The translations under genes were made by a program, and so were the position numbers. Below are positions 1 to 64,000 of a stretch of 64,000 nt of DNA, in pieces (within the stretch, counting starts at the first letter, position 1; each line of letters starts with the position of its first letter). The notes under the pieces are model-generated. The model searched no databases. It worked only from the letters and a program-made list of their open reading frames with translations, and was not told the origin of the DNA. The stretch is from Bifidobacterium breve (lineage in GTDB: Bacteria; Actinomycetota; Actinomycetes; Nanopelagicales; Nanopelagicaceae). Where the stretch lies: the NCBI GenBank assembly GCA_945863115.1, contig CAMAYZ010000006.1, positions 1 to 64,000 on the forward strand. The letters run 5' to 3'.

Positions 1-260
1 ACGCGACCTTGCTTATCTGGAACTTCATCGTGTGCGCCAGCAAACATCACGCGCATGTAATCGCGTGCTGCTTTTTCGGTGACGGGTGCTTGGCGCAGAC
101 GATCAGTAATTGAAGAAAATTCGCCGCTAGGAAAAACATATAAACAACGTTCTTGGCCTTTTGTTATTACAAGTCCATTTGCTAATTCATCTCGGAATCT
201 GGCGGGCAAAATAATGCGGCCCTTTTCATCGAGTTTGGGTTCGTGGGTGCCGAGAAACAT
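1..260 (-). CDS. mraZ: MraZ transcriptional regulator (5' part, runs off the left edge)
   Basis: The first 86 codons are present; the gene continues beyond base 1. The product begins [16 protein letters not shown], the typical MraZ opening, followed by an AbrB-like swapped-hairpin half and the start of the second half ([15 protein letters not shown]). MraZ is a DNA-binding repressor of the division and cell-wall (dcw) cluster, which presumably lies to the left. The ATG at 258-260 follows a GGGAGG Shine-Dalgarno sequence, so this message has a leader. Upstream is a run of 10-bp spaced TGG repeats that matches the MraZ operator, suggesting autoregulation. Identity is seen directly; the regulatory role follows from the family. 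Confidence 0.93.
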
Positions 261-287
261 TTAGCCCCACCTCCCCTAATTCACGCT

Positions 288-305
288 CAAATCCCCCCGG
301 ATTTG
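288..305. other. Inverted repeat in the mraZ leader
   Basis: CAAATCC and GGATTTG (288-294 and 299-305) form a perfect 7-bp inverted repeat around a CCCC loop, between the MraZ operator and the mraZ ribosome binding site. It could fold in the leader RNA, but there is no T-run after it, so I do not call it a terminator. Function unknown. Confidence 0.4.
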
Positions 306-310
306 ATTAC

Positions 311-360
311 ATTCACCACTTTACTCCATTTCTATCCACTTTGCACCATTTTCTGCCATT
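311..360 (-). promoter_or_regulatory. MraZ operator: five TGG repeats at exact 10-bp spacing
   Basis: On the minus strand TGG occurs five times at exactly 10-bp intervals (plus-strand CCA at 316, 326, 336, 346 and 356), each followed by an A-rich spacer. Two further TGGGA copies lie upstream (CCA at 377 and 389) out of this register. Known MraZ sites are TGGG-type direct repeats with 5-nt spacers, i.e. 10-bp periodicity upstream of mraZ, so this is very likely the autoregulatory site. The location, on the mraZ side of a terminator, fits. Confidence 0.82.
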
Positions 361-402
361 TATTTCCCCCTTCCTCCCATTTCTCGTCCCAATTTTGGAC
401 AT

Positions 403-425
403 AAAAAAACCACCCAATGGGGTGG
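403..425 (-). terminator. Rho-independent terminator after the DUF3040 gene
   Basis: A 6-bp hairpin (CCACCC at 410-415 with GGGTGG at 420-425, loop AATG) is followed on the minus strand by seven T residues (403-409). It lies just past the stop of the leftward DUF3040 gene and separates it from the mraZ control region. Confidence 0.78.
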
Positions 426-448
426 CTGAGGGCAGGTTAAATTAAAGA

Positions 449-802
449 TTAATTCTCGAAGTTGCGTCGCTCCCATCGATCCTCGAGGCGTGAGCTCCAC
501 TTAGGGCGAGCGCCTTTAGGGTTCTTGAACTCAGATTTTCCAAAAGATAGGTTTGAAAGAAAGAGCACTAGGCCAGCCAGCGATACCAAGAAGCCAGCGA
601 TTCCTAGTGGAATTACCTGAGATATCAGGCCTGAGAGCAATACCAACATTCCTGCCAAAATTGATACAAATCCAAGTAGAGCACGTGAACCCCTTGGTGT
701 GCGCTCGCGGCCATTTAGCGTTGAAACTAAATGTGGATCGTCAGCAACCAGGGCAGCTTCCATCTCGGCAAGCATGCGCTTTTCGTGATCGGATAGGGCC
801 AT
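449..802 (-). CDS. DUF3040 family membrane protein
   Basis: A small actinobacterial protein of unknown function (117 residues). The N-terminus MALSDHEKRMLAEMEAAL is the DUF3040 signature, a short charged helix. Two hydrophobic segments follow (roughly residues 43-60 and 65-82) and then a basic tail. The longer in-frame start upstream is rejected: the ATG at 800-802 sits 7 nt after a TATTGT box with no Shine-Dalgarno site, the leaderless pattern seen throughout this window. The gene stands between the division cluster and the mutagenesis operon, as DUF3040 genes often do near mraZ in actinobacteria. A role in envelope or division is only a guess. Confidence 0.85.
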   Translation of the reverse strand: MALSDHEKRMLAEMEAALVADDPHLVSTLNGRERTPRGSRALLGFVSILAGMLVLLSGLISQVIPLGIAGFLVSLAGLVLFLSNLSFGKSEFKNPKGARPKWSSRLEDRWERRNFEN

Positions 803-809
803 GCCCACA

Positions 810-815
810 ACAATA
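810..815 (-). promoter_or_regulatory. -10 element of a leaderless DUF3040 transcript
   Basis: TATTGT on the minus strand ends 7 nt before the ATG, with no ribosome binding site between. It supports the internal start at 802. Confidence 0.55.
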
Positions 816-875
816 CGACAGGTAGTCAAAGTATGAAAGTCGAACCCAAGTGTTTTTGCCAGTTATAGGCAGGTT

Positions 876-2054
876 TTAAGAATCTTCTTCAATTTCATCG
901 AATAGCCGTGCTGGCCGGACGCTTCCCTGGCCAAATCGAGCGCTCGCCTTATCCATCGCCGCGGTCGCCTGGCGCCATCCGTTCTCGCGCTCTCCCAAAA
1001 CCAACTGTTCGGAGGCATCTATGCCGTCTTCTAGACCGTCAAGGCTTACTCCAACCAATCGAATCCTGGCGCGATCTAATTTGAGGCCGAGAAATAAAGC
1101 TTTGACTACTTCGAAGACTTCATGCGTTGCACTTATCGCAAGTGGAACTGTTTTTGAGCGAGAGATAGTTTTGAAATCTGCAAAGCGCACCTTTATTGAA
1201 ATGGTTCGCGCACTAAAATCTTTCTCACGCATTCGGTAAGTTGCCTTCTCGGTTAACCGTAATAGTTCTCGTAAAACAATCTCTTGATCCTCGGTGTCAG
1301 AATCAAAAGTCTCAGCAGCGCTAATTGATTTATCTACCTCTTCCGGCTCTACATCACGATAGTCGCGTCCCCAGGAAAGTTCATAAAGTGAAGCTCCGGC
1401 TGCTTCACCAAGGGCGCGGATCAAAGTTTGGCGTGGGGTGTTTGCAATATCAGCAACGGTTCGAAGTCCCAGTTTCTGAAGTTCCTCATTTGTCTTGGGC
1501 CCAACTCCCCAGATTGCATTTACTGGTAACGGGTGCAGAAATTCGAGCACTCGATCTTCGGCAATTTCCAGCATGCCATTTGGCTTACACCGTCCGGATG
1601 CGAGTTTTGCAATAAATTTTGTTGTCGCTATTCCGACCGAACAAGTTATCCCTTCACTGGCTTCTACTTTTGCCCTAATTTGTTTTGCAATTTCGCGGCC
1701 ATCACCAAGTAAACGTTTGGCGCCGGTTACATCAAGGAATGCTTCGTCCAAAGAAAGTGGTTCGACAAGTGGAGTAACTGATCTAAAAATTTCCATAATG
1801 TGCGATGAGACTTCGGAATAGCGAGACATATTTGGTGGCACAAAAATTGCATGTGGTGCCAATCGTTTTGCTCGACCCACCGGCATCGCGGCATGGATTC
1901 CGAATTTACGGGCCTCATAATTCGCTGCAGAGACAACACCACGAACTCCAGTTCCGACAACTACCGCTTTGCCTTTTAAAGCAGGGTTGTCGCGCTCTTC
2001 TACTGAAGCAAAGAAGGCATCCATATCAACATGGAGAATCGTTGACTCACTCAT
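876..2054 (-). CDS. dinB: DNA polymerase IV (Y-family translesion polymerase)
   Basis: A full-length Y-family polymerase of 392 residues. The catalytic metal ligands are intact: HVDMDAFFASVE (D10, D12) and SLDEAFLDV (D103, E104). Helix-hairpin-helix and little-finger regions follow, and a QLVLGE stretch near residue 350 may be a sliding-clamp contact. The start ATG overlaps the TGA stop of the dnaE2 gene upstream (ATGA), so the two are translationally coupled. In many actinobacteria this position beside dnaE2 is held by ImuB, which lacks catalytic residues; here the partner looks catalytically competent. As last gene of the LexA-controlled operon it should be induced by DNA damage. Confidence 0.93.
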   Translation of the reverse strand: MSESTILHVDMDAFFASVEERDNPALKGKAVVVGTGVRGVVSAANYEARKFGIHAAMPVGRAKRLAPHAIFVPPNMSRYSEVSSHIMEIFRSVTPLVEPLSLDEAFLDVTGAKRLLGDGREIAKQIRAKVEASEGITCSVGIATTKFIAKLASGRCKPNGMLEIAEDRVLEFLHPLPVNAIWGVGPKTNEELQKLGLRTVADIANTPRQTLIRALGEAAGASLYELSWGRDYRDVEPEEVDKSISAAETFDSDTEDQEIVLRELLRLTEKATYRMREKDFSARTISIKVRFADFKTISRSKTVPLAISATHEVFEVVKALFLGLKLDRARIRLVGVSLDGLEDGIDASEQLVLGERENGWRQATAAMDKASARFGQGSVRPARLFDEIEEDS

Positions 2055-5000
2055 GTTGTGCTGGCTCCATAAACTGCGAGATTACGCCACTTTTCGTGAG
2101 AATTTGCTAACTCCCACGCACCAGTTCCAAGAAGTGAAATTCCTCTTGGGCCAGTTCGGCGAATTTCACCGCGGACTAAAAACAGCCAAGAATTTCGTAG
2201 CACTGCCGCAAAATCGGTCTGCTTATCTTCGAAGAAAGTTATGTCATTGCAGCCATAGCCATCGTCAATAGTTAAGAACATTACTCGTCGACCAGAACGG
2301 ACTGGTGGGGTTTGAAGTGCAAGCTTCACGCCAGCAACCAAAACTGATGTTCCAGAGCGATGCTTAATTAAATCGCAAGAACGCACTGCCCCAATCTTGT
2401 TTAAGAAGTCGCCATAAAATTCGAGTAAATGGCTAGATACATCCATACCCAAAATATCTATCTCATTTCTAACCTGTTCACTTGCCGTTATATCTGGCAG
2501 GCCACTTGGTTCAAATTTTTCTGGCTGCAATTCAAAGCTCATCTGGTTCTGACTAGTAGCGCTCTTTGACCCAGCTAGGCGATATAAATCCTGCAGGTGA
2601 AGTGATAAATCGCGGCGATTGATATTTGATGTTGAAAGTTTATGAAGATCATCGAATGCGCCAATCATCAATAATGACTCGGTAGTTGGGCGACTTGCGC
2701 CAGAGCGATAAACAAAGTCGGCTAAATCTAAATATGGGCGCCCCGAAATTATGCTTTTAATTTCTTTGCCATCAATTCCATCAATATCACTTAGCGCCAT
2801 CCGAATTGCAAAGCCTCTGGCATCTGGAAGTTTTAGTTCGGCTCCAGAACTTAAAACATTTGGCGCAAGATATGGCGCTCTAGTAATTTTTGAACTCTTC
2901 TCGACCCGATAAGTAGCATCTGATAAATTCACATCAATTGGTGCAATTTGAATTCCCCACTGCCGTGCTTCATCCAAGATAACGCGCTTTGGATACATGC
3001 CTGGTTCGTGCGTTAAGACACCTGCCAAGAATGCAGCGGTGTGATGAGTTTTCAGCCAAGATGATTGATAAGTCGGAAGTGCGAATGCGGCAGCATGCGC
3101 TTTGCAGAAACCAAATGATGCAAAGGCGCGCAAGATCTCCCAAACTTCTGTGACAACGACAGTGGTGTAACCGCGAGCAAGGGCGGCTGGATAAAACCAG
3201 TCGCAGACCGTTTGTTGATTAGCGATATCGCCTAATTGGCGCCGCTTCTCATCGGATTCAGCCAGCGATATTCCAGTCATTACCGAGATGATTCGAATAA
3301 CTTGTTCGTGAAAAACAACTACGCCTTCAGTCTCAGACAAAATATCTTCGAGGTCGTCGTGAATTATTGGTCGAACTCGCAAGCCATGTCTGGTTGCAAG
3401 AAATGGCGTGATCATGTCGCTCTTAACTGGGCCCGGACGGAAGAGAGAGATATCAATAATTAAATCGTTGAAAGTTTCTGGTGCAAATTTTCCGACAAGC
3501 TCGCGCTGTCCTGGACTTTCAATCTGAAATATTCCTAAGGTCCGAGTTGATTTAATTAAATCAAAAGTGGCGTGATCATCTAAAGCAATCTCATCGATAT
3601 CAATTGGAGCGCCCTCAATTCGCTCAATCTCAGAGAGCGTATAAGAAATTGCCGATTGCATTCGAACACCAAGAACATCTAACTTAAGCAACCCAATCGC
3701 TTCGACATCATCCTTGTCGAATTGGACCATGGGATATCCACTTGCATTCATCTGTTGTGGTGCGTAATCCCCCAGCCCTAAATCTGATAAAACAATTGCA
3801 CATGGGTGCATCGATAAATGTCTGGGCAGCGAATCTAAGCGACCAGCAAGTTCAATGGCCATCTTTAGGATTGGAGTATTTAGATTTAAATCTTTTAGTT
3901 CGGGCAAGTTAGCCAGCGCCTTTGGGATATTGCTAGATCTAATATGCGGCATTGATTTTGCAATTAAATCAATCTCTATCGGGGATATTCCAAGGGCGGC
4001 GCCAACATCTCTAATCGCATGGCGGGATCGATAAGTTTCAACCATCGAAACTGTTGCGCAACGTTGGCCATACTTCTCAAAGATTGCATCATAAATTTCT
4101 AACCGCCTGGCAGATTCAACATCAATATCAATATCTGGCAGCTCGCCTCGAAGTGGCGAACAGAAACGTTCCATTAACAAGCCATGCGTTATTGGCTCGA
4201 CACCAGATATTCCAAGCACATGGCAGATCAGTGAACCGGCGCCACTTCCCCGAGCTGCGACTCGAATCCCTTTGCTGCGCGCTAGATCGGTGATATCTGC
4301 AACTGTTAGAAAATAAGATTCATAACCAAGAGTCCGAATCGCACTTAACTCTTCCTCTAACCGACTTGCTGCAACAACTGATTTTGAACCAACATATCTG
4401 CGAGATAAACCAGCTTCACATCTAGAGCGCAGTTGTGTTGCAAGTTCGCTGTGATTCGTGGCCCCAAGTGCAGCAGCATCAGGTAAATGAATAGCCCCAA
4501 TACCAACATCTTTTCGTGGTGAAAGAAGTGCGCGCTCCGCCCAATCCCTAGTTGTGTTTAATAACAATCGGCCATCGCGTTCGCCAGCAAGCCGAGAAAT
4601 TTCATCTGCCAAATAACCCATCTGCGAACTATCTTTAAAGTAAGCCTCGCTATTCTGGCGGCTTACGCTCTTATTGCTTAATGGAACTAACTTTCGGGCT
4701 GCATCCAAAACATCAGCAACTGGACCATCATCGCGATCCAACATTCGTACTGCATTACTTAAAATTGCAGGGATGTGGTTATCTCTGGCAAAGCCCAGTA
4801 TTCGCGCTGCATGCGAGGTCGAGAATTGGGCATCGCCTCGAGTTAAATGCGAAACACATTCCAGCCCTTGATCAGCAAATAGTTCACGAGTTGAGTTAAA
4901 TATCGAAAGCGCCTCGGCACCTTTGCGAGCAGCAATTGTCGAAGCCAACTGTGACTCTGGACCATGTAGCACAAGTAAATTTCTAGAGTATTGGCTAAAG

Positions 5001-5335
5001 CGTTCTAGCAAAGCATGAGTTAATAAACTCTCGCTATTATCTAGATTTACCGCTGTTACTAATCGATAAAGTGAATCTAGATGTCCACCTTGAGCAAGAA
5101 GAGTGATGCGATATTTCTTCTGAACAAAACTTAAATTGATGCCAAGAATTGGCGCGATGCCATTTGCTTCACAGCTTTTAGCAAATCGAATTGCACCTGC
5201 CATCGTGTTTATGTCAGTAAGTGCGAGCGCAGACATTTCAAATTCGGCTGCGCGTTCTACTAATTGATCAGCATGGGCGGTTCCGTATTTAAATGAGTAG
5301 CCGCTAGCAACGCGTAGATGAGTAAAGCTCTTCAT
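2051..5335 (-). CDS. dnaE2: DnaE2-type error-prone DNA polymerase III alpha subunit
   Basis: A C-family polymerase of 1094 residues. Palm aspartates are present: PDIDID (D401, D403) and LKLDVLG (D553), with ARGSGAGS at 361-368 before them. The N-terminal PHP domain is degenerate: it reads HLRVAS (H6, R8, A10) and TDIN at 40-43, without the histidines needed for PHP exonuclease activity. The C-terminus has an OB-fold (GVKLALQTP, MFLTIDD) of the DnaE2 kind. The length is nearer DnaE2 (about 1050-1100) than replicative DnaE1 (about 1170). It starts 3 bp after the DUF6504 gene and overlaps dinB, so it is the middle gene of a damage-inducible mutagenesis operon. DnaE2 rather than DnaE1 is inferred from length, domain form and neighbours. 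Confidence 0.88.
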   Translation of the reverse strand: MKSFTHLRVASGYSFKYGTAHADQLVERAAEFEMSALALTDINTMAGAIRFAKSCEANGIAPILGINLSFVQKKYRITLLAQGGHLDSLYRLVTAVNLDNSESLLTHALLERFSQYSRNLLVLHGPESQLASTIAARKGAEALSIFNSTRELFADQGLECVSHLTRGDAQFSTSHAARILGFARDNHIPAILSNAVRMLDRDDGPVADVLDAARKLVPLSNKSVSRQNSEAYFKDSSQMGYLADEISRLAGERDGRLLLNTTRDWAERALLSPRKDVGIGAIHLPDAAALGATNHSELATQLRSRCEAGLSRRYVGSKSVVAASRLEEELSAIRTLGYESYFLTVADITDLARSKGIRVAARGSGAGSLICHVLGISGVEPITHGLLMERFCSPLRGELPDIDIDVESARRLEIYDAIFEKYGQRCATVSMVETYRSRHAIRDVGAALGISPIEIDLIAKSMPHIRSSNIPKALANLPELKDLNLNTPILKMAIELAGRLDSLPRHLSMHPCAIVLSDLGLGDYAPQQMNASGYPMVQFDKDDVEAIGLLKLDVLGVRMQSAISYTLSEIERIEGAPIDIDEIALDDHATFDLIKSTRTLGIFQIESPGQRELVGKFAPETFNDLIIDISLFRPGPVKSDMITPFLATRHGLRVRPIIHDDLEDILSETEGVVVFHEQVIRIISVMTGISLAESDEKRRQLGDIANQQTVCDWFYPAALARGYTTVVVTEVWEILRAFASFGFCKAHAAAFALPTYQSSWLKTHHTAAFLAGVLTHEPGMYPKRVILDEARQWGIQIAPIDVNLSDATYRVEKSSKITRAPYLAPNVLSSGAELKLPDARGFAIRMALSDIDGIDGKEIKSIISGRPYLDLADFVYRSGASRPTTESLLMIGAFDDLHKLSTSNINRRDLSLHLQDLYRLAGSKSATSQNQMSFELQPEKFEPSGLPDITASEQVRNEIDILGMDVSSHLLEFYGDFLNKIGAVRSCDLIKHRSGTSVLVAGVKLALQTPPVRSGRRVMFLTIDDGYGCNDITFFEDKQTDFAAVLRNSWLFLVRGEIRRTGPRGISLLGTGAWELANSHEKWRNLAVYGASTT

Positions 5336-5338
5336 GTT

Positions 5339-5665
5339 TTACAGCGGCCGAGATGTTGGGCGGATCAACCAAGTTTTTGTTACTTCATCTAATTCGATTT
5401 CAAAGGTTGTTAAAGCACCTTCAGGCGCTGCTTCTACTCGCCAGATTGCGCGAGCGCCATCATCGAAGATCGTTGATTCGGTTACGCGATTCTTGCCATC
5501 ACTTATGCGATTCCACCAGCCACCAGATTCACGCCATCTCGAAACGATTGCATGGATATGAAACTTGCGACCGTTGTAGATGAACTCAATTGGTTCACCT
5601 TCTGGGGCAAGCACGCGAGCACCCGCAGGGCTGGCTGGATTCTGGGTTATGGCTTCTTCGAACAT
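5339..5665 (-). CDS. DUF6504 family protein, first gene of the mutagenesis operon
   Basis: A small protein (108 residues from the chosen start) with a conserved core, PIEFIYNGRKFHIHAIV, then WRESGGWWNRISD and a C-terminal region ending in WLIRP. DUF6504 proteins are commonly encoded beside imuB or dnaE2 in actinobacteria; their biochemical role is not known. The ATG at 5663-5665 lies inside a LexA box, 8 nt after a TATCTT -10 element, implying a leaderless message. A GTG at 5612-5614 is an alternative start. The gene ends 3 bp before dnaE2. By association it should act with the translesion polymerases, for example as a fold-stabilising or recruiting subunit; that is inference. Confidence 0.82.
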   Translation of the reverse strand: MFEEAITQNPASPAGARVLAPEGEPIEFIYNGRKFHIHAIVSRWRESGGWWNRISDGKNRVTESTIFDDGARAIWRVEAAPEGALTTFEIELDEVTKTWLIRPTSRPL

Positions 5666-5674
5666 ATGTTCGAA
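5657..5674. promoter_or_regulatory. LexA (SOS) box
   Basis: TTCGAACATATGTTCGAA is a perfect 18-bp palindrome containing TCGAAC-N4-GTTCGA, the actinobacterial LexA consensus. It starts at the edge of the -10 element and covers the predicted transcription start and first codons of the DUF6504 gene, so bound LexA would block initiation of the whole DUF6504-dnaE2-dinB operon. Confidence 0.9.
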
Positions 5675-5702
5675 AGATAACCGCCTCCCCTGACAGGCGC
5701 AA
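5674..5702 (-). promoter_or_regulatory. Promoter of the mutagenesis operon
   Basis: On the minus strand a TTGCGC -35 box (5697-5702) and a TATCTT -10 box (5674-5679) are separated by 17 bp. The predicted transcript starts almost at the ATG of the DUF6504 gene and inside the LexA box. Confidence 0.65.
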
Positions 5703-5744
5703 GTAAGGCCAGGTTTTTGCCCCCAAGGTGGCACGATCTGCCGT

Positions 5745-6494
5745 ATGGAAATTGCGCTCGCCCTCATCGCAGGTGTGTTTATCGGCTCAGTCCTTGGCTT
5801 CATCGGCGCAGGTGGCGCAATGCTTACAGTCCCGATTCTGATCTATCTATTTAATTTCACACCAGTTCATGCAACTACCGCTGCCCTGTTGGTTGTATTT
5901 CTTGCCGCTGCATTTGGTCTAGTCCCCAAAATAAAGGCTGGCGATGTTCAAATCAAAATCGCGCTTTCCATTTGGTCACTCGGTTTAATAACAAACCTTG
6001 GTGGCGCAATTGTTGCAAGGCACCTATCTGATGCTTTCATAATCACCGGGTTTTCAATCATCCTGGTTTTAGCTGGGCTTTCGATGCTTCGCGCGCCAAT
6101 AACAGAGCGCACCGAGAAGAAGATTCCAATTATCGCCTTAGTTCCGCTCTCTTTGGTTATAGGTTCGATGACCGGAATCTTTGGTATCGGTGGCGGCTTT
6201 CTTGCAATCCCGATACTTGTAATTTTCTTTCACACCCCGCAAATTAAAGCAGCCGGAACTTCACTCTTTATTATTGCGATTAACTGCCTTACAGCTCTGC
6301 TTGGACGTCAGTATTTATGGCAAGAAATTGATTGGAAGATTCCAGTCATAATCTCGATCTCAGCAATAATTATTTCGATCTTTGGCTCTCACCACAGTTC
6401 TAAAGTTCCAACTGCGATACTTCGTAAATCCTTCGCCTACTTGCTCTTTGCTATTGCAGCATTTTCAATCCTAGAAACCTGGGTTATTTCCTAA
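5745..6494 (+). CDS. TSUP family permease (TauE/SafE type)
   Basis: A polytopic membrane protein of 249 residues with about eight hydrophobic segments and two related halves. Each half carries a glycine-rich loop: FIGAGGAMLTVPIL near residue 20 and GIFGIGGGFLAIPIL near residue 145. These are hallmarks of the TSUP (DUF81) family, which moves sulfite, sulfoacetate or other organic sulfur anions across the cytoplasmic membrane. The substrate cannot be read from sequence. It diverges from the mutagenesis operon across an 80-bp gap, and its 3' end overlaps the convergent copC-like gene by 11 bp. Confidence 0.85.
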   Translation: MEIALALIAGVFIGSVLGFIGAGGAMLTVPILIYLFNFTPVHATTAALLVVFLAAAFGLVPKIKAGDVQIKIALSIWSLGLITNLGGAIVARHLSDAFIITGFSIILVLAGLSMLRAPITERTEKKIPIIALVPLSLVIGSMTGIFGIGGGFLAIPILVIFFHTPQIKAAGTSLFIIAINCLTALLGRQYLWQEIDWKIPVIISISAIIISIFGSHHSSKVPTAILRKSFAYLLFAIAAFSILETWVIS

Positions 6495-6864
6495 CCGTAA
6501 AAGTCAAGAATGAAGAGACTGGATGTCCATCTTCAGAAACTACGCGCCACGAAACTTTAATCTTTCCAGTAGCACTGCGATCTTTGATATTAACGCCGAC
6601 CCTGGTGCCACTAACGAAAGCTTTTCCGTCACTTAGCTCTCGTCCCTTACTGTTTTTAACAGTTAAGAAATTAGTCTGCTTATCCGCAATCGTTATTAAA
6701 TCGCCATCAAATTCCACCCAAACAAGCTTCGGCATCTTTGAAAGAGTTGAGCCAGCCTTTGGATTTGATGAAACAAATTGCCCATGAGCCTCTGCCCAGC
6801 TTGGGATAAGAGCTAAAGAAGTTGCAATAAGAATAGTGAGCAAACTTGAGGTGAACTTGCGCAT
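6484..6864 (-). CDS. CopC-domain exported copper-binding protein
   Basis: 126 residues starting with a signal peptide (MRKFTSSLLTILIATSLAL..., cleavage probably after AEA, leaving His as mature residue 1). The mature part reads HGQFVSSNPKAGSTLSKMP and ends SEDGHPVSSFLTFTVRK, the CopC fold with the N-terminal His and the DGHP motif used for Cu(II) binding. It lacks the YcnJ/CopD membrane domain, so it is a stand-alone extracytoplasmic domain. Copper sequestration or delivery is the family role; no copper transporter lies nearby. Confidence 0.85.
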   Translation of the reverse strand: MRKFTSSLLTILIATSLALIPSWAEAHGQFVSSNPKAGSTLSKMPKLVWVEFDGDLITIADKQTNFLTVKNSKGRELSDGKAFVSGTRVGVNIKDRSATGKIKVSWRVVSEDGHPVSSFLTFTVRK

Positions 6865-6892
6865 ATTTGAAGGCTATCAAAGTATTTAGCAA

Positions 6893-6898
6893 TACGAT
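6893..6898 (+). promoter_or_regulatory. -10 element of a leaderless arsC transcript
   Basis: TACGAT ends 6 nt before the ATG of the ArsC-type gene; there is no Shine-Dalgarno sequence between them. Confidence 0.6.
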
Positions 6899-6904
6899 AA
6901 CCAC

Positions 6905-7294
6905 ATGCCTTCAGTCCTATTCGTTTGTGTACACAATGCTGGTCGATCTCAGATGGCTGCCGGATTTATGACAGCACTCTCTGGTGGAAAAGTTGAAGTT
7001 CTCTCCGCAGGTTCTGCGCCAAAAGATTCCATTAATCCCATCGCGGTTGAAGCGATGGCTGAAGTTGGAATTGATATTGCAAATAACGTTCCTAAAGTTC
7101 TTACAACTGAAGCCGTTCAACAATCTGATGTGGTTATAACAATGGGCTGCGGTGATACTTGTCCGTTCTTCCCAGGAAAGCGATATGAGGATTGGGTTCT
7201 AGAGGATCCGGCAGGGCAAGGAATTGAGCCGGTCCGCGTGATTAGAGATGAAATTAAGAAGCGAGTGGAAGATTTACTCAAAGAAATAATCTAG
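6905..7294 (+). CDS. arsC: ArsC-type low-molecular-weight phosphatase fold, arsenate reductase family
   Basis: 129 residues of the LMW protein tyrosine phosphatase fold. The P-loop is C8-VHNAG-R14-S (CX5R) and the catalytic Asp lies in WVLEDP near the C-terminus. The start VLFVCVHNAGRSQMA and the segment TMGCGDTCPFFPG (C82, C86) are typical of arsenate reductases linked to thioredoxin or mycothiol rather than true tyrosine phosphatases. No arsenite exporter or ArsR is adjacent. The reductant is uncertain: mycothiol would be expected in actinobacteria. It is first in the rightward run that continues with ybaK and carotenoid genes. Confidence 0.85.
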   Translation: MPSVLFVCVHNAGRSQMAAGFMTALSGGKVEVLSAGSAPKDSINPIAVEAMAEVGIDIANNVPKVLTTEAVQQSDVVITMGCGDTCPFFPGKRYEDWVLEDPAGQGIEPVRVIRDEIKKRVEDLLKEII

Positions 7295-7301
7295 TTTCAT
7301 C

Positions 7302-7307
7302 TAAAGT
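7302..7307 (+). promoter_or_regulatory. -10 element of a leaderless ybaK transcript
   Basis: TAAAGT ends 6 nt before the ATG of the YbaK-type gene. This suggests an own promoter for ybaK and the coupled carotenoid genes behind it. Confidence 0.55.
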
Positions 7308-7313
7308 AGCGCT

Positions 7314-7799
7314 ATGGAAAATGTTCTCCAAAATCCTTCAGTTCAACGAGTCTCTGCAAAGCTAAAGGAACTTGGCGTTGGTGGTGAAGTTCATGTTCTC
7401 TCTGATAGCGCACGCACAGCACAAGAAGCGGCAGATGCTTTAGGCATATTGGTTGGTCAAGTAGCTTCATCAATTGTCTTTAAACTCGATGACGAATCAC
7501 CTTTGTTGGTAATCACAAGTGGTCGCCATCGCGTTGATACTAAATTGGTTGCCGAAAAACTGGGCGTTGCAAAATTGCACCGCGTAGATGCCGATTACGT
7601 GAAAGAGAAATCAGGCTTTTCTATTGGGGGCGTATCCCCTGTGGGTTGGGTCAGTCAAGCAACTATTTTGATTGATGAAGCCCTTAACGATTATGAAGTT
7701 GTCTGGGCAGCCGCCGGTCATCCGCATTCGGTTTATCCAACAACATATTCCGAACTTATTAAATGCACTGGTGCTAAACCTATGGTTGTTGGGGATTAA
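7314..7799 (+). CDS. YbaK/EbsC family aminoacyl-tRNA deacylase
   Basis: A 161-residue stand-alone editing domain related to the prolyl-tRNA synthetase INS domain. Visible signatures are the SSIVFK strand with Lys, LLVITSGRHRVD, and the IGGVSPVGW loop that corresponds to the GxxPxG substrate loop. The family hydrolyses mischarged tRNA (Cys- or Ala-tRNA(Pro)) in the cytoplasm. The stop TAA overlaps the ATG of the next gene (TAATG), so it is cotranslated with the CrtA-like gene; a functional link to pigments is not evident. Confidence 0.88.
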   Translation: MENVLQNPSVQRVSAKLKELGVGGEVHVLSDSARTAQEAADALGILVGQVASSIVFKLDDESPLLVITSGRHRVDTKLVAEKLGVAKLHRVDADYVKEKSGFSIGGVSPVGWVSQATILIDEALNDYEVVWAAAGHPHSVYPTTYSELIKCTGAKPMVVGD

Positions 7800-8461
7800 T
7801 GGTTGCCTTAGTTTATTTCTGGAAGCTAAATCTGCGATCGGTGCCGCTAGCAATTCTGCATATGGCGCTGGATCGCTTAAGCCTTAAACGAAATAAGAAG
7901 ATAACTTTCTTTAAATCGCTAGGGACCGGTAAAGGCGAAACCTTCACGCCCAATGATGCTGATGCAAAGCAGTGGGGTTTACTGGTTGTTCTCAATTCGA
8001 AGGAAGTTGATTCATTTGATTCATCCAGATTAATCACTAGCTGGCGAAAAATTTCTACCGCAGAATATCGAGCAATCTTGCAACCGATTTCATCACATGG
8101 AATGTGGTCAAAGCGCAAACCGTTTGAAGAGAATCTAATTTCTAATTGGCAAGGTCCCGTGGCAGCAATTACTCGTGCCCGAATCAAATGGTCAATGAAC
8201 TCTAAGTTTTGGCGGGCTGTTCCTCCTGTAACAGTAAGTTTGAAATCATCTCCAGGATTGATTAGCGCGATTGGAATTGGCGAAGCTCCCATTGGACTTC
8301 AGGGCACTTTCTCTAGATGGGAATCTGGGGCTGCCCTTAGAACTTTTGCCTATCAAGGACAGGCGCACATTGCCGCGATCCAAGCTACAAAAGATTTAGA
8401 TTGGTATGCCGAAGAACTCTTTGCGCGGTTTGCGATAATCGAAGAGCATGGTGGGTTCTAG
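7799..8461 (+). CDS. CrtA-like carotenoid monooxygenase
   Basis: 220 residues resembling spheroidene monooxygenase (CrtA), which adds a 2-keto group to acyclic carotenoids. Matching blocks are KSLGTGKGETFTP near residue 40, GPVAAITRARI near 120, and the C-terminal block FAYQGQAHIAAIQAT followed by WYAEELFARF. The gene overlaps ybaK by one base at its start and is followed 24 bp later by cruF, inside a run of carotenoid-modifying genes. That context strongly supports a carotenoid oxygenase. Exact substrate and product are inferred, not shown. Confidence 0.75.
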   Translation: MVALVYFWKLNLRSVPLAILHMALDRLSLKRNKKITFFKSLGTGKGETFTPNDADAKQWGLLVVLNSKEVDSFDSSRLITSWRKISTAEYRAILQPISSHGMWSKRKPFEENLISNWQGPVAAITRARIKWSMNSKFWRAVPPVTVSLKSSPGLISAIGIGEAPIGLQGTFSRWESGAALRTFAYQGQAHIAAIQATKDLDWYAEELFARFAIIEEHGGF

Positions 8462-8485
8462 CCGGTCTTAAGGCAGAATTACCCC

Positions 8486-9301
8486 ATGTCAATTCGCCAA
8501 TACCGCCCGAGAAATAATCGGCGCCGTGGAATTTCAGCGAATCAAAGTTTTGGACTGATTTTACTTTTCGCCTTAACTGTTTCATTTCAGATCACTTATC
8601 CCCTCGTTTCTGGGAACACTCTGCGCTATGTAACTATCTTCTTTGTTATTTCTGGTGCCCTCTTAATGCTGGCTCATTCTTTTCTATCTTACGGATTTAA
8701 ATACTTTGCAATTTTCGGAAGCACCACATTTATTTTCTCGCTCTTGGTTGAAATTTTGGGAAGTAAAACGGGTTGGCCTTTTGGAACTTATGCCTACGAT
8801 GATTCTCTTGGATTCAAAATTGCGGGTGTTCCAATAATTGTTCCTCTCGCTTGGATAATGATGGCTCATCCAGTTTTGATTGCTGCTAGAAAAACTATTC
8901 CAAGTTGGGCATTTTTATATGGTGGTGCTGGTCTGATGGTTTGGGATCTCTTCTTAGATCCACAAATGGTCGCAGTTGGAAAGTGGGAGTGGGATGTCGT
9001 CGGACCACATGTTCCATTCCAACCAGAGATTCCACTTTCGAATACTGCGGGTTGGCTATTCGCTGGCATGGGATTGATGGCACTTTTGAATTTAATCTTG
9101 CCAAAAGAACGGCGCAAGATTGGCGTAAATTCAACTATTCCAGATTTGTTTTTAGCGTGGACCCTTTTCTCATATGTTGTTGGAAATCTATTCTTCTTTG
9201 ATCGTCCCGGAGTCGCAATCTTTGCAGGTCTCGCCTTCGCAATTTGGATTGCGCCTTATCTCTTTGTAATCTCTTTTGGCAAGCCTGACTTACTTAAGTA
9301 A
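8486..9301 (+). CDS. cruF: CruF-type carotenoid 1,2-hydratase (DUF422)
   Basis: A 271-residue integral membrane protein with about seven hydrophobic helices. Diagnostic segments are GWPFGTYAYDDSLG near residue 95, PLAWIMMAHPVL, WDLFLDPQMVAVGKWEW near 155, and IPLSNTAGWLF near 180. These match the family that includes cyanobacterial CruF and archaeal bisanhydrobacterioruberin hydratase, which hydrates the psi end of acyclic carotenoids to give a tertiary 1-hydroxyl. The stop is immediately followed by the ATG of the glycosyltransferase gene, as in cruF-cruG pairs elsewhere. Confidence 0.87.
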   Translation: MSIRQYRPRNNRRRGISANQSFGLILLFALTVSFQITYPLVSGNTLRYVTIFFVISGALLMLAHSFLSYGFKYFAIFGSTTFIFSLLVEILGSKTGWPFGTYAYDDSLGFKIAGVPIIVPLAWIMMAHPVLIAARKTIPSWAFLYGGAGLMVWDLFLDPQMVAVGKWEWDVVGPHVPFQPEIPLSNTAGWLFAGMGLMALLNLILPKERRKIGVNSTIPDLFLAWTLFSYVVGNLFFFDRPGVAIFAGLAFAIWIAPYLFVISFGKPDLLK

Positions 9302-10348
9302 ATGATTGAATTCTGGCTCTGCGCGATTGCGCTAATTATTACTGTTGTAAATGTAATTAATATGCGGGTTGTCGGATTGAGAGGCGCCACAAGTGTTAGT
9401 GAAACTATCGATGTTCTCATTCCGATGCGTGATGAAGAAGAGAATGTCGAAGGTTGTCTTAAGTCGTTAATAAATAGTGAATTACTAGAGGCCAGCCGAG
9501 TTTTCGTTCTGGACGATGGGTCAACTGATTCAACAGCTCAGCTAATTAGCGAATTCAAAGTTGAAAAGTTAACAGGTACGGAGCCTCCAGCTGGCTGGCT
9601 TGGCAAAGTATGGGCCTGTCACAATCTTGCGCAAAGCGGTTCAGGTAAGTATTTAGTCTTCATGGATGCAGATGTTCGCCTTCATCCTTACGCAATCGCA
9701 TCTGCCATAACAAAGATGAATAATTTTGGTTGGGATTTCATCTCACCATATCCAAGACAAATTGCTGGTTCATTTCTTGAGAAGCTAATTCAGCCACTTC
9801 TCCAATGGTCCTGGCTTGCAAGTGTTCCACTCCGAATTGCAGAAAAATTCCCCAACCGCTCTATGACTATTGCAAATGGCCAGTTCTTTATAGTTAAACG
9901 AAGCGCTTACGAGAAATCTGGTGGGCATGCCGCAATTCCAGGTGAGGTATTAGACGATCTAGAACTTGCCCGGCTATTAATTAGCCACGGATTCAAAGGC
10001 GGAGTTGCAGATGGAAGCGCTGTTGCAAGCTGTCGGATGTATAAAAACAATTCCCAGTTAATCGATGGCTATACCAAATCACTTTGGAAGGCATTTGGCG
10101 GTCAATTCGGAACTTTGCTGGCAATCTTCCTTCTTTACTTCACTGGAGTATCGCCATATCTAGGAATCGGAGCACCAGCTTCATTTATTTTTCTCTCACG
10201 TGTTCTTGCGGCAATAAAGACCAGATCCAATCCGGCATATGCGTTCTTGCATCCGATAGCAATTCTAGTTTTATTGTATTTAATTGTTCTATCTTCGATT
10301 CGCAAATCCCGTGGAACCTTAACTTGGCGCGGTCGGGAGCTTTCTTGA
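9302..10348 (+). CDS. Membrane-associated family 2 glycosyltransferase, CruG-like
   Basis: 348 residues. An N-terminal hydrophobic helix is followed by a GT2 catalytic domain: VLIPMRDEEENVEGC near residue 40, VLDDGSTDST near 70, and the DXD-like FMDADVRL near 120. GEVLDDLELARLL holds the downstream ED-type acid. The C-terminus has two to three hydrophobic helices. It begins directly after the cruF stop and ends directly before the crtD-like ATG. By context it should glycosylate the hydroxyl introduced by CruF, as CruG does. The sugar donor and acceptor cannot be read from sequence. Confidence 0.83.
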   Translation: MIEFWLCAIALIITVVNVINMRVVGLRGATSVSETIDVLIPMRDEEENVEGCLKSLINSELLEASRVFVLDDGSTDSTAQLISEFKVEKLTGTEPPAGWLGKVWACHNLAQSGSGKYLVFMDADVRLHPYAIASAITKMNNFGWDFISPYPRQIAGSFLEKLIQPLLQWSWLASVPLRIAEKFPNRSMTIANGQFFIVKRSAYEKSGGHAAIPGEVLDDLELARLLISHGFKGGVADGSAVASCRMYKNNSQLIDGYTKSLWKAFGGQFGTLLAIFLLYFTGVSPYLGIGAPASFIFLSRVLAAIKTRSNPAYAFLHPIAILVLLYLIVLSSIRKSRGTLTWRGRELS

Positions 10349-11851
10349 ATGTCTAAAGTAATTGTTATAGGTGCTGGAATCGGTGGCATGTCTGCTGCTG
10401 CGAGATTGGCTAAGGCTGGACACGATGTCACAATCTTTGAAAGCAGTGATCGCACTGGTGGGAAATGCCGCACAAAATGGATCGGCAACTACGCATTCGA
10501 TACCGGTCCCTCTCTCCTCACTCTGCCAGCTGTATATCGAGATCTCTTTTTAAAGACCGGAAAACGTATTGAGCACGTTCTGGAAATTCAACCGGTTGAT
10601 CCAGCATTTGAATACAACTTTGCTGACAAGACAAAGTTAACTTTCCCAAATCTCTCACTTAAAGGAATTTGTGACTCAATCGAATCAGTTTTAGGTAAAG
10701 CAGCGGGCGATGAATGGCACAACTTGATGCAACGCGCTGAACATATGTGGGATGTATCTAGAACCCCATTTGTAGAATCCGAACTAAAATCGATTAGAAG
10801 TTTGATTGCTAAAAAGGGTTTCTTGTCAGATCTACGAGTTATTGCTCCGTTGTTATCGCTTCGAAAATTAACAAGCCAATACACCAAGAATCCATATCTT
10901 TCGAAGATAGTCGACCGGTATGCCACATACTCAGGTTCTGATCCACGTAAGGTCCCTGCAGTATTACTTACAATCGCATTCGTTGAATCTTCCTTCGGTG
11001 CCTGGCATATCAAAGGCGGCATTGGCCAACTTGCTGTTGCACTTGAAACTCGTTGCCGGGAATTAGGCGTTAAATTTGAACTCAATTCACCAGTAACAAG
11101 TATTAATCATGATTCAAAAATAGCAACTGGGATAACTGTGGGAAATCAAACCCATAAAGCAGATTTTGTAGTTGCTAATGCCGATGCCGAAATCGTTTAT
11201 AACAAATTGCTCTCTTCAGATTTAAATATAGTTAAATCAGAGCGCAAGAAACTAGCCGGATCCACAAAGTCACTTGCTGGTTTCTCACTTTTGCTTGGAC
11301 TTAACAACAATAAATTATCTGGACCAGCCCCAAAAATGCCTCACCATTCAATCTACTTTCCAGAGAATTACGATGCAGAATTCGATAACATTTTTGAAAA
11401 GAAGATTCCGGTTAGTGAGCCAACTATTTATATCTGCGTGCCTAATGATCCAAAGATGGTCAAGGGTGAGAATTTAGAAGCTTGGTCGATTTTAATCAAT
11501 GCACCGAGACATGAACCTGGTTCTGGTTGGGATTGGAACAACAACTCTTCGCTTTATGCTGCAAAGATAATTGCAAAGTTAGATGAACTTGGTTTACAAG
11601 TTTCTGAACGTTTAGAAGTTATGGAGTATGAGACACCTGCTGATTTAGAAAATAGCGTTGGCGCACCAGGTGGTTCTATCTATGGAACTTCAAGCAATGG
11701 TGCACGCTCAGCTTTTATGCGGGCTAAAAATACTTCTCCCCTAAAGAATTTATTTTGCGTTGGTGGCTCAGCACATCCTGGTGGTGGACTTCCGCTAGTT
11801 GGTATTAGCGCTGAAATAGTCGCTGAGGCAATCGGAAAAGCTAGTTTGTAA
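10349..11851 (+). CDS. CrtI/CrtD family carotenoid desaturase (probable 3,4-desaturase)
   Basis: A 500-residue FAD-dependent desaturase. The Rossmann motif GAGIGGMSAAARLAKAG sits at residues 8-24, followed by FESSDRTGGKCRT, and the C-terminal FAD-binding block is GGSAHPGGGLPLVGISAE. It is a paralogue of the CrtI encoded at 14424-15908 but clearly divergent. Its place in the cruF-glycosyltransferase arm, apart from crtB/crtI, suggests CrtD-type 3,4-desaturation of a hydroxylated acyclic carotenoid. Family membership is secure; the exact reaction is inference. The 3' end overlaps the convergent phosphatidyltransferase gene by 11 bp. Confidence 0.85.
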   Translation: MSKVIVIGAGIGGMSAAARLAKAGHDVTIFESSDRTGGKCRTKWIGNYAFDTGPSLLTLPAVYRDLFLKTGKRIEHVLEIQPVDPAFEYNFADKTKLTFPNLSLKGICDSIESVLGKAAGDEWHNLMQRAEHMWDVSRTPFVESELKSIRSLIAKKGFLSDLRVIAPLLSLRKLTSQYTKNPYLSKIVDRYATYSGSDPRKVPAVLLTIAFVESSFGAWHIKGGIGQLAVALETRCRELGVKFELNSPVTSINHDSKIATGITVGNQTHKADFVVANADAEIVYNKLLSSDLNIVKSERKKLAGSTKSLAGFSLLLGLNNNKLSGPAPKMPHHSIYFPENYDAEFDNIFEKKIPVSEPTIYICVPNDPKMVKGENLEAWSILINAPRHEPGSGWDWNNNSSLYAAKIIAKLDELGLQVSERLEVMEYETPADLENSVGAPGGSIYGTSSNGARSAFMRAKNTSPLKNLFCVGGSAHPGGGLPLVGISAEIVAEAIGKASL

Positions 11852-12461
11852 GGCGCTTGTAAAGACTTCTGGTCAATTGGGATAGCGCGAAGATTTGCAT
11901 TGCAACCCAGATAACCGAGATATAAGTAACTAATTCAAAATTTAGAACGTTAGCAATAATTGCAATAAAAATAAGGCTTGCACGAACTGGTCGCTCGCAA
12001 ATAGTTACGATTCCCACTTCCTCGTAGCCCAGCCCACCTGCTCTTGCTCGCAAATATTCTTGAATATAAGTTGCCAGCAATGCAATAAAAACTAGAAACG
12101 CAGGAGCCCCTAGTTTGTAGAGTGCAAGGGCCCAGAAAAATTCGGAAAGTCGGTCTACAAAAGAATCTGTGAAGGCACCAAACTTTGAGGTAACTCTTGA
12201 AACTATTGCAAGTGAGCCATCAATTCCATCAAAAAATAATGATAGAACTAGAAAAACCGCTGCTGCCCAACTATTTGCGAATTGCCAAAGCGCAATTGCT
12301 GCTAGCAAACCAGCAAAGGTGAGCAGATTTGGTGTGACTTTTAATTTAGAAAGTGGCTTTACAACTGCGAATGAAATTTGTAACCAAGCCTTAACGATTC
12401 CTTCAATTTTTGCATCTCCGTGCAATTTAGACCAGGTTGCGAAAAACTCTTCTTTATCCAC
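11841..12461 (-). CDS. CDP-alcohol phosphatidyltransferase family protein
   Basis: 206 residues with about five to six hydrophobic helices. The catalytic motif is DGIDGSLAIVSRVTSKFGAF followed by TDSFVDR, which supplies the four aspartates of the CDP-OH-P motif, although the usual AR pair is replaced by AI. The family joins CDP-diacylglycerol to an alcohol such as inositol phosphate or glycerol phosphate in phospholipid synthesis. The substrate is not identifiable. The stop of metF overlaps this gene's start by 8 bp on the same strand, so it is cotranscribed behind metF. Confidence 0.82.
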   Translation of the reverse strand: MDKEEFFATWSKLHGDAKIEGIVKAWLQISFAVVKPLSKLKVTPNLLTFAGLLAAIALWQFANSWAAAVFLVLSLFFDGIDGSLAIVSRVTSKFGAFTDSFVDRLSEFFWALALYKLGAPAFLVFIALLATYIQEYLRARAGGLGYEEVGIVTICERPVRASLIFIAIIANVLNFELVTYISVIWVAMQIFALSQLTRSLYKRLTN

Positions 12462-13311
12462 GGTTATTCAATCCCAGGTTTCCGCAAATTTCTAACGTAG
12501 CAACAGCCGTATTCATAGTGTAGAAATGTAATCCAGGGACTTTTAGTTCAATTAATTCTTGACATAGTTTTGTGGCTAAATCTGCCCCAGCTTTTCTGAC
12601 CGCATCTGGGTCTTCTGAAATCTCATTGAATAACTTAGAAATTTTCTCAGGGATAGGAGTGCCACCAAGTTCGGCCATGCGATGTAACTGCTTTACATTT
12701 GTAATCGGCAAAATTCCGGCAATGATCGGGAGGTTCGAGCCACGGGCTGCTAACTTCGACACCAGAGTTTCCCACTTAGAACTCTCAAAAAAGAACTGTG
12801 TTGTTGCAAATGTTGCGCCTAATTGTTCTTTGCGAATTAGAACATCGATATCCTTCTCGGAATTACCAGCGCTTGCTGGATGACCATCAGGAAATGCTGC
12901 TACCCCAACATCAAATCCACCTTGGCTAATTGCAAGTTCTACTAATTGATCAGCATGATCAAAACCGCCGTCAGTTGTAACCCAATTTGCGGCTGGTCCG
13001 CCGACTGGATCACCACGTAGTGCCAGAATGCTTTTAATTCCTGCGCCCTTGTATTGACTAAGAATTTCAATTAACTCTTCTTTAGTAGAGCCAACACAGG
13101 TTAAGTGCGCGACGGTGCCACGCCCGGTCCGCTTGGTAATCTCTTTTGTAATCGCAATTGTGCGATCGCGAGTGCTTCCGCCCGCGCCATATGTCACTGA
13201 AATAAAATCAGGTGCAATGCTTTCCAGCGCAGAACTAGCCTCCCAGAGTCGCGCTTCCCCAGCGTCGTCCTTAGGCGGAAAAAACTCCACCGAGACTGTC
13301 ATGTGTTCCAT
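12454..13311 (-). CDS. metF: Methylenetetrahydrofolate reductase
   Basis: 285 residues of the MetF TIM barrel. The sequence opens VSVEFFPPKDD (catalytic Glu), continues ISVTYGAGGSTRDRTI, ALRGDP, and GVAAFPDGHP, all standard FAD/folate motifs. It reduces 5,10-methylene-THF to 5-methyl-THF for methionine synthesis. Two starts are possible, at 13311 and 13302. The first has a TAACCT box 8 nt upstream, overlapping the divergent crtE -10. Its place beside a polyprenyl synthase gene matches the Rv2172c-idsA2 neighbourhood of mycobacteria. Confidence 0.92.
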   Translation of the reverse strand: MEHMTVSVEFFPPKDDAGEARLWEASSALESIAPDFISVTYGAGGSTRDRTIAITKEITKRTGRGTVAHLTCVGSTKEELIEILSQYKGAGIKSILALRGDPVGGPAANWVTTDGGFDHADQLVELAISQGGFDVGVAAFPDGHPASAGNSEKDIDVLIRKEQLGATFATTQFFFESSKWETLVSKLAARGSNLPIIAGILPITNVKQLHRMAELGGTPIPEKISKLFNEISEDPDAVRKAGADLATKLCQELIELKVPGLHFYTMNTAVATLEICGNLGLNNRG

Positions 13312-13319
13312 AGCGGGTC

Positions 13320-13329
13320 AGGTTACCCT
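13320..13329. promoter_or_regulatory. Overlapping divergent -10 elements of metF and crtE
   Basis: TACCCT (plus, 13324-13329) lies 6 nt before the crtE GTG, and TAACCT (minus, 13325-13320) lies 8 nt before the metF ATG. The two boxes share two base pairs, so polymerase can probably fire in only one direction at a time. Confidence 0.5.
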
Positions 13330-13335
13330 TACGCC

Positions 13336-14409
13336 GTGAGTTTTTCTCCTACCAATGACCTTAAAGAGATTCGTAATTTAGTAAATCAAGAGTTACTTAA
13401 CTTTGTTGCAGTCGAGAATAAATACCTAAATGAAATCGCCTCTGAATTAGCTACAGTGGCATCGGCTATGGAGCGCTTCCTTTTGGATAGCGGAAAACGG
13501 CTTCGCCCACTCTTCGCATACATTGGATTTCTCGGAACCGGTTCAAAACCTAGCGTTGAAATTTTGCGTGCATGCGCAGCCCTTGAATTAATCCATGTCT
13601 GCGCGCTTATGCACGATGATGTAATGGATGCATCTGACACTAGACGTGGTGCACCTGCAATCCATAAAGCATTTGAAGCGCTGCACAAAGATCAGAAATT
13701 AAGTGGATCTAGTGAGCAATTTGGAATTTCGGCAGCGATCTTGCTCGGTGATTTAGCACTTGTTTGGTCTGACAAAATGTTGCACCAATCAGGGATCGAT
13801 AGCCAATCTTTAATTCGTTCGCTTCCAATGTATGACGAGATGCGGGTCGAGTTAATGGCTGGGCAGTATCTCGATATTTACGAACAAGCATTTGCTTCTG
13901 AATCAGTTGAAAGATCGCTAAAGGTCGCGCGATACAAATCTGGTAAATACACAATTGAACGACCACTTCACTTTGGCGCTGCACTTGGTGGCGCGAATCA
14001 AAGCCTTTTCAAAACTTACTCTGATTATGGTTTGCCACTCGGTGAAGCATTTCAACTTCGTGATGATGTTCTAGGTATTTTTGGTAACCCGGATGAAACC
14101 GGAAAGCCGGCAGGCGATGATTTACGTGAAGGAAAACGAACCGTTCTTCTGGCCAAGACGATGGAGCTTGCCGATGCAGGGTCCAAGGCCGTTATCAAAA
14201 GCGCACTGGGGAATCCGAAACTAACGCTCGAAGATGTCAATAAAATTCGCGAAATCATCATTAGTTGTGGCGCACTCGCTGAGGTTGAAAATCTTATTTC
14301 TTCGATGACTTCCAGCGCGCAATCAGCCCTCGAACATGGTGAAATTGACCCAGTGGGCAAGGCCGCACTGACGCAGCTTTTAACCATAGTCACCCAACGA
14401 ACTCTTTAA
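13336..14409 (+). CDS. crtE: Geranylgeranyl diphosphate synthase (polyprenyl synthetase)
   Basis: 357 residues of the trans-isoprenyl diphosphate synthase fold. The first aspartate-rich motif is MHDDVMDASDTRRG near residue 95 and the second is FQLRDDVLGIFG near 245, followed by GKPAGDDLREGKRT. GKRLRPLFAY near residue 55 contributes the diphosphate-binding Arg. Chain length (C20) is inferred from the carotenoid genes behind it; idsA2-like family members occupy this locus in mycobacteria. The GTG at 13336 is chosen over the ATG at 13303 because the latter overlaps the divergent metF start and a TACCCT box lies 6 nt before the GTG. Confidence 0.9.
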   Translation: MSFSPTNDLKEIRNLVNQELLNFVAVENKYLNEIASELATVASAMERFLLDSGKRLRPLFAYIGFLGTGSKPSVEILRACAALELIHVCALMHDDVMDASDTRRGAPAIHKAFEALHKDQKLSGSSEQFGISAAILLGDLALVWSDKMLHQSGIDSQSLIRSLPMYDEMRVELMAGQYLDIYEQAFASESVERSLKVARYKSGKYTIERPLHFGAALGGANQSLFKTYSDYGLPLGEAFQLRDDVLGIFGNPDETGKPAGDDLREGKRTVLLAKTMELADAGSKAVIKSALGNPKLTLEDVNKIREIIISCGALAEVENLISSMTSSAQSALEHGEIDPVGKAALTQLLTIVTQRTL

Positions 14410-14423
14410 GTATTGGATATTAA

Positions 14424-15908
14424 ATGCCGGCACGCGTAAAAGGACCTACTGATCACGTTGTAATTGTTGGCGCCGGACTCGGCGGCTTAAGTGCTGCGCT
14501 CCGACTTGCTGGTGCTGGTCGAAAAGTTACTGTCATCGAACGCGAGAGTGTTCCGGGTGGTCGCAATGGTTTATTAAATAAGGATGGGTATTCATTTGAT
14601 ACCGGTCCAACAGTTTTAACCATGCCAGATTTAATTCAAGATGCACTCTCCTGTGTTGGAGAAAAACTTGAAGATTGGATGGAACTACTTCCATTAAAGC
14701 CTTTGTATCGCGCGTTTTATCATGATGGCTCGACACTTGATGTTCATGCCGAAACTGGTCGCATGCAGGAAGAAATTAGAAATGTAATTGGACCCGACGA
14801 AGCTGCTGGCTATGGAAGATACGTTGACTTCGTAACCAAACTTTACAAGTATGAGATGAAAGACTTCATCGACCGTAATATTGATTCGCCTTTTAATCTA
14901 TTAACCCCAAATTTAGCAAGACTTATTGCACTCGGTGGCTTCCGCAGACTGGCGCCGAAAGTAAATGACTTCTTGAAAGATCCGCGCACTCAAAAGGTTT
15001 ATTCATTCCAAGCAATGTATGCGGGTGTAAGTCCGCAACAAGCTCTCGCAATTTATGCGGTTATTGCATATATGGATTCTGTAAATGGTGTCTTCTTTCC
15101 TAAGGGCGGAATGCATGCACTTCCTCGCGCACTTGCTGGCGCTGCCGCTAAGCATGGTGTTGAATTCAAATACAACCAGACCGTCACATCTATTGAACAT
15201 TCCGGTGGACGTGCCCGCGCAGTTATAACTGCTGACGGCGACCGAGTTCCATGTGATGCTGTGATTCTAAATCCTGATCTTCCAGTTGCTTGGCGCGAAC
15301 TACTTGGACGAACTCCACCATCAGTAAAGCGTCTAACTTATTCGCCATCATGCGTGACGATGTTAATCGGTTCTAATAAAAGTTATGACCGCTTGGCTCA
15401 TCACAATATTCACTTTGGAAAATCATGGGATGGCGTTTTCGATGAACTAATCAAGAAGAAGACTCTGATGACTGATCCAAGTTTGTTAGTGACTGTCCCA
15501 ACTCATGATGATAAAGATTTAGCTCCAGCCGGGAAGAATTCTTATTACGTTCTCTTCCCTACCCCAAATCTTTCAGCAGACATTGATTGGAAAGTCACTG
15601 GGCCTAAATATCGTGACCAGATGTTGCGCACGATGGAAGAGCGTGGCTACGAAGGTTTCGCTGATTCCATTGAAGTCGAACACATGACAACGCCACTTGA
15701 TTGGCAGAATCAGGGCATGGAACAAGGCGCCCCATTTGCAAGTGCTCATACCTTCTTCCAAACTGGGCCGTTTCGTCCTAGAAATATTGCAAAGGGTTTT
15801 GAGAATGTAGTTTTTGCTGGCTCTGGAACTCAACCTGGCGTTGGCGTGCCAATGGTTTTAATTTCTGGTCGACTTGCAGCAGAAAGAATTGTTGGACCCG
15901 TTAAGTAA
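14424..15908 (+). CDS. crtI: Phytoene desaturase
   Basis: A 494-residue CrtI-type flavoprotein. The dinucleotide-binding motif VIVGAGLGGLSAALRLAGAG is at residues 13-32, then ERESVPGGRNG, DTGPTVLTMP, and the C-terminal block FAGSGTQPGVGVPMVLISG. It should convert phytoene to lycopene using FAD in the membrane. It starts 14 bp after crtE and its stop is immediately followed by the crtB ATG, forming a crtE-crtI-crtB operon. Of the two desaturase paralogues here, this one is assigned as CrtI because of that context. Confidence 0.9.
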   Translation: MPARVKGPTDHVVIVGAGLGGLSAALRLAGAGRKVTVIERESVPGGRNGLLNKDGYSFDTGPTVLTMPDLIQDALSCVGEKLEDWMELLPLKPLYRAFYHDGSTLDVHAETGRMQEEIRNVIGPDEAAGYGRYVDFVTKLYKYEMKDFIDRNIDSPFNLLTPNLARLIALGGFRRLAPKVNDFLKDPRTQKVYSFQAMYAGVSPQQALAIYAVIAYMDSVNGVFFPKGGMHALPRALAGAAAKHGVEFKYNQTVTSIEHSGGRARAVITADGDRVPCDAVILNPDLPVAWRELLGRTPPSVKRLTYSPSCVTMLIGSNKSYDRLAHHNIHFGKSWDGVFDELIKKKTLMTDPSLLVTVPTHDDKDLAPAGKNSYYVLFPTPNLSADIDWKVTGPKYRDQMLRTMEERGYEGFADSIEVEHMTTPLDWQNQGMEQGAPFASAHTFFQTGPFRPRNIAKGFENVVFAGSGTQPGVGVPMVLISGRLAAERIVGPVK

Positions 15909-16808
15909 ATGAGTGAATTAGATGCAGCCGGAATATTCGATCCCGAACTTCGCGCTTCATATACCGAATGCAAACGTTTAAATTCACTTCATGGAAAGAC
16001 TTACTACCTAGCAACTCTGCTTCTTCCACCTGCTAAACGCCCATTCGTGCATGCGCTATATGGCTTCGCTAGATATGCCGATGAGATCGTTGATGATTTA
16101 AATTCGACGCTTACTGATGAAGAGAAAGCTGCAGAGCTATCGACTTGGGGAAACCAGGTATTAAGCGATATTAAAAGTGGAACAAGTTCAGATCATATTG
16201 GACGAGCACTTGTCGATACCGTAAGGCGATTTGATATTCCAATCTCTTACTTCGAAGCATTTTTGCATTCAATGACTATGGATTTAACTGTGAGCGAATA
16301 CCAAAGTTTTGAAGATTTGATGGAATATGTTTATGGATCTGCATCCGTAATTGGTTTACAAATGCTTCCAATCCTGGGCTCGACTTCACCCGAAGCACTG
16401 GTTGCGGCAGAGAAACTTGGAACTGCATTTCAATTGGCAAACTTCATCCGAGATGTTGGTGAAGACTTAGACCGCGGGCGAATCTATTTACCTATTCAAG
16501 AATTAAGCGCGCATGGCGTTACTCATGAAATGTTGGAAGAAAGAGTTTTGACCCCGCAGATAAAGGCCGCACTTCAAGAACAGATTGCTCGTGTCCGACG
16601 CTTGCAGAAGGAAGCGGCGCCTGGAATCAAATTTTTGGCCCCAGAATCCCAAGCCTGTATTGAAGCTGCATCGGAACTTTATTGCGGGATTGTTGATGAA
16701 GTTGAGAAAATTGACTACGAAATTTTCGCTAAGCGTGCGAAGACCTCGACTTGGCGCCGAATCAAAGTGGCGCTTCCTGCACTTCTTAAGGCGCGCGCAG
16801 CAAGATAA
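15909..16808 (+). CDS. crtB: Phytoene synthase
   Basis: 299 residues of the squalene/phytoene synthase family. The two aspartate-rich sites are seen: YADEIVDD near residue 58 and RDVGEDLDRGRIYLP near 180, with FARYAD before the first. The enzyme condenses two geranylgeranyl diphosphates to phytoene. It directly abuts crtI, the last gene of the lycopene-forming arm. The product can feed both the modifying arm upstream and any retinal pathway encoded elsewhere. Confidence 0.92.
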   Translation: MSELDAAGIFDPELRASYTECKRLNSLHGKTYYLATLLLPPAKRPFVHALYGFARYADEIVDDLNSTLTDEEKAAELSTWGNQVLSDIKSGTSSDHIGRALVDTVRRFDIPISYFEAFLHSMTMDLTVSEYQSFEDLMEYVYGSASVIGLQMLPILGSTSPEALVAAEKLGTAFQLANFIRDVGEDLDRGRIYLPIQELSAHGVTHEMLEERVLTPQIKAALQEQIARVRRLQKEAAPGIKFLAPESQACIEAASELYCGIVDEVEKIDYEIFAKRAKTSTWRRIKVALPALLKARAAR

Positions 16809-16823
16809 ATTGCTAAAGTTTGT

Positions 16824-16909
16824 CGGGACGGGAGCCGAGAAATTGGCTGAGAGGATCTGAAATTCAGATCGACCGTAGAACCAGTTCGGTAATGCGAATT
16901 GGAAAGGGG
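16824..16909 (+). ncRNA. TPP riboswitch (THI element)
   Basis: The leader of the next gene carries the conserved TPP-aptamer blocks in order: GGGAGCC, then GGCTGAGAGG (16844-16853), a short variable hairpin (GATCTGAAATTCAGATC), then GACCGTAGAACC and AGTTCGGTAATGCGAA. The 3' end runs into GGAAAGGGG, which is also the Shine-Dalgarno region of the transporter gene 7 nt before its ATG. This arrangement suggests that thiamine diphosphate represses translation. A TAAAGT box at 16814-16819 is a possible -10. Confidence 0.9.
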
Positions 16910-16916
16910 TTAATCG

Positions 16917-17507
16917 ATGAATTTAATGGTTACAGTTTTAACAGCTTGGGGATATGAACTCTCCCTTTTAGAACTTCTTGCATTTATAACTTCGCTTATT
17001 GGCGTATCACTTGGGGTCTTTGGCCCACGAATTACTTGGCCATTTTGGAGTATAAGTTCTCTGCTTTATGCCGCACTTTTCTTTCAATGGAACTACTACG
17101 CCAGTGGTTTTCTCCAATTCATATTTATCGCTGGTGCAATCGCGGGATGGTTTGGCTGGGGGCCCAAGGGAGCACAACCTAAACGGCTGACTAAGCGCGA
17201 TGCTGCAATTTGGGGCGCTGCATATTTAGTTGCATGGTTCTCGCTTTATCCAGTTCTTAAGAAAATTGGTGCAGCCGCATCTTTAACCGATGCCTTCGGA
17301 TTTATTGGAAGTTGTATTGCCCAGTTCCTCATGGTTATTCAGCGCTATGAAAGTTGGATAATTTGGGTGATAGTAGACCTCGTTTACACCTACCAATATT
17401 GGAATGGCAAAAATTATTTAACTGCAATTCTCTACTTTATTTTCACTCTTATTGCAGTGGCTGGTTGGAAGAGATGGCGTAATGAATCAGCAATTTCAAG
17501 AGCTTAA
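16917..17507 (+). CDS. pnuT: PnuC-family transporter, probable thiamine transporter PnuT
   Basis: A 196-residue membrane protein with about seven hydrophobic helices and the PnuC signature WxxY/F motifs: FFQWNYYASGFLQFIFIAGAI near residue 55 and SWIIWVIVDLVYTYQYW near 140. PnuC proteins pass vitamins (nicotinamide riboside, riboflavin, thiamine) by facilitated diffusion. The TPP riboswitch directly in front makes thiamine the likely substrate, as for PnuT. A kinase gene overlaps its 3' end by 26 bp, consistent with trapping of the imported vitamin by phosphorylation. Confidence 0.87.
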   Translation: MNLMVTVLTAWGYELSLLELLAFITSLIGVSLGVFGPRITWPFWSISSLLYAALFFQWNYYASGFLQFIFIAGAIAGWFGWGPKGAQPKRLTKRDAAIWGAAYLVAWFSLYPVLKKIGAAASLTDAFGFIGSCIAQFLMVIQRYESWIIWVIVDLVYTYQYWNGKNYLTAILYFIFTLIAVAGWKRWRNESAISRA

Positions 17508-18039
17508 GGAGTTATTGCCGCAACTCATTGCAAAATGTGGTGAGTGCATCGTTATAACAATTGATGGCCCAGCTGGTTCGGGCAAAACAACTCTGGCTAA
17601 AGAGTTGGCTTCGGTGCTTGATTCTTGCTACACGATTCATATGGATGATTTATATGAAGGTTGGGATTCAACACTCACTCCAGAATTAACCAAGAAATTG
17701 CAGGCGATTTTAAAAGGTGTAATGACCGAGAACCGAATCAGATTCGTACCATTCAATTGGTTGCAAAATAATTTCAGCCCTAAGGTGGAATTATCGGCCC
17801 CTAAATATTTAATCATTGAAGGCGTTGGATCAGGGCAAATTGCTATCCGGGATTACGTCTCACTATCGCTTTGGATTGAAGTCTTGCCCGACATAGGTTT
17901 AGAACGGGTAATCAAACGGGATGGGCCAGCCGTTGCCCAATTCATGCCCGCATTTATAGTGGCGCAAGACATCCATTTTGAGAAAGAAGCGACCAAGAAG
18001 AGCGCGGATTACCGCTTAAGTGGGCAGGGCACTGTCTAA
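17482..18039 (+). CDS. Uridine kinase-like P-loop kinase
   Basis: 185 residues. The Walker A motif IDGPAGSGKTTLAKEL lies near residue 32; HMDDLYEGWDST near 60 resembles the acidic substrate loop of uridine kinase and related nucleoside or vitamin kinases; a hydrophobic strand YLIIEGVGSGQ and a later lid with RVIKRDG follow. The ATG at 17482 lies inside the pnuT 3' end and is preferred to the longer upstream frame. Its coupling to a TPP-riboswitch-controlled PnuC-type transporter raises the possibility that it phosphorylates thiamine, but the sequence alone supports only a small-molecule kinase. Confidence 0.75.
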   Translation: MNQQFQELKELLPQLIAKCGECIVITIDGPAGSGKTTLAKELASVLDSCYTIHMDDLYEGWDSTLTPELTKKLQAILKGVMTENRIRFVPFNWLQNNFSPKVELSAPKYLIIEGVGSGQIAIRDYVSLSLWIEVLPDIGLERVIKRDGPAVAQFMPAFIVAQDIHFEKEATKKSADYRLSGQGTV

Positions 18040-18042
18040 GAT
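18037..18042 (+). promoter_or_regulatory. -10 element of a leaderless pknL transcript
   Basis: TAAGAT overlaps the stop codon of the upstream kinase gene and ends 6 nt before the GTG start of pknL. Confidence 0.6.
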
Positions 18043-18048
18043 TTCAGC

Positions 18049-19959
18049 GTGTCCGACTTAACCGGCGAATTAATCGATAATCGCTACCAGCTTCAACGCG
18101 TGGTGGCATCTGGTGGCATGGCCACTATTTATCACGCACTTGATCTTCGACTTGATCGCCAAGTTGCAGTAAAAATCATGCACCCACATTTAGCAAATGA
18201 TGAAGATTTTGTTGGCAGATTTATTCGCGAAGCAAAAGCTGCAGCCGCTCTCGCACATCCAAATATTGTTGCAATTCAAGACCAAGGTTGGAACGAAGGT
18301 GGAGTTCCTGCAGTCTTTATCGTTATGGAATATATCGAGGGTTTCACGCTTCGCGATGTTATAGCTGAACAAGGTGCACTTGGTGTCACTGAAAGCTTAA
18401 GATATTTTGCGCCAGTTGTTTCGGCTATGTCTGCTGCCCATAAAAATGGCATTCTTCATCGCGACCTTAAACCTGAGAACATTTTGATATCTAAAGATGG
18501 TCGAGTAAAGGTTGCAGATTTTGGCCTGGCTAAGGGACCGCAATTAGGAGCGACTTTAACTGTTGAATCAAGCGTGATTCTGGGAAGTGTTTCCTATTTA
18601 TCGCCAGAACAAGTTCAGCGCGGGCTATCTGATATGCGCAGCGATGTGTATTCCTTAGGAATAGTTCTCTTTGAAATGTTGACTGGCAAGAAACCATTTG
18701 ATGGAGAAAGTCCGATTCAAATCGCCTATATGCATGTAAATGAAAATGTGATGGCACCCTCGACGTTGAATTCAAATATCCCACCAGAGCTTGATGAAAT
18801 AGTCTTAAAGGCAACAGCGAATAATCCCGACAAGCGATTTAAAGATGCCGGAGCCTTGCAGGAACAGATTCTCTCATTGCTCGCTAAATTGGACCCAAAT
18901 AGAAGGCAGATGAGTCTTGAACTAGATATCCCTATTCCCAAGGCAAAAACTTCGAAAAAGAAAAGTGAAAAACGTGGCAAATTAGATATTATTAAAAATA
19001 TAACAACTCAGTTGGATCTAAAGAGGGGCAACGTTATGCGCGAAACATCCGGAGCTACCAAGCGAAAGCGTAAAGTTTCTGCCCGCGTAAAACGCAACCG
19101 CGCCATAGCGATCCTTATTGTTCTACTCATTGTTGTGACGAGCTGGTACAGAATTTCTGGGCCAGGAAACAAGATTGTTGTTCCCTCTCTTGCCGGAATG
19201 TCACAAACTCAAGCTGCAAAAACTGTTGCTGAACTAGGCTTAAAAGTTGAAGTAACTCAAGAAGTATTTAGCGAAGATGTGCCGAAAGGGAAAGTTATAA
19301 CATCGGATCCTGCCGGAGGCGGCCGAGTTGAGATTGCCGGAACTGTAAATCTAATAATTTCAAAGGGTCAAGATCGAATCAAAGTCCCAGATTTAGTTGG
19401 CTTAACACTTGAGTCAGCTACTGCTGTCCTAAAAAGTAGTGACCTCAAAATTGGACGTGTGAGTGAGAAATTTAGTGAGAACTTTGAGGCTGGGTTACTA
19501 ATCGACGGAAATCCTTCTAGTGGGTCGCCGGTCAGAAAAGATAGCTCAGTTGATTTGATAATAAGTAAAGGACTTGAACAAGTTGAGTTAACAAATTTCC
19601 AAGGAAAGACAAGTGACCAAGCCCAAAGTGAATTAACAGCGGCCGGGCTAATTGCTAGCAGCAAATATGAATACAGCGACACAATTCCAATTGGCACAGT
19701 CATATCACAAACCCCAAGTGATGTGTCTACTGTTGGCAAAGGCGAGAAGATTACTCTTGTCATCTCCAAGGGGCCTTCTAAGATTTTTATTCCTAATGTT
19801 TATTCCCTATCAAAACTGGCTGCAACAAAAATCTTGGAAGATCTAGGTTTTAAAGTTGAATTCAAATACATCGCCAAAAAGAAATCGGTTACGAATATTT
19901 CGCCAAAATCTGGCACTGCCGTCTCCCCCGGATCGACCGTAACGATTACTTTAGGGTAA
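18049..19959 (+). CDS. pknL: PASTA-domain serine/threonine protein kinase (PknL/PknB type)
   Basis: 636 residues. The cytoplasmic kinase domain (about 12-275) has the glycine loop VASGGMATIYHA, catalytic Lys in VKIM (K42), HRDLKPEN (H137-D139), DFGLAKG (D157) and a Ser/Pro-rich activation segment ending SPEQ. A basic juxtamembrane region leads to one transmembrane helix (about 350-366). Four PASTA repeats follow outside the cell, beginning near VVPSLAG, KVPDLVG, ELTNFQG and FIPNVYS. PASTA domains sense muropeptides or lipid II and the kinase tunes growth and division. The start is GTG. Neighbours metF, crtE and DAHP synthase match the Rv2172c-Rv2178c region of mycobacteria, where this kinase is PknL. 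Confidence 0.93.
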   Translation: MSDLTGELIDNRYQLQRVVASGGMATIYHALDLRLDRQVAVKIMHPHLANDEDFVGRFIREAKAAAALAHPNIVAIQDQGWNEGGVPAVFIVMEYIEGFTLRDVIAEQGALGVTESLRYFAPVVSAMSAAHKNGILHRDLKPENILISKDGRVKVADFGLAKGPQLGATLTVESSVILGSVSYLSPEQVQRGLSDMRSDVYSLGIVLFEMLTGKKPFDGESPIQIAYMHVNENVMAPSTLNSNIPPELDEIVLKATANNPDKRFKDAGALQEQILSLLAKLDPNRRQMSLELDIPIPKAKTSKKKSEKRGKLDIIKNITTQLDLKRGNVMRETSGATKRKRKVSARVKRNRAIAILIVLLIVVTSWYRISGPGNKIVVPSLAGMSQTQAAKTVAELGLKVEVTQEVFSEDVPKGKVITSDPAGGGRVEIAGTVNLIISKGQDRIKVPDLVGLTLESATAVLKSSDLKIGRVSEKFSENFEAGLLIDGNPSSGSPVRKDSSVDLIISKGLEQVELTNFQGKTSDQAQSELTAAGLIASSKYEYSDTIPIGTVISQTPSDVSTVGKGEKITLVISKGPSKIFIPNVYSLSKLAATKILEDLGFKVEFKYIAKKKSVTNISPKSGTAVSPGSTVTITLG

Positions 19960-19978
19960 CTATTCGTCTGTTATGAGT

Positions 19979-19984
19979 TAGGGT
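19979..19984 (+). promoter_or_regulatory. -10 element of a leaderless nfo transcript
   Basis: TAGGGT ends 6 nt before the ATG at 19991. It favours that ATG over the TTG at 19985. Confidence 0.5.
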
Positions 19985-19990
19985 TTGCCA

Positions 19991-20863
19991 ATGGTCAGCC
20001 CAAGAAAACTCCCACGACTGGGCGCGCACACTCCGACTTCAGGCGGTATGGCAAAGCGTTCAATTGCATATGCGCAAGAAGTAAAAGCGGAAGCTATTCA
20101 AGTATTTGCCTCTAACCCTCGTGGTTGGGCGATGCCGGATGCAAATGTTGAAGCCGATACTTTATTTCGGGATAAAGCTTTAGAGCTTGATATCGAAACT
20201 TATGTTCATGCACCTTTCCTTATTAATTTGGGCTCGCCAACTGTTGCTACTTATGAAATTTCAGTTGCATCAACCGCATACTCGCTTCGCCGCGCTCGGG
20301 AAATCGGATCAAAAGGTGTAGTTGTTCATACTGGATCTGCAGTAGATGCTGATTATGTTGATAAGGCGTGGAAGCAGATAAAAAAAGGCGTAATGCCAGT
20401 GTTGAATAAGTTAAAAGAAGACGATCCCTGGTTGCTACTCGAACCCACAGCTGGTCAAGGTCAATCTTTAGTTAAGAAATTAGATGATCTTCTTTATTAT
20501 TTTGAAGCTTTGGAATGGCATCCTAAAGTTGGCGTCTGTTTGGATACCTGTCACGTATTTGCTGCTGGACATGACATTGCGAAAAAGGGTGGAATGACCG
20601 AGACTCTCGACTTGCTAGTTAAGTTGGTTGGGATTGAACGGATAAAACTTATTCATACAAATGATTCAATGGATGTTTGTGGCGCCCTTAAAGATCGCCA
20701 TCAAAATCTAGGTGACGGCGAGATTGGTTTAAAAGCTTTCGAAGAATTACTGGCCCATCCCGTTGCCCAAAGTGCGCCATTGATTCTTGAAACTCCGGGC
20801 ATGGAAGAGAAGCACGGCGAAGAGATTGCACTCTTATCGAAAATGAGAGCCAAGATTAAGTGA
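19991..20863 (+). CDS. nfo: Endonuclease IV (AP endonuclease)
   Basis: 290 residues of the Zn-dependent TIM-barrel AP endonuclease. Visible landmarks are GAHTPTSGG near the start, YVHAPFLINLGSP near 70, LLEPTAGQG near 145, GVCLDTCHVFAAGHD near 180, HTNDSMDVCGALKDRHQNLGDG and LETPGM near 270, which carry the His, Asp and Glu zinc ligands. It cleaves DNA 5' to abasic sites in base-excision repair. The 3' end shares 4 bp (GTGA) with the next gene, so the DMT transporter is coupled to it. Confidence 0.92.
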   Translation: MVSPRKLPRLGAHTPTSGGMAKRSIAYAQEVKAEAIQVFASNPRGWAMPDANVEADTLFRDKALELDIETYVHAPFLINLGSPTVATYEISVASTAYSLRRAREIGSKGVVVHTGSAVDADYVDKAWKQIKKGVMPVLNKLKEDDPWLLLEPTAGQGQSLVKKLDDLLYYFEALEWHPKVGVCLDTCHVFAAGHDIAKKGGMTETLDLLVKLVGIERIKLIHTNDSMDVCGALKDRHQNLGDGEIGLKAFEELLAHPVAQSAPLILETPGMEEKHGEEIALLSKMRAKIK

Positions 20864-21729
20864 AAGATAGCAAAGTATTTTCTTCAGTAGCTCTGATGGC
20901 CGTTGCAGCAATTTGGGGCAGTGCTTTTCTCTCTATGAAGGGCACGCTGGAACGCCTTGATGTAAATTCATTTCTTACTTGGAGATTTGCCATTGCCACA
21001 CTCTTATTAATTGCGATTCGTCCATCAGTTCTAAAGAAAATTGATACACCCTTCTTAAAGAAGGGTGTATTACTAGGAATATTTCTAAGCAGTGGATATA
21101 TCTTTCAGTCCTTTGGGCTAACGCTAACTACGGTATCAAATACCGGATTTATCACTGGCTTATATGTAGTTCTAACCCCAATGGTTGCTGCGGTAATTCT
21201 GCGAAATAACATCACCATGGTCGAATGGTTTGCCGTTTTGGTTGCAACGGTTGGTCTTGCGCTTCTCTCTTTCAATGGATTTAAATTTGGCCTTGGTGAA
21301 TTTTTAGTTCTGATATCTGCTCTTCTCTTCGCCTTCCATATTGTTGGCCTCGGTGAATGGTCGAAAGGACTTGATACCTACGCGCTTACAGTTCTCCAAC
21401 TTGGAACCTGTGCTGTGGTTACGTTTTTTGCAAGTTTCAAAAGTGGGTTCAAGGTTCCACCTGATTCCGGAGTTTGGTGGTCAATTATCTACACTGCGAT
21501 ATTCGCAACGGCTCTGGCATTCATAGTCCAAACTTGGGCGCAATCCTTCATTGCACCATCAACAGTTGGTGTTATCTTGGCGGCCGAAGTTGTTTTCGCA
21601 GCAGGATTTGGAATTTGGCTTCTTGATGAGCCTGTGACTCTTCGAATTGCACTTGGTGGTTTGCTTGTCCTCGCCTCTATGTATTTAATTATTCTGCTTG
21701 ACCAGAGGAAAGAGAGTGCAAAATCTTGA
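20860..21729 (+). CDS. EamA/DMT superfamily transporter
   Basis: 289 residues with ten predicted helices in two EamA repeats (AAIWGSAFLSMKGTLE at the start of the first, LLFAFHIVGLGEWSKG in the second). The family exports amino acids or other metabolites; substrate unknown. The GTG start overlaps the nfo TGA, and the stop TGA overlaps the TTG start of the threonine aldolase gene, so the three are translationally linked. An amino-acid export role alongside the aldolase is possible but unproven. Confidence 0.85.
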   Translation: MKDSKVFSSVALMAVAAIWGSAFLSMKGTLERLDVNSFLTWRFAIATLLLIAIRPSVLKKIDTPFLKKGVLLGIFLSSGYIFQSFGLTLTTVSNTGFITGLYVVLTPMVAAVILRNNITMVEWFAVLVATVGLALLSFNGFKFGLGEFLVLISALLFAFHIVGLGEWSKGLDTYALTVLQLGTCAVVTFFASFKSGFKVPPDSGVWWSIIYTAIFATALAFIVQTWAQSFIAPSTVGVILAAEVVFAAGFGIWLLDEPVTLRIALGGLLVLASMYLIILLDQRKESAKS

Positions 21730-22778
21730 GCCAAGTATCCGACTTCAGATCCGACACCGTAACAAAGCCATCGCCCGAGATGATTGAGGCTATGTCATCG
21801 GCGATTGTTGGCGATGATGTTTTTGAAGATGATCCCACGGTTAACGCTCTGGAGAAAAGAGTTGCACAAATGTTTGGCAAGGAAGCTGCGCTCTTTGCAG
21901 CCACCGGTTCACTAACCAATCAACTTGCTATTCGCTCATTAGTTAAACCGGGTGAAGAATTATTAACTGAATTAACTTCACATATTGTTCGGGCAGAACT
22001 TGGTGCTGGTGCAACATTCAGTGGAATCACAACACGAACTTGGGAAGGCCATCGGGGATCCTTCAAGGCGAGTGAAGTAATGCGAATTGCTTCCCCAGAT
22101 GCTGGCCCATATTTAGTATCAACCAAGGCAATCGCAATTGAGAATTCTCATAATTTTGGTGGCGGCTATGTTCAATCTTTCGATGAGATTAAAGAACTTC
22201 GGAAAGCAAGTTCTGCCGTCGGAATAAACATGCACCTCGATGGTGCAAGAATTTGGAACGCTCATGTCGCAAGTGGAGTCGCGCTTAAAAACATTGGTGC
22301 GCAGTTCGACACAATCAGTATCTGTTTCTCAAAGGGGCTAGGCGCACCAATCGGCTCAGCAGTGCTTTCAACGTCAGAACGCATCGCTGATTCACGAATT
22401 TGGCGCAAGCGATACGGTGGCGGAATGCGCCAAGTCGGTTTCCTGGCAGCAGCAGCAAATTATGCTCTCGATAACAATATTTCAAGGCTAAAAATTGATC
22501 ATGTGAATGCAAAGGCGATAGCTGAAGCTTGCGCCGCAATCTCCCCTACTCTCATCGATTCAACCAGTGTGGAAACAAATATTGTTGCTCTAAATTTATC
22601 TGGCACTTCAATCACGGCCAATGAATTGAATAATCAATTGAAGGAAGCGGGAATTCTAGCTGCCGCACTCGGACCAAAGTTTCTTAGAATCGTAACGCAC
22701 CTGGATATTTCTGAAACAGATATGACGAAAATCCTTGATGTGCTTCCTAAATTACTTAAGCGCGCCCTCGTGGCGTAA
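21726..22778 (+). CDS. ltaE: Low-specificity L-threonine aldolase
   Basis: 350 residues of the PLP fold type I beta-eliminating aldolase family. It opens DFRSDTVTKPSPEMIEAM, then VGDDVFEDDPTVN, and the PLP lysine sits in CFSKGLGAPIGSAV near residue 205; HLDGARIWNA binds the cofactor. It splits threonine or allo-threonine into glycine and acetaldehyde. The start is TTG, overlapping the transporter stop. The 3' end overlaps convergent ogt by 27 bp. Confidence 0.9.
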   Translation: MSQVSDFRSDTVTKPSPEMIEAMSSAIVGDDVFEDDPTVNALEKRVAQMFGKEAALFAATGSLTNQLAIRSLVKPGEELLTELTSHIVRAELGAGATFSGITTRTWEGHRGSFKASEVMRIASPDAGPYLVSTKAIAIENSHNFGGGYVQSFDEIKELRKASSAVGINMHLDGARIWNAHVASGVALKNIGAQFDTISICFSKGLGAPIGSAVLSTSERIADSRIWRKRYGGGMRQVGFLAAAANYALDNNISRLKIDHVNAKAIAEACAAISPTLIDSTSVETNIVALNLSGTSITANELNNQLKEAGILAAALGPKFLRIVTHLDISETDMTKILDVLPKLLKRALVA

Positions 22779-23246
22779 CAGCCAATCCTTTACTTCTAAA
22801 CCATAACCATAATTTCCCAGCGCTCCCCCAGTTTTAATCACTCTGTGGCACGGGATAATTGGTGCAATTAAATTTCTAGCGCATGCAGTTCCAGCTGCGC
22901 GAACAGCGCTAGGTGAGCCAGCTCTTCCTGCTAAATCTGAATAGGACCAAGTTTTGCCAACCGGAATCTTGCGCATGGCTTTCCATACCTCTTGTGAAAA
23001 TTCTGCACCAGGCTGTCTAACCTTTATGCCACCAAAAGCTGTTAAATCACCATCGAAATAATCTTTAACTAAATCAGTAATAATTGGAATGCTTTTCACG
23101 CTTTTAACTTCACGCTTCTGATCTGCGCTATCCATTCGCTCAAATAAATCCTTGAAGTTTCTAAAGCCAGCAGCAAGGAGAATATGTTCGTCACTTACAA
23201 GAAAAAGTTCCCCAACCGGGGTCTTGTGAGTTGCCTGAAAGAGCAT
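22752..23246 (-). CDS. ogt: Methylated-DNA-protein cysteine methyltransferase
   Basis: 164 residues. The acceptor cysteine is C133 in IIPCHRVIKTGGALGNYG, preceded by the helix-turn-helix region WSYSDLAGRAGSPSAVRAAG with the Arg finger. It removes O6-alkyl groups from guanine in a one-time transfer reaction. It has the short N-terminal domain of Ogt rather than the Ada regulator domains. Confidence 0.93.
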   Translation of the reverse strand: MLFQATHKTPVGELFLVSDEHILLAAGFRNFKDLFERMDSADQKREVKSVKSIPIITDLVKDYFDGDLTAFGGIKVRQPGAEFSQEVWKAMRKIPVGKTWSYSDLAGRAGSPSAVRAAGTACARNLIAPIIPCHRVIKTGGALGNYGYGLEVKDWLLRHEGALK

Positions 23247-23277
23247 CCCATAAGGCTAATACGAAACTAGAAAATAA

Positions 23278-24618
23278 CTAGTGGTCGCGTAACATTTCTG
23301 CAACGAGGAAGGCAAGCTCAAGGGATTGGGTGTGGTTCAAGCGCGGGTCACAAGCGCTTTCATAGCGAGTTGCTAAGTCAGATTCCAGAATCTGTTCGCC
23401 ACCGCCAACACACTCAGTTACGTCATCTCCAGTTAATTCAATATGAATACCGCCGGGATGTGTGCCCAGTGCCTTATGTACTTCAAAGAAGCCACGAACT
23501 TCATCCATAACATCATCAAATTTACGGGTCTTGTAACCACTTGGAGCTTCGTAAGTATTTCCGTGCATTGGATCGCAGACCCAGAGAACTTTTGCGCCAG
23601 AATCAGTAACTGCCTTTACAAGTGCTGGTAGCTTTTCGCGAATAAGTGATGCGCCCATACGAGTAATAAAAGTTAAGCGCCCTGGTTCATTATTTGGATT
23701 GAGCATCTTGATCATCGCAAGTGCATCTTCGACTGTGCTCTTTGGCCCAAGTTTGATACCGATTGGATTTTGAATCTTTGATGCAAAGTCCATGTGTGCG
23801 CCATCTAATTGTCTTGTGCGTTCACCAATCCAGACAAAGTGCGCCGATACGTCATAAGGTAAATCTGTTCTGGAATCGATTCTGGTTAGTGCCTTTTCAT
23901 ATTCCAAAATCAAAGCTTCGTGCGATGAATAGAAATCAACAGTCTTAAATGCATCTGGATCTACTCCGGCTGATGCCATGAAATCTAAGGAACGACCAAT
24001 CTCACTTGCCATCTGCTCGTAGCGCGCACCGAAGCGTGGATCCTTGGCAAAACCTTTATTCCATTCATGAACTCTGCGGATATCAGCAAAACCACCTTGA
24101 GTAAATGCGCGAACTAAGTTGAGAGTTGATGAAGAGGTGTTGTAAACCTGAACTAATCTCTGTGGATTAGGAGTGCGTGCTTCAAGTGTGAAAGCTAAAT
24201 CATTTACCGCATCACCGCGGTAAGCCGGAAGTGTTACATCGCCACGTGTTTCAGTATCGCTGCTGCGTGGCTTTGCAAATTGCCCAGCCATGCGGCCAAC
24301 TTTGATTACCGGAAGACTTGCGAAATATTGAAGAACTGCTGCCATCTGTAAAATTGTTTTGATTCGGTTTCTAATTGAATCTGCAGTTGCAGCTTCAAAA
24401 GTTTCGGCGCAATCTCCGCCTTGTAACCAGAAAGCTTTTCCTTCTTGGGCAATTGCAATTCGCGCTTTAAGACTGTCACATTCGCCCGCGAAAACTAGTG
24501 GTGGCAACTTGCGAAGAGTCTCAACTGCCTTAGTAACTTCAGGACCATTCACTCCACCAGGCCATTGCGGTTGTTGCGCAGCCACTAGGCCCGGAGTAAA
24601 GAGCGAATCGGTATTCAT
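23278..24618 (-). CDS. aroG: Class II 3-deoxy-7-phosphoheptulonate (DAHP) synthase
   Basis: 446 residues of the plant-type (class II) DAHP synthase common in actinobacteria. Signatures include WLQGGDCAETF near residue 85, VGRMAGQFAKPRS near 125, AHFVWIGERTRQLDGAH, and VWVCDPMHGNT near 345. It commits erythrose 4-phosphate and phosphoenolpyruvate to the shikimate pathway. Two ATGs are adjacent; the second (24616-24618) is preferred because GAGGA ends only 1 nt before the first. The gene lies in the metF-crtE-pknL-aroG order known from mycobacteria. Confidence 0.95.
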   Translation of the reverse strand: MNTDSLFTPGLVAAQQPQWPGGVNGPEVTKAVETLRKLPPLVFAGECDSLKARIAIAQEGKAFWLQGGDCAETFEAATADSIRNRIKTILQMAAVLQYFASLPVIKVGRMAGQFAKPRSSDTETRGDVTLPAYRGDAVNDLAFTLEARTPNPQRLVQVYNTSSSTLNLVRAFTQGGFADIRRVHEWNKGFAKDPRFGARYEQMASEIGRSLDFMASAGVDPDAFKTVDFYSSHEALILEYEKALTRIDSRTDLPYDVSAHFVWIGERTRQLDGAHMDFASKIQNPIGIKLGPKSTVEDALAMIKMLNPNNEPGRLTFITRMGASLIREKLPALVKAVTDSGAKVLWVCDPMHGNTYEAPSGYKTRKFDDVMDEVRGFFEVHKALGTHPGGIHIELTGDDVTECVGGGEQILESDLATRYESACDPRLNHTQSLELAFLVAEMLRDH

Positions 24619-24672
24619 CATGTCCTCAATTTTAGTGAAGTAGGGGAAGTTGGTGCGACCTAATTAATCAAT

Positions 24673-25698
24673 TTATCCGAAGAAGACCTGGGCTTCAGCG
24701 TATAAATCAGGAGTTACTAACTTAAGTTGAGTAGTCGCAGAGGCCAATGGAACTCGCTCGATCTTGGTCCCGTGAAGTGCAACCATCTTGCCGAAGTCAC
24801 CTTCGTGAATTGCAGTGATTGCATGCAATCCGAAACGAGTAGCAAGCACACGATCGAATGCAGTTGGTGAACCACCACGTTGAATGTGTCCGAGAACTGA
24901 TGTGCGAGCTTCTTTGCCAGTCTTCTCTTCAATCTGACCAGCAAGCCATTCGCCAATTCCAGATAACTTCACGTGTCCGAAAGAATCTAGTGTTTGATCT
25001 TTAACAACCATGTCACCGTCTTGTGGAATTGCACCTTCAGCAATAACAATAATTGGTGCATAAGAAGATTCGAATCGAGAGTTAACCCATTCGCAGACCT
25101 TGTCCACTGAGAATTTAACTTCTGGAATCAGGATGCAAGAAGCGCCACCGGCAATACCAGCATGAAGTGCGATCCAGCCAGCATGGCGGCCCATAACTTC
25201 AACAATCAAAGCACGGTGATGTGATTCTGCAGTTGTGTGAAGTCGGTCAATTGCTTCGACCGCAATATTTACTGAGGTATCAAAACCAAATGTGTAATCT
25301 GTATTATTCAAATCGTTATCGATTGTCTTAGGAACGCCGACAACTTTTACGCCCAATGAATCAAGCTTCGTCGCGACACCAAGTGTGTCTTCGCCACCGA
25401 TTGCAACCAGGGCATCGATATTCATCTTTGCGAGGTTTTCTTTAATACGCTCGACGCCATTTTCGATCTTAAATGGATTTGTGCGAGATGAACCAAGAAT
25501 TGTTCCGCCGCGAGGCAAGATGCCACGTGTTGTCTTTAGATCCAAAGGCATTGTTAAACCTTCTAGTGGACCCTTCCAACCATCACGGAATCCAACAAAT
25601 TCGTAGCCGTATTCTTTTACACCCTTGCGAACCACTGCACGAATAACAGCATTTAATCCTGGGCAATCTCCGCCACCTGTTAGGACACCAATACGCAT
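24673..25698 (-). CDS. pfkA: 6-phosphofructokinase with PPi-dependent signature residues
   Basis: 341 residues of the PFK-A family. It opens LTGGGDCPGLNAVIR and contains GILPRGGTILGSSRTNP, the catalytic TIDNDL block and MGRHAGW. At the phosphodonor site it reads GGEDT (D104) and PKTIDNDL (K124); ATP-dependent enzymes have Gly at both positions, while Asp104 and Lys124 mark PPi-dependent enzymes such as the Amycolatopsis enzyme. PPi-dependent phosphofructokinase is therefore the better call. AGGAG lies before the ATG. The donor is inferred from these residues, not measured. Confidence 0.88.
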   Translation of the reverse strand: MRIGVLTGGGDCPGLNAVIRAVVRKGVKEYGYEFVGFRDGWKGPLEGLTMPLDLKTTRGILPRGGTILGSSRTNPFKIENGVERIKENLAKMNIDALVAIGGEDTLGVATKLDSLGVKVVGVPKTIDNDLNNTDYTFGFDTSVNIAVEAIDRLHTTAESHHRALIVEVMGRHAGWIALHAGIAGGASCILIPEVKFSVDKVCEWVNSRFESSYAPIIVIAEGAIPQDGDMVVKDQTLDSFGHVKLSGIGEWLAGQIEEKTGKEARTSVLGHIQRGGSPTAFDRVLATRFGLHAITAIHEGDFGKMVALHGTKIERVPLASATTQLKLVTPDLYAEAQVFFG

Positions 25699-25724
25699 CT
25701 TTACTCCTGATTTAATTATTAATA

Positions 25725-25753
25725 GCGTTATAAAAACTATTTGGGCTGGTCAA
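25725..25753 (-). promoter_or_regulatory. Probable pfkA promoter
   Basis: On the minus strand TTGACC (25748-25753) is a good -35 box. TATAAC (15-bp spacing) or TAACGC (17-bp spacing) follows as an imperfect -10 in an A/T-rich leader ahead of the AGGAG ribosome binding site. Confidence 0.45.
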
Positions 25754-25834
25754 CTTTGACTGTCGAAGTCTACCCTCCGCTTAGAGGTGGTTAAATCATC
25801 CCCTAGAGTCTTGAGCAAAATGTCTGGAGTAAAA

Positions 25835-27235
25835 ATGCAATTAGTGGCTGGTATCGACACCTCAACACAGTCGGTCAAGGTTGTAATTCGCGACGCTCAA
25901 AGTGGCCAAGTTATTCGCGAGGGCCGTGCCCCGCACCCAGATGGCAGTGAGGTTGATCCTGCACATTGGTGGAGTGCGACCCAAGATGCAATAAAAATGG
26001 CTGGTGGATTAGATGGCGTTGCTGCGATTGCAGTTGCTGGTCAACAACATGGAATGGTTGCTTTAGATAAGAATGGAAAGGTTATCCGCCCAGCACTTCT
26101 CTGGAATGACACCAGGTCTGCTGCTGAAGCAGCTGAATTAAATTCCGAAGTTGGTGGGAATTCTGAAATTGCAAAAGCTGTTGGATCTGCATTGGTGGCA
26201 GCATTTACGGCAAGCAAAGTTCGTTGGCTAGCAAAGAATGAGCCAGAAAATGCAGCACGAGTTGCGGCTATTGCACTTCCCCACGATTGGATTTCCTGGA
26301 AAATTTCTGGAAGTGATTCAATCGCAGATTTGTTTACCGATCGCGGTGATGCAAGTGGAACTGGATATTTCGATAGCGTCAGTAATAAATATCGCGAAGA
26401 TATTTTCCAGTTGGCAATTGGTAGTAAGCAAGAAATAACTTATCCAAGAATTGTTGAACCAAAAACTTTTGCCATGAAGACTAAGACCGGAATCCCTATC
26501 GCTGCTGGAACTGGCGATAACGCTGCCGCCGCAATTGGCGTCGATGCTCAACCAGGTGACGTTATTGTTTCACTTGGAACCAGTGGAACCGCATTTGCCG
26601 TATCGAAAACACCGACTCATGATGCGAGTGGTGAAGTTGCAGGTTTTGCAGATGGAACTGGATATTTCTTGCCGTTGGTCTGCACGTTAAATGCTGCTCG
26701 AATCTTGGATGCAGCAACTCGAATTCTTGGAGTAAACCATGATGAACTTGGTGTGCTTGCACTTAAAGCAGAGCCAGGCGCCGGTGGTCTAACACTCCTT
26801 CCTTATTTTGAAGGTGAGCGCACTCCTAATCGCCCAGATGCAACCGGAGTTTTCTCTGGAATGAATTTAAACAACTCAAACCCAGAAAATTTAGCCCGAG
26901 CAATGATTGAAGGAATGCTCTGCGGTATGGCTGATGCTGTTGATTCTCTTGAAAAATTAGGAGTAGAAGTTAAACGAATCTTGTTAGTTGGTGGCGCAGC
27001 TAAGAATCCTGCAGTTGGGAAAATTGCATCAGCAATTTTTGGACGCGAAGTTTTACTTCCACCTCCTGGTGAATATGTCGCAATCGGTGCCGCGAAACTT
27101 GCAGCATGGGCACTGCTCGGAACTGATCGACCACCACAATGGGATTTAGGAAAAGTCGAAAGTATTAAAGAGAGCGCAACACCAGAAGTATTAGTTAAGT
27201 ATCGCAAGCTTCGTGATCAAACCCAGGGTTGGTAG
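25835..27235 (+). CDS. xylB: Xylulokinase
   Basis: 466 residues of the FGGY carbohydrate kinase family. The first lobe starts LVAGIDTSTQSVKVV; AGQQHGMV, the LLWNDTRS block, the ATP-site segment GTGDNAAAAIG and VSLGTSGTAFAV follow, with LVGGAAKNP near residue 390. It phosphorylates D-xylulose to feed the pentose phosphate pathway. The ATG at 25835 is chosen because GGAG lies 5 nt upstream; earlier in-frame starts at 25787 and 25820 look weaker. No xylose isomerase or sugar transporter is nearby, so the pentulose source is unknown. Confidence 0.87.
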   Translation: MQLVAGIDTSTQSVKVVIRDAQSGQVIREGRAPHPDGSEVDPAHWWSATQDAIKMAGGLDGVAAIAVAGQQHGMVALDKNGKVIRPALLWNDTRSAAEAAELNSEVGGNSEIAKAVGSALVAAFTASKVRWLAKNEPENAARVAAIALPHDWISWKISGSDSIADLFTDRGDASGTGYFDSVSNKYREDIFQLAIGSKQEITYPRIVEPKTFAMKTKTGIPIAAGTGDNAAAAIGVDAQPGDVIVSLGTSGTAFAVSKTPTHDASGEVAGFADGTGYFLPLVCTLNAARILDAATRILGVNHDELGVLALKAEPGAGGLTLLPYFEGERTPNRPDATGVFSGMNLNNSNPENLARAMIEGMLCGMADAVDSLEKLGVEVKRILLVGGAAKNPAVGKIASAIFGREVLLPPPGEYVAIGAAKLAAWALLGTDRPPQWDLGKVESIKESATPEVLVKYRKLRDQTQGW

Positions 27236-27237
27236 AA

Positions 27238-28170
27238 GTGGGACTCAAGCCAGAACTCGTTGCTTATCTACAAGCTCGCAGTCAAAGTGGATTGCCCGAA
27301 GTTTGGCAGGCACCAGTTGCAACTCTTCGCAAGAATTTAGAGAACCGAGCAATTCAATCCGGAGAGCCCGAGAAAATATTTGAAGTTACCCATCGTTTTA
27401 TTCCTGGTCCAACTGCAGATTTACCTATTCGAATATATCGCCCCGTAAAGGGTGCAGTTTTGCCGGCCCTAGTTTTCTTTCATGGCGGCGGCTGGGTAAT
27501 AAACAATTTAGATAGTTACGAACAATCTATGCGCTCACTCGCAAACAAAGGTCAGTTTGTAGTCATCGCAGTTAATTACCAGAAGGCACCAGAATCGCCA
27601 TTTCCGATCCCATTCGACGACTGTTATGCAACTTTATTATGGGTCGCAGAAAATGCCGAAAAACTTGGAATTGATCCGACGCAAATCGGGGTTGGTGGAG
27701 ATAGCGCTGGCGGAAATTTAGCGGCAGGTGTTGCGATTAAAGCCAGAGATACCGGCGATGTAAACCTTGCATTCCAACTACTTATTTATCCATGCAACGA
27801 CAATGAAATGAATTATGAATCTGCTTATAAAAATAGTGATGGGTATGGCTTAAGCACCAAGGCGATGAAGTGGTTCTGGGAGCAATACCTATCGCGAAAG
27901 GCTGATGCTAAGAATCCATATGCGGTTCCTGCCGCAGCAAAAGATTTTTCAAATCTTGCACCTGCAATTATCACCACTGCCGAATTTGATCCGCTAATTG
28001 ATGATGGCTATATCTATGCAGAACTTCTGCGAAAATCTGGAGTATCAACTGTTTATCGAGAATATGAAGGCATGATTCACGGATATTTCACTTTAGCTGG
28101 CATCACTCCCGAGGCGAACGTCTTGCATCAGCACGTTGCAGATGAAATTAATGCTCTGCTTGCGCGCTAA
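27238..28170 (+). CDS. Alpha/beta hydrolase, hormone-sensitive lipase-like esterase
   Basis: 310 residues. The oxyanion motif is FFHGGGWV near residue 83, the nucleophile elbow is GGDSAGGNLA near 160, the catalytic Asp lies in TAEFDPLIDDG and the His in MIHGYFTLAG near the end. This is the bacterial HSL (family IV) esterase pattern; the natural ester is unknown. No signal peptide, so it is cytoplasmic. The GTG two bases after the xylB stop is preferred to a TTG at 27229 that overlaps xylB. Confidence 0.85.
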   Translation: MGLKPELVAYLQARSQSGLPEVWQAPVATLRKNLENRAIQSGEPEKIFEVTHRFIPGPTADLPIRIYRPVKGAVLPALVFFHGGGWVINNLDSYEQSMRSLANKGQFVVIAVNYQKAPESPFPIPFDDCYATLLWVAENAEKLGIDPTQIGVGGDSAGGNLAAGVAIKARDTGDVNLAFQLLIYPCNDNEMNYESAYKNSDGYGLSTKAMKWFWEQYLSRKADAKNPYAVPAAAKDFSNLAPAIITTAEFDPLIDDGYIYAELLRKSGVSTVYREYEGMIHGYFTLAGITPEANVLHQHVADEINALLAR

Positions 28171-28206
28171 TTTTGAATAACCCACTTATTAGTAGAAACT
28201 AACCCA

Positions 28207-29079
28207 ATGTCTAGACGAAATTGGTTTCTCTTCATTCTCGTCGGATTTCTCTGGGGAATTCCCTACTTGCTAATTAAAGTAGCAGTTGAAGAATTGTCCC
28301 CCACAATAATTGTCTTATCTAGAGTGGTTATTGGGGTTCTAGTTTTAGTTCCGATGGCGATGCGGCTCGGATCTCTGATGCCAGCGATAAAGGCTTGGCG
28401 CTATGTGATTCCATATGCAATCGGCGAAATGATTGCACCTTGGTTTTTAATTACAGCAGCCGAAGAGAAGATGAGTTCTGGCTTAGCTGGACTATTGGTT
28501 GCAACAGTTCCAATCTGGGCAACACTAATTGCTTCTATGCATGGCGATAAAACTGTGTGGCAAACCAAACGTTTGATTGGAATTTTGATTGGGTTCATCG
28601 GGATTGTCCTTGTTGTTGGAATCGAAAGTTTCTCCGGTCGCCAATCAATTGTTGCGATTTTCATGATTCTAATTGCCGCAATTGGTTATGCCTGGGCGGT
28701 CACGATGGTTACGACAAAGATTCCACATATCGAGCCCATCTCAATAAATGCTGTTGCATTGGTCTACACGATGATTGTTTACCTCCCATTTTTATTCATA
28801 TATGCACCAGAGAAAACACCTTCAATTGAGGCTATTGGATCTGTAATTATTCTTGGATTATTTCCAACAGCACTGGCGTTCATTCTCTTCTTCCAACTAA
28901 TTAAAGATATTGGAACTGCGAGAGGCTCACTTGTAACTTATTTGAATACTGCATTTGCAGTCATGCTTGGTGTAATTATTCTTAACGAACCATTTACTCT
29001 GGGAATTGCAATTGGCCTACCACTTGTTTTAATTGGCAGCTATTTTGCAAGCCGCAAAGTAACTACTTCCGCTCAATAA
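28207..29079 (+). CDS. EamA/DMT superfamily transporter
   Basis: 290 residues and ten predicted helices in two EamA repeats (LWGIPYLLIKVAVEELSP near residue 15; AAIGYAWAVTMVTTKIP near 158). It is a paralogue of the transporter at 20860-21729. Metabolite export is the family role; substrate unknown. The 3' end overlaps the convergent era gene by 17 bp, with no terminator between. Confidence 0.83.
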   Translation: MSRRNWFLFILVGFLWGIPYLLIKVAVEELSPTIIVLSRVVIGVLVLVPMAMRLGSLMPAIKAWRYVIPYAIGEMIAPWFLITAAEEKMSSGLAGLLVATVPIWATLIASMHGDKTVWQTKRLIGILIGFIGIVLVVGIESFSGRQSIVAIFMILIAAIGYAWAVTMVTTKIPHIEPISINAVALVYTMIVYLPFLFIYAPEKTPSIEAIGSVIILGLFPTALAFILFFQLIKDIGTARGSLVTYLNTAFAVMLGVIILNEPFTLGIAIGLPLVLIGSYFASRKVTTSAQ

Positions 29080-29977
29080 ATCCAAGCTTTGTAAGTGCCT
29101 TGGCATCTCGTTGCCACTCTTTGCTAACTTTCACATGTAGCCCCAAAAATATTTTGGCATCTAGAAATGTTTCAACTGAACCTCTTGCTCGAACTCCAAT
29201 ATCTTTCAGCCTTGATCCCTGTGGTCCGATGACAATTGATTTCTGACTATCTCGTTCGACATGAAGTGTAGCGTGAATATCAAAGAAATCTTTACCTTCC
29301 CGCTTAGCCATCTCATCAATTGTTACAACTATTGAATGCGGAACTTCTTCATAGAGATTCTCAATTGCGGCTTCACGAATTAACTCGGTAATTGTCATTT
29401 CTGCGGCTTGGTCAGTTGTTATGTCCTCAGGATAGAGCGATGGTGAGACCGGAAGCTTTTCAGCAAGTAACCCTAATAAGAGTTCGGTCTGATCTAAATT
29501 TTTAGCTGATATTGGAACAATCTCTGCGACGGTTAATCCCACTCTTTTTGCAAACTCTCCGACCTCTATCAATTTAGATAGAAGTGTTTCTTGCTTCACA
29601 CTGTCAGTTTTAGTAACTGCAATAAAAACACGACGTTGATGCAATACCTGCTTGGCGATATATTCATCTCCAAAACCAATTTCTTCATCAGCTGGAAGAC
29701 AGATTAGAACTGCGTCAACAGATTCCAGATTCTCTGAAACCATCGAATTCAGCCTTGAACCAAGAAGTGTCTTTGGCTTATGAATCCCTGGGGTATCAAC
29801 CACAATCATCTGATAATCAGGTTTTGAAATAATTCCACGAATAGGATTTCGGGTTGTATTTGGATGCTTTGAAGTTATAACAATCTTTCGACCAACTAGC
29901 GCGTTAACGAGAGTGGATTTACCAACATTTGGGCGCCCGATAATTGCGACGAAGCCCGCTTTGTGATCAACACTCAT
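29063..29977 (-). CDS. era: GTPase Era
   Basis: 304 residues. G1 is GRPNVGKST near residue 14, G3 DTPGIH near 61 and G4 TKTD (in place of the usual NKxD) near 126. A C-terminal KH domain contains IVIGPQGSRLKDIGVRAR and ends FLGLHVKVSKEW. Era binds the 3' end of 16S rRNA in 30S maturation. The gene lies 12 bp after dprA as the last member of the leftward rplS-dprA series; in most actinobacteria era sits elsewhere, next to ybeY. Confidence 0.94.
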   Translation of the reverse strand: MSVDHKAGFVAIIGRPNVGKSTLVNALVGRKIVITSKHPNTTRNPIRGIISKPDYQMIVVDTPGIHKPKTLLGSRLNSMVSENLESVDAVLICLPADEEIGFGDEYIAKQVLHQRRVFIAVTKTDSVKQETLLSKLIEVGEFAKRVGLTVAEIVPISAKNLDQTELLLGLLAEKLPVSPSLYPEDITTDQAAEMTITELIREAAIENLYEEVPHSIVVTIDEMAKREGKDFFDIHATLHVERDSQKSIVIGPQGSRLKDIGVRARGSVETFLDAKIFLGLHVKVSKEWQRDAKALTKLGFIERK

Positions 29978-29989
29978 GAATGAATTCTC

Positions 29990-30856
29990 TCACTTAATGC
30001 TTATCGGCTTCACCAATTCCATAATTTCCGAGACCGAGCAAACTAATTCTGCAACTCGTTCGACTATAAGTCGATGACAGCCCTCGCTTGTTGGTGCATT
30101 TATTGGACCAGGCACTGCCATGACTGGTCTAAATATCTCTGCCGCATCACGAGCGGTTCGAAGTGAGCCACTGCGAAAAGCAGCTTCAACCACAACTGTT
30201 GCCTTCGAAAGCGCTGCAATCAATCGATTACGAGTCAAGAAGCGATGTGGAATCGCAGGAACATCTGGCATCACTTCAGATATCAAGATTCCACTCTCGC
30301 TTATTTCCGCAAATAACCTTTCATGTGTTGCTGGATAATTTTTATTAAACCCACCACCAAGAACTGCAACCGTAATTCCTTCCCCGACTAAACAACCTTT
30401 ATGCGCAGCAGCATCAATTCCAATTGCGCCACCACTTACTACCGCCCATTCATGATCTGCTACACCGACTCCAAAATCCCCCGCGATTCGCACTCCATAA
30501 GAAGTTGGATTTCTAGTTCCAACAATTGAGATTGAGTTTTCCAGATGAGTTAAATTCTCGCGCTGCCCCTTAATAAGTAACGCAATTGGAGGAGCTGCTA
30601 AATCATTTAAGGCAACTGGCCAATCAACATCTTCTGGGGTGAGAATGAATGCGCCAGCATTAGTTATTTGAGCCAACACTTCTTCACCGGAATTTGATTT
30701 TAATCGCTCAGTAACTTTGGAAGCGGCGCTGTAATCCCCGCTGAGTAATCGATCTCTAACTTCGATTGGACCTAATTTGGAAATCTCTTCTGCCCAAGCA
30801 ATCGAGCCACCTTCGATTGCAGAAAATAACTGGGCTCTTGCCAACAAAATACTCAT
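29990..30856 (-). CDS. dprA: DNA processing protein DprA
   Basis: 288 residues. The Rossmann-like core is clear: SIVGTRNPTSYGVRIA near residue 110, VVSGGAIGIDAAAHKG near 138, AVLGGGFNKNYPATHERL and the SGSLRTARDAAE block near 230. DprA loads RecA on incoming single-stranded DNA during transformation. The start ATG overlaps the comM stop (ATGA), so the two are coupled. It has the Rossmann domain but no clear C-terminal winged helix. Confidence 0.92.
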   Translation of the reverse strand: MSILLARAQLFSAIEGGSIAWAEEISKLGPIEVRDRLLSGDYSAASKVTERLKSNSGEEVLAQITNAGAFILTPEDVDWPVALNDLAAPPIALLIKGQRENLTHLENSISIVGTRNPTSYGVRIAGDFGVGVADHEWAVVSGGAIGIDAAAHKGCLVGEGITVAVLGGGFNKNYPATHERLFAEISESGILISEVMPDVPAIPHRFLTRNRLIAALSKATVVVEAAFRSGSLRTARDAAEIFRPVMAVPGPINAPTSEGCHRLIVERVAELVCSVSEIMELVKPISIK

Positions 30857-32376
30857 GCCAACATCTCCATACCTTCGCGCAACCTGAAGGCTGATTCAAC
30901 ATCTTCTCGGTCTGGTGTTGAGTGCCCATTGGAATCAGCAATGCTCCAAGCTATTCGTAGAACTTTATGAAAGCCCCGTGCACTAAGTCGTTCATTATCT
31001 AGTTCGGTATGCAGAAAATTCATGCCTAATTTTTCAGCACGGAATCTCTTCCGTAATTCACTTGGTGGAATTTGTGAATTCAACTTCCATAAGCAATCCG
31101 CAAATCGATCATTCGAAACTGCGCGGGCTGCAATAACTCGCTCACGAACTACAGCACTAGATTCCCCAAGTTCATCACTGGCCATTTCAATTCGACTTGG
31201 CGAATCCACAAATACCCGGATATCAATTCGATCGAGTAACGGACCGGATAAACGTTGTAGATAGCGACGAATCGCAACTTGCGTGCACGTACAGCTTCTG
31301 CCCCGGCCGCTAAATCTTCCGCAAGGACAAGGATTTGCTGCAAGAACCAACATAAATCTTGCAGGATAAGTGACTGACCCGACGGCTCTGGAAATAGTTA
31401 CATTTCCAGATTCAAGAGGTTGCCGGAGTGAATCTAAAACGCCACGTGCACATTCTGGAGCTTCGTCAATGAAGAGAACCCCCTGATGTGCGAGCGATGT
31501 AGCTCCCGGGCGAATTGCATGTGCGCCACCACCGATCATTGCGGGTGCTGTCGTTGTGTGATGTGGTGAAACAAATGGTGGAAGTTTGGATAGCAATTCT
31601 CGGTCCAGAAGTGTTCCGGCAATCGAATGAATCGCTGTAACTTCTAAAATCGAATCTTCACTAAGTGGCGGAAGAATTGATGGAATTCGTTCTGCAAGCA
31701 TCGTCTTCCCAGTTCCGGGTGGTCCGATAAATAGAAGATGATGTCCGCCAATTGCTGCAACTTCTAAGGCTTTGCGAGCACCGATTTGTCCAGCTACATC
31801 ACATAGATCTAAGTAACTATCGGTTTCATTAGATATGAATTGATCTGGCGAATCTGGAACTTCACCCAAGCGTAAGTAGCGCAACGCATCAGTAAGTGAA
31901 TTAATTGCGATGATTTCGATTCCTGAAACACACTTAGCCTCGGCATAATTTTTGAAAGGGACTAAAGCTTTAGAAAAACCTAGCTTCTTTGCTGCAAGAA
32001 CTGCTGGCAACACACCTCGCACACTTCGAACCTGTCCATCTAAGGCTAGTTCGCCCAGATAAATGCAAGTTCCAGGTTCATCCTTTGGGATCAAACCTTG
32101 GGCCATTAGAAGAGTTAGCGCAATTGGAAGATCGAATGCTGATCCGCTTTTAGGTAACCAAGCGGGTGACAATGAAACCGTTACTTTTTTATTTGGCCAC
32201 ACTTCCCCACTATTTACCAGCGCGGCACGAACTCGATCTTTAGATTCGTTCAGAGCCGCATCAGGCAATCCCAGAAGTATGTAACCTGGCAGACCATCAG
32301 AGATATCAACTTCTACATCGATGAGGTTACCGATTAATCCAGTTAGCGAAACAGTAGACGTGAGAGCAAGTGACAT
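30853..32376 (-). CDS. comM: ComM/YifB family Mg-chelatase-like AAA+ ATPase
   Basis: 507 residues. An N-terminal LonC-like domain (SLTGLIGNLIDVEVDISDGLPG) precedes the AAA+ core with Walker A GPPGTGKTMLAERIPSILPP near residue 218, Walker B GVLFIDEAPE near 298, and a CPCGRFSGRGRSCTCT zinc-like insert. ComM is a branch-migration helicase that helps integrate transforming DNA. The ATG overlaps the TAA of yraN. With dprA it is the competence pair of this operon. Confidence 0.93.
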   Translation of the reverse strand: MSLALTSTVSLTGLIGNLIDVEVDISDGLPGYILLGLPDAALNESKDRVRAALVNSGEVWPNKKVTVSLSPAWLPKSGSAFDLPIALTLLMAQGLIPKDEPGTCIYLGELALDGQVRSVRGVLPAVLAAKKLGFSKALVPFKNYAEAKCVSGIEIIAINSLTDALRYLRLGEVPDSPDQFISNETDSYLDLCDVAGQIGARKALEVAAIGGHHLLFIGPPGTGKTMLAERIPSILPPLSEDSILEVTAIHSIAGTLLDRELLSKLPPFVSPHHTTTAPAMIGGGAHAIRPGATSLAHQGVLFIDEAPECARGVLDSLRQPLESGNVTISRAVGSVTYPARFMLVLAANPCPCGRFSGRGRSCTCTQVAIRRYLQRLSGPLLDRIDIRVFVDSPSRIEMASDELGESSAVVRERVIAARAVSNDRFADCLWKLNSQIPPSELRKRFRAEKLGMNFLHTELDNERLSARGFHKVLRIAWSIADSNGHSTPDREDVESAFRLREGMEMLA

Positions 32377-32735
32377 TAGAGAACTGCGATTCGATAATCA
32401 ATTTCAAATTTTTCACCTTTAGAGATTAAAACTCCGGCAGCATCGATTCGATATTCAAAGCCCCACCTGTGGTGAACTGTTAGCCAGGCAAGTGCCAATC
32501 TCTGTAACCGATAAGCCTTATCTCGAGTAATGGCCTCAAGTGGATGACCAAATGTAGAGTTTGTTCTGGTCTTTACTTCGACGAATACGACTATTCCATG
32601 CTCCGAAATTGCGACGAGATCCAATTCCCCTTCGCGTATCCGCCAATTTCGATCCAGGATTTCATAATTTCTTGCTACTAAATACTTTGCTACAAAGTCT
32701 TCACCTAGTGCACCGATTAATTGTTTTGTTCCCAT
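32376..32735 (-). CDS. YraN/UPF0102 family nuclease-like protein
   Basis: 119 residues. The nuclease-like core is seen: LGEDFVAKYLVARNYEILDRNW, then EGELDLVA and VVFVEVKTRTN (the E...D...ExK pattern of Holliday-junction resolvase-like folds). Function is unproven in the family; it is regularly encoded between rnhB and comM. The stop overlaps the comM start. Confidence 0.88.
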   Translation of the reverse strand: MGTKQLIGALGEDFVAKYLVARNYEILDRNWRIREGELDLVAISEHGIVVFVEVKTRTNSTFGHPLEAITRDKAYRLQRLALAWLTVHHRWGFEYRIDAAGVLISKGEKFEIDYRIAVL

Positions 32736-32801
32736 AGAAGGGCGAGGTTAAAGCAGGAATGCATATTGTTACCGGGCCTGCCGCCCTCTTGTGGAACTGA
32801 G

Positions 32802-33407
32802 CTACCTGTTAATAAGCGCTGCAATATTGGCAAAAGATTTGCGATGAATCTCTGTTACTCCTAATTCGCCCAAGGCTTTGGTGTGTGCAGCTGTTATGTA
32901 ACCTTTATGTTTTGCCAGGCCATATCCTGGATATTTCGCATCCAATTTCACTAGTTCTCGGTCACGATAAACCTTAGCCAAGATTGATGCTGCACTGATT
33001 GAAACTGCGACTTGATCGCCCTTCCAAACAGCTAAATTTGGAATTGCTAGCCCTTCGATTACATACCCATCAGTCAAGACATATTCGGGAACCACTTCTA
33101 GTGAATTAATTGCCCGGCGCATGCCTTCGAGGTTTGATTTGTGAAGTCCGAAGCTATCAATCTCTTCTACTGAAATTTCGATAATTGAATAACTTAAAGC
33201 CTGTTCTATAACAACGTCAAAGAGTTTTTCGCGTAGCGCTTCGGATAGCTCTTTCGAATCTCGAACTTCAGAAAGTTCGGGAGCGAAAGGATCTTTGAGA
33301 ATTACTGCGGCAACTACAAGTGGTCCGGCACAAGGCCCTCGGCCTGCTTCATCTACTCCAGCAATCTGCTTGATTCCAGATGCGATTAACGTGGATTCAA
33401 TTTTCAC
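32802..33407 (-). CDS. rnhB: Ribonuclease HII
   Basis: 201 residues. The catalytic motif IAGVDEAGRGPCAGPLVVAA (Asp-Glu) is near residue 17, then RDSKELSE near 50, and VLTDGYVI and SAASILAKVYRD with later acids. It removes ribonucleotides from DNA. It lies 10 bp after lepB in the rplS-lepB-rnhB order. A 66-bp gap before yraN holds nothing I can identify. Confidence 0.93.
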   Translation of the reverse strand: MKIESTLIASGIKQIAGVDEAGRGPCAGPLVVAAVILKDPFAPELSEVRDSKELSEALREKLFDVVIEQALSYSIIEISVEEIDSFGLHKSNLEGMRRAINSLEVVPEYVLTDGYVIEGLAIPNLAVWKGDQVAVSISAASILAKVYRDRELVKLDAKYPGYGLAKHKGYITAAHTKALGELGVTEIHRKSFANIAALINR

Positions 33408-33417
33408 AGTATTTTCA

Positions 33418-34104
33418 TTACTTGCTTGGTGTTTTTACTTCAACCTTAGATAAATCGCTGCCAACGCTTAAGAACTTCAGATGATTAAATGGCCAGACTA
33501 CGACTGTTGCGCGGCCAACAACTGAAGATAACGGCACCATTCCTTTATGTATGTCATCGGTGTGGAATCTTGAATCAGCACTTGCTCCACGATGATCGCC
33601 CATCACCCAGATGAAACCCTTTGGAACTGTGACTTTGAAATCTGTGTCACTTGGTTTATCTCCGGTATAAATATAAGGCTCTGTAACTGAAACTCCGTTG
33701 ACAGTAAGGAAGCCCTTCTTGTCGCAACAAGTTACGGTATCGCCGCCAACTCCAATTACGCGTTTAATTAAATATTGTTTTGCTGGATCTGGAAGAACTC
33801 CAACGGTAACTAGGCCGCTCTTTATAGATTGAATAATTTTAGGATCGGTGCTCTCTGACGGAGTTCCAAGCCATCCTGCAGGGTCACGGAATACAACAAC
33901 TTCTCCGCGCTTTGATTCCCCGAAATAACTTCCGAGTTTATTAACTGCAATGCGGTCCCCAACCTGAAGGGTGTTCTCCATTGAGCCAGATGGGATGAAG
34001 AAAAAATGGATAAAGAAAGTTTTAACGATTATCGATACGACTAAAGCCGAAACGATGATTATTGGGAGTTCGCGAAGGAGCGAACCTTTCTTTGGCATGC
34101 GCAT
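33418..34104 (-). CDS. lepB: Signal peptidase I
   Basis: 228 residues. One N-terminal membrane helix (LPIIIVSALVVSIIVKTFFIHFF) precedes the catalytic serine motif FIPSGSMENTLQVGDR near residue 35. The lysine is in YLIKRVIGVGGDTV near 112 and the GDHRGASADSR box near 168. It cleaves signal peptides of exported proteins such as those encoded here (CopC-like, trypsin-like, rhodanese). It is 26 bp after rplS. Confidence 0.93.
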   Translation of the reverse strand: MRMPKKGSLLRELPIIIVSALVVSIIVKTFFIHFFFIPSGSMENTLQVGDRIAVNKLGSYFGESKRGEVVVFRDPAGWLGTPSESTDPKIIQSIKSGLVTVGVLPDPAKQYLIKRVIGVGGDTVTCCDKKGFLTVNGVSVTEPYIYTGDKPSDTDFKVTVPKGFIWVMGDHRGASADSRFHTDDIHKGMVPLSSVVGRATVVVWPFNHLKFLSVGSDLSKVEVKTPSK

Positions 34105-34130
34105 TTAGATTAAACGCACTTAAAAGTTAT

Positions 34131-34670
34131 TTAAGCTTCTGGAGTAGTTTCAACAACAGCTTCAGCAGTTTCGACTACTTCTGCAACTGGTGTTTCAATT
34201 ACTTCAACAGTTTCAACAACTGGCGTTTCTATAACTTCTGCAGTGGTTGCGGCTGCGGCTACAACTACGGCTGCTGCTGCGACTGGCGCTGCTGCGATTA
34301 CCTCTTCAACAATAAACTCGCCGCCAATTCCACGACGCTCTTTAATCTTTGAAGCCTTGCCGCGAAGTTCGCGAAGGTAATAAAGCTTGGCGCGACGGAC
34401 ATCTCCGCGACGGACCATTTCATACTTTTCAATTACAGGTGTGTGAACTGGGAATGTGCGCTCTACTCCGACACCATAAGAAAGCTTGCGGATTGTGAAA
34501 GTTTCGCGAACGCCTGAACCTTGGCGACGAATAATTAAACCTTGGAAAACCTGGATACGGCTCTTGCTACCTTCGATAACACGAACGTGAATCTTGATCT
34601 CGTCTCCGGAACGGAAGGTTGGAACATCGGAGCGAAGTGATACGGCATCTACCGCGTCTAACACGTTCAT
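34131..34670 (-). CDS. rplS: Ribosomal protein L19 with an unusual C-terminal extension
   Basis: 179 residues. The first 113 are standard L19 ([53 protein letters not shown]). About 65 more follow, made almost only of Ala, Val, Glu, Thr, Ile and Pro, with repeats such as VIETPV and [16 protein letters not shown]; ordinary L19 is about 115 residues. The ATG at 34668-34670 follows AGGAAA and is preferred to an upstream in-frame start. The reading frame stays open without disruption, so the tail is real coding sequence. Its function is unknown. Confidence 0.93.
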
Positions 34671-34776
34671 GGCATTTCCTTTTCTATAGTAAATCAAGGG
34701 CTAAATCTTTAGCGCATTTTCATCGCAGACCCCGTATCTTGCCACAGCCACCCTTATCCGACCAATTCGTCTCTGG

Positions 34777-35550
34777 TCAGCCAATCTCCTTGACGAGCCT
34801 TGCGTGCAGATGTGGCCCCGCTGCTATGACCATCTCCTTGCCCGCTGGTCCGCCATTTCGCCCGGTAACCACGGCCCCGGCCTCCGTTGCAATTAATCCA
34901 CCAGCAGCCAGATCCCATTCGTTTAATCCCTTTTCGTAAAAGGCATCTAGACGACCAGTTGCTACTAAACATAAATCTGCAGCGCCAGCGCCAATACGAC
35001 GTAGGTCGCGAATCTCTAATAAAAGTTTGGAAACTAATTTTGCTTGGGCATCGCGATCACCAACATCATATGAAAAACCAGTTGCGATAAGGGCTCGATT
35101 TAACTCGACCGGGTCGTTGCAGATTATTTTCTTTCCATTACAAGTTGCGCCGCCACCTTTTGTTGCGGCCCATAGCGAATTAATTGATGGTGCATTTACT
35201 ACGCCAACTTGCACGCCTTCACTATCTTTTGCTGCGATGCTGACATTCCAACCAGCTATTCCATAGAAATAATTCACAGTTCCATCAAGCGGATCAATAA
35301 CCCAGGTAACTCCAGATTTTGATGGGATCGATGAACCTTCTTCACCAATAATTCCATCATCTGGGCGAGCTTCTAGAATTTTAGAAACAATCAACTTTTC
35401 GCTTGCGATGTCCATCTGGGTTGCAAAATCAATCGCCGTCGATTTAGTTTCGAGATCGAAAACATCGGGCCTGGCCATCAACAAATCTCCGGCAGATTTA
35501 GCTATTCCAAGTGCTAGTTCTAGGAGTTCGGCTTTAGTTTCACTATTCAC
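34777..35550 (-). CDS. Inositol monophosphatase family protein
   Basis: 257 residues. The metal-binding motifs are intact: IIGEEGSS near residue 68, WVIDPLDGTVNYFYG near 85 and NEWDLAAGGLIATEAG near 210. The family hydrolyses inositol-1-phosphate, but related members act on other phosphate esters (PAP, fructose-1,6-bisphosphate, histidinol phosphate). GTG at 35550 is preferred because a TAAATT box lies 5 nt upstream. It diverges from sepH. The 106 bp between it and rplS shows no clear signal. Confidence 0.87.
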   Translation of the reverse strand: MNSETKAELLELALGIAKSAGDLLMARPDVFDLETKSTAIDFATQMDIASEKLIVSKILEARPDDGIIGEEGSSIPSKSGVTWVIDPLDGTVNYFYGIAGWNVSIAAKDSEGVQVGVVNAPSINSLWAATKGGGATCNGKKIICNDPVELNRALIATGFSYDVGDRDAQAKLVSKLLLEIRDLRRIGAGAADLCLVATGRLDAFYEKGLNEWDLAAGGLIATEAGAVVTGRNGGPAGKEMVIAAGPHLHARLVKEIG

Positions 35551-35612
35551 AGGACAATTTAACCACCCGTTGCTACCCACTTTTTCTCACCCCTTGTGGC
35601 AGAGTTACGCCC

Positions 35613-36479
35613 GTGAGTGATGAAATGACCAATAAGCCAGCCGAGCTACAACTCGTTGGTCGAACCGGCGACGGGTCAGCAATCGAATTAACTGATAATT
35701 CAGGTGCAAAGTTTTCATTACCAATTACTGAAACTCTAAAGACCGCTTTGACTCAACCAAGATTGGTTTCAGTTGCTCCGATTGATGAGCGCCCAACTTT
35801 TGGTGTTAAAGAAATTCAAGCCAGACTTCGAGCCGGCGAGAGCATGGGTTCAATCTCCCGAACAACTGATTGGTCAATGGAAAAGATTGAAAAGTTTTCT
35901 GGGCCAATTCTTCAAGAGCGGGCCTATGTAATTGAAACCGCTCTCAAATCTTTTCTAAGACGCGAATCTTCTTCACCAACGCTAAGCGAAGCGACATTCA
36001 TCCAGCTTTCGAATCACGGCGTCGATATGGATGCTGTCGAGTGGAACACCCACCGCAATGTTGATGGCACTTGGAACATCGTTGTGCAGTATCCAAATAT
36101 TGATGGAACAGCCGAAGCTAACTGGAACTTTGAATTAGGTAATCGAATTCTGACCGCTCAAGATGATTCAGCTAGATGGATAGCTGGCGATGCCAAAGAA
36201 TCTCGACCAAGAACTGCTACTCATGGCTTTATAAATTCACAAGACCCGACACCTTTCGCTCCCACAACTCCCCCACCGCCAGCACCAAGACTTGTTGCGG
36301 TTCGCGAAGAAGTAACTGTCACTGAAATAATTGAAGAAGATGAAGAATATTTCGCAGAAGAGTTAGATATTGAAGTTGTAGATGAATCGGATCCGGCTAC
36401 AGATGGAGTTGTAAAGCGCCCGAAGTTGCCTTCATGGGATGACATCATGTTCGGTGGCTCAAAGACCGAGGATGAATAA
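35613..36479 (+). CDS. sepH: Septation protein SepH (DUF3071)
   Basis: 288 residues. The N-terminal DUF3071 domain contains LQLVGRTGDGSAIELTD, FSLPITETLKTAL and the helix-turn-helix-like EIQARLRAGESMGSISR with KIEKFSGPILQERAYV. A variable acidic, proline-rich C-terminus follows (APTTPPPPAPR and an EEDEEYFAEELDIEVV run). SepH binds FtsZ and stimulates its assembly in actinobacterial division. GTG at 35613 is chosen; ATG at 35625 is an alternative. Confidence 0.88.
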   Translation: MSDEMTNKPAELQLVGRTGDGSAIELTDNSGAKFSLPITETLKTALTQPRLVSVAPIDERPTFGVKEIQARLRAGESMGSISRTTDWSMEKIEKFSGPILQERAYVIETALKSFLRRESSSPTLSEATFIQLSNHGVDMDAVEWNTHRNVDGTWNIVVQYPNIDGTAEANWNFELGNRILTAQDDSARWIAGDAKESRPRTATHGFINSQDPTPFAPTTPPPPAPRLVAVREEVTVTEIIEEDEEYFAEELDIEVVDESDPATDGVVKRPKLPSWDDIMFGGSKTEDE

Positions 36480-36498
36480 CTTTTTGGATTTAGCTTAG

Positions 36499-37437
36499 TT
36501 ACTTCTTCTTGAAACCAGTTGGGCACTTTGGATTTATGCCCGCAGCTTTTCTAATGATTTTTCCCTTTATACAAGTAATAGTTGTTTTCTTAACCACTGG
36601 TTTTACCGTTGGTGTCGAGACAGCTGATTTTGATGCTACTAATTCTATTGCTGCCTGCACCATGGTGATATTTGCTGCTGGGAGACCTTGTGTTGCAGCG
36701 CAATCAACGTTGCAAGTTTTAGTGCAACCCGCACCATTACTAGAACTTTGAGCACCGATATAGATCCACTTTTCATTTACCTTCTTAAGTAGTGGTCCTC
36801 CCGAGTCACCTCCGCAAATAGTTTTATCGACGGAAATTTTCGTAGCAGAAAAAGTTTTAGGGGCCAGAGTCGCAAACTGCTGGGGGATGGCATTTGTAAA
36901 AGTAGTTTTGAGTTGATTTGGAGTCTGGCTAGTCACTTGGCATGGCGGCGTATCAACAAGTGCTGTGCAGCCATATCCAAGATGCAACACCTCAGCCTCT
37001 GCGCTCATCCAGTCTTGAATTTGTTGGCTTGTGGCTAGTTCTAATGTTTCATAATTCTCAAAGGAAGATTTGAGGACAATAATGCCAAAGTCATTTTGGT
37101 ATGGAAATTTTGCAGCAGTGAATCCCTCTGGAATATAGATTCGCTCGGCTTGGATTCTTTTCTTACTTAGATCTCGGAGGTCGCTACCCGGTTCAGAGAT
37201 CCAGAGATTATTAGCAGTGCTAGTTAAACAGTGCGCGGCTGTCATTACGATTCGCGGTGCTACCAAACCTCCGCTGCAACCAGAAGTTGTTGCCACTTCA
37301 CTAGAAAGCAATCCAACAACGACTTTGTTGCCTATCGCAGGTGAACCACCATAAATGGCAAATGTTGGCAATACGTTTATTACTAAGCCGATGCTCAAGA
37401 AGCAAGTAAAAATGCTTAGCAGCCGGTATTTAATCAT
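36499..37437 (-). CDS. Secreted trypsin-like serine protease
   Basis: 312 residues with a signal sequence (MIKYRLLSIFTCFLSIGLVI). The S1 triad is complete: H69 in MTAAHC, D116 in QNDFGIIVL and S212 in CGGDSGGPL; several cysteines could form disulfides. After the protease domain comes a linker and a 25-residue tail with TCIKGKIIRKAAGINPKC and a final CPTGFKKK, a basic two-cysteine motif that looks like a sorting or surface-binding module. A GATAAT box lies 6 nt before the ATG. Substrate unknown. Confidence 0.88.
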   Translation of the reverse strand: MIKYRLLSIFTCFLSIGLVINVLPTFAIYGGSPAIGNKVVVGLLSSEVATTSGCSGGLVAPRIVMTAAHCLTSTANNLWISEPGSDLRDLSKKRIQAERIYIPEGFTAAKFPYQNDFGIIVLKSSFENYETLELATSQQIQDWMSAEAEVLHLGYGCTALVDTPPCQVTSQTPNQLKTTFTNAIPQQFATLAPKTFSATKISVDKTICGGDSGGPLLKKVNEKWIYIGAQSSSNGAGCTKTCNVDCAATQGLPAANITMVQAAIELVASKSAVSTPTVKPVVKKTTITCIKGKIIRKAAGINPKCPTGFKKK

Positions 37438-37443
37438 GGGTGA

Positions 37444-37449
37444 ATTATC
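37444..37449 (-). promoter_or_regulatory. -10 element of a leaderless protease transcript
   Basis: GATAAT on the minus strand ends 6 nt before the ATG of the trypsin-like gene. Confidence 0.45.
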
Positions 37450-37490
37450 GAATCTTCAGTGAAAATAGTCGAGAAATTCAAAATGAACTC

Positions 37491-38594
37491 TTAACTTTGG
37501 TGCGTTAGTAAAGGAATTGCTAATTCAATAGATTCAAGTCCGCCATGATGCCCAACCATCTTGCTCTCTTCTTTAATTCGGGTTGGGTCAATCAAAATCA
37601 CCTCGCCCTTTGCGATTGCGATTAAATCGCCCATTCGCTCTCGGCTATCTAATGAAACTTCTGGCCCGAAAAGTTCTGCAGCGATAACTTCATCACGACT
37701 AAACACATCAGCTTTAGCACCCAAGAATTCGCGCCACATCGCGACGGTTTCAGTGGTTGCACCATCACGGAGATAGATATGGCGGGCTCTGGGTTCGCCA
37801 CCGACCAGAGTTACATTTTCCATTAAATTATTATCTTCACCCAGAATTAACTTTTCACCAACATTTATCATCCCGTGATCTGCGGTGACCCAGAGTCTGG
37901 TCCCCTTTGGCAGGCGATCTCGAAGTCCAGTAATTAATTCCGAAACAGTTGAAAGTGCAAGTAGCCACTTCTCTGATCCCACTCCGTCATCATGTCCTGC
38001 GGCATCTAAATGATTTATATATACGTATGTAAAAGATGAGGCTGGTTTCATTGCTTCTACTGTGTTTTGGATAATGTCTTCAATTTGATTGGCGCCAAGA
38101 TATTGCGCACCTCGAAGTGCTGCTTGAGTAAAGCCAGATCCTTCATATCTTTTTGCTGCGATATGTGAAACAGTTATTCCTTCTTTCGCGGCTCTTTCAA
38201 ATAGCGTCGGAACGCTCTGCCAGATAATTGGATCGACTCGTTCATCCCATTTAAGTGAATTCAATAAGCGACCTGGTTCGCCGCTTCGTGGAACTCGAAC
38301 GGTATAGCCCAGCATTCCATGAACACCGGGCAGGGTTCCGGTTCCCAGTGATGAGAGATTTGTTGCTGTTGTTGATGGAAAGTGTGAATCTAAATTTGTT
38401 AGAGAATTTAACTCTTTGAAGATTGGAAATTCTGATCCATATTTAGCAATTAAATCTGCGCCCATCCCATCGATCAAAAGTAGGCATTCGCGGGCGCCAG
38501 GGTTTTCAGCAATCCCAAGTTGGTTTTCCGCTCCTGAAACCTGCAGGGATGAAAATATGGAATTAGATAGCGCAGCTAAATTCCGAGGATTCAT
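37491..38594 (-). CDS. Alkaline phosphatase superfamily, nucleotide pyrophosphatase/phosphodiesterase type
   Basis: 367 residues. Metal and nucleophile sites of the NPP family are visible: LLIDGMGADL near residue 37, FPSTTATNLSSLGTGTLPG with the nucleophilic Thr near 75, NHLDAAGHDDG near 198, VTADHGM near 240 and VGHHGGL near 352. It should hydrolyse phosphodiester or pyrophosphate bonds. There is no signal peptide, unlike many relatives, suggesting a cytoplasmic role. Substrate unknown. Confidence 0.85.
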   Translation of the reverse strand: MNPRNLAALSNSIFSSLQVSGAENQLGIAENPGARECLLLIDGMGADLIAKYGSEFPIFKELNSLTNLDSHFPSTTATNLSSLGTGTLPGVHGMLGYTVRVPRSGEPGRLLNSLKWDERVDPIIWQSVPTLFERAAKEGITVSHIAAKRYEGSGFTQAALRGAQYLGANQIEDIIQNTVEAMKPASSFTYVYINHLDAAGHDDGVGSEKWLLALSTVSELITGLRDRLPKGTRLWVTADHGMINVGEKLILGEDNNLMENVTLVGGEPRARHIYLRDGATTETVAMWREFLGAKADVFSRDEVIAAELFGPEVSLDSRERMGDLIAIAKGEVILIDPTRIKEESKMVGHHGGLESIELAIPLLTHQS

Positions 38595-38642
38595 AGTCCT
38601 ATCTTGCCCTAACTTTTTTAGCCACAGTGCAATTGCCTGATG

Positions 38643-38648
38643 TAATGT
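38643..38648 (+). promoter_or_regulatory. -10 element of a leaderless psuG transcript
   Basis: TAATGT ends 6 nt before the GTG start of psuG, supporting that start. Confidence 0.55.
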
Positions 38649-38654
38649 GCGCAG

Positions 38655-39539
38655 GTGATTAAGTATTCGAAGGAAGTAGCCGCCGCTAAGAGTCAGGGCC
38701 GTCCGATTGTCGCCCTCGAATCAACAATTATTTCTCATGGCTTACCTCGTCCAACAAATCTTGAAGTAGCAAAAGAGGTTGAAGAAATAGTTCGGAGCCA
38801 AGGCGCTACTCCAGCAACAATTGCGATTATTGATGGTGAGATTTTTGTTGGTCTAGAAGAGGGCCAACTATTTCGAATTGCTAACGATGAAAATATTGTC
38901 AAGGCTTCAACTCGCGATCTCGCGATGATTTGTGCTGACAACAAGAGCGCAGCCACAACCGTTGCGGCCACATCGCATATTGCTCATCTTGCAGGTATCG
39001 ACGTCTTTGCAACTGGCGGTCTAGGTGGAGTTCATCGCGGTCATGTTTATGATGAATCTGCTGATTTAACTGAGTTAGCTAAGACAAAAATAATTATTGT
39101 TTGTGCTGGTGTGAAGTCCATTTTGGATGTTGCCGGAACGCTAGAGCGGTTAGAGACCCTCGCAATCCCGGTTCTTGGATATCAGACAAACAACTTCCCT
39201 GGTTTCTACCTAACTGATTCCGGTTTCAAAATCGAGCATCGAGTCGAAAGTTGTGAAGAGATTGCAAAGATTTGGGGTTTGCGCCACGGACTAAATACTG
39301 ATGACACCGCAATCATTGTTGCAAATCCGGTAACCAATCAGATGGATAAGAATTTCCACGATCAAATTTTGGAAGCTGGGCTATCAGATGCCACAGCAGG
39401 AAAGATAAGTGGAAAAGGTGTAACTCCATTTTTATTAGAACATTTCCATAGGACAAGCAAGGGCGAATCCTTGCGAGTAAACATTGAAATTATTAAGGCA
39501 AATTCCAAGTTGGCGGCACAAATCGCCTGTGCGCTCTAG
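38655..39539 (+). CDS. psuG: Pseudouridine-5'-phosphate glycosidase
   Basis: 294 residues of the PsuG fold. Typical blocks are IVALESTIISHGLPRPTN near residue 18, IAIIDGEIFVGL, TVAATSHIAHLAGIDVFATGGLGGVHRG near 110, and NPVTNQMD near 222. It splits pseudouridine 5'-phosphate into uracil and ribose 5-phosphate. Fourteen bases later comes a PfkB-family kinase, which would supply the phosphorylated substrate; together they form the pseudouridine catabolism pair. Confidence 0.92.
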   Translation: MIKYSKEVAAAKSQGRPIVALESTIISHGLPRPTNLEVAKEVEEIVRSQGATPATIAIIDGEIFVGLEEGQLFRIANDENIVKASTRDLAMICADNKSAATTVAATSHIAHLAGIDVFATGGLGGVHRGHVYDESADLTELAKTKIIIVCAGVKSILDVAGTLERLETLAIPVLGYQTNNFPGFYLTDSGFKIEHRVESCEEIAKIWGLRHGLNTDDTAIIVANPVTNQMDKNFHDQILEAGLSDATAGKISGKGVTPFLLEHFHRTSKGESLRVNIEIIKANSKLAAQIACAL

Positions 39540-39553
39540 ATAAATTTTCCAAT

Positions 39554-40447
39554 ATGGCTGATCTAAAAATCTTATGCATCGGCGACATAATGTTGGATGT
39601 AACAGTTCTACTTAACCGACCAATAGTTGAAGGCCTAGAAACTCGGGCAAAGATTTCAACCCAAGGTGGCGGCGCTGCTGCGAATGTAGCCTCTTGGCTT
39701 TCCCACAATAAAACTCCTGCATATTTAGTAACTCGAGTCGGATCTGATTCGGCCGGCCAGACACTGCTTGCAGAGTTAGATGCATATGGCGTTGAGCATT
39801 CAAATAGCGTAATTCCAAATATGAATACTGGCGTGGTTATTGTGATTGTCGGCGCCGATGGCGAGCGAACTATGTTTCCGGATTCTGGGGCAAACTCCGG
39901 ACTTGGTTTAAGCGATCTTCCAGATCTTGCGCAATTTAGCGCTGTTTATCTTTCAGCTTATTCACTAATCAATCCACAATCTCGTGCTGGAATTCTAGAA
40001 ATTATTTCGAAGATTAAAGCTGCTGGGCTGCAAATAATTATGGACCCGGCAACTGTTGGCGTATTAATGGAAGTGGGCGTTAAAGCTGCAAATGACTGGC
40101 TTTCATTTGTAGATTGCATTATTTTGAACGAAGAGGAATCTCATTTCTTAACTGGAAAAAAGAATCCAATTGATGCTGCTGGCGAATTATTAAAAAGTGT
40201 TAATACTGTTGTTATCAAACGCGGTTCGAATGGGGCGCTCGGACAAACACGAGGCGGTCAATTAGTTCAATTAGAAGCGAAGCAGACAACTGTGGTGAAT
40301 ACAACAGGTGCCGGCGATGCCTTTGCTGCTGGATTTATTTCAGTTTGGGCCAAGAATGGTGAGTTATTAGAAGCGCTGGAATCTGGAATCGACCTTGCAG
40401 CCAAATGTGTTGCACTTATTGGAGCAAGGCCGACTGATAGAACTTAA
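39554..40447 (+). CDS. psuK: PfkB-family kinase, probable pseudouridine kinase
   Basis: 297 residues. The substrate-binding GGGAAANVASWLS is near residue 38, a second VTRVGSDSAGQ motif near 56, and the catalytic signature TTGAGDAFAAGFIS with Asp near 255. The PfkB family covers ribokinase, adenosine kinase and others; psuG next door indicates pseudouridine as substrate. A TAAATT box 7 nt before the ATG could give it an own promoter. Confidence 0.85.
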   Translation: MADLKILCIGDIMLDVTVLLNRPIVEGLETRAKISTQGGGAAANVASWLSHNKTPAYLVTRVGSDSAGQTLLAELDAYGVEHSNSVIPNMNTGVVIVIVGADGERTMFPDSGANSGLGLSDLPDLAQFSAVYLSAYSLINPQSRAGILEIISKIKAAGLQIIMDPATVGVLMEVGVKAANDWLSFVDCIILNEEESHFLTGKKNPIDAAGELLKSVNTVVIKRGSNGALGQTRGGQLVQLEAKQTTVVNTTGAGDAFAAGFISVWAKNGELLEALESGIDLAAKCVALIGARPTDRT

Positions 40448-40509
40448 AGAAACTTGATAAAACGAGTCGCTACCGAGTAATTAGATAGTTCATTGGCAAG
40501 ATACGCACC

Positions 40510-42006
40510 ATGGCAAAAACACCCAAAGCCGTTCTCCCAAAACCAGGTGAGAACCCAGGTCGAATAATTGATATCGATGTCTCGCAAGAGATGTCTGAAT
40601 CATTTCTCGAATATGCATATTCCGTAATTTATTCGCGCGCACTTCCAGATGCACGTGATGGTTTGAAACCAGTGCAACGTCGAATCTTGCACCAGATGTC
40701 AGATATGGGTCTTCGCCCAGATAAAGGCCATGTTAAGTGTGCACGTGCTGTTGGTGAAGTAATGGGTAAGTTGCACCCACACGGCGATGGTGCAATTTAT
40801 GATGCGATGGTTCGTATGGCTCAAAGTTTCTCAATGCGACTTCCACTTATTGATGGTCACGGAAACTTCGGTTCGCTAGATTCTGGCCCAGCTGCAATGC
40901 GTTACACCGAATCTCGTCTTGCACCTGCTGCAATGGCGATGGTTAATGAATCAGATGAGAACACCGTTGATTTTGGATCTAACTACGATGGTCAATTACT
41001 AGAACCACAAGTTCTCCCCGCAGCTTTTCCAAACCTCCTAGTTAATGGTGCGACTGGCATCGCTGTTGGTATGGCGACAAATATGGCTCCCCACAACTTG
41101 GGTGAAGTTATCGCTGCTACTAAGCACTTGATCGAAAACCCAAAGGCAACCCTTAAAGCGCTTATGAAGTTTGTTCCTGCCCCTGACTTTCCAACTGGTG
41201 GCGAGATCGTTGGCAAAGAAGGTATTGCTGAAGCCTATGAATCTGGTCGTGGATCTTTCAAAGTTCGCGCAACTGTTGCGATTGAGAAAGTAACTGCTAG
41301 AAAACAGGGCCTCGTTATAACCGAACTTCCTTACAACATCGGTCCCGAGAAGATTGTTGAAAAGATTGCTGACCTGGTTAAGGCTAAGAAGATTCAGGGC
41401 ATTTCAGACATCGTTGATTTATCTGATGGCCAACAAGGAACCAAAGTTGTTGTTGAACTTAAGAATGGTTTCGAGCCTGAAGATGTCTTGGCAAACCTCT
41501 TTAAGTTAACTCCAATGGAAGATCAATTCTCGGTAAACGCTGTGGCACTTGTTGGCGGAAAGCCACTAACACTTGGACTTAAAGAGCTTCTACAAGTATT
41601 CATTGATCACCGCATCGAAGTAATTCGACGTAGATCCGAATTCCGTAAAGCAAAAGCCGAGAGCCGTCTGAACTTAGTTGACGGACTTCTAAAGGCGATT
41701 ATCGATATCGATAAGGTCATTAAATTAATTCGCGCTGCTGAAGATGCGCCAGAAGCAAAGGCTGCACTTATCAAGGCTTACAAACTTTCTGACGAGCAAG
41801 CTACCTACATCTTGGATATGCCACTTCGTCGTCTAACCAAACTTAGTAAGTTGGAACTTGAAACGGAACAGAAAGATCTCAAGGCAATTGTGACTAAGTT
41901 GAAGGCGCTACTTGCTTCAGAAGATGCGATTAAAGCTCAGGTCTCGGTTGAACTTGATGAGGTCTCAAAGAACTTTGCAACACCACGTCGCACCCGCATC
42001 GCTTAA
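40510..42006 (+). CDS. Type IIA topoisomerase A subunit (GyrA/ParC type) without the C-terminal domain
   Basis: 498 residues. The breakage-reunion domain is complete: [16 protein letters not shown] near residue 45, the quinolone-resistance region with [15 protein letters not shown] near 88, and the active tyrosine Y132 in [10 protein letters not shown]; the tower and coiled-coil region end near residue 490 with TPRRTRIA. GyrA and ParC usually continue for about 300 residues as a beta-pinwheel that wraps DNA; this is absent. The stop lies at the domain boundary and a different gene starts 9 bp later, so this looks like domain loss, not a frameshift. The partner is probably the B subunit at 42579-44651. 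A topo IV (decatenase) role is likelier than gyrase. Confidence 0.88.
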
Positions 42007-42015
42007 ACTTCGGAA

Positions 42016-42573
42016 ATGGCAACACCAAAAGACTCAAGCCGCGAGTCCCATTTTCCGGCAATCGAAAAGAAGTATGGCGAGAAGATGTCATATTGGTTCA
42101 AGGTTATGGCCAAACTTGAAGGACAAAAATACCCAGAACAGATTGCGCACCTTCGCGAAAATTATGGCTTCTCGCAAGCTCATGCCAATGCCCTAGTTAT
42201 GTATTCACGTGGTTCGGTATCTGCCAAACGATTTGAAACTCCAGCCCAATACTTCAAGACTTTAGATCCGAAGCAGGCGACAAAAGTTCGAGCAATCTTG
42301 AAGGCAATTACTTCAAAATATCCGAACCTGGAACTCGTTATCGCTTGGAATCAACCAATGCTAAAGCTTGGTGACCATTATGTTTTTGGAGTTTCAACGG
42401 CAAAAAACCACATTCTCTTCGCTCCCTGGAGCCAGGATGTTCTCGAGAAATTCAGACCGAAGATGTCTGATCTTGATGTTAAGAAAAAGACCATTGGTGT
42501 GCCAAACGATTGGAAAGTTGACGAGAAGTTGTTGCAGGCAATGGTTAAAGCCAGAATTGCTGAAACTAAGTAA
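42016..42573 (+). CDS. DUF4287/DUF1801 fusion protein
   Basis: 185 residues in two parts. Residues 1-75 (SHFPAIEKKYGEKMSYWF ... YPEQIAHLRENYGFSQAHAN ... VMYSRGS) match DUF4287. Residues 78-180 (PAQYFKTLDPKQATKVRAI ... VIAWNQPMLKLG ... HILFAPWSQDVLEKFRPKM) match the YdhG-like DUF1801 fold. Function unknown in both families. It sits 9 bp behind the topoisomerase gene and ends 5 bp before convergent parE. Confidence 0.8.
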   Translation: MATPKDSSRESHFPAIEKKYGEKMSYWFKVMAKLEGQKYPEQIAHLRENYGFSQAHANALVMYSRGSVSAKRFETPAQYFKTLDPKQATKVRAILKAITSKYPNLELVIAWNQPMLKLGDHYVFGVSTAKNHILFAPWSQDVLEKFRPKMSDLDVKKKTIGVPNDWKVDEKLLQAMVKARIAETK

Positions 42574-42578
42574 CGAGA

Positions 42579-44651
42579 TTAAGCGTCAATCCGATCGCGG
42601 GCGATATCAGCAGTTGAAATAAATTCTTTACGAGGTGCTACTTCGTTGCCCATAAGCAGTTCGAACATTGCTTCTGCGGCGTTCGCATCCTTCATTGTGA
42701 TTCGACGTAAGGTGCGATGCGCTGGGTCCATTGTGGTCTCACGTAGTTGATCTGCATCCATCTCGCCCAAACCTTTGTAACGTTGAATTGGTTCTTTCCA
42801 ACGTTTGCCGGCCTTGGTTAAATCTGCAGTCATCTTCTTCATTTCATCATCAGAATATGTGTAATGGACTTCCCCGCGCTTTCCACCAATAACTTCAATT
42901 CGGTGCAGTGGTGGCATTGCTGCGAATACCCGGCCATCTTCAATCAATGGTCGCATGTAACGTGAAAGCAATGTTAGAAGTAGGCAACGAATATGTGCAC
43001 CGTCGACATCAGCATCTGACATCAGAATAATGCGGCCATATCTTGTGTCATCCAATGTGAATGATCGGCCAGAACCCGCACCGATTACTTGAATGATTGA
43101 TGCGCATTCGTTGTTCTCGAGCATCTGCGAAAGCGATGCTTTCTGAACATTCAAAATCTTTCCGCGAATTGGAAGGATTGCCTGAAACTCGGAATTTCGC
43201 GCTGCTTTTGCTGTGCCAAGTGCGGAATCGCCCTCGACGATATAGAGCTCGGTGCGATCGGTGTCATCTGAGCGACAATCTGAGAGCTTTGTTGGAAGCG
43301 AAGAACTTTCGAGTGCATTTTTGCGACGTTGAATATCTTTGTGGGCACGAGCAGAAATACGAGTTCTAGATGCGCCAGCAACTTTCTCCAGAATCATCTT
43401 GCCGGTGGCTTTATCAATTCGCTTTGTTGTTGCGAAGAACTTCTTCATCTCTTCGCCAACTACTGCAGTGACAATCTTTGTTGCAGCTGCGGTTCCTAGA
43501 ACTTCTTTGGTCTGGCCTTCGAATTGTGGCTCTGACATTCGCACTGTTACAACAGATGTAAGGCCCTCTAGGACGTCATCTTTAATGACATCGCCTTCAT
43601 TATTCTTCAAGGTCTTTGTTGCGCGAAGTGCGTCGTTAAATGCTTTTGTGATTGCCCGTTCGAATCCTTGAACGTGAGTTCCGCCCTTTGGTGTTGAAAT
43701 AATATTTACAAAGCTCGACATCGTGTTGTCATAACCATTGCCCCACTGCAGTGCAATGTCGACGCCCATCTCACGATTAACTTCGGTTGGCATCATGTGT
43801 CCTTTTTCGTCAAGGACTGGAACGGTTTCGGTGTATTCACCGGTTCCGGTTAAGCGAATAACTTCGCCGATTGGATCATCAGGGCGAAGGAAAGAACAGA
43901 ACTCAGAGATTCCACCTTTGTGGAAGAACTTCTCGGTCGTCTTGGTCTTTGCTCGATTGTCATTAACGATAAGTGTCAGACCAGGAACTAGGTATGAAGT
44001 TTGACGTGCGCGAGCGTAAATATCTTCGATAGCGAGCTCGGCCTCTTTTAAGAAAATCTGACGATCGGCCCACCACTTAATTCTTGTGCCAGTTACTTTG
44101 GCATTAACTTTTCCGATAACACGAAGTCCAGAACTTTCGGTGAATGGCGCCTTTGGTCCATCGCCATCAAAGATTCCAGCATTACCGCGTTGGAAAGACA
44201 TCCAATAAATTTTTCCGTTACGGTCAACTTCAACATCAAGTCGTGATGCAAGTGCGTTTACTACTGATGCACCTACTCCGTGCAATCCACCAGATGCTGC
44301 ATATGAACCGCCGCCGAATTTTCCACCGGCATGCAATTTAGTCATAACAACTTCAACACCAGTAAGCCCAGTCTTTGGTTCTTTATCTACTGGAATTCCG
44401 CGACCATCATCATGAACTTCTACTGAGCCATCAGATTCCAGATTAATTTCAATGTTTTTGCAATGTCCGGCAAGAGATTCATCTACTGAGTTATCAATAA
44501 TTTCCCAGAGACAGTGCATGAGTCCGCGAGAATCTGTTGTACCGATATACATTCCGGGACGTTTGCGAACTGCATCAAGGCCTTCTAATACGGCGAGATC
44601 TTTGGCGTTGTAGCCATTGTCTGTTGTAGATGCAAGATCGTCGGTAGCCAC
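42579..44651 (-). CDS. Type IIA topoisomerase B subunit (GyrB/ParE type)
   Basis: 690 residues from the chosen GTG. The GHKL ATPase lobe has WEIIDNSVDESLAGHC, VEVHDDGRGIPVD, KLHAGGKFGGGSYAASGGLHGVGASVVNA; the transducer and the TOPRIM domain follow with LYIVEGDSALGTAK and LMSDADVDGAHIR (EGDSA and DxDxD metal site). The C-terminus ends without the long GyrB insert of Gram-negatives. The neighbourhood (sigma factor, DUF7455, B subunit) is the actinobacterial parE locus, so ParE is favoured over GyrB. A TAACCT box lies 8 nt before the GTG; an ATG at 44699 is an alternative start. Confidence 0.9.
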   Translation of the reverse strand: MATDDLASTTDNGYNAKDLAVLEGLDAVRKRPGMYIGTTDSRGLMHCLWEIIDNSVDESLAGHCKNIEINLESDGSVEVHDDGRGIPVDKEPKTGLTGVEVVMTKLHAGGKFGGGSYAASGGLHGVGASVVNALASRLDVEVDRNGKIYWMSFQRGNAGIFDGDGPKAPFTESSGLRVIGKVNAKVTGTRIKWWADRQIFLKEAELAIEDIYARARQTSYLVPGLTLIVNDNRAKTKTTEKFFHKGGISEFCSFLRPDDPIGEVIRLTGTGEYTETVPVLDEKGHMMPTEVNREMGVDIALQWGNGYDNTMSSFVNIISTPKGGTHVQGFERAITKAFNDALRATKTLKNNEGDVIKDDVLEGLTSVVTVRMSEPQFEGQTKEVLGTAAATKIVTAVVGEEMKKFFATTKRIDKATGKMILEKVAGASRTRISARAHKDIQRRKNALESSSLPTKLSDCRSDDTDRTELYIVEGDSALGTAKAARNSEFQAILPIRGKILNVQKASLSQMLENNECASIIQVIGAGSGRSFTLDDTRYGRIILMSDADVDGAHIRCLLLTLLSRYMRPLIEDGRVFAAMPPLHRIEVIGGKRGEVHYTYSDDEMKKMTADLTKAGKRWKEPIQRYKGLGEMDADQLRETTMDPAHRTLRRITMKDANAAEAMFELLMGNEVAPRKEFISTADIARDRIDA

Positions 44652-44659
44652 GGAGATGA

Positions 44660-44665
44660 AGGTTA
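44660..44665 (-). promoter_or_regulatory. -10 element of a leaderless parE-type transcript
   Basis: TAACCT on the minus strand ends 8 nt before the GTG start at 44651. Confidence 0.42.
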
Positions 44666-44863
44666 TCTTGTGCCAGGTGATTTTCTTGGCTGATTGCAAC
44701 TACTTTGCAGAAAAATATTAATTCAGGGCATTTACAGGAAATTATGTGGGATTTATGACACGCCCGAGCGTAAAAAAAGATATTTTAACGAGCGGGGAAT
44801 AAACGATTCGTGGTTTGATGTTCCCCTAACCAAGAGCAAGAACTAGCAACCATAAGGAGCGAA

Positions 44864-45085
44864 ATGACCGAGCAACTGATTCTCGAAACCACACCGCTCA
44901 ATGCTGTCGATCGTTGCGATCGCTGCGGAGCCCAGGCTTATGTTCGTGCAGTAATGCTAAATGGTGGCGAGCTCTTGTTCTGCGGACATCACGCTAAGGA
45001 ATACGCTGAAAAGCTAAAGCCAGTTGTTAAAGAAATTCAAGATGAGACTGCAAAACTAACAGCAGTCTCTTCAAACTCTAACTAA
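44864..45085 (+). CDS. DUF7455 small cysteine-rich protein
   Basis: 73 residues. A CDRCGAQAYVRAVML segment followed by ELLFCGHHAKEYAEKL gives a C-x2-C and C-x2-H set that could bind one zinc ion. The ATG follows a strong AAGGAG ribosome binding site. DUF7455 genes are typically found between the principal sigma factor and parE in actinobacteria, as here. Function unknown. The 212 bp upstream is A/T-rich and includes a loose GGGGAA/TTCCCC inverted repeat (44794-44826) of uncertain meaning. Confidence 0.87.
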   Translation: MTEQLILETTPLNAVDRCDRCGAQAYVRAVMLNGGELLFCGHHAKEYAEKLKPVVKEIQDETAKLTAVSSNSN

Positions 45086-45100
45086 TTTTTTAATTAGCTC

Positions 45101-46567
45101 TTAATCTAAATAATCGCGCAGAACTTGTGAACGCGATGGGTGACGTAGCTTCGACATCGTCTTAGATTCAATTTGGCGGATCCGCTCACGTGTAACGCTG
45201 TAAACCTTACCGATTTCATCCAGAGTCTTTGGTTGACCGTCGGTTAATCCAAAGCGCATCTTCACTACACCGGCTTCACGTTCAGACAAGGTGCCAAGAA
45301 CAGAGTGCAATTGTTCTTGAAGTAGCGTGAATGAAACTGCATCAGCAGGAACAATCGCTTCAGAGTCTTCAATCAAATCTCCGAATTCAGAATCGCCCTC
45401 TTCGCCAAGTGGAGTGTGAAGTGAGATTGGCTCGCGGCCATACTTCTGAACTTCGACAACTTTTTCCGGTGTCATATCTAATTCTTTAGCTAGCTCTTCT
45501 GGTGTCGGTTCGCGACCAAGATCTTGAAGCATCTGGCGTTGAACACGTGCAAGTTTGTTAATTACTTCAACCATGTGAACCGGAATACGAATTGTGCGGG
45601 CCTGGTCTGCCATCGCACGTGTAATTGCTTGGCGAATCCACCAGGTTGCGTAGGTCGAGAACTTGTAACCCTTTGTGTAGTCGAACTTCTCAACTGCGCG
45701 GATTAGACCAAGGTTTCCTTCTTGAATTAGATCCAAGAACAACATGCCACGGCCGGTGTAACGCTTTGCAAGTGAGACCACAAGACGAAGGTTTGCTTCG
45801 AGCAAGTGGTTCTTTGCGCGCTTTCCATCAAGGACCAACTGCTCGAGTTCGCGCTTGTATTTCTTATCAATCTTCTTCTCGTGCTTGATGATTTCTTCTG
45901 CAAACAGTCCGGCTTCTACGCGAAGGGAAAGGTCTACTTCCATTTCAGCATTTAGAAGTGGCACGCGACCGATGAGCTTTAAGTAGTCCTTAACTGGGTC
46001 AGCAGTAGCACCTGCAGTTAATACGGTTTGGACTGGTGCGTCATCTTCTTCAGAATCTTTGATTGTGAAAGCGTTCTCTTCGTTCTGTGATTCTTCCGCG
46101 ACATTTACTACACGGATTTCGTTCTCTTTTTCCTCTTCAATAATCTCTTTTACTTCTTCAACCAAAGTTTCAAGATCTTCTAACTCAACTTCTTCGAGTT
46201 CAACTTCTTCGCCATCGATCTTTGTAATGATTGGCTTGCCAGGTTTTCCTTCAACGACTGGCTTAACGCCTAGAGCTGCTAGTCGCTTTGCTTCTAGTTC
46301 GGCCTTGGTTGGAAATAATTTCTTACCAGAAGCAGCAGGTGCGGTTTTCTTAGCGCCCTTATTTGCTTCGGCTAATTTCATGGCCTCTAGTTCGGCTTTA
46401 GTCGGAAAGCGACGGGGCCCGGTTGACTTCTTAACAATCTTTTTTGGGGCAACTTTCTTCGCAGTCTTCTTAACAGCTGATTTTTTCGCAACAACTTTCT
46501 TGGTCGCGGCTTTCTTCACTGTCTTCTTACTACTAGCGCCATTTTTTTGCGCACGAATTCCAGCCAC
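45101..46567 (-). CDS. sigA: Principal RNA polymerase sigma factor (SigA/HrdB/RpoD)
   Basis: 488 residues. Regions 1.2-4.2 are all present: [52 protein letters not shown] split across region 2, [13 protein letters not shown] (2.4/3.0) and the C-terminal [19 protein letters not shown] with LRDYLD. Before region 1.2 lies an N-terminal part rich in Lys and Ala (1-50), a duplicated FPTKAELEA motif (54-62, 85-93) and an acidic stretch. Start is GTG with AAGGA 8 nt upstream. It recognises the housekeeping TANNNT -10 boxes described here. Confidence 0.94.
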
Positions 46568-46624
46568 AATTCATCCTTTGGTTTGCCTGGCCTCTCTTCG
46601 GACCAGCGAAACTTGCTTAGCTAT

Positions 46625-46630
46625 ATTATA
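46625..46630 (-). promoter_or_regulatory. -10 element of the sigA promoter
   Basis: A perfect TATAAT on the minus strand lies about 60 nt before the GTG start, so the transcript has a leader; no good -35 is visible at 16-18 bp. Confidence 0.5.
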
Positions 46631-46690
46631 AATTGTCCACAGGCATTTATGCACATCGCAAAACGCTTACCTCTGGAAACTATTTCCTAG

Positions 46691-47800
46691 TTATTTGCTG
46701 GAATTGCCCTTTTGCCCAATTGCGAGCGCATCTCGGAGCACACTTCCCACTGCTTCGACCTCGATAAGGAAGCCGTCATGGCCAAATGGTGAGGAAATCG
46801 TCACTAACGGCAGGGCGGTCGGAGTCAATTCGACTATCTCTTCCTGCAAACGAGGCCAGAAGAGTCGATCTGAATCAATCGAAATTATTACTACTGGAAT
46901 CTTGATGGTCGAGAGCGCCTCGGCGACTCCCCCTCGATCTCGGCCAACATCGTGAGAATTCATGGCTTCGGTAAGGGCGATATAGGTATTGGCATCAAAA
47001 CGTTTAGCCAATTTATTGGCCTGGTGGTCTAAATACGATTCAACTGCATATCGACCGGTGTCATCGCCTTGAAGTTCGCGACCAAAGCGCACATCCATCT
47101 CGGTTTCGGTGCGATATGTCAGGTGAGCAATTCTTCGAGCGATTCCCATGCCTTCAGTCGGGCCCTGCTCTTGTTCGTAATAATCGCCATTGTTGAAATG
47201 TGGGTCAGATTTGATTGCTCGGATTTGAATCGATGCTGCTCCGATTTGATCGCCAGTAGCAACTGCTGAAGAACCGATTGTGCAGATTGCATTAACCCGA
47301 GTCGGATGAGAAATTGCCCATTCAAGTGCGCGCATTCCACCGAGTGATGGACCTACGGACAAGATGTAATGCGAAATTCCTAGTGCATCAGTCAAAGCTA
47401 ATTCAGCTGTAACCATGTCGCGAATTGTGACGGTTGGAAATCTAGAACCCCAACGTTTGCCATCCGGTGCAAGTGAAGATGGGCCAGTGCTTCCCTGGCA
47501 TCCGCCAATTACATTCGGGCAAATAACAAAGTATTTATCGGTATCAAGTGGAAGTCCTGGGCCAACCATCGAAGGCCACCAACCAGGAACATCCGACCAG
47601 CCAGTTAAAGCATGGTTTACTAAAATTGCATTATCGCCCGCTGCATTTAGCTTGCCCCAGCTTTGATAGGCGATTGTTGTGTCTAGAAGTTTTTCGCCAG
47701 ATTCAAGTTCAAGGTCTCCGATTTTTAGGAATTGCCGATCACCAGGGTCATGGCTTTCAAGCCAAGCCCCAGTGATATGACAATTACAGTCAGATGCCAT
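46691..47800 (-). CDS. metX: Homoserine O-acetyltransferase
   Basis: 369 residues of the alpha/beta-hydrolase acyltransferase family. The chain opens with the LAYQSWG-type strand (TTIAYQSWGKLN), NHALTGWSD, then the nucleophile in VGPSLGGMRALEWA, the Asp in SIDSDRLFWP and the His in FGHDGFL. It acetylates homoserine with acetyl-CoA for methionine synthesis by direct sulfhydrylation. It follows metY by 21 bp and shares its SAM riboswitch. Acetyl rather than succinyl specificity is presumed from the MetY partner. Confidence 0.93.
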   Translation of the reverse strand: MASDCNCHITGAWLESHDPGDRQFLKIGDLELESGEKLLDTTIAYQSWGKLNAAGDNAILVNHALTGWSDVPGWWPSMVGPGLPLDTDKYFVICPNVIGGCQGSTGPSSLAPDGKRWGSRFPTVTIRDMVTAELALTDALGISHYILSVGPSLGGMRALEWAISHPTRVNAICTIGSSAVATGDQIGAASIQIRAIKSDPHFNNGDYYEQEQGPTEGMGIARRIAHLTYRTETEMDVRFGRELQGDDTGRYAVESYLDHQANKLAKRFDANTYIALTEAMNSHDVGRDRGGVAEALSTIKIPVVIISIDSDRLFWPRLQEEIVELTPTALPLVTISSPFGHDGFLIEVEAVGSVLRDALAIGQKGNSSK

Positions 47801-47821
47801 GAGTTTAGTTTCGCAGATTAA

Positions 47822-49141
47822 TTATTTAGCTGCGGCGAAACCATCGGTGATATCAGCTTTAATATCTTCGATGTTTTCAATGCCAACAGATAAGCGAATT
47901 AATCCTGGTGTTACACCGGCGGTCAATTGTTCTGCTGGTGATAATTGTGAGTGAGTAGTTGAAGCCGGGTGGATGACGAGTGAGCGAACATCACCAATGT
48001 TGGCAACATGTGAGTGCAACTTAAGTGCTTCGACAAACTTCTTTCCGGATTCGATTCCACCCTTGATTTCAAAGGATAGAACTGAGCCAGAACCCGTTGG
48101 CGCATACTTTGTAGCCAACTTGTTCCAAGGTGAAGATGGTAGAGATGCGTAGTTAACCTTTTCAACTTGTGGCTGCTTCTCAAGCCAGGCTGCAAGGGTC
48201 TTTGCATTTGAAACATGGCGTTCCATACGCAGTGAAAGTGTTTCAAGTCCTTGCGCCAATAACCAGGCGTTAAATGGGCTTACAGCAGCGCCCATATCGC
48301 GAAGCAGGGTCAAGCGAATCTTGAAGATGTAAGAAAGGTTGGCACCAAATGCTGATCCCACGCCAAGTGCTTGTGCGTAAACCAGGCCGTTATAACTTGG
48401 GTCTGGTTGGTTAAATCCTGGGAAGCGATCTTTGTGTTGGGCATAATCAAACTTGCCTGAATCAACAATCGCGCCGACAACTGAGTTTCCGTGACCAGCC
48501 AGGAATTTGGTTGCTGAGTGAACTACAACATCTGCGCCAAAATCAATCGGGCGAATTAAATATGGTGTTGCAACCGTGTTATCAACAATTAGCGGCACGC
48601 CATTTTTGTGGGCGATATTTGCAACTGTTTCGATATCTAGAACATCATTCTTTGGGTTAGCAATTGTCTCACCGAAGAAGGCCTTGGTATTTGGCTTTAC
48701 TGCCGCTTGCCATGAAGCTGGATCATCTGGGTTTTCAACGAAGGTTACTTCGATGCCAAACTTTGGAAGTGTGTAATGGAACAAGTTGTAAGTTCCGCCG
48801 TAAAGACTTGGTGAAGAAACAATGTGATCGCCAGCTTCAGCAACATTTAATACTGCATAAGTAGTTGCGGCTGAACCTGATGCAACTAGAAGTGCGGCAA
48901 CGCCACCTTCAAGTGAAGCGATTCGTTGTTCAACTGCATCTTGAGTTGGGTTCATGATGCGGGTGTAGATATTTCCAAGTTCAGCTAGACCAAATAGATC
49001 TGCTGCATGCTTGGTATCGCGGAATTGGTATGCAGTTGTTTGATAAATCGGAAGTGCACGCGCGCCAGTTGTTGGATCAGGAACTTGACCGGCATGGACT
49101 TGGCGAGTTTCAAATGAAGCTTTATCTAATGAAAATGACAT
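47822..49141 (-). CDS. metY: O-acetylhomoserine sulfhydrylase (PLP-dependent)
   Basis: 439 residues of the Cys/Met metabolism PLP family. Landmarks are FETRQVHAGQVPDPTTGAR, ALPIYQTTAYQF, GNIYTRIMNPTQDA, the phosphate-binding SGSAATTYA and the PLP lysine in VHSATKFLAGHGNSVVG near residue 205. It joins O-acetylhomoserine and sulfide to give homocysteine. ATG at 49139-49141 is chosen because GGGAGG lies 7 nt upstream; the longer frame would start inside the riboswitch leader. It is the first gene after a SAM-IV riboswitch. Confidence 0.94.
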   Translation of the reverse strand: MSFSLDKASFETRQVHAGQVPDPTTGARALPIYQTTAYQFRDTKHAADLFGLAELGNIYTRIMNPTQDAVEQRIASLEGGVAALLVASGSAATTYAVLNVAEAGDHIVSSPSLYGGTYNLFHYTLPKFGIEVTFVENPDDPASWQAAVKPNTKAFFGETIANPKNDVLDIETVANIAHKNGVPLIVDNTVATPYLIRPIDFGADVVVHSATKFLAGHGNSVVGAIVDSGKFDYAQHKDRFPGFNQPDPSYNGLVYAQALGVGSAFGANLSYIFKIRLTLLRDMGAAVSPFNAWLLAQGLETLSLRMERHVSNAKTLAAWLEKQPQVEKVNYASLPSSPWNKLATKYAPTGSGSVLSFEIKGGIESGKKFVEALKLHSHVANIGDVRSLVIHPASTTHSQLSPAEQLTAGVTPGLIRLSVGIENIEDIKADITDGFAAAK

Positions 49142-49212
49142 TACAGACCTCCCAGGAATTAAGGGGGTAACGTTTTTTATGCGATACCCACGCTTGCCAA
49201 TTGCAATTTGCA

Positions 49213-49303
49213 ACTGACCTGGTCTTCACCCGGAGCACCCCACCGTGGTGGAGGGTTGCCGTCCAGTAAGCCGGGGCTAAAACCTGGAACTCGTGACCTG
49301 GGA
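49213..49303 (-). ncRNA. SAM-IV riboswitch
   Basis: The metY leader (minus strand) contains the SAM-IV blocks in order: GGTCACGAGTTCCAG, AGCCCCGGCTTACTGGACGG, CAACCCTCC, an ACC/GGT-capped hairpin, GGGGTGCTCCGGGTGA and AGACCAGGTC. The ends pair (CAGGTC-type P1 against GACC). This class occurs mainly in actinobacteria before methionine genes and shuts expression when S-adenosylmethionine is plentiful. The mechanism here is not evident: no clear terminator follows, so translational control is plausible. Confidence 0.9.
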
Positions 49304-49305
49304 AA

Positions 49306-49334
49306 AGTGTAAATAACTAAATGCGAGATGTCTA
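49306..49334 (-). promoter_or_regulatory. Promoter of the metY-metX riboswitch operon
   Basis: TAGACA (-35, 49329-49334) and TACACT (-10, 49306-49311) are 17 bp apart on the minus strand. The transcript would begin a few bases later, right at the 5' end of the riboswitch. Confidence 0.68.
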
Positions 49335-49377
49335 ATTGCTAAAGGCTTGCACTTACTTAATTAAGGCTTTATTGAAG

Positions 49378-51090
49378 CTAATTGTGTTCGCGCCAGGATG
49401 AGGTAATTGGCAATCTGCGATCTTTGCCAAAGGCCCGCTTAGAAATCTTGGTGCCCGGTGGATACTGGCGACGCTTGTATTCCGCGGCATCGACCATTCG
49501 AATAATTTTGGTTGCCAGTTCTAAATCAAAGCCGGCAGCCAAGACACCAGCTAGCCCTAGATCTTCATCGATGTAAATGTTGAGGATTTGATCAAGCTTT
49601 AAATAATCTGGCAATGAGTCTGTGTCCTTCTGGCCCGGGCGAAGTTCCGCACTTGGCTCCTTAGAAATTGAGTTAACTGGAATTGGTGGCGTGTAACCAT
49701 TCTTCGTGGCCTGATCATTTCGCCATTTTGCCAGCGCCCAAACTTCGGATTTAAATAAATCTTTAATTGGGGCATATCCCCCGACGGCATCGCCATACAA
49801 AGTTGAATACCCAACCGCGAGCTCTGATTTATTTCCAGTAGCCAGAACCAGATGACCTTCTTGATTTGAAAGTCCCATCAAGGTGGTTCCACGAACTCGG
49901 GCCTGAACATTCTCTTCGGCCAGCCCGGTTAATCCAAGTTGAGATAAGAAGGTTGAAACCATTGGTTCGATTTCGATAACTCGATAATTGAGTCCGATGT
50001 TCTTTGCTAATTCGGCTGCATCGGTAAGTGAGTGGTCAGATGAATATCTGCTTGGAAGACCAACTCCAAAAACTCGATCGGCTCCGATTGCATCTGCTGC
50101 GATTGCAGCAACGATTGCAGAATCGATTCCGCCAGATAGCCCAAGAATTACACTCTTAAAATTATTCTTCTCAACATAGTCACGAAGCCCAATAACTAAA
50201 GCCTGCCAAGTCTGAGAGAGGCCGCTCATTGGATGGGCAATTCCGTGAGTTATCTTCTCGTAAGGAGCAAGCGGGTCAGCTGAAATAATTACATCCGGGG
50301 TTGAAGTCCCAAGGCGCACATCCAAATCAACAACCATTAGCCCATCGAAAAATTGTGGTGCCCGGGCCACGATGTCGCCATTTGCTGTCGCGACAATGCT
50401 GTCACCGTCAAAGACCAAATCATCTTGGGCCCCGGTCATATTTACATATGCAAGTGGTGCACCAATATCTTTTGCCCGTTTTCTAACCAGCGATTGTCGA
50501 ACATCTTCTTTGGCGCGTTCATAGGGACTGCCATTTGGGACAAGAACTAATCCAGGTGTTCGGGCTTTCAATTCTGCGACTGGTCCATCATCGACCCAGA
50601 TGTCTTCGCAGATTGCGATTCCAATATCGACCCCATGAAAGCGAACTACTAAAGATCGGTCACCCGCAACGAAGTTACGGAATTCATCGAAGACGCCATA
50701 GTTTGGAAGGTGGTGTTTTATATAAGTGGCGACGACTTCACCACGGTAAACCAGGGCTACTGCGTTTTGTGGTTTCTGTTCAGCGCTGCCATCTAGATAT
50801 CCAATGACTGTAAGAATTTCGCCAAAACCTTGATCTGCTAACCGGTCGGCCACTTCTAAAACTGCGGCTTTGCTTGCAACTCTAAATGTCTGGCGAAGCG
50901 CTAAATCTTCGACTGGATAACCAGTTATAACCATTTCTGGAAAGAGCAAAACATGGGCTCCGGCCGCACTTGCCTTAGCTGCGTATTCCAAAATCAAATC
51001 GCTGTTGCCAGTTAGATCACCGAGGGTTGGGTTGATTTGGGCAAGGGCAATTCGCAGTTGTCCGATAGCAAGACCGCCGTTATTTCCCAT
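49378..51090 (-). CDS. nadE: Glutamine-dependent NAD+ synthetase
   Basis: 570 residues in two domains. The N-terminal nitrilase-like glutaminase (about 10-270) has the catalytic Glu in LLFPEMVITGYP, the Lys in IKHHLPNYGVFDE and the Cys in GIAICEDIWVDDG. The C-terminal synthetase has the PP-loop SVILGLSGGIDSAIVAAIA near residue 315 and LATGNKSELAVGYSTLYGD. It amidates nicotinic acid adenine dinucleotide with glutamine nitrogen. A single-gene unit convergent with nothing; panB diverges from it. Confidence 0.94.
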   Translation of the reverse strand: MGNNGGLAIGQLRIALAQINPTLGDLTGNSDLILEYAAKASAAGAHVLLFPEMVITGYPVEDLALRQTFRVASKAAVLEVADRLADQGFGEILTVIGYLDGSAEQKPQNAVALVYRGEVVATYIKHHLPNYGVFDEFRNFVAGDRSLVVRFHGVDIGIAICEDIWVDDGPVAELKARTPGLVLVPNGSPYERAKEDVRQSLVRKRAKDIGAPLAYVNMTGAQDDLVFDGDSIVATANGDIVARAPQFFDGLMVVDLDVRLGTSTPDVIISADPLAPYEKITHGIAHPMSGLSQTWQALVIGLRDYVEKNNFKSVILGLSGGIDSAIVAAIAADAIGADRVFGVGLPSRYSSDHSLTDAAELAKNIGLNYRVIEIEPMVSTFLSQLGLTGLAEENVQARVRGTTLMGLSNQEGHLVLATGNKSELAVGYSTLYGDAVGGYAPIKDLFKSEVWALAKWRNDQATKNGYTPPIPVNSISKEPSAELRPGQKDTDSLPDYLKLDQILNIYIDEDLGLAGVLAAGFDLELATKIIRMVDAAEYKRRQYPPGTKISKRAFGKDRRLPITSSWREHN

Positions 51091-51199
51091 GTGACTAGCC
51101 TACCTGCACACCTATTGGTTACACTTTCCGTTAGTTCAACCACCGACCAGGGACCGAAATTCGGCTTTGAGTTCGTGACATTGAATTTAGGAGCCTTAC

Positions 51200-52003
51200 A
51201 TGTCTCTCAATAATCGGATCACGATTTCAGATCTTGCTGCCATGAAAAAGCGTGGCGAGAAGTGGGCGATGCTCACCTCTTATGAGCAGATGACTGCCGA
51301 GATTTTCGACGAAGCCCAAATCCCAGTTCTCTTAGTTGGCGATTCCGCAGGCAACAATTTCTTCGGACACGAGAACACAATCCCGGTAACCGTTGATGAG
51401 CTAATCCCATTAGCCAGGGCTGTTGTTAATTCAACTTCTCGCGCAATGGTGGTTGCTGACTTTCCATTTGGATCATATGAATCCGGCCCGGATGCCGCTC
51501 TTGCAACAGGTATTAGATTCTTTAAAGAGGCAAAAGCGCACGCAGTTAAATTAGAGGGTGGCAAGCGAGTTGTTCCGCAGATAAAGAAACTAATCGAATC
51601 TGGAATTCCGGTAATGGGCCATCTCGGACTCACCCCGCAATCAGTTCATGCTCTAGGTGGTTTTAAAGTGCAGGGCCGCGGCGATGATGCAGCTCGCATT
51701 TTGGATGATGCCAAAGCCCTTGAAGCGGCTGGAGTTTTCGCACTAGTTCTCGAGTTGGTGCCAGAAGAATTAGCGGAATTGATTACGAAAGAGCTTTCGA
51801 TTCCGGTTATTGGTATTGGCGCCGGTGCCAAATGCGATGCCCAAGTATTGGTGTGGACTGACTTGATGGGAATAACTAAAAACGCACCGAAGTTGGCTAA
51901 GGCCTACCGAAATCTGCGAATTGAGATGCTAAATGCGGCAAAAGAGTATGCAAATGATGTTTCTTCGGGCCAATTTCCTGGTCCAGAACAAACTTTTCAC
52001 TAA
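51200..52003 (+). CDS. panB: 3-methyl-2-oxobutanoate hydroxymethyltransferase
   Basis: 267 residues of the PanB TIM barrel. Signature parts are WAMLTSYEQMTAEIFDEAQI, LLVGDSAGNNFFGHENT (metal Asp), VKLEGGKR, GHLGLTPQSVHALGGFKVQGR and IGIGAGAKCDAQVLVW. It makes ketopantoate in pantothenate synthesis. AGGAG lies 6 nt before the ATG. A TACACT box at 51122-51127 may be its -10, giving a leader of about 65 nt. panC and panD are not adjacent. Confidence 0.94.
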   Translation: MSLNNRITISDLAAMKKRGEKWAMLTSYEQMTAEIFDEAQIPVLLVGDSAGNNFFGHENTIPVTVDELIPLARAVVNSTSRAMVVADFPFGSYESGPDAALATGIRFFKEAKAHAVKLEGGKRVVPQIKKLIESGIPVMGHLGLTPQSVHALGGFKVQGRGDDAARILDDAKALEAAGVFALVLELVPEELAELITKELSIPVIGIGAGAKCDAQVLVWTDLMGITKNAPKLAKAYRNLRIEMLNAAKEYANDVSSGQFPGPEQTFH

Positions 52004-52168
52004 ATTTGTAGAAAATATTTGTCGAAATACATAAAAAAATAAAAAAATATTGTTGCGACACGCAGGTAAAAAATCACTCAAAATAGTGGAAAGTTTTTGC
52101 ATTTAATGACACGCTTATCCATGAACAGGTTCGGTGACGGATCGAACTATTCTGATTAGGAGATGTAA

Positions 52169-52513
52169 ATGGCCGCAGCTAAGAAATCTGCACCAAAGAA
52201 GCGTCGCAAGAAGGCAGCTGCTCCTGCAGCACCAAAGAAGCGTCGCAAGAAGGCAGCTGCTAAAACAGCAGCACCAAAGAAGCGTCGCAAGAAGGCAGCA
52301 GCTAAGAAGGCTGCTCCAAAGCGTCGCAAGAAGGCAGCAGCTAAGAAGGCTGCTCCAAAGCGTCGCAAGAAGGCAGCAGCTAAGAAGGCTGCTCCAAAGA
52401 AGCGTCGCAAGAAGGCAGCAGCTAAGAAAGCTGCTCCAAAGCGTCGCAAGAAGGCTGCTTCAAAAGCAGCTGCTCCAAAGAAGCGTCGTCGTAAGAAGGC
52501 TGCTGCAAAGTAG
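52169..52513 (+). CDS. Histone H1-like Lys/Ala/Arg repeat protein
   Basis: 114 residues built almost only of Lys, Ala, Arg and Pro in about eight repeats of the type AAPKKRRKKAAAK. It resembles the C-terminal tails of actinobacterial HU (HupB) and eukaryotic H1, but there is no HU domain before it and the frame is complete: AGGAG lies 6 nt before the ATG, and a strong terminator follows the stop. It is likely a nucleoid- or RNA-binding polycation. The 165-bp region upstream is very A/T-rich and I see no firm promoter. An antisense frame through the repeats is an artefact of the repeated codons. Confidence 0.85.
   Translation: MAAAKKSAPKKRRKKAAAPAAPKKRRKKAAAKTAAPKKRRKKAAAKKAAPKRRKKAAAKKAAPKRRKKAAAKKAAPKKRRKKAAAKKAAPKRRKKAASKAAAPKKRRRKKAAAK
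52190..52505 (+). repeat. Tandem coding repeats in the histone-like gene
   Basis: The block CCAAAGAAGCGTCGCAAGAA, or its variant lacking one AAG, recurs about eight times at intervals of roughly 36-45 bp, separated by GCAGCAGCTAAGAAGGCTG-type spacers. Near-identical copies suggest recent expansion or recombination, and copy number may vary between strains. Confidence 0.8.
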
Positions 52514-52522
52514 TTTTTCTCG

Positions 52523-52556
52523 AAAAAGCCCCGCAGTGAAAACTGCGGGGCTTTTT
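52523..52556. terminator. Strong bidirectional terminator
   Basis: A 15-bp perfect stem (AAAAAGCCCCGCAGT, 52523-52537; ACTGCGGGGCTTTTT, 52542-52556) closes a GAAA tetraloop, with A- and T-runs on both sides. It ends both the histone-like gene and the convergent MarR gene. Confidence 0.93.
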
Positions 52557-52572
52557 CATTTACAAAAACAAT

Positions 52573-53049
52573 TTACAAATCGTCTCGAAATTCATCTCGC
52601 AACTTCGTTGTAACGCGATCAAAGATTTTGGTTAACTCTTCTTGATCCTTCGCAGTTAAATTATTTACGAATCTATTTCGCACACTGTCCACATGATCTG
52701 GCGCGGCTTTCACAATCGCTCGCCAACCCTTATCGGTCATGACGGCAAAAGATCCACGTTTATCTTCGGAGCAAACTTCGCGGCGAACCCAGCCGGCTTT
52801 TTCCATAACTTTCATCCGGTGGGACAACCGGCTCTTTGACAGCATCGCGATCTCAGCCAGCTCTGTCATCCGCATCCGACGTTCTGGTGCATCCGAAAGT
52901 TGGGCCAAAACTTCGTAGTCGGCCATTGATAAATCGTGGCCATCTAAGTCGGAATCAAGAGCCTCAAGTAGGCGGCGCGAAGCAATAATGTAAGAGCGCC
53001 AAGCTTTCATTTCACGCGGGTTTAACCACTTTGGCTCATTGGCTGACAT
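52573..53049 (-). CDS. MarR family transcriptional regulator
   Basis: 158 residues with a winged helix: SMADYEVLAQLSDAPERRMRMTELAEIAMLSKSRLSHRMKV in the recognition region, then the wing VRREVCSEDKRGSFAVMTDKGW. The family senses small phenolic or oxidative ligands and usually represses a divergent neighbour. Here the divergent gene is an M13 peptidase; control of it is possible but no clear operator palindrome is visible in the 74-bp gap. A TAAACT box lies 6 nt before the ATG. Confidence 0.9.
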   Translation of the reverse strand: MSANEPKWLNPREMKAWRSYIIASRRLLEALDSDLDGHDLSMADYEVLAQLSDAPERRMRMTELAEIAMLSKSRLSHRMKVMEKAGWVRREVCSEDKRGSFAVMTDKGWRAIVKAAPDHVDSVRNRFVNNLTAKDQEELTKIFDRVTTKLRDEFRDDL

Positions 53050-53055
53050 AAATTA

Positions 53056-53061
53056 AGTTTA
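53056..53061 (-). promoter_or_regulatory. -10 element of a leaderless marR transcript
   Basis: TAAACT on the minus strand ends 6 nt before the ATG of the MarR gene. Confidence 0.5.
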
Positions 53062-53110
53062 GGTTAAAAGCCAAGTAGTTGAAAGTTGAATCACTTATTT
53101 ATGGTTGTAA

Positions 53111-53116
53111 TAGGCT
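53111..53116 (+). promoter_or_regulatory. -10 element of a leaderless M13 peptidase transcript
   Basis: TAGGCT ends 7 nt before the ATG at 53124, which favours that start over an upstream in-frame ATG. Confidence 0.5.
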
Positions 53117-53123
53117 CCTGCCC

Positions 53124-55079
53124 ATGAATAGCGGAATTGATTTAAGACATTTAAAGCCAACTGTTCGACCCCAAGATGATCTGTATCGACACGTCAATGG
53201 CACCTGGATTGATAACGCGCAAATTCCTGCCGACCGTTCTTCCGATGGCGCCTTCTATGAGCTCTATCAAAATGCAGAGCAGCACGTCCGGAAAATTATT
53301 GAAGAGCTTGGCGCAAGTGGTGGAGCCAAGGGCAGTGTCGCTCAGAAAATTGGTGACCTCTACGGCTCGTTCATGGATGAGGCAAAGGCAGACTCCCTCG
53401 GTATAACACCAATCGCAAAAGATTTAGAACTTGCACTGAGCGTTTCTAACGTTGATGAATTTCATAAAGTTCTAGGAGATTTTGAAAGCCGCGGACTTGG
53501 TGGAATTTTCTACCAATACATAACAACTGACAACATGGATTCAAATACCAATATTGCTTACATCGGACAATCTGGGTTGAGCCTTCCGGATGAGGCTTAT
53601 TACCGTGAAGAAGAATTTGCCGAAATTAGAATTGCTTTTGTTGAACACGTAACCAAAATGTTCACTCTTGCAAAGATTGAAAACCCGGCGGCAAAAGCTG
53701 ATGCCATCTTGAAATTAGAAACTGAAATCGCCAGCAAGCATTGGGATCAAGTTAAAGACCGAGATGCTCTTCTGACTTATAACAAGATGACTCTTGTCGA
53801 TTTGAAGGCGGCCTCCCCTGGCTTTGATTGGGATACCTGGTTAGCCACTTCAAAGATTCCTAGCAAAGTTATGGCTACTGTCATTGTTCGCCAGCCCTCA
53901 TTTTTTACTGGCCTTGGTGAAATTCTTAAAACCTTTAAGGCCGATGCTTGGTCGGCTTGGTTGGCCTGGCATTTACTTTCCGGTGCATCGTCTTATCTAA
54001 GTAGCGAATTTGTAAATGAGAACTTTGCGTTCTATGGCACCAAGCTCTCTGGAACTCCAGAACTTAAAGCTCGTTGGAAGCGCGGTGTTGGTTTAGTCGA
54101 AGGCTCACTTGGTGAAGCGGTCGGTCAGATCTATGTTGAAAAGCATTTCCCGCCCGCAGCAAAAACTCGCATGGTGGAATTAGTCGCAAATTTAATCGAG
54201 GCCTATCGCATTGATATTGCCGCTCTATCTTGGATGACTTCCGAGACTAAAACCAAAGCCTTTGAGAAGCTGGATAAGTTCACCCCGAAGATTGGCTATC
54301 CAGATAAGTGGCGCGATTATTCCGCATTGGAAATTACTCGCGACGATTTGATTGGAAATTTGGCTCGCGTTACTAAATTTAATCAAGACTTTGAATTCGC
54401 AAAAATCGGTGCCCCGGTAGATCGCACCGAATGGCTTATGACCCCGCAGACTGTAAATGCTTATTACATGCCGGGCATGAATGAGATTGTTTTTCCGGCC
54501 GCAATTTTGCAGCCACCGTTCTTTGATATTGATGCTGATGATGCCGCAAACTATGGCGGGATCGGTGCGGTCATCGGCCACGAAATTGGCCATGGCTTCG
54601 ACGACCAAGGTTCTAAATATGATGGAGATGGAAATCTAAATAACTGGTGGACTGATTTGGATCGCGAAGAATTTGAAAAGCGCGCAAATAAGTTGATTGC
54701 CCAATATGAAGAACTGCATCCACTTGAAGCCCCAGATGTCCATGTAAATGGCGCCCTAACAATTGGCGAAAACATCGGCGACTTGGGTGGTCTGACAATT
54801 GCTTACAAGGCCTATCAACTTTCGCTGGGTGGCAAAACTCCCCCAGTTATCGATGGCCTGACTGGCTACCAAAGATTGTTTATGGGTTGGGCCCAATGCT
54901 GGCGCCAGAAAATGCGTGGCGAAGAAGTTCGTCGTCGGGTTGCAACCGATCCACATTCACCTGATGAATTTCGTTGCAATCAAGTGGTTCGAAATCTCAC
55001 TGAGTTCTACGACGCTTTCAGTGTTAGCGAAAAAGATGCGCTTTATCTGCCCGAAAGCGAGCGCGTTCGAATTTGGTAG
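53124..55079 (+). CDS. M13 family zinc metallopeptidase (neprilysin/PepO type)
   Basis: 651 residues. The peptidase M13 N-terminal domain starts RPQDDLYRHVNGTWIDNAQIP. The zinc site GAVIGHEIGHGFDDQGS (HExxH) and the downstream third ligand in ENIGDLGGLTIAYKAY are intact; YYMPGMNEIVFPA precedes them, and the C-terminus VRIW-type ending matches the family. No signal peptide or anchor is seen, so it is probably cytoplasmic, as PepO. It degrades oligopeptides. Confidence 0.92.
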   Translation: MNSGIDLRHLKPTVRPQDDLYRHVNGTWIDNAQIPADRSSDGAFYELYQNAEQHVRKIIEELGASGGAKGSVAQKIGDLYGSFMDEAKADSLGITPIAKDLELALSVSNVDEFHKVLGDFESRGLGGIFYQYITTDNMDSNTNIAYIGQSGLSLPDEAYYREEEFAEIRIAFVEHVTKMFTLAKIENPAAKADAILKLETEIASKHWDQVKDRDALLTYNKMTLVDLKAASPGFDWDTWLATSKIPSKVMATVIVRQPSFFTGLGEILKTFKADAWSAWLAWHLLSGASSYLSSEFVNENFAFYGTKLSGTPELKARWKRGVGLVEGSLGEAVGQIYVEKHFPPAAKTRMVELVANLIEAYRIDIAALSWMTSETKTKAFEKLDKFTPKIGYPDKWRDYSALEITRDDLIGNLARVTKFNQDFEFAKIGAPVDRTEWLMTPQTVNAYYMPGMNEIVFPAAILQPPFFDIDADDAANYGGIGAVIGHEIGHGFDDQGSKYDGDGNLNNWWTDLDREEFEKRANKLIAQYEELHPLEAPDVHVNGALTIGENIGDLGGLTIAYKAYQLSLGGKTPPVIDGLTGYQRLFMGWAQCWRQKMRGEEVRRRVATDPHSPDEFRCNQVVRNLTEFYDAFSVSEKDALYLPESERVRIW

Positions 55080-55098
55080 CCCAGAAATGGGGATTATT

Positions 55099-55117
55099 CG
55101 CCTTAAAAGGCGGTTTT
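55099..55117 (+). terminator. Weak terminator candidate after the M13 peptidase gene
   Basis: CGCCT and AGGCG (55099-55103, 55108-55112) form a short hairpin with loop TAAA, followed by GTTTT. GGGG and CCCC blocks flank it and may extend the fold. Confidence 0.4.
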
Positions 55118-55172
55118 AAGCCCCTTTTCCCGCAAAGCTACATCTCTAACTTTCGAAAGCAAATTAAAGGTA

Positions 55173-55178
55173 GATAAT
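55173..55178 (+). promoter_or_regulatory. -10 element of a leaderless tgt transcript
   Basis: GATAAT ends 6 nt before the ATG of tgt. Confidence 0.45.
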
Positions 55179-55184
55179 ACGGAT

Positions 55185-56420
55185 ATGAACCAATTTAAAT
55201 TTAAGGTCGAGAAAGATATTTCCGACTCGAATTTAAATGGTCGAACCGGTGTCATAACTACTCCTCACGGCGAGATTAAAACTCCGGCATTTATTCCGGT
55301 TGGCACCAAAGCCACAGTTAAATCAGTTCTTCCAGAATCTATGTCAGACCTTGGCGCCCAAGCCCTTCTAGCAAATGCTTATCACCTCTACCTCCAGCCA
55401 GGTCCAGAGATTGTTGATGAAGCCGGTGGCGTTGGAAAATTCATGAATTGGTCTGGCCCGACTTTCACCGATAGCGGCGGCTTCCAAGTTCTCTCCCTTG
55501 GAGTCGGATTTAAAAAAGTTATTGCGATGGACGAAAACACCTTCAGATCTGATGAAGTTATTGCTGACCAGAAAGAACGTCTGGCCCATGTCGACAACGA
55601 TGGCGTGACTTTTAAATCGCACCTTGATGGTTCCATGCACCGCTTTACTCCCGAGGTTTCGATGCAGGTCCAACACCAACTTGGCGCCGACATTATTTTT
55701 GCTTTCGACGAATGCACAACACTTCACAACACCCGCAAGTATCAAGAGAAATCTTTAGAGCGCACCAGACTCTGGGCAAAACGCTGTTTAGTAGAACATG
55801 GCCGCCTCACTAAAGAGCGCTCAAGTAAGCCATATCAAGCACTTTGGGGCGTTCTGCAAGGTGCGCAATATGAAGACCTACGTCGTAAAGCCGCAAAAGA
55901 TTTAGGTGCACTTGATGAAGATGGAATTACCTTTGATGGATTCGGACTTGGTGGCGCACTTGATAAAGCGAACCTCGGAACCATTGTTGGCTGGATGACC
56001 GATGAGTTGCCTCGCGATAAACCTCGACACTTACTTGGAATCGGTGAACCTGATGATTTATTCGTTGGAGTCGAAAATGGCGCTGACACTTTCGATTGCG
56101 TTGCCCCATCGCGCCAAGCTCGCACCAGCGCCGTCTTCACTAATGCTGGCCGAGTAAATATCACAAACGCTAAATTCAACCGTGACTTCAGTCCAATTGA
56201 AGAGAGCTGCGATTGCTATACCTGTAAAAATTACACCGCTGCTTATTTGAACCACCTCTTCCGCAGTAAAGAGATGATCGGTTCTACCCTGGCGACAATC
56301 CACAACGAAAGATTTATCGTGCGTCTGGTCGAACGGATGCGAACCGAAATCGAGAAGGGTGACTTCCAAGAATTCAAGAAGGATTTCCTTGGACGTTTCT
56401 ACTCAGCTTCAAATAAGTAA
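55185..56420 (+). CDS. tgt: tRNA-guanine transglycosylase
   Basis: 411 residues. The catalytic Asp is D96 in FTDSGGFQVLSLG, and a second block AFDECTTLHN (Asp nucleophile region) follows. The zinc site is CDCYTCKNYTAAYLNHLF near residue 345. Bacterial Tgt swaps guanine 34 for preQ1 in tRNAs with GUN anticodons. No preQ1 synthesis gene is in view, so preQ1 or queuine may be salvaged. The TAA is immediately followed by the yaaA ATG. Confidence 0.94.
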   Translation: MNQFKFKVEKDISDSNLNGRTGVITTPHGEIKTPAFIPVGTKATVKSVLPESMSDLGAQALLANAYHLYLQPGPEIVDEAGGVGKFMNWSGPTFTDSGGFQVLSLGVGFKKVIAMDENTFRSDEVIADQKERLAHVDNDGVTFKSHLDGSMHRFTPEVSMQVQHQLGADIIFAFDECTTLHNTRKYQEKSLERTRLWAKRCLVEHGRLTKERSSKPYQALWGVLQGAQYEDLRRKAAKDLGALDEDGITFDGFGLGGALDKANLGTIVGWMTDELPRDKPRHLLGIGEPDDLFVGVENGADTFDCVAPSRQARTSAVFTNAGRVNITNAKFNRDFSPIEESCDCYTCKNYTAAYLNHLFRSKEMIGSTLATIHNERFIVRLVERMRTEIEKGDFQEFKKDFLGRFYSASNK

Positions 56421-57068
56421 ATGTTGATTCTGCTACCGCCCAGCGAGGGCAAGAACGAACCAATTTCTAAGGCCCAGGTAAATCTCACAAAATTGGCATT
56501 TCCTAAAGAGTTGCTTGAAATCAGAAGTCGGCTGTTAACAAAGGCTTTAGCCACTTCTCCTGCGGCGAAAGCTATGGATGTTTACACGGGAGTTCTTTAT
56601 CAAGCCCTGGATTGGAAAACCCTAAGCCCAGCAGCAAAAGCCCGAGGCGAGAAATCTCTTTTAATAACTTCTGCGATATTCGGCGTCCTTCGCCCAAGTG
56701 ATTTGATTCCAAATTACAAAGCAAAGATCAAGACCTCGGATTGGAAGGCCGCCCTAAAGCCAGCCCTGGATGGTTTAGAAGCTGATTTAATTATTGATTG
56801 CAGATCCTCAACTTACGCCGGTGTCTGGCAACCTTCTCCAGCAAACACAGTTGCAGTTCGGGTCTTTAAAAAAGAGAAGGGCAAGATTTCAGTAATCACT
56901 CACCTGTCTAAGAAATACCGGGGCGAGTTAACACGAGAGTTATTGAAGGCCGGCAAGCCGCCAAAGACACCAACTGAATTACTTGCGATTGCAGAAAAGC
57001 ATTTCGATTGTAAGTTAACTAAAGCCAAGGGCAATCTGCCTTGGTATCTCGATTTAATTATTAGCTAA
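56421..57068 (+). CDS. yaaA: YaaA/DUF328 family peroxide-stress protein
   Basis: 215 residues starting MLILLPPSEGKNEP, the family signature, with VYTGVLYQALDWKTL, LITSAIFGVLRPSDLIPNYK and LTHLSKKYRGELTREL. Family members lower free iron under peroxide stress and bind DNA. It directly follows tgt and overlaps convergent mpaB by 8 bp. Confidence 0.9.
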   Translation: MLILLPPSEGKNEPISKAQVNLTKLAFPKELLEIRSRLLTKALATSPAAKAMDVYTGVLYQALDWKTLSPAAKARGEKSLLITSAIFGVLRPSDLIPNYKAKIKTSDWKAALKPALDGLEADLIIDCRSSTYAGVWQPSPANTVAVRVFKKEKGKISVITHLSKKYRGELTRELLKAGKPPKTPTELLAIAEKHFDCKLTKAKGNLPWYLDLIIS

Positions 57069-57960
57069 TACGAGCAATACGCTGGCGAGCCAGATTCTGA
57101 CTTGGTGATTCAGGACCGAGGATTGCGCCAAAAATAATCAAAGCTCCCCTGGCGACTTTTAACCAAATTCTTGATTTAGCTTGAAGCCCTAAGATCGCCA
57201 ATTCATTCTGATTGAGAGTAGCGATCGCAGCATTTGCGATTATCTTGTAAAAAAGTAGACCGGTGCTTCCAAAAGGTGGCTTCAAAATAAATTGAACTAC
57301 TTCTAAAGTTTTTTCAGTTCTCCCTAAATCATTCATCCGAAAATCTTGAAGAGTTTCCTCTAACTCTGCGATTGATTTTGGTGCGGTATTGAGCCCCAAA
57401 GGAATTGCACTCTTTGCCCAGTCGCGAACGTATTCATCTGCGCCATCCGGAAGTGGGTAACCAAGAGCCAGATGCGACTTAATAAATGAGTCAGTAAAGG
57501 CGCAGTGCACCCAGAGCAAAAATCGGGCATCTTGGGCCCGGTAACTTGAATGTGCTCCTGCCATGTCGGTGTATTGCCCTGAAACCTTGGAATGCATTGC
57601 GTTAACGCGCTTTGCTTCGCGTTCAATTATTTCTGTCGAACCAAATGTTGTAATCGTCAGCCACCTAGTTGTTCCAGCTAAACGACCCATTGGATCCGAC
57701 TCGTATCTCGAATGTTGCGCTACCCCAGCAAGTGGTGCGGGATGTGCGGCCTGCAACAAAAGAGCTCGAACTCCTCCGACCAATGTCGCCAAACTTCCAT
57801 GAACTTTCCAGACCGAGCCATCGGGCCTGAAAAGCCCAGCATCGCTTCCTGAGGCAATATCTTTCGCCCAATCGGGCAGCCCGTCCTTAGATCCTGAGAC
57901 ATTCTTGCGAAAGGAATCGGCTAACGGCTTGGTCAGAAAGAATTTGTGAAACGCGGGCAC
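57061..57960 (-). CDS. MpaB/DUF2236 oxygenase-like protein
   Basis: 299 residues from the chosen start. The conserved DUF2236 pattern is visible: GSVWKVHGSLATLVGGVRALLLQAAHP, then DPMGRLAGTTRWLTITTFG and FLLWVHCAFTDSFI, with His residues that bind haem in characterised relatives such as latex-clearing and mycophenolate enzymes. Substrate unknown. GTG at 57960 is chosen because TATTCT ends 6 nt before it; the longer frame would overlap the divergent gene. No membrane helix or export signal is evident. Confidence 0.83.
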   Translation of the reverse strand: MPAFHKFFLTKPLADSFRKNVSGSKDGLPDWAKDIASGSDAGLFRPDGSVWKVHGSLATLVGGVRALLLQAAHPAPLAGVAQHSRYESDPMGRLAGTTRWLTITTFGSTEIIEREAKRVNAMHSKVSGQYTDMAGAHSSYRAQDARFLLWVHCAFTDSFIKSHLALGYPLPDGADEYVRDWAKSAIPLGLNTAPKSIAELEETLQDFRMNDLGRTEKTLEVVQFILKPPFGSTGLLFYKIIANAAIATLNQNELAILGLQAKSRIWLKVARGALIIFGAILGPESPSQNLARQRIARIS

Positions 57961-57966
57961 GTATAA

Positions 57967-57972
57967 AGAATA
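57967..57972 (-). promoter_or_regulatory. -10 element of a leaderless mpaB-like transcript
   Basis: TATTCT on the minus strand ends 6 nt before the GTG at 57960, supporting that start. Confidence 0.5.
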
Positions 57973-57990
57973 AGGGAAAGAGCATTTTGT

Positions 57991-57996
57991 TACGCT
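57991..57996 (+). promoter_or_regulatory. -10 element of a leaderless UPF0114 transcript
   Basis: TACGCT ends 6 nt before the ATG at 58003. Confidence 0.58.
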
Positions 57997-58002
57997 TTGA
58001 AA

Positions 58003-58548
58003 ATGGAAGATAAACGCCACGGCCGCCGCTTAATCGAGCATATGCTTGAACGAGTTATGTTCGGAAGTCGATGGCTATTGGCGCCGTTTTATCTGGGCCT
58101 GACTTTCGCTCTTATTATTTTATTAGTTAAGTTCTTCCAAAAATTCTGGGGCTTTGCGAGCAATGTAACTTCAACTTCGACCGATGACATGGTCCTTGGA
58201 TTGCTCGGTCTCTTAGACCTAACACTTCTTGCTAATCTAATTTTGATTGTAATTTTTGCGGGCTACGAAAACTTCGTCTCCAAGATTGAAGTTGCTGCAG
58301 ATGATATCGACCGCCCTGAGTGGATGGGAAGCGTTGATTTCTCTGGTTTGAAACTTAAGTTGATTGGTTCGCTGGTTGCGATTTCAGTAATCGAACTTCT
58401 AAAAGACTTCATGAACGCAGCAAATGGCGTGAACGAGACTGAAGTTAAATGGCGAATTGCAATTCACTTAACTTTCGTTGTGTCTGGCTTAGCATTTGCA
58501 ATTATGGATTGGGTCGCAGACCTAAATAAGAAACCTAAAGGAAAGTAA
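58003..58548 (+). CDS. UPF0114/YqhA family membrane protein
   Basis: 181 residues with four predicted helices. The N-terminus LIEHMLERVMFGSRWLLAPFYLGL and the block GLLGLLDLTLLANLILIVIFAGYENFVS are family signatures. Function unknown. The ATG at 58003 is preferred to a TTG two codons earlier because of the TACGCT box 6 nt upstream. The next gene is convergent and starts its 3' end one base later. Confidence 0.85.
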   Translation: MEDKRHGRRLIEHMLERVMFGSRWLLAPFYLGLTFALIILLVKFFQKFWGFASNVTSTSTDDMVLGLLGLLDLTLLANLILIVIFAGYENFVSKIEVAADDIDRPEWMGSVDFSGLKLKLIGSLVAISVIELLKDFMNAANGVNETEVKWRIAIHLTFVVSGLAFAIMDWVADLNKKPKGK

Positions 58549-59298
58549 CTACTTAAGAATTCGATGCACCTTATGTTGGGCAGCTTGGGCCAAAGGTCTA
58601 ACGACTAGTAGATCTATGTTTATATGTGATGGAAGCATTACAGCCCAGCGAATAGTTTCAGCGATATCAGCATCGGTCAGAGGTTTTTCTACCCCTTCAT
58701 AAACTTTCGCAGCCTTGGTTTTATCTCCAGCAAATCTTGTCACTGCAAATTCATCTGTCTTGACCATACCGGGAGCAATTTCGGTGACTCTAATCGGGTG
58801 ACCATTTAATTCAAGACGAAGCGTCCCTGCAATTGCGGCAACAGCATGCTTGGCTGCAACATAGGTTCCACCATTTTCGTATGCGATTCGACCTGCAGTT
58901 GATGACATCAGAACAATATGACCCTCTCCATGTTTCTTCATCAGTGGAATCATTGCTTTAGTCATTCGAACTGCGCCCGTAACATTTACCTCATAAGTCT
59001 TGGCCCAAATTTCGGGATCCGAATCTTCGATTGATGCGGCATCAAATGCCCCGCCTGCGTTATTAATTAAAACTGAAACCGGTTTACCGACAAGTTGTGC
59101 TGCAAGTGTCTCCACACTCTTCTGGTTTGTTACATCTAATTCAACGATTTCGATATTTAAATCTGATTTAGCTAGTTCTGCTAATCGATCCATGCGGCGT
59201 GCACCAGCAATTACATGGAAACCATTAGCCGCCAACAACTTCGCCGTTGCAGCACCAATTCCACTACTTGCCCCGGTAACAACAGCGTAATTTTTCAT
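58549..59298 (-). CDS. Short-chain dehydrogenase/reductase
   Basis: 249 residues of the classical SDR family. VVTGASSGIGAATAKLLAANG is the NAD(P) site at residues 6-26, with GARRMDR downstream suggesting NADP(H). NNAGGAF near 85, the catalytic Ser in LMSSTAGRIAYENGG and YVAAKHAV (Y/K) near 152 follow. Substrate unknown; YdfG-like 3-hydroxy acid dehydrogenase is one possibility. A TAGGCT box lies 6 nt before the ATG. Confidence 0.88.
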   Translation of the reverse strand: MKNYAVVTGASSGIGAATAKLLAANGFHVIAGARRMDRLAELAKSDLNIEIVELDVTNQKSVETLAAQLVGKPVSVLINNAGGAFDAASIEDSDPEIWAKTYEVNVTGAVRMTKAMIPLMKKHGEGHIVLMSSTAGRIAYENGGTYVAAKHAVAAIAGTLRLELNGHPIRVTEIAPGMVKTDEFAVTRFAGDKTKAAKVYEGVEKPLTDADIAETIRWAVMLPSHINIDLLVVRPLAQAAQHKVHRILK

Positions 59299-59304
59299 TT
59301 ACCA

Positions 59305-59310
59305 AGCCTA
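59305..59310 (-). promoter_or_regulatory. -10 element of a leaderless SDR transcript
   Basis: TAGGCT on the minus strand ends 6 nt before the SDR ATG and directly abuts the divergent -10 of dedA. Confidence 0.55.
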
Positions 59311-59316
59311 TACGCT
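59311..59316 (+). promoter_or_regulatory. -10 element of a leaderless dedA transcript
   Basis: TACGCT ends 7 nt before the GTG of the DedA gene and directly abuts the SDR -10 on the other strand. Confidence 0.55.
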
Positions 59317-59323
59317 TGCCCAC

Positions 59324-59929
59324 GTGACTATTTCAGATTGGGTCCAGCAATATCTAGGCTCAACTACCCCATTTTTTATTTACATTTTAATTGGGGCCAT
59401 CGTATTTATCGAGACCGGAATCCTTCTCGCCTTCTTTATTCCCGGAGATTCGATCCTCTTCGCAGCTGGATTTATAGCGGCGACTCGCGACGATACAAAT
59501 ATCGTAATCCTCATAGCAATAATTGTTCTGGCTGCATTCTTTGGTGATCAAGTTGGTTTTGTTCTTGGAAGAAAATACGGGAGAAATTATTTAAGTAAAA
59601 GTGATCGACCAAGCATTCAAAAAATGATCAAACGCGCAGAAGATTTCTATGAGAAATATGGTTGGACTGCAGTTGTGCTGGCTCGCTTCTATCCTTGGAT
59701 CAGAACGTTCATGCCGCCAATAGCCGGGCTTGGAAAGATGAACTACTACAAGTTTTTAAGTGCAAATATTTTCGGAGCGCTTCTATGGGGCGCAGGGATA
59801 ACAACGCTTGGCTACTACGCGGCATCAATTCCCGCATTAGATAATTCCTCTAAACAGATTGCTGGCTTCTTCATAATCTTAACTATCGCCATAACGCTAA
59901 AGAATTACCTTAAAGCAAAGCGAAATTAA
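59324..59929 (+). CDS. DedA family membrane protein
   Basis: 201 residues. The family core is FFIPGDSILFAAGFIAATRDD near residue 45, GDQVGFVLGRKYGRNYL near 80 and ARFYPWIRTFMPPIAGLGKM near 120, with about five hydrophobic segments. DedA proteins include undecaprenyl-phosphate flippases and others needed for membrane energetics. The next gene, convergent and overlapping by 4 bp, is uppP, which makes undecaprenyl phosphate, an interesting functional neighbour. GTG start. Confidence 0.88.
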   Translation: MTISDWVQQYLGSTTPFFIYILIGAIVFIETGILLAFFIPGDSILFAAGFIAATRDDTNIVILIAIIVLAAFFGDQVGFVLGRKYGRNYLSKSDRPSIQKMIKRAEDFYEKYGWTAVVLARFYPWIRTFMPPIAGLGKMNYYKFLSANIFGALLWGAGITTLGYYAASIPALDNSSKQIAGFFIILTIAITLKNYLKAKRN

Positions 59930-61248
59930 AGCGAATCTACCGCGGCTTTTATCCAGCCCGAGCTATCTTCAATTGTTTTCCCGAAAGAAGAGTTGAGATT
60001 TATCCAGAAACCATTTATCAAGAATTTAACTTGATACCTACTAAATTCATTTGTTGGTGATTGATCTCGCTGAAAGAAATAAGCTTCGCTCTCCATCAAA
60101 TTTGGAATATCTATTTTTTCATACCCCTCAGATAGCCAACCTGCAATGCGATTGTTGAACAACACAGTTCCATTGGCTACCCAATCAACGGTTATTCCAA
60201 CTTCCGCGCTCTGAATCCCGTAAGTGCAGGCAAGGCCGCCGTTATTTAGAAAATCTGCAAGCTCAGTTCCTGGTGCTGGTTGCCAAGGCATATCGATGTA
60301 TTGGGCCTGGCGGATATCTTTTTGAAGTTCTGCTAATACCTTGGTTGATTCACAATCTTTAGGAACTGAATATGAAATTGGTGCTACAGGGGCAACGTTT
60401 TCAGTCTGGGCAGAAGCACTTATTACTCCACCAGCTAAAAGTGCCATTACCAATCCACCCAATGCAATTCGATAAATAATGAAGGGCATAAAACTCTTTG
60501 TAGTAATAAATTTAATCAACCAGGCAATTACTAGATACCCAACGACGAATGCCACGATTGTTGCAACCAAAGTTTCAGTAAGTGAAAAAACCGGTTTGGC
60601 AGACTTATCTGATATTGCCTTTTCTAATTGAAATAGCCCACTTCCAAATACAGCAGGTATTGCCAATAAGAATGAATATCGAAGGGCAGCTTCTCTGTTG
60701 TATCCAAGCAAGCGACCCATCGCAATCGTTGCACCTGATCTTGATACTCCTGGAACCAGAGCCATCGCTTGTGCTAATCCATAGAGAATTCCATGAGAAA
60801 TACTTAAATCCTTCAGGCTTTTATCGGTCTTTCCGTATCTATCTGCGATTCCAAGAATCACGCCGAAGATGATTAAAACTGATGCAATCAACCAGAGTGA
60901 ACGAAAGTTCGTCGTAATTGCATCTTGACCAAGATAGCCAAGAATAACGATTGGCAAGCTTCCAAGAATTATCAGCCAACCCATTCGGGCATCTGCTGCT
61001 TCTTCGATATGCAAATCTTTTCTAAAGATGACTTTCCGGAACCAAGCAGAAATTATTCTCGCGATATCTTTTCGGAAATAAATTAAGACAGCTAGTTCTG
61101 TTCCAATTTGCATAATGGCCGTAAACATCGCACCTGGATCTTCAGACATGCCAAAGAACTCGGCGAAGATGCGCACATGGGCAGTTGATGAAATTGGAAG
61201 AAACTCAGTGAGCCCCTGGAGAATTCCAAAGAAAATTGCCTCAAACAT
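59926..61248 (-). CDS. uppP: Undecaprenyl-diphosphatase fused to an extracytoplasmic domain
   Basis: 440 residues. The first 280 are a complete UppP/BacA: GLTEFLPISSTAHV near residue 12, the second motif ALVPGVSRSGATIAMGRLLG near 163, and about eight helices ending IALGGLVMALLAGGVISASA. UppP normally stops here (about 270-290). About 160 further residues follow, starting after QTENVAPVAP: a soluble part with Trp/Tyr-rich stretches (IDMPWQPAPGTELADFL, CTYGIQ, EAYFFQRDQSP), probably outside the membrane. I recognise no domain. It recycles undecaprenyl diphosphate for cell-wall synthesis. GAGGA precedes the ATG, and the SRPBCC gene is 12 bp upstream. Confidence 0.9.
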   Translation of the reverse strand: MFEAIFFGILQGLTEFLPISSTAHVRIFAEFFGMSEDPGAMFTAIMQIGTELAVLIYFRKDIARIISAWFRKVIFRKDLHIEEAADARMGWLIILGSLPIVILGYLGQDAITTNFRSLWLIASVLIIFGVILGIADRYGKTDKSLKDLSISHGILYGLAQAMALVPGVSRSGATIAMGRLLGYNREAALRYSFLLAIPAVFGSGLFQLEKAISDKSAKPVFSLTETLVATIVAFVVGYLVIAWLIKFITTKSFMPFIIYRIALGGLVMALLAGGVISASAQTENVAPVAPISYSVPKDCESTKVLAELQKDIRQAQYIDMPWQPAPGTELADFLNNGGLACTYGIQSAEVGITVDWVANGTVLFNNRIAGWLSEGYEKIDIPNLMESEAYFFQRDQSPTNEFSRYQVKFLINGFWINLNSSFGKTIEDSSGWIKAAVDSL

Positions 61249-61260
61249 CAGTTATCTTCC

Positions 61261-61743
61261 TCAATTTGCTTCCGAGACAGTTTTTAATCTAACCAAAGAT
61301 TTTGCGACCGCCTTCTGCACCCACGGGTAAGCATCACGCATTTTCAGCCACGATTTAGCGATTCTCGGACAGTTAGATGCATCAAACGTCTCTGTAACTA
61401 AAGTTAAGTTTGGTCCAAGTACTTTTAACTCATAACGCCAATTCCACTTTCCCAGGTGACGCCAAGCGATTAACTCATTCTCTTTGTATTCAACAACAGT
61501 ATTTGTAATTCGATACTTAATACCGAGTCGCATCTTCATTCCAAATTTTGACCCAAGTTCAAGTCTTGCTGGGCCAGAAATATTAGAAGTAATCGTAGAA
61601 GACCCATCAATCTCTTTATGCCTTTTGGGATCACTTAAGATTGCAAAAATAGTCGAAGGGTTGGCTGCAATTTCGATTCTTGCTGCCTTTATTTCTGGAT
61701 TACCGGTATCGAAAATTTCGGATCGAATTGGATTTACATTCAC
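61261..61743 (-). CDS. SRPBCC-fold (polyketide cyclase/START-like) protein
   Basis: 160 residues. Opening strand AARIEIAANPSTIFAILSDPKRHKEIDGS, then GSKFGMKMRLGIKYRITNTVVEYKENELIAWRHLGK and LTLVTETFDAS form the helix-grip fold that binds hydrophobic ligands. Function unknown. GTG start with TAAGGT 6 nt upstream. It is the first gene of a pair with uppP. Confidence 0.83.
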   Translation of the reverse strand: MNVNPIRSEIFDTGNPEIKAARIEIAANPSTIFAILSDPKRHKEIDGSSTITSNISGPARLELGSKFGMKMRLGIKYRITNTVVEYKENELIAWRHLGKWNWRYELKVLGPNLTLVTETFDASNCPRIAKSWLKMRDAYPWVQKAVAKSLVRLKTVSEAN

Positions 61744-61749
61744 TAGAAA

Positions 61750-61755
61750 ACCTTA
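61750..61755 (-). promoter_or_regulatory. -10 element of a leaderless SRPBCC transcript
   Basis: TAAGGT on the minus strand ends 6 nt before the GTG start of the SRPBCC gene. Confidence 0.55.
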
Positions 61756-61775
61756 CTTCAATTCAGCCACCGATA

Positions 61776-61781
61776 TAAGAT
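61776..61781 (+). promoter_or_regulatory. -10 element of a leaderless alkD transcript
   Basis: TAAGAT ends 6 nt before the GTG of the AlkD gene. Confidence 0.55.
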
Positions 61782-61787
61782 TTATGC

Positions 61788-62489
61788 GTGAGCGCGGCAA
61801 GTGAATTAAAGGCACTAGCAAATCCAAGCCGGGCTTTTGGACTCCAAAAGTTCTTCCAAACGGCCAAGGGCCAATATGGTGAAGGCGATATTTTCCTCGG
61901 ACTAACTGTTCCAGAGGTTCGCAAGGTTGCTGCAAAATACAAACACCTTTCATTCCCTGAAATCGAAAAACTGATATCCTCGAAATTCCATGAATTTAGA
62001 TTATGTGGGTTAGTAATACTCACACTCCAATTCAAATCCAGAAAAGAACCCTTAGAGCACCAAAAAATCTTTAACTTCTACATGAAGCAGGCAAAAGCTG
62101 GATATATAAACAATTGGGATCTGGTCGATGTGTCTGCCCCGATAATCGGTGTATACCTAGTGAGCCAAAAAGATCCGTATCCATTTCTTGAAAAGCTTTC
62201 CCGCAGTAAATCGCTCTGGGATCGCAGGTTGGCGATTATCTTTACCTTCGCATTTATCCGCGCGGGCGAATTAGATCCGACTATTGAAATTTCGCAGATG
62301 CTTTTGAAAGATGAACATGATCTGATTCATAAAGCAGTTGGCTGGATGTTGCGCGAAGTCGGAAAGCGAGATGGCCAGTTATTGCGCACTTTTCTAACTG
62401 CAAATGCTTCGCAAATGCCTAGAACAATGCTGCGCTATTCAATTGAGAAATTCTCTAAATCAGAGCGAAGAAAATGGCTCAGTTACTGA
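61788..62489 (+). CDS. AlkD-type DNA alkylation repair glycosylase
   Basis: 233 residues of HEAT-like helical repeats. Typical lines are FFQTAKGQYGEGDIFLGLTVPEVRKVAAKY, NNWDLVDVSAPIIGVYL, SLWDRRLAIIFTFAFIRAGE and HKAVGWMLREVGKRD, with Trp and Asp residues that position the lesion. AlkD removes N3- and N7-alkylated purines without flipping the base. GTG start. The next gene begins about 200 bp away; that gap is A/T-rich and shows no clear signal. Confidence 0.89.
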   Translation: MSAASELKALANPSRAFGLQKFFQTAKGQYGEGDIFLGLTVPEVRKVAAKYKHLSFPEIEKLISSKFHEFRLCGLVILTLQFKSRKEPLEHQKIFNFYMKQAKAGYINNWDLVDVSAPIIGVYLVSQKDPYPFLEKLSRSKSLWDRRLAIIFTFAFIRAGELDPTIEISQMLLKDEHDLIHKAVGWMLREVGKRDGQLLRTFLTANASQMPRTMLRYSIEKFSKSERRKWLSY

Positions 62490-62692
62490 ATTTGATTCTT
62501 GCAGTTGCAAGTTAATTGCAATTTTACAAGTCTTTAGTTCTGAGTTATTTTACTGCCATGATTTTAATCAAACGCAGAGTTATTGATTACTGTCGTATTA
62601 CTTCAACAAGTTGCTGATTTAAAAGCTCTTTACCAAACTTGTAATTAATTTTTTAAAGCTATTTAACCCAAACTATAGAAATGGAAACAATA

Positions 62693-63646
62693 ATGTTTAA
62701 AGCAAAGAAAGTTTCAGCCGCAATTGCTACTGCGGTAGTTCTAGGTTCGTTGGTTTCACCGAGCGCAGATGCTGCTCCAAAGAATCAAGCACGTGCTGTT
62801 GTTCAAGCTGATTGGCTAGAGAAGAACATTGATGATCCTAAGGTTCGTATCATTGAAGTAAGCACAGAAGCTGGCCTATACGAGCGCGGTCATATCAAGA
62901 ATGCATTTAAGATCAATTGGTATACCGATCTTGTTGACACCGTAAAGCGTGACATCGTTCCAATTGGAAAGTTCAATACGCTAATTGCAAAAGCTGGAAT
63001 CGATAAGGATTCGACCGTTGTCTTCTACGGCGATAAGAACAACTGGTTTGCTGCATGGGGCGCTTGGATTTTCAACCAATACGGTATCGAAGATGTTCGC
63101 TTGCTAGATGGCGGGAGAGTTAAGTGGGAGAAAGATGCTCGCGCATTTACCACTGCAGTTCCTACATTCAAGGCTGGAGCTTTCAAAGCGACAAAAGTTG
63201 ATAGAAGTCTTCGTGCAAATTTAACTTACGACGTATTGCCAGTTGCTAAGGGAATCAAGAAGGGCGTAAAGCTCGTTGACATTCGTTCTGCTGATGAATA
63301 CAACGGAAAGATTTTCGCTCCAGCCGGATTCCAAGAACTAGCAGTCCGAGCCGGACACATTCCTGGCGCAGAAAATATTGCTTGGGGATTAAACGTGAAT
63401 GCAGATGGCACATTTAAAACTGTCGCCGAGCTAAAGAAGCTATACGCAGATAAGGGAATTGATGGCACTAAACCAATCATTACTTACTGCCGAATCGGTG
63501 AGCGTTCTTCGCTAACCTGGTTCGTACTAAGTGAAATCCTCGGATACGGCGACGTGAAGAACTACGACGGATCATGGACTGAGTACGGAAACTCAGTTGG
63601 TGCGCCAATTAATAACCCTGCCGGAACTATCTGGGGCGCTCAGTAA
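62693..63646 (+). CDS. Exported two-domain rhodanese (thiosulfate sulfurtransferase)
   Basis: 317 residues from the chosen ATG. A signal peptide (MFKAKKVSAAIATAVVLGSL..., cleavage probably after ADA) leads to two rhodanese domains. The second holds the active cysteine in IITYCRIGERSS (about residue 266). The first keeps the fold (IIEVSTEAGLYERGHIKNA) but has FYGDKNN at the cysteine loop, so it is inactive. It transfers sulfur from thiosulfate outside the membrane. An ATG at 62681 is an alternative; GGAAA 6 nt before 62693 favours the second. Confidence 0.88.
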   Translation: MFKAKKVSAAIATAVVLGSLVSPSADAAPKNQARAVVQADWLEKNIDDPKVRIIEVSTEAGLYERGHIKNAFKINWYTDLVDTVKRDIVPIGKFNTLIAKAGIDKDSTVVFYGDKNNWFAAWGAWIFNQYGIEDVRLLDGGRVKWEKDARAFTTAVPTFKAGAFKATKVDRSLRANLTYDVLPVAKGIKKGVKLVDIRSADEYNGKIFAPAGFQELAVRAGHIPGAENIAWGLNVNADGTFKTVAELKKLYADKGIDGTKPIITYCRIGERSSLTWFVLSEILGYGDVKNYDGSWTEYGNSVGAPINNPAGTIWGAQ

Positions 63647-63699
63647 TTAATACTCAATCCAATCAAATCGGCAGCTCAGGCACAGGCCTGGCTGCTGAT

Positions 63700-64000
63700 T
63701 TGTTGTGGACTAAAACCGAGAAGTTAAAAACACTTTTCTCAGGTCTAGTAATAATTGCCTTGCTGGCAACTGCATATTTTCTTTCGTCAAAAGAGAATCC
63801 TGGTAACGCCCCAATCTCCTTAATGATTGGCATCAGTCTTGGATTGCTTTTGGAACGTGGAAGATTCTGTTTCTTCTGTATCTACCGAGAAGGTATTGAA
63901 GATAAGAACACAACACCATTTCTCTCGATTTTAGTTGCGATTGCAAGTGGATCAATTGGTTACGCAATAATCTTTGGCCAGTTTTTACCTGATACTTCTG
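63700..64000 (+). CDS. YeeE/YedE family transporter (5' part, runs off the right edge)
   Basis: About 100 codons are present. Two hydrophobic segments (LFSGLVIIALLATAYFLS and LMIGISLGLLL) bracket the family motif LLERGRFCFFCIYREG, and a third segment begins near VAIASGSIGYAIIFGQF. The family includes the thiosulfate importer YeeE/TsuA. The start is uncertain: TTG at 63700 is proposed, but the frame is open back to the rhodanese stop, so a start near 63646 is possible. Its place behind an exported sulfurtransferase fits thiosulfate or sulfur uptake. Confidence 0.78.
   Translation, partial: MLWTKTEKLKTLFSGLVIIALLATAYFLSSKENPGNAPISLMIGISLGLLLERGRFCFFCIYREGIEDKNTTPFLSILVAIASGSIGYAIIFGQFLPDTS

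Follow-up and report, generated by a model that had tools for sequence, protein, structure and literature searches.

The genes DUF6504, dnaE2 and dinB, which lie on the minus strand of the analysed window (the whole stretch of 64,000 nucleotides, bases 1–64000 of contig C6), likely form an operon for translesion synthesis, inducible by DNA damage and of the predicted DnaE2B-[ImuB-C]-PolY-RecA kind. It would be repressed by LexA, and activation by PafBC, a leaderless mRNA and the joining of its products in one complex are also proposed (Table 1). The source assembly comprises 1,324,682 bases in 31 contigs and is 93.5% complete. A preliminary description of this DNA had reported an SOS-type mutagenesis cassette of three overlapping or nearly touching genes in this order, with a perfect 18-bp LexA palindrome over its start and a Y-family polymerase retaining its catalytic site, and this reading is supported by the operator, the gene set and the residues; the PafBC-like promoter did not figure in it. 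The gap between DUF6504 and dnaE2 is 3 nt, and dnaE2 and dinB overlap by 4 nt. A TauE-family gene in the opposite orientation starts at 5745, on the upstream side of the operon.

Table 1. Features of the operon and its promoter region, in window coordinates.
Feature	Coordinates	Strand	Basis or detail
LexA operator	5657..5674 (16-bp core 5658-5673)	.	perfect 18-bp palindrome TTCGAACATATGTTCGAA
PafBC-type promoter core TGTCAG-N10-TATCTT	5674..5695	-	TGTCAG 5690-5695, -10 5674-5679
DUF6504 (predicted stand-alone ImuB-C), 108 aa	5339..5665	-	PF20114, 35.4 bits, cut-off 24.2
dnaE2 (DnaE2B-like), 1094 aa	2051..5335	-	Pfam, alignment, tree
Clamp-like motif QNQMSF of DnaE2, aa 929-934	2534..2551	-	aligns with QFDLF of own DnaE1
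dinB / active PolY (predicted), 392 aa	876..2054	-	Pfam and NCBIfam DNA polymerase IV; D10, D12, D103, E104
Clamp-like motif QLVLG of DinB (putative), aa 350-354	993..1007	-	from pattern
RecA-N-terminus-like DinB tail, ~aa 360-383, FGQGSV at 374	906..977	-	profile-profile match

The palindrome is the sole perfect match to TCGAAC-N4-GTTCGA in the assembly, where ~0.07 matches were expected from base composition, and the ATG of DUF6504 (5665–5663) falls within it. With two mismatches allowed, the motif was not above chance in the window (1 match against 2.52 expected) or in the genome (51 against 77 for a reversed-pattern control), and the weight of the box therefore lies in its perfect match, its position and its conservation. 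Five one-mismatch sites occur in the assembly, two before SOS genes and three within long ORFs. One-mismatch boxes were found 157 nt upstream of the genome's own recA and between its lexA and a divergent LysM (yneA-like) gene; the lexA product scores above its equivalog cut-off and the LysM protein matches YneA below the cut-off for that family. Of 30 recA loci, seven lacked the text pattern used for reading; the remaining 23, the own one included, all carry a box with no more than one mismatch. Such a box also lies at most 600 nt upstream of DUF6504 in 37/37 stretches with DUF6504 from the order Nanopelagicales, 34 of them perfect (from a set of 50 loci, 13 without DUF6504, one of these being the misplaced stretch L076), and in all 71 named loci with DUF6504, 68 of them perfect. 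A start-like in-frame codon lies within the box in 56 of 79 order rows (ATG 51, TTG 4, CTG 1). With the operator at its promoter and both LexA and RecA encoded in the assembly, the operon belongs to the predicted LexA regulon.

Gene order in relatives shows that DUF6504 heads the same operon there. A DUF6504 match is present in 177 of the 201 genomes sampled from the order and in 76 of the 198 from the phylum. In the order, DUF6504 and the Y-family gene share one strand within ~5 kb in 106 of 117 genomes, with the other 11 having them on different contigs; these distances come from the matches listed, 150 rows for DUF6504 (177 genomes with a match) and 150 rows for the Y-family gene (188 genomes with a match). 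The two are no more than 15 kb apart on the same strand in 38 of the 61 phylum genomes (of 75) that entered the comparison, in which Y-family places were taken only for DUF6504-bearing genomes and one place each; the remainder have them near each other on opposite strands (3), farther apart on one contig (3) or on different contigs (17). Of 80 named loci, 71 hold DUF6504, among them those of Janibacter, Nocardioides, Humibacillus, Propioniciclava and Streptacidiphilus, with dnaE2 downstream in 71/71 and dinB downstream in 58/71. The 13 loci without a downstream dinB in the stretch include some at contig ends. No dinB was found within the stretch examined in the loci of Modestobacter, Geodermatophilus and Blastococcus. 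In the class sample, DUF6504-dnaE2 occurs in at least three lineages, closed or near-complete, whose stretches showed no dinB downstream, which counts against the preferred reading.

Loci without a DUF6504 match were also inspected. In seven of ten such order genomes (L120, L121, L122, L124, L125, L126 and L127) the stretch ends at a contig edge within dnaE2 or immediately next to dnaE2 or dinB, and L119, L123 and L128, from genus g4, have dinB without an adjoining dnaE2. The first of these three is from a complete-looking relative in one contig (G019), with dinB present and no DUF6504 match. Five of the nine named loci without a match start at or near a contig edge. L198, L199 and L227 have a box 640–720 nt before dnaE2 with no DUF6504 match between, and L186 has a box directly before dnaE2 and no DUF6504 match, which is again counted against the preferred reading. 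Several of the records carry titles that look mistaken: L165, L190, L198 and L204, titled Bifidobacterium breve, hold Nanopelagicales-like or related cassettes, and L162, L167, L169 and L194, titled Streptomycetaceae bacterium, look alike in this apparent mismatch.

These arrangements bear on whether the three products act together or merely share a promoter. If regulation were all that is shared, DUF6504 would serve DnaE2, and DinB would be an independent Pol IV made from the same mRNA, a reading that we hold to be rather unlikely. It is favoured by genus g4, where seven of the eight searched genomes have DUF6504 and six carry box-DUF6504-dnaE2 as a unit away from dinB; DUF6504 thus appears to follow dnaE2, with dinB as the looser partner. 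These six units (L141, L142, L143, L145, L146 and L147) sit just downstream of a gene for a 242-aa MCGRY protein (SRAP-type in the one of six that was scanned), and the seventh genome (L144) has a TauE-like gene upstream of DUF6504, as in the window. In G008 and G011, each assembled as one contig, several hundred kilobases separate DUF6504 from the Y-family gene. The genus-g4 arrangement is likewise counted against the preferred reading. The loci lacking a downstream dinB point the same way, as does an Arthrobacter plasmid with DUF6504-dnaE and no Y-family gene among the neighbours, and DnaE2 linked to ImuB-C alone is a published type (PMC12926913, sections available). A Pseudarthrobacter plasmid match (E 0.03) was set aside, with unrelated genes around it. 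Against shared regulation alone stand the same-strand dinB of the 106 order genomes among the matches listed, the 58 named loci with dinB downstream and the 4-nt overlap in the window.

The promoter of the operon was then considered. TGTCAG-N10-TATCTT (5695–5674) directly precedes the 16-bp operator core and has the core signature of mycobacterial PafBC promoters, given as tTGTCRgtg-8 nt-TannnT and TGTCRG-10xN-TA-3xN-T (PMC5656591, PMC8151990, in the parts available); here the core differs in adjoining a LexA operator on a mutasome operon. TGTCR-N11-TANNNT is present in 65 of 70 distinct order promoters, which are non-independent samples drawn from genome-search stretches and named loci (identical upstream sequences counted once; L197, L221 and L227, titled Nanopelagicales, put outside the set), and is absent from L092, L093, L094, L095 and L132. 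When spacers of 5–20 were scanned in these promoters, only one case other than 11 was seen, with spacer 8. The core adjoins the box without a gap in 60/64 alignable order promoters, and all seven promoters of genus g4 carry it, as do, with unchanged spacing, 14 of the 38 promoters taken from outside the order. The background was 40 matches in 20000 random 50-nt stretches of the same loci, three spacers being allowed. The genome also encodes PafC (PF19187) beside a second WYL protein, which is called PafB by its WYL domain and adjacency only. By its TGTCRG-N10-TANNNT promoter and this PafC/PafB-like pair the operon is a predicted member of the PafBC regulon, and PafBC probably activates it in addition to the repression by LexA.

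It is doubtful that TGTCRG-N10-TANNNT is the vegetative promoter of this lineage for the operon, with PafBC uninvolved. Such a role would fit a pattern that is not enriched genome-wide (12 matches against 9 for the control), its absence from the own recA promoter and from five of the order promoters, and the relatedness of the genomes compared. It is opposed by the near-constant spacer set against the low background, by the core adjoining the recA box in 14 of 23 recA loci and preceding the own yneA-like gene, by the promoters of the same spacing outside the order and by the presence of PafC. For S. venezuelae, an initial search reportedly did not find the PafBC motif to be conserved, which also counts against a role for PafBC. 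At the yneA-like gene (L008 1400–1640) the arrangement is TGTCAG-N10-TATAGT, 6 nt, and a one-mismatch LexA box ending at the ATG. Elsewhere in the genome (L270/L271), PafBC-type patterns precede the ATG of a DnaQ-like exonuclease gene by 7 nt and a dnaN-like gene by ~124 nt, both genes being named by eye.

The -10 element ends 8 nt upstream of the ATG, which points most naturally to a leaderless mRNA, and the transcript of the operon is probably of this kind; for M. tuberculosis, translation of LexA from a leaderless message has been reported (PMC2897130). Among the papers listed in literature searches on PafBC and on SOS/LexA in Nanopelagicales, the composite LexA/PafBC promoter arrangement was not found.

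The first gene product, DUF6504, is, as judged by profile matches, the C-terminal domain of ImuB standing alone. The preliminary description had it in the place of ImuA; such a stand-in role is ruled out, as PF20114 matches the C-terminus of ImuB proteins, above its cut-off in Sphingomonas and below it in Roseomonas and Agrobacterium. A profile made for this analysis also matches ImuB C-termini, with modest E-values. Five tryptophans (W44, W50, W51, W75 and W99) are invariant in 56 DUF6504 sequences, in agreement with the published conservation of a C-terminal tryptophan in ImuB-C (PMC3765255). The structure model of DUF6504 is of low confidence (mean pLDDT 67.2, pTM 0.52), and its comparison with the PDB gave 132 matches at E ≤ 10, not one of which reached E ≤ 0.001; a search by sequence for a solved relative gave none at E ≤ 1. 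A literature search on the name DUF6504 found no paper in the library covered, and it is through sequence and conserved operon context that the name is here tied to ImuB-C.

It has been proposed that ImuB-C is mainly a DNA-binding recogniser of damage (PMC3765255, 2013, in part), in which case DUF6504 would guide a co-encoded repair enzyme and would not be a DnaE2-binding subunit. Three phylum genomes in which DUF6504 lies 40–113 nt directly before the Y-family match agree with this proposal and are counted against our preferred reading. We consider it improbable, given that DUF6504 stays with dnaE2 in genus g4 where dinB lies apart and that models of the M. tuberculosis mutasome put ImuB-C on the PHP domain of DnaE2 (PMC12926913, sections available).

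The closest named record to the second gene product is from a Candidatus Nanopelagicales MAG (93% identity), so that the DNA most likely comes from a small actinobacterium of freshwater type. The score of this DnaE is below the curated NCBIfam cut-offs of both the replicative and the error-prone model. In a tree of 34 rows it falls into a group of 29 rows (support 100/99) with DnaE2 of Streptomyces and of an Arthrobacter plasmid, and three ImuB-linked proteobacterial DnaE2 fall outside this group. The enzyme appears to group with actinobacterial DnaE2B-like enzymes, in a tree drawn without mycobacterial DnaE2A or the rows of PMC12926913, in which the branch of the own DnaE1 is very long and the rooting serves display only. 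The catalytic residues D401, D403 and D553 are kept in 34/34 aligned rows. The PHP site is, by alignment, degenerate, with HLHVH at the start of the domain in the own DnaE1 corresponding to HLRVA in DnaE2, and with further PHP positions differing. Opposite QFDLF of the own DnaE1, a pattern Q[LM]x[LF] was counted in the printed alignment in 28/30 DnaE2B-like rows and in 0/3 ImuB-linked rows. QNQMSF of DnaE2, which resembles the clamp-binding consensus, may bind the clamp.

The third gene product, DinB, retains D10, D12, D103 and E104, as had been described, and is apparently an active PolY. Both catalytic patterns are present in 116 of 120 related DinB proteins, the clamp-like pattern in 104 and the strict FGxG[STA] tail pattern in 89. 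The tail of DinB may resemble the N-terminus of RecA. Profile-profile comparison supports this (hhalign probability 62.9, score 25.5, with 0/100 column shuffles as high and a maximum of 20.8), and two weaker tests do not: 61 of 5000 shuffles reach the pairwise score, and in a search with a DinB-tail profile RecA was not among the matches listed. A RecA query gave one match in each of 31 genomes, the own included, a search that a distant ImuA could escape. A classic ImuA-ImuB-DnaE2 mutasome with ImuB encoded elsewhere is highly improbable, as the 93.5% complete assembly has a single Y-family match (PF00817), a Y-family match was found in 188 of 201 order genomes with exactly one in 187 (two in G072), and no point was found in its favour; no separate ImuB was thus found.

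Returning to the preferred reading, LexA would cover the transcription start and the ATG and so repress the operon, and damage would open it through RecA-driven removal of LexA. Activation of PafBC type at the adjoining TGTCRG/-10 core would probably add an induction that is independent of RecA. The dnaE2 gene of M. tuberculosis was clearly dependent on RecA in the recA mutant, yet its upregulation persisted in the double-depleted strain (PMC5656591, PMC8151990). From the probably leaderless mRNA, ImuB-C (DUF6504), DnaE2 and DinB would be made from tightly packed genes. DUF6504 would most likely dock on DnaE2 at its degenerate PHP domain, in the manner of ImuB-C in the M. tuberculosis mutasome model, and DinB would take over the part of ImuA by binding RecA through its tail. 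Each polymerase may hold the clamp by its own clamp-like motif, an inactive ImuB would then not be needed as clamp adaptor, and the two enzymes would divide the labour between them. Taken to its full extent, the proposal is that this freshwater order keeps its translesion arsenal in one operon behind a composite gate, with the LexA operator enclosing the start point and ATG of a PafBC-type promoter. A RecA-independent activator and RecA-LexA would there be read jointly, and a leaderless mRNA would yield a RecA-linked complex of ImuB-C and two active polymerases of different families; this is put forward tentatively, at somewhat below an even chance.

The make-up of the cassette is not new, as papers of 2013 (PMC3765255) and 2019 (PMC6511836) had already described ImuB-C standing alone with DinB or DnaE2, and in 2026 a DnaE2B group with an active PolY, a stand-alone ImuB-C and RecA was set out as a predicted complex, with Tessaracoccus lapidicaptus as representative (NAR 2026, PMC12926913). 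In the available sections of the last of these, the type DnaE2-[ImuB-C]-PolY-RecA is stated to be found in Actinobacteria only. The Tessaracoccus lapidicaptus-type module likewise has a stand-alone ImuB-C and a predicted active PolY, and no ImuB, and its DnaE2B-like enzyme and the RecA-like tail of its PolY may be shared as well; it is also actinobacterial, its representative lies outside the freshwater order, and no promoter is given in the sections covered. With the common ImuA-ImuB-DnaE2 (ImuC) mutasome the operon shares LexA control, DnaE2 and the ImuB-C domain, and it differs in that no ImuB was found, the Y-family member is catalytic by its residues, ImuB-C is separate and there is no second RecA-like match. 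The difference from imuA-imuB-dnaE2 given in the preliminary description stands as regards the Y-family member with its catalytic residues; the comparison with ImuA cannot be upheld.

Other operons are alike in part, as far as the available sections of their sources go. The Deinococcus operon lexA-imuY-imuB-C-dnaE2 also has, under SOS control, dnaE2 and a Y-family gene together with an ImuB-C that stands alone, and UV mutagenesis of D. deserti requires ImuY and DnaE2; it differs in that ImuY is predicted to be inactive and lexA lies inside the operon (PMC8072749). The dnaE2-dinP pair of Streptomyces venezuelae has dnaE2 followed by a Y-family gene and LexA sites, and is induced there by mitomycin C (PMC9380542), whereas in the related pair of S. 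coelicolor the Y-family protein is described as inactive and there is no ImuB-C (PMC6511836). Being very small, free-living and limited to one Y-family gene, genomes of this kind would make a minimal system for testing a mutasome that is known, in the papers covered, as a prediction, namely one with two predicted catalytic polymerases, ImuB-C and probably RecA, and no ImuB. The adjoining PafBC-like and LexA elements point to control of mutagenesis by two damage signals in these lake bacteria.

A DUF3040 gene (449–829, minus strand) lies 46 nt past dinB, with a match to the SCO2097 family below the equivalog cut-off. In relatives of genus g4, dinB was seen by eye to be still adjoined by a similar DUF3040-like and an MraZ-like gene, with dnaE2 gone. 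A run of carotenoid-synthesis-like genes (membrane protein, glycosyltransferase and desaturase-like, by eye) occupies 8486–11851 on the plus strand.
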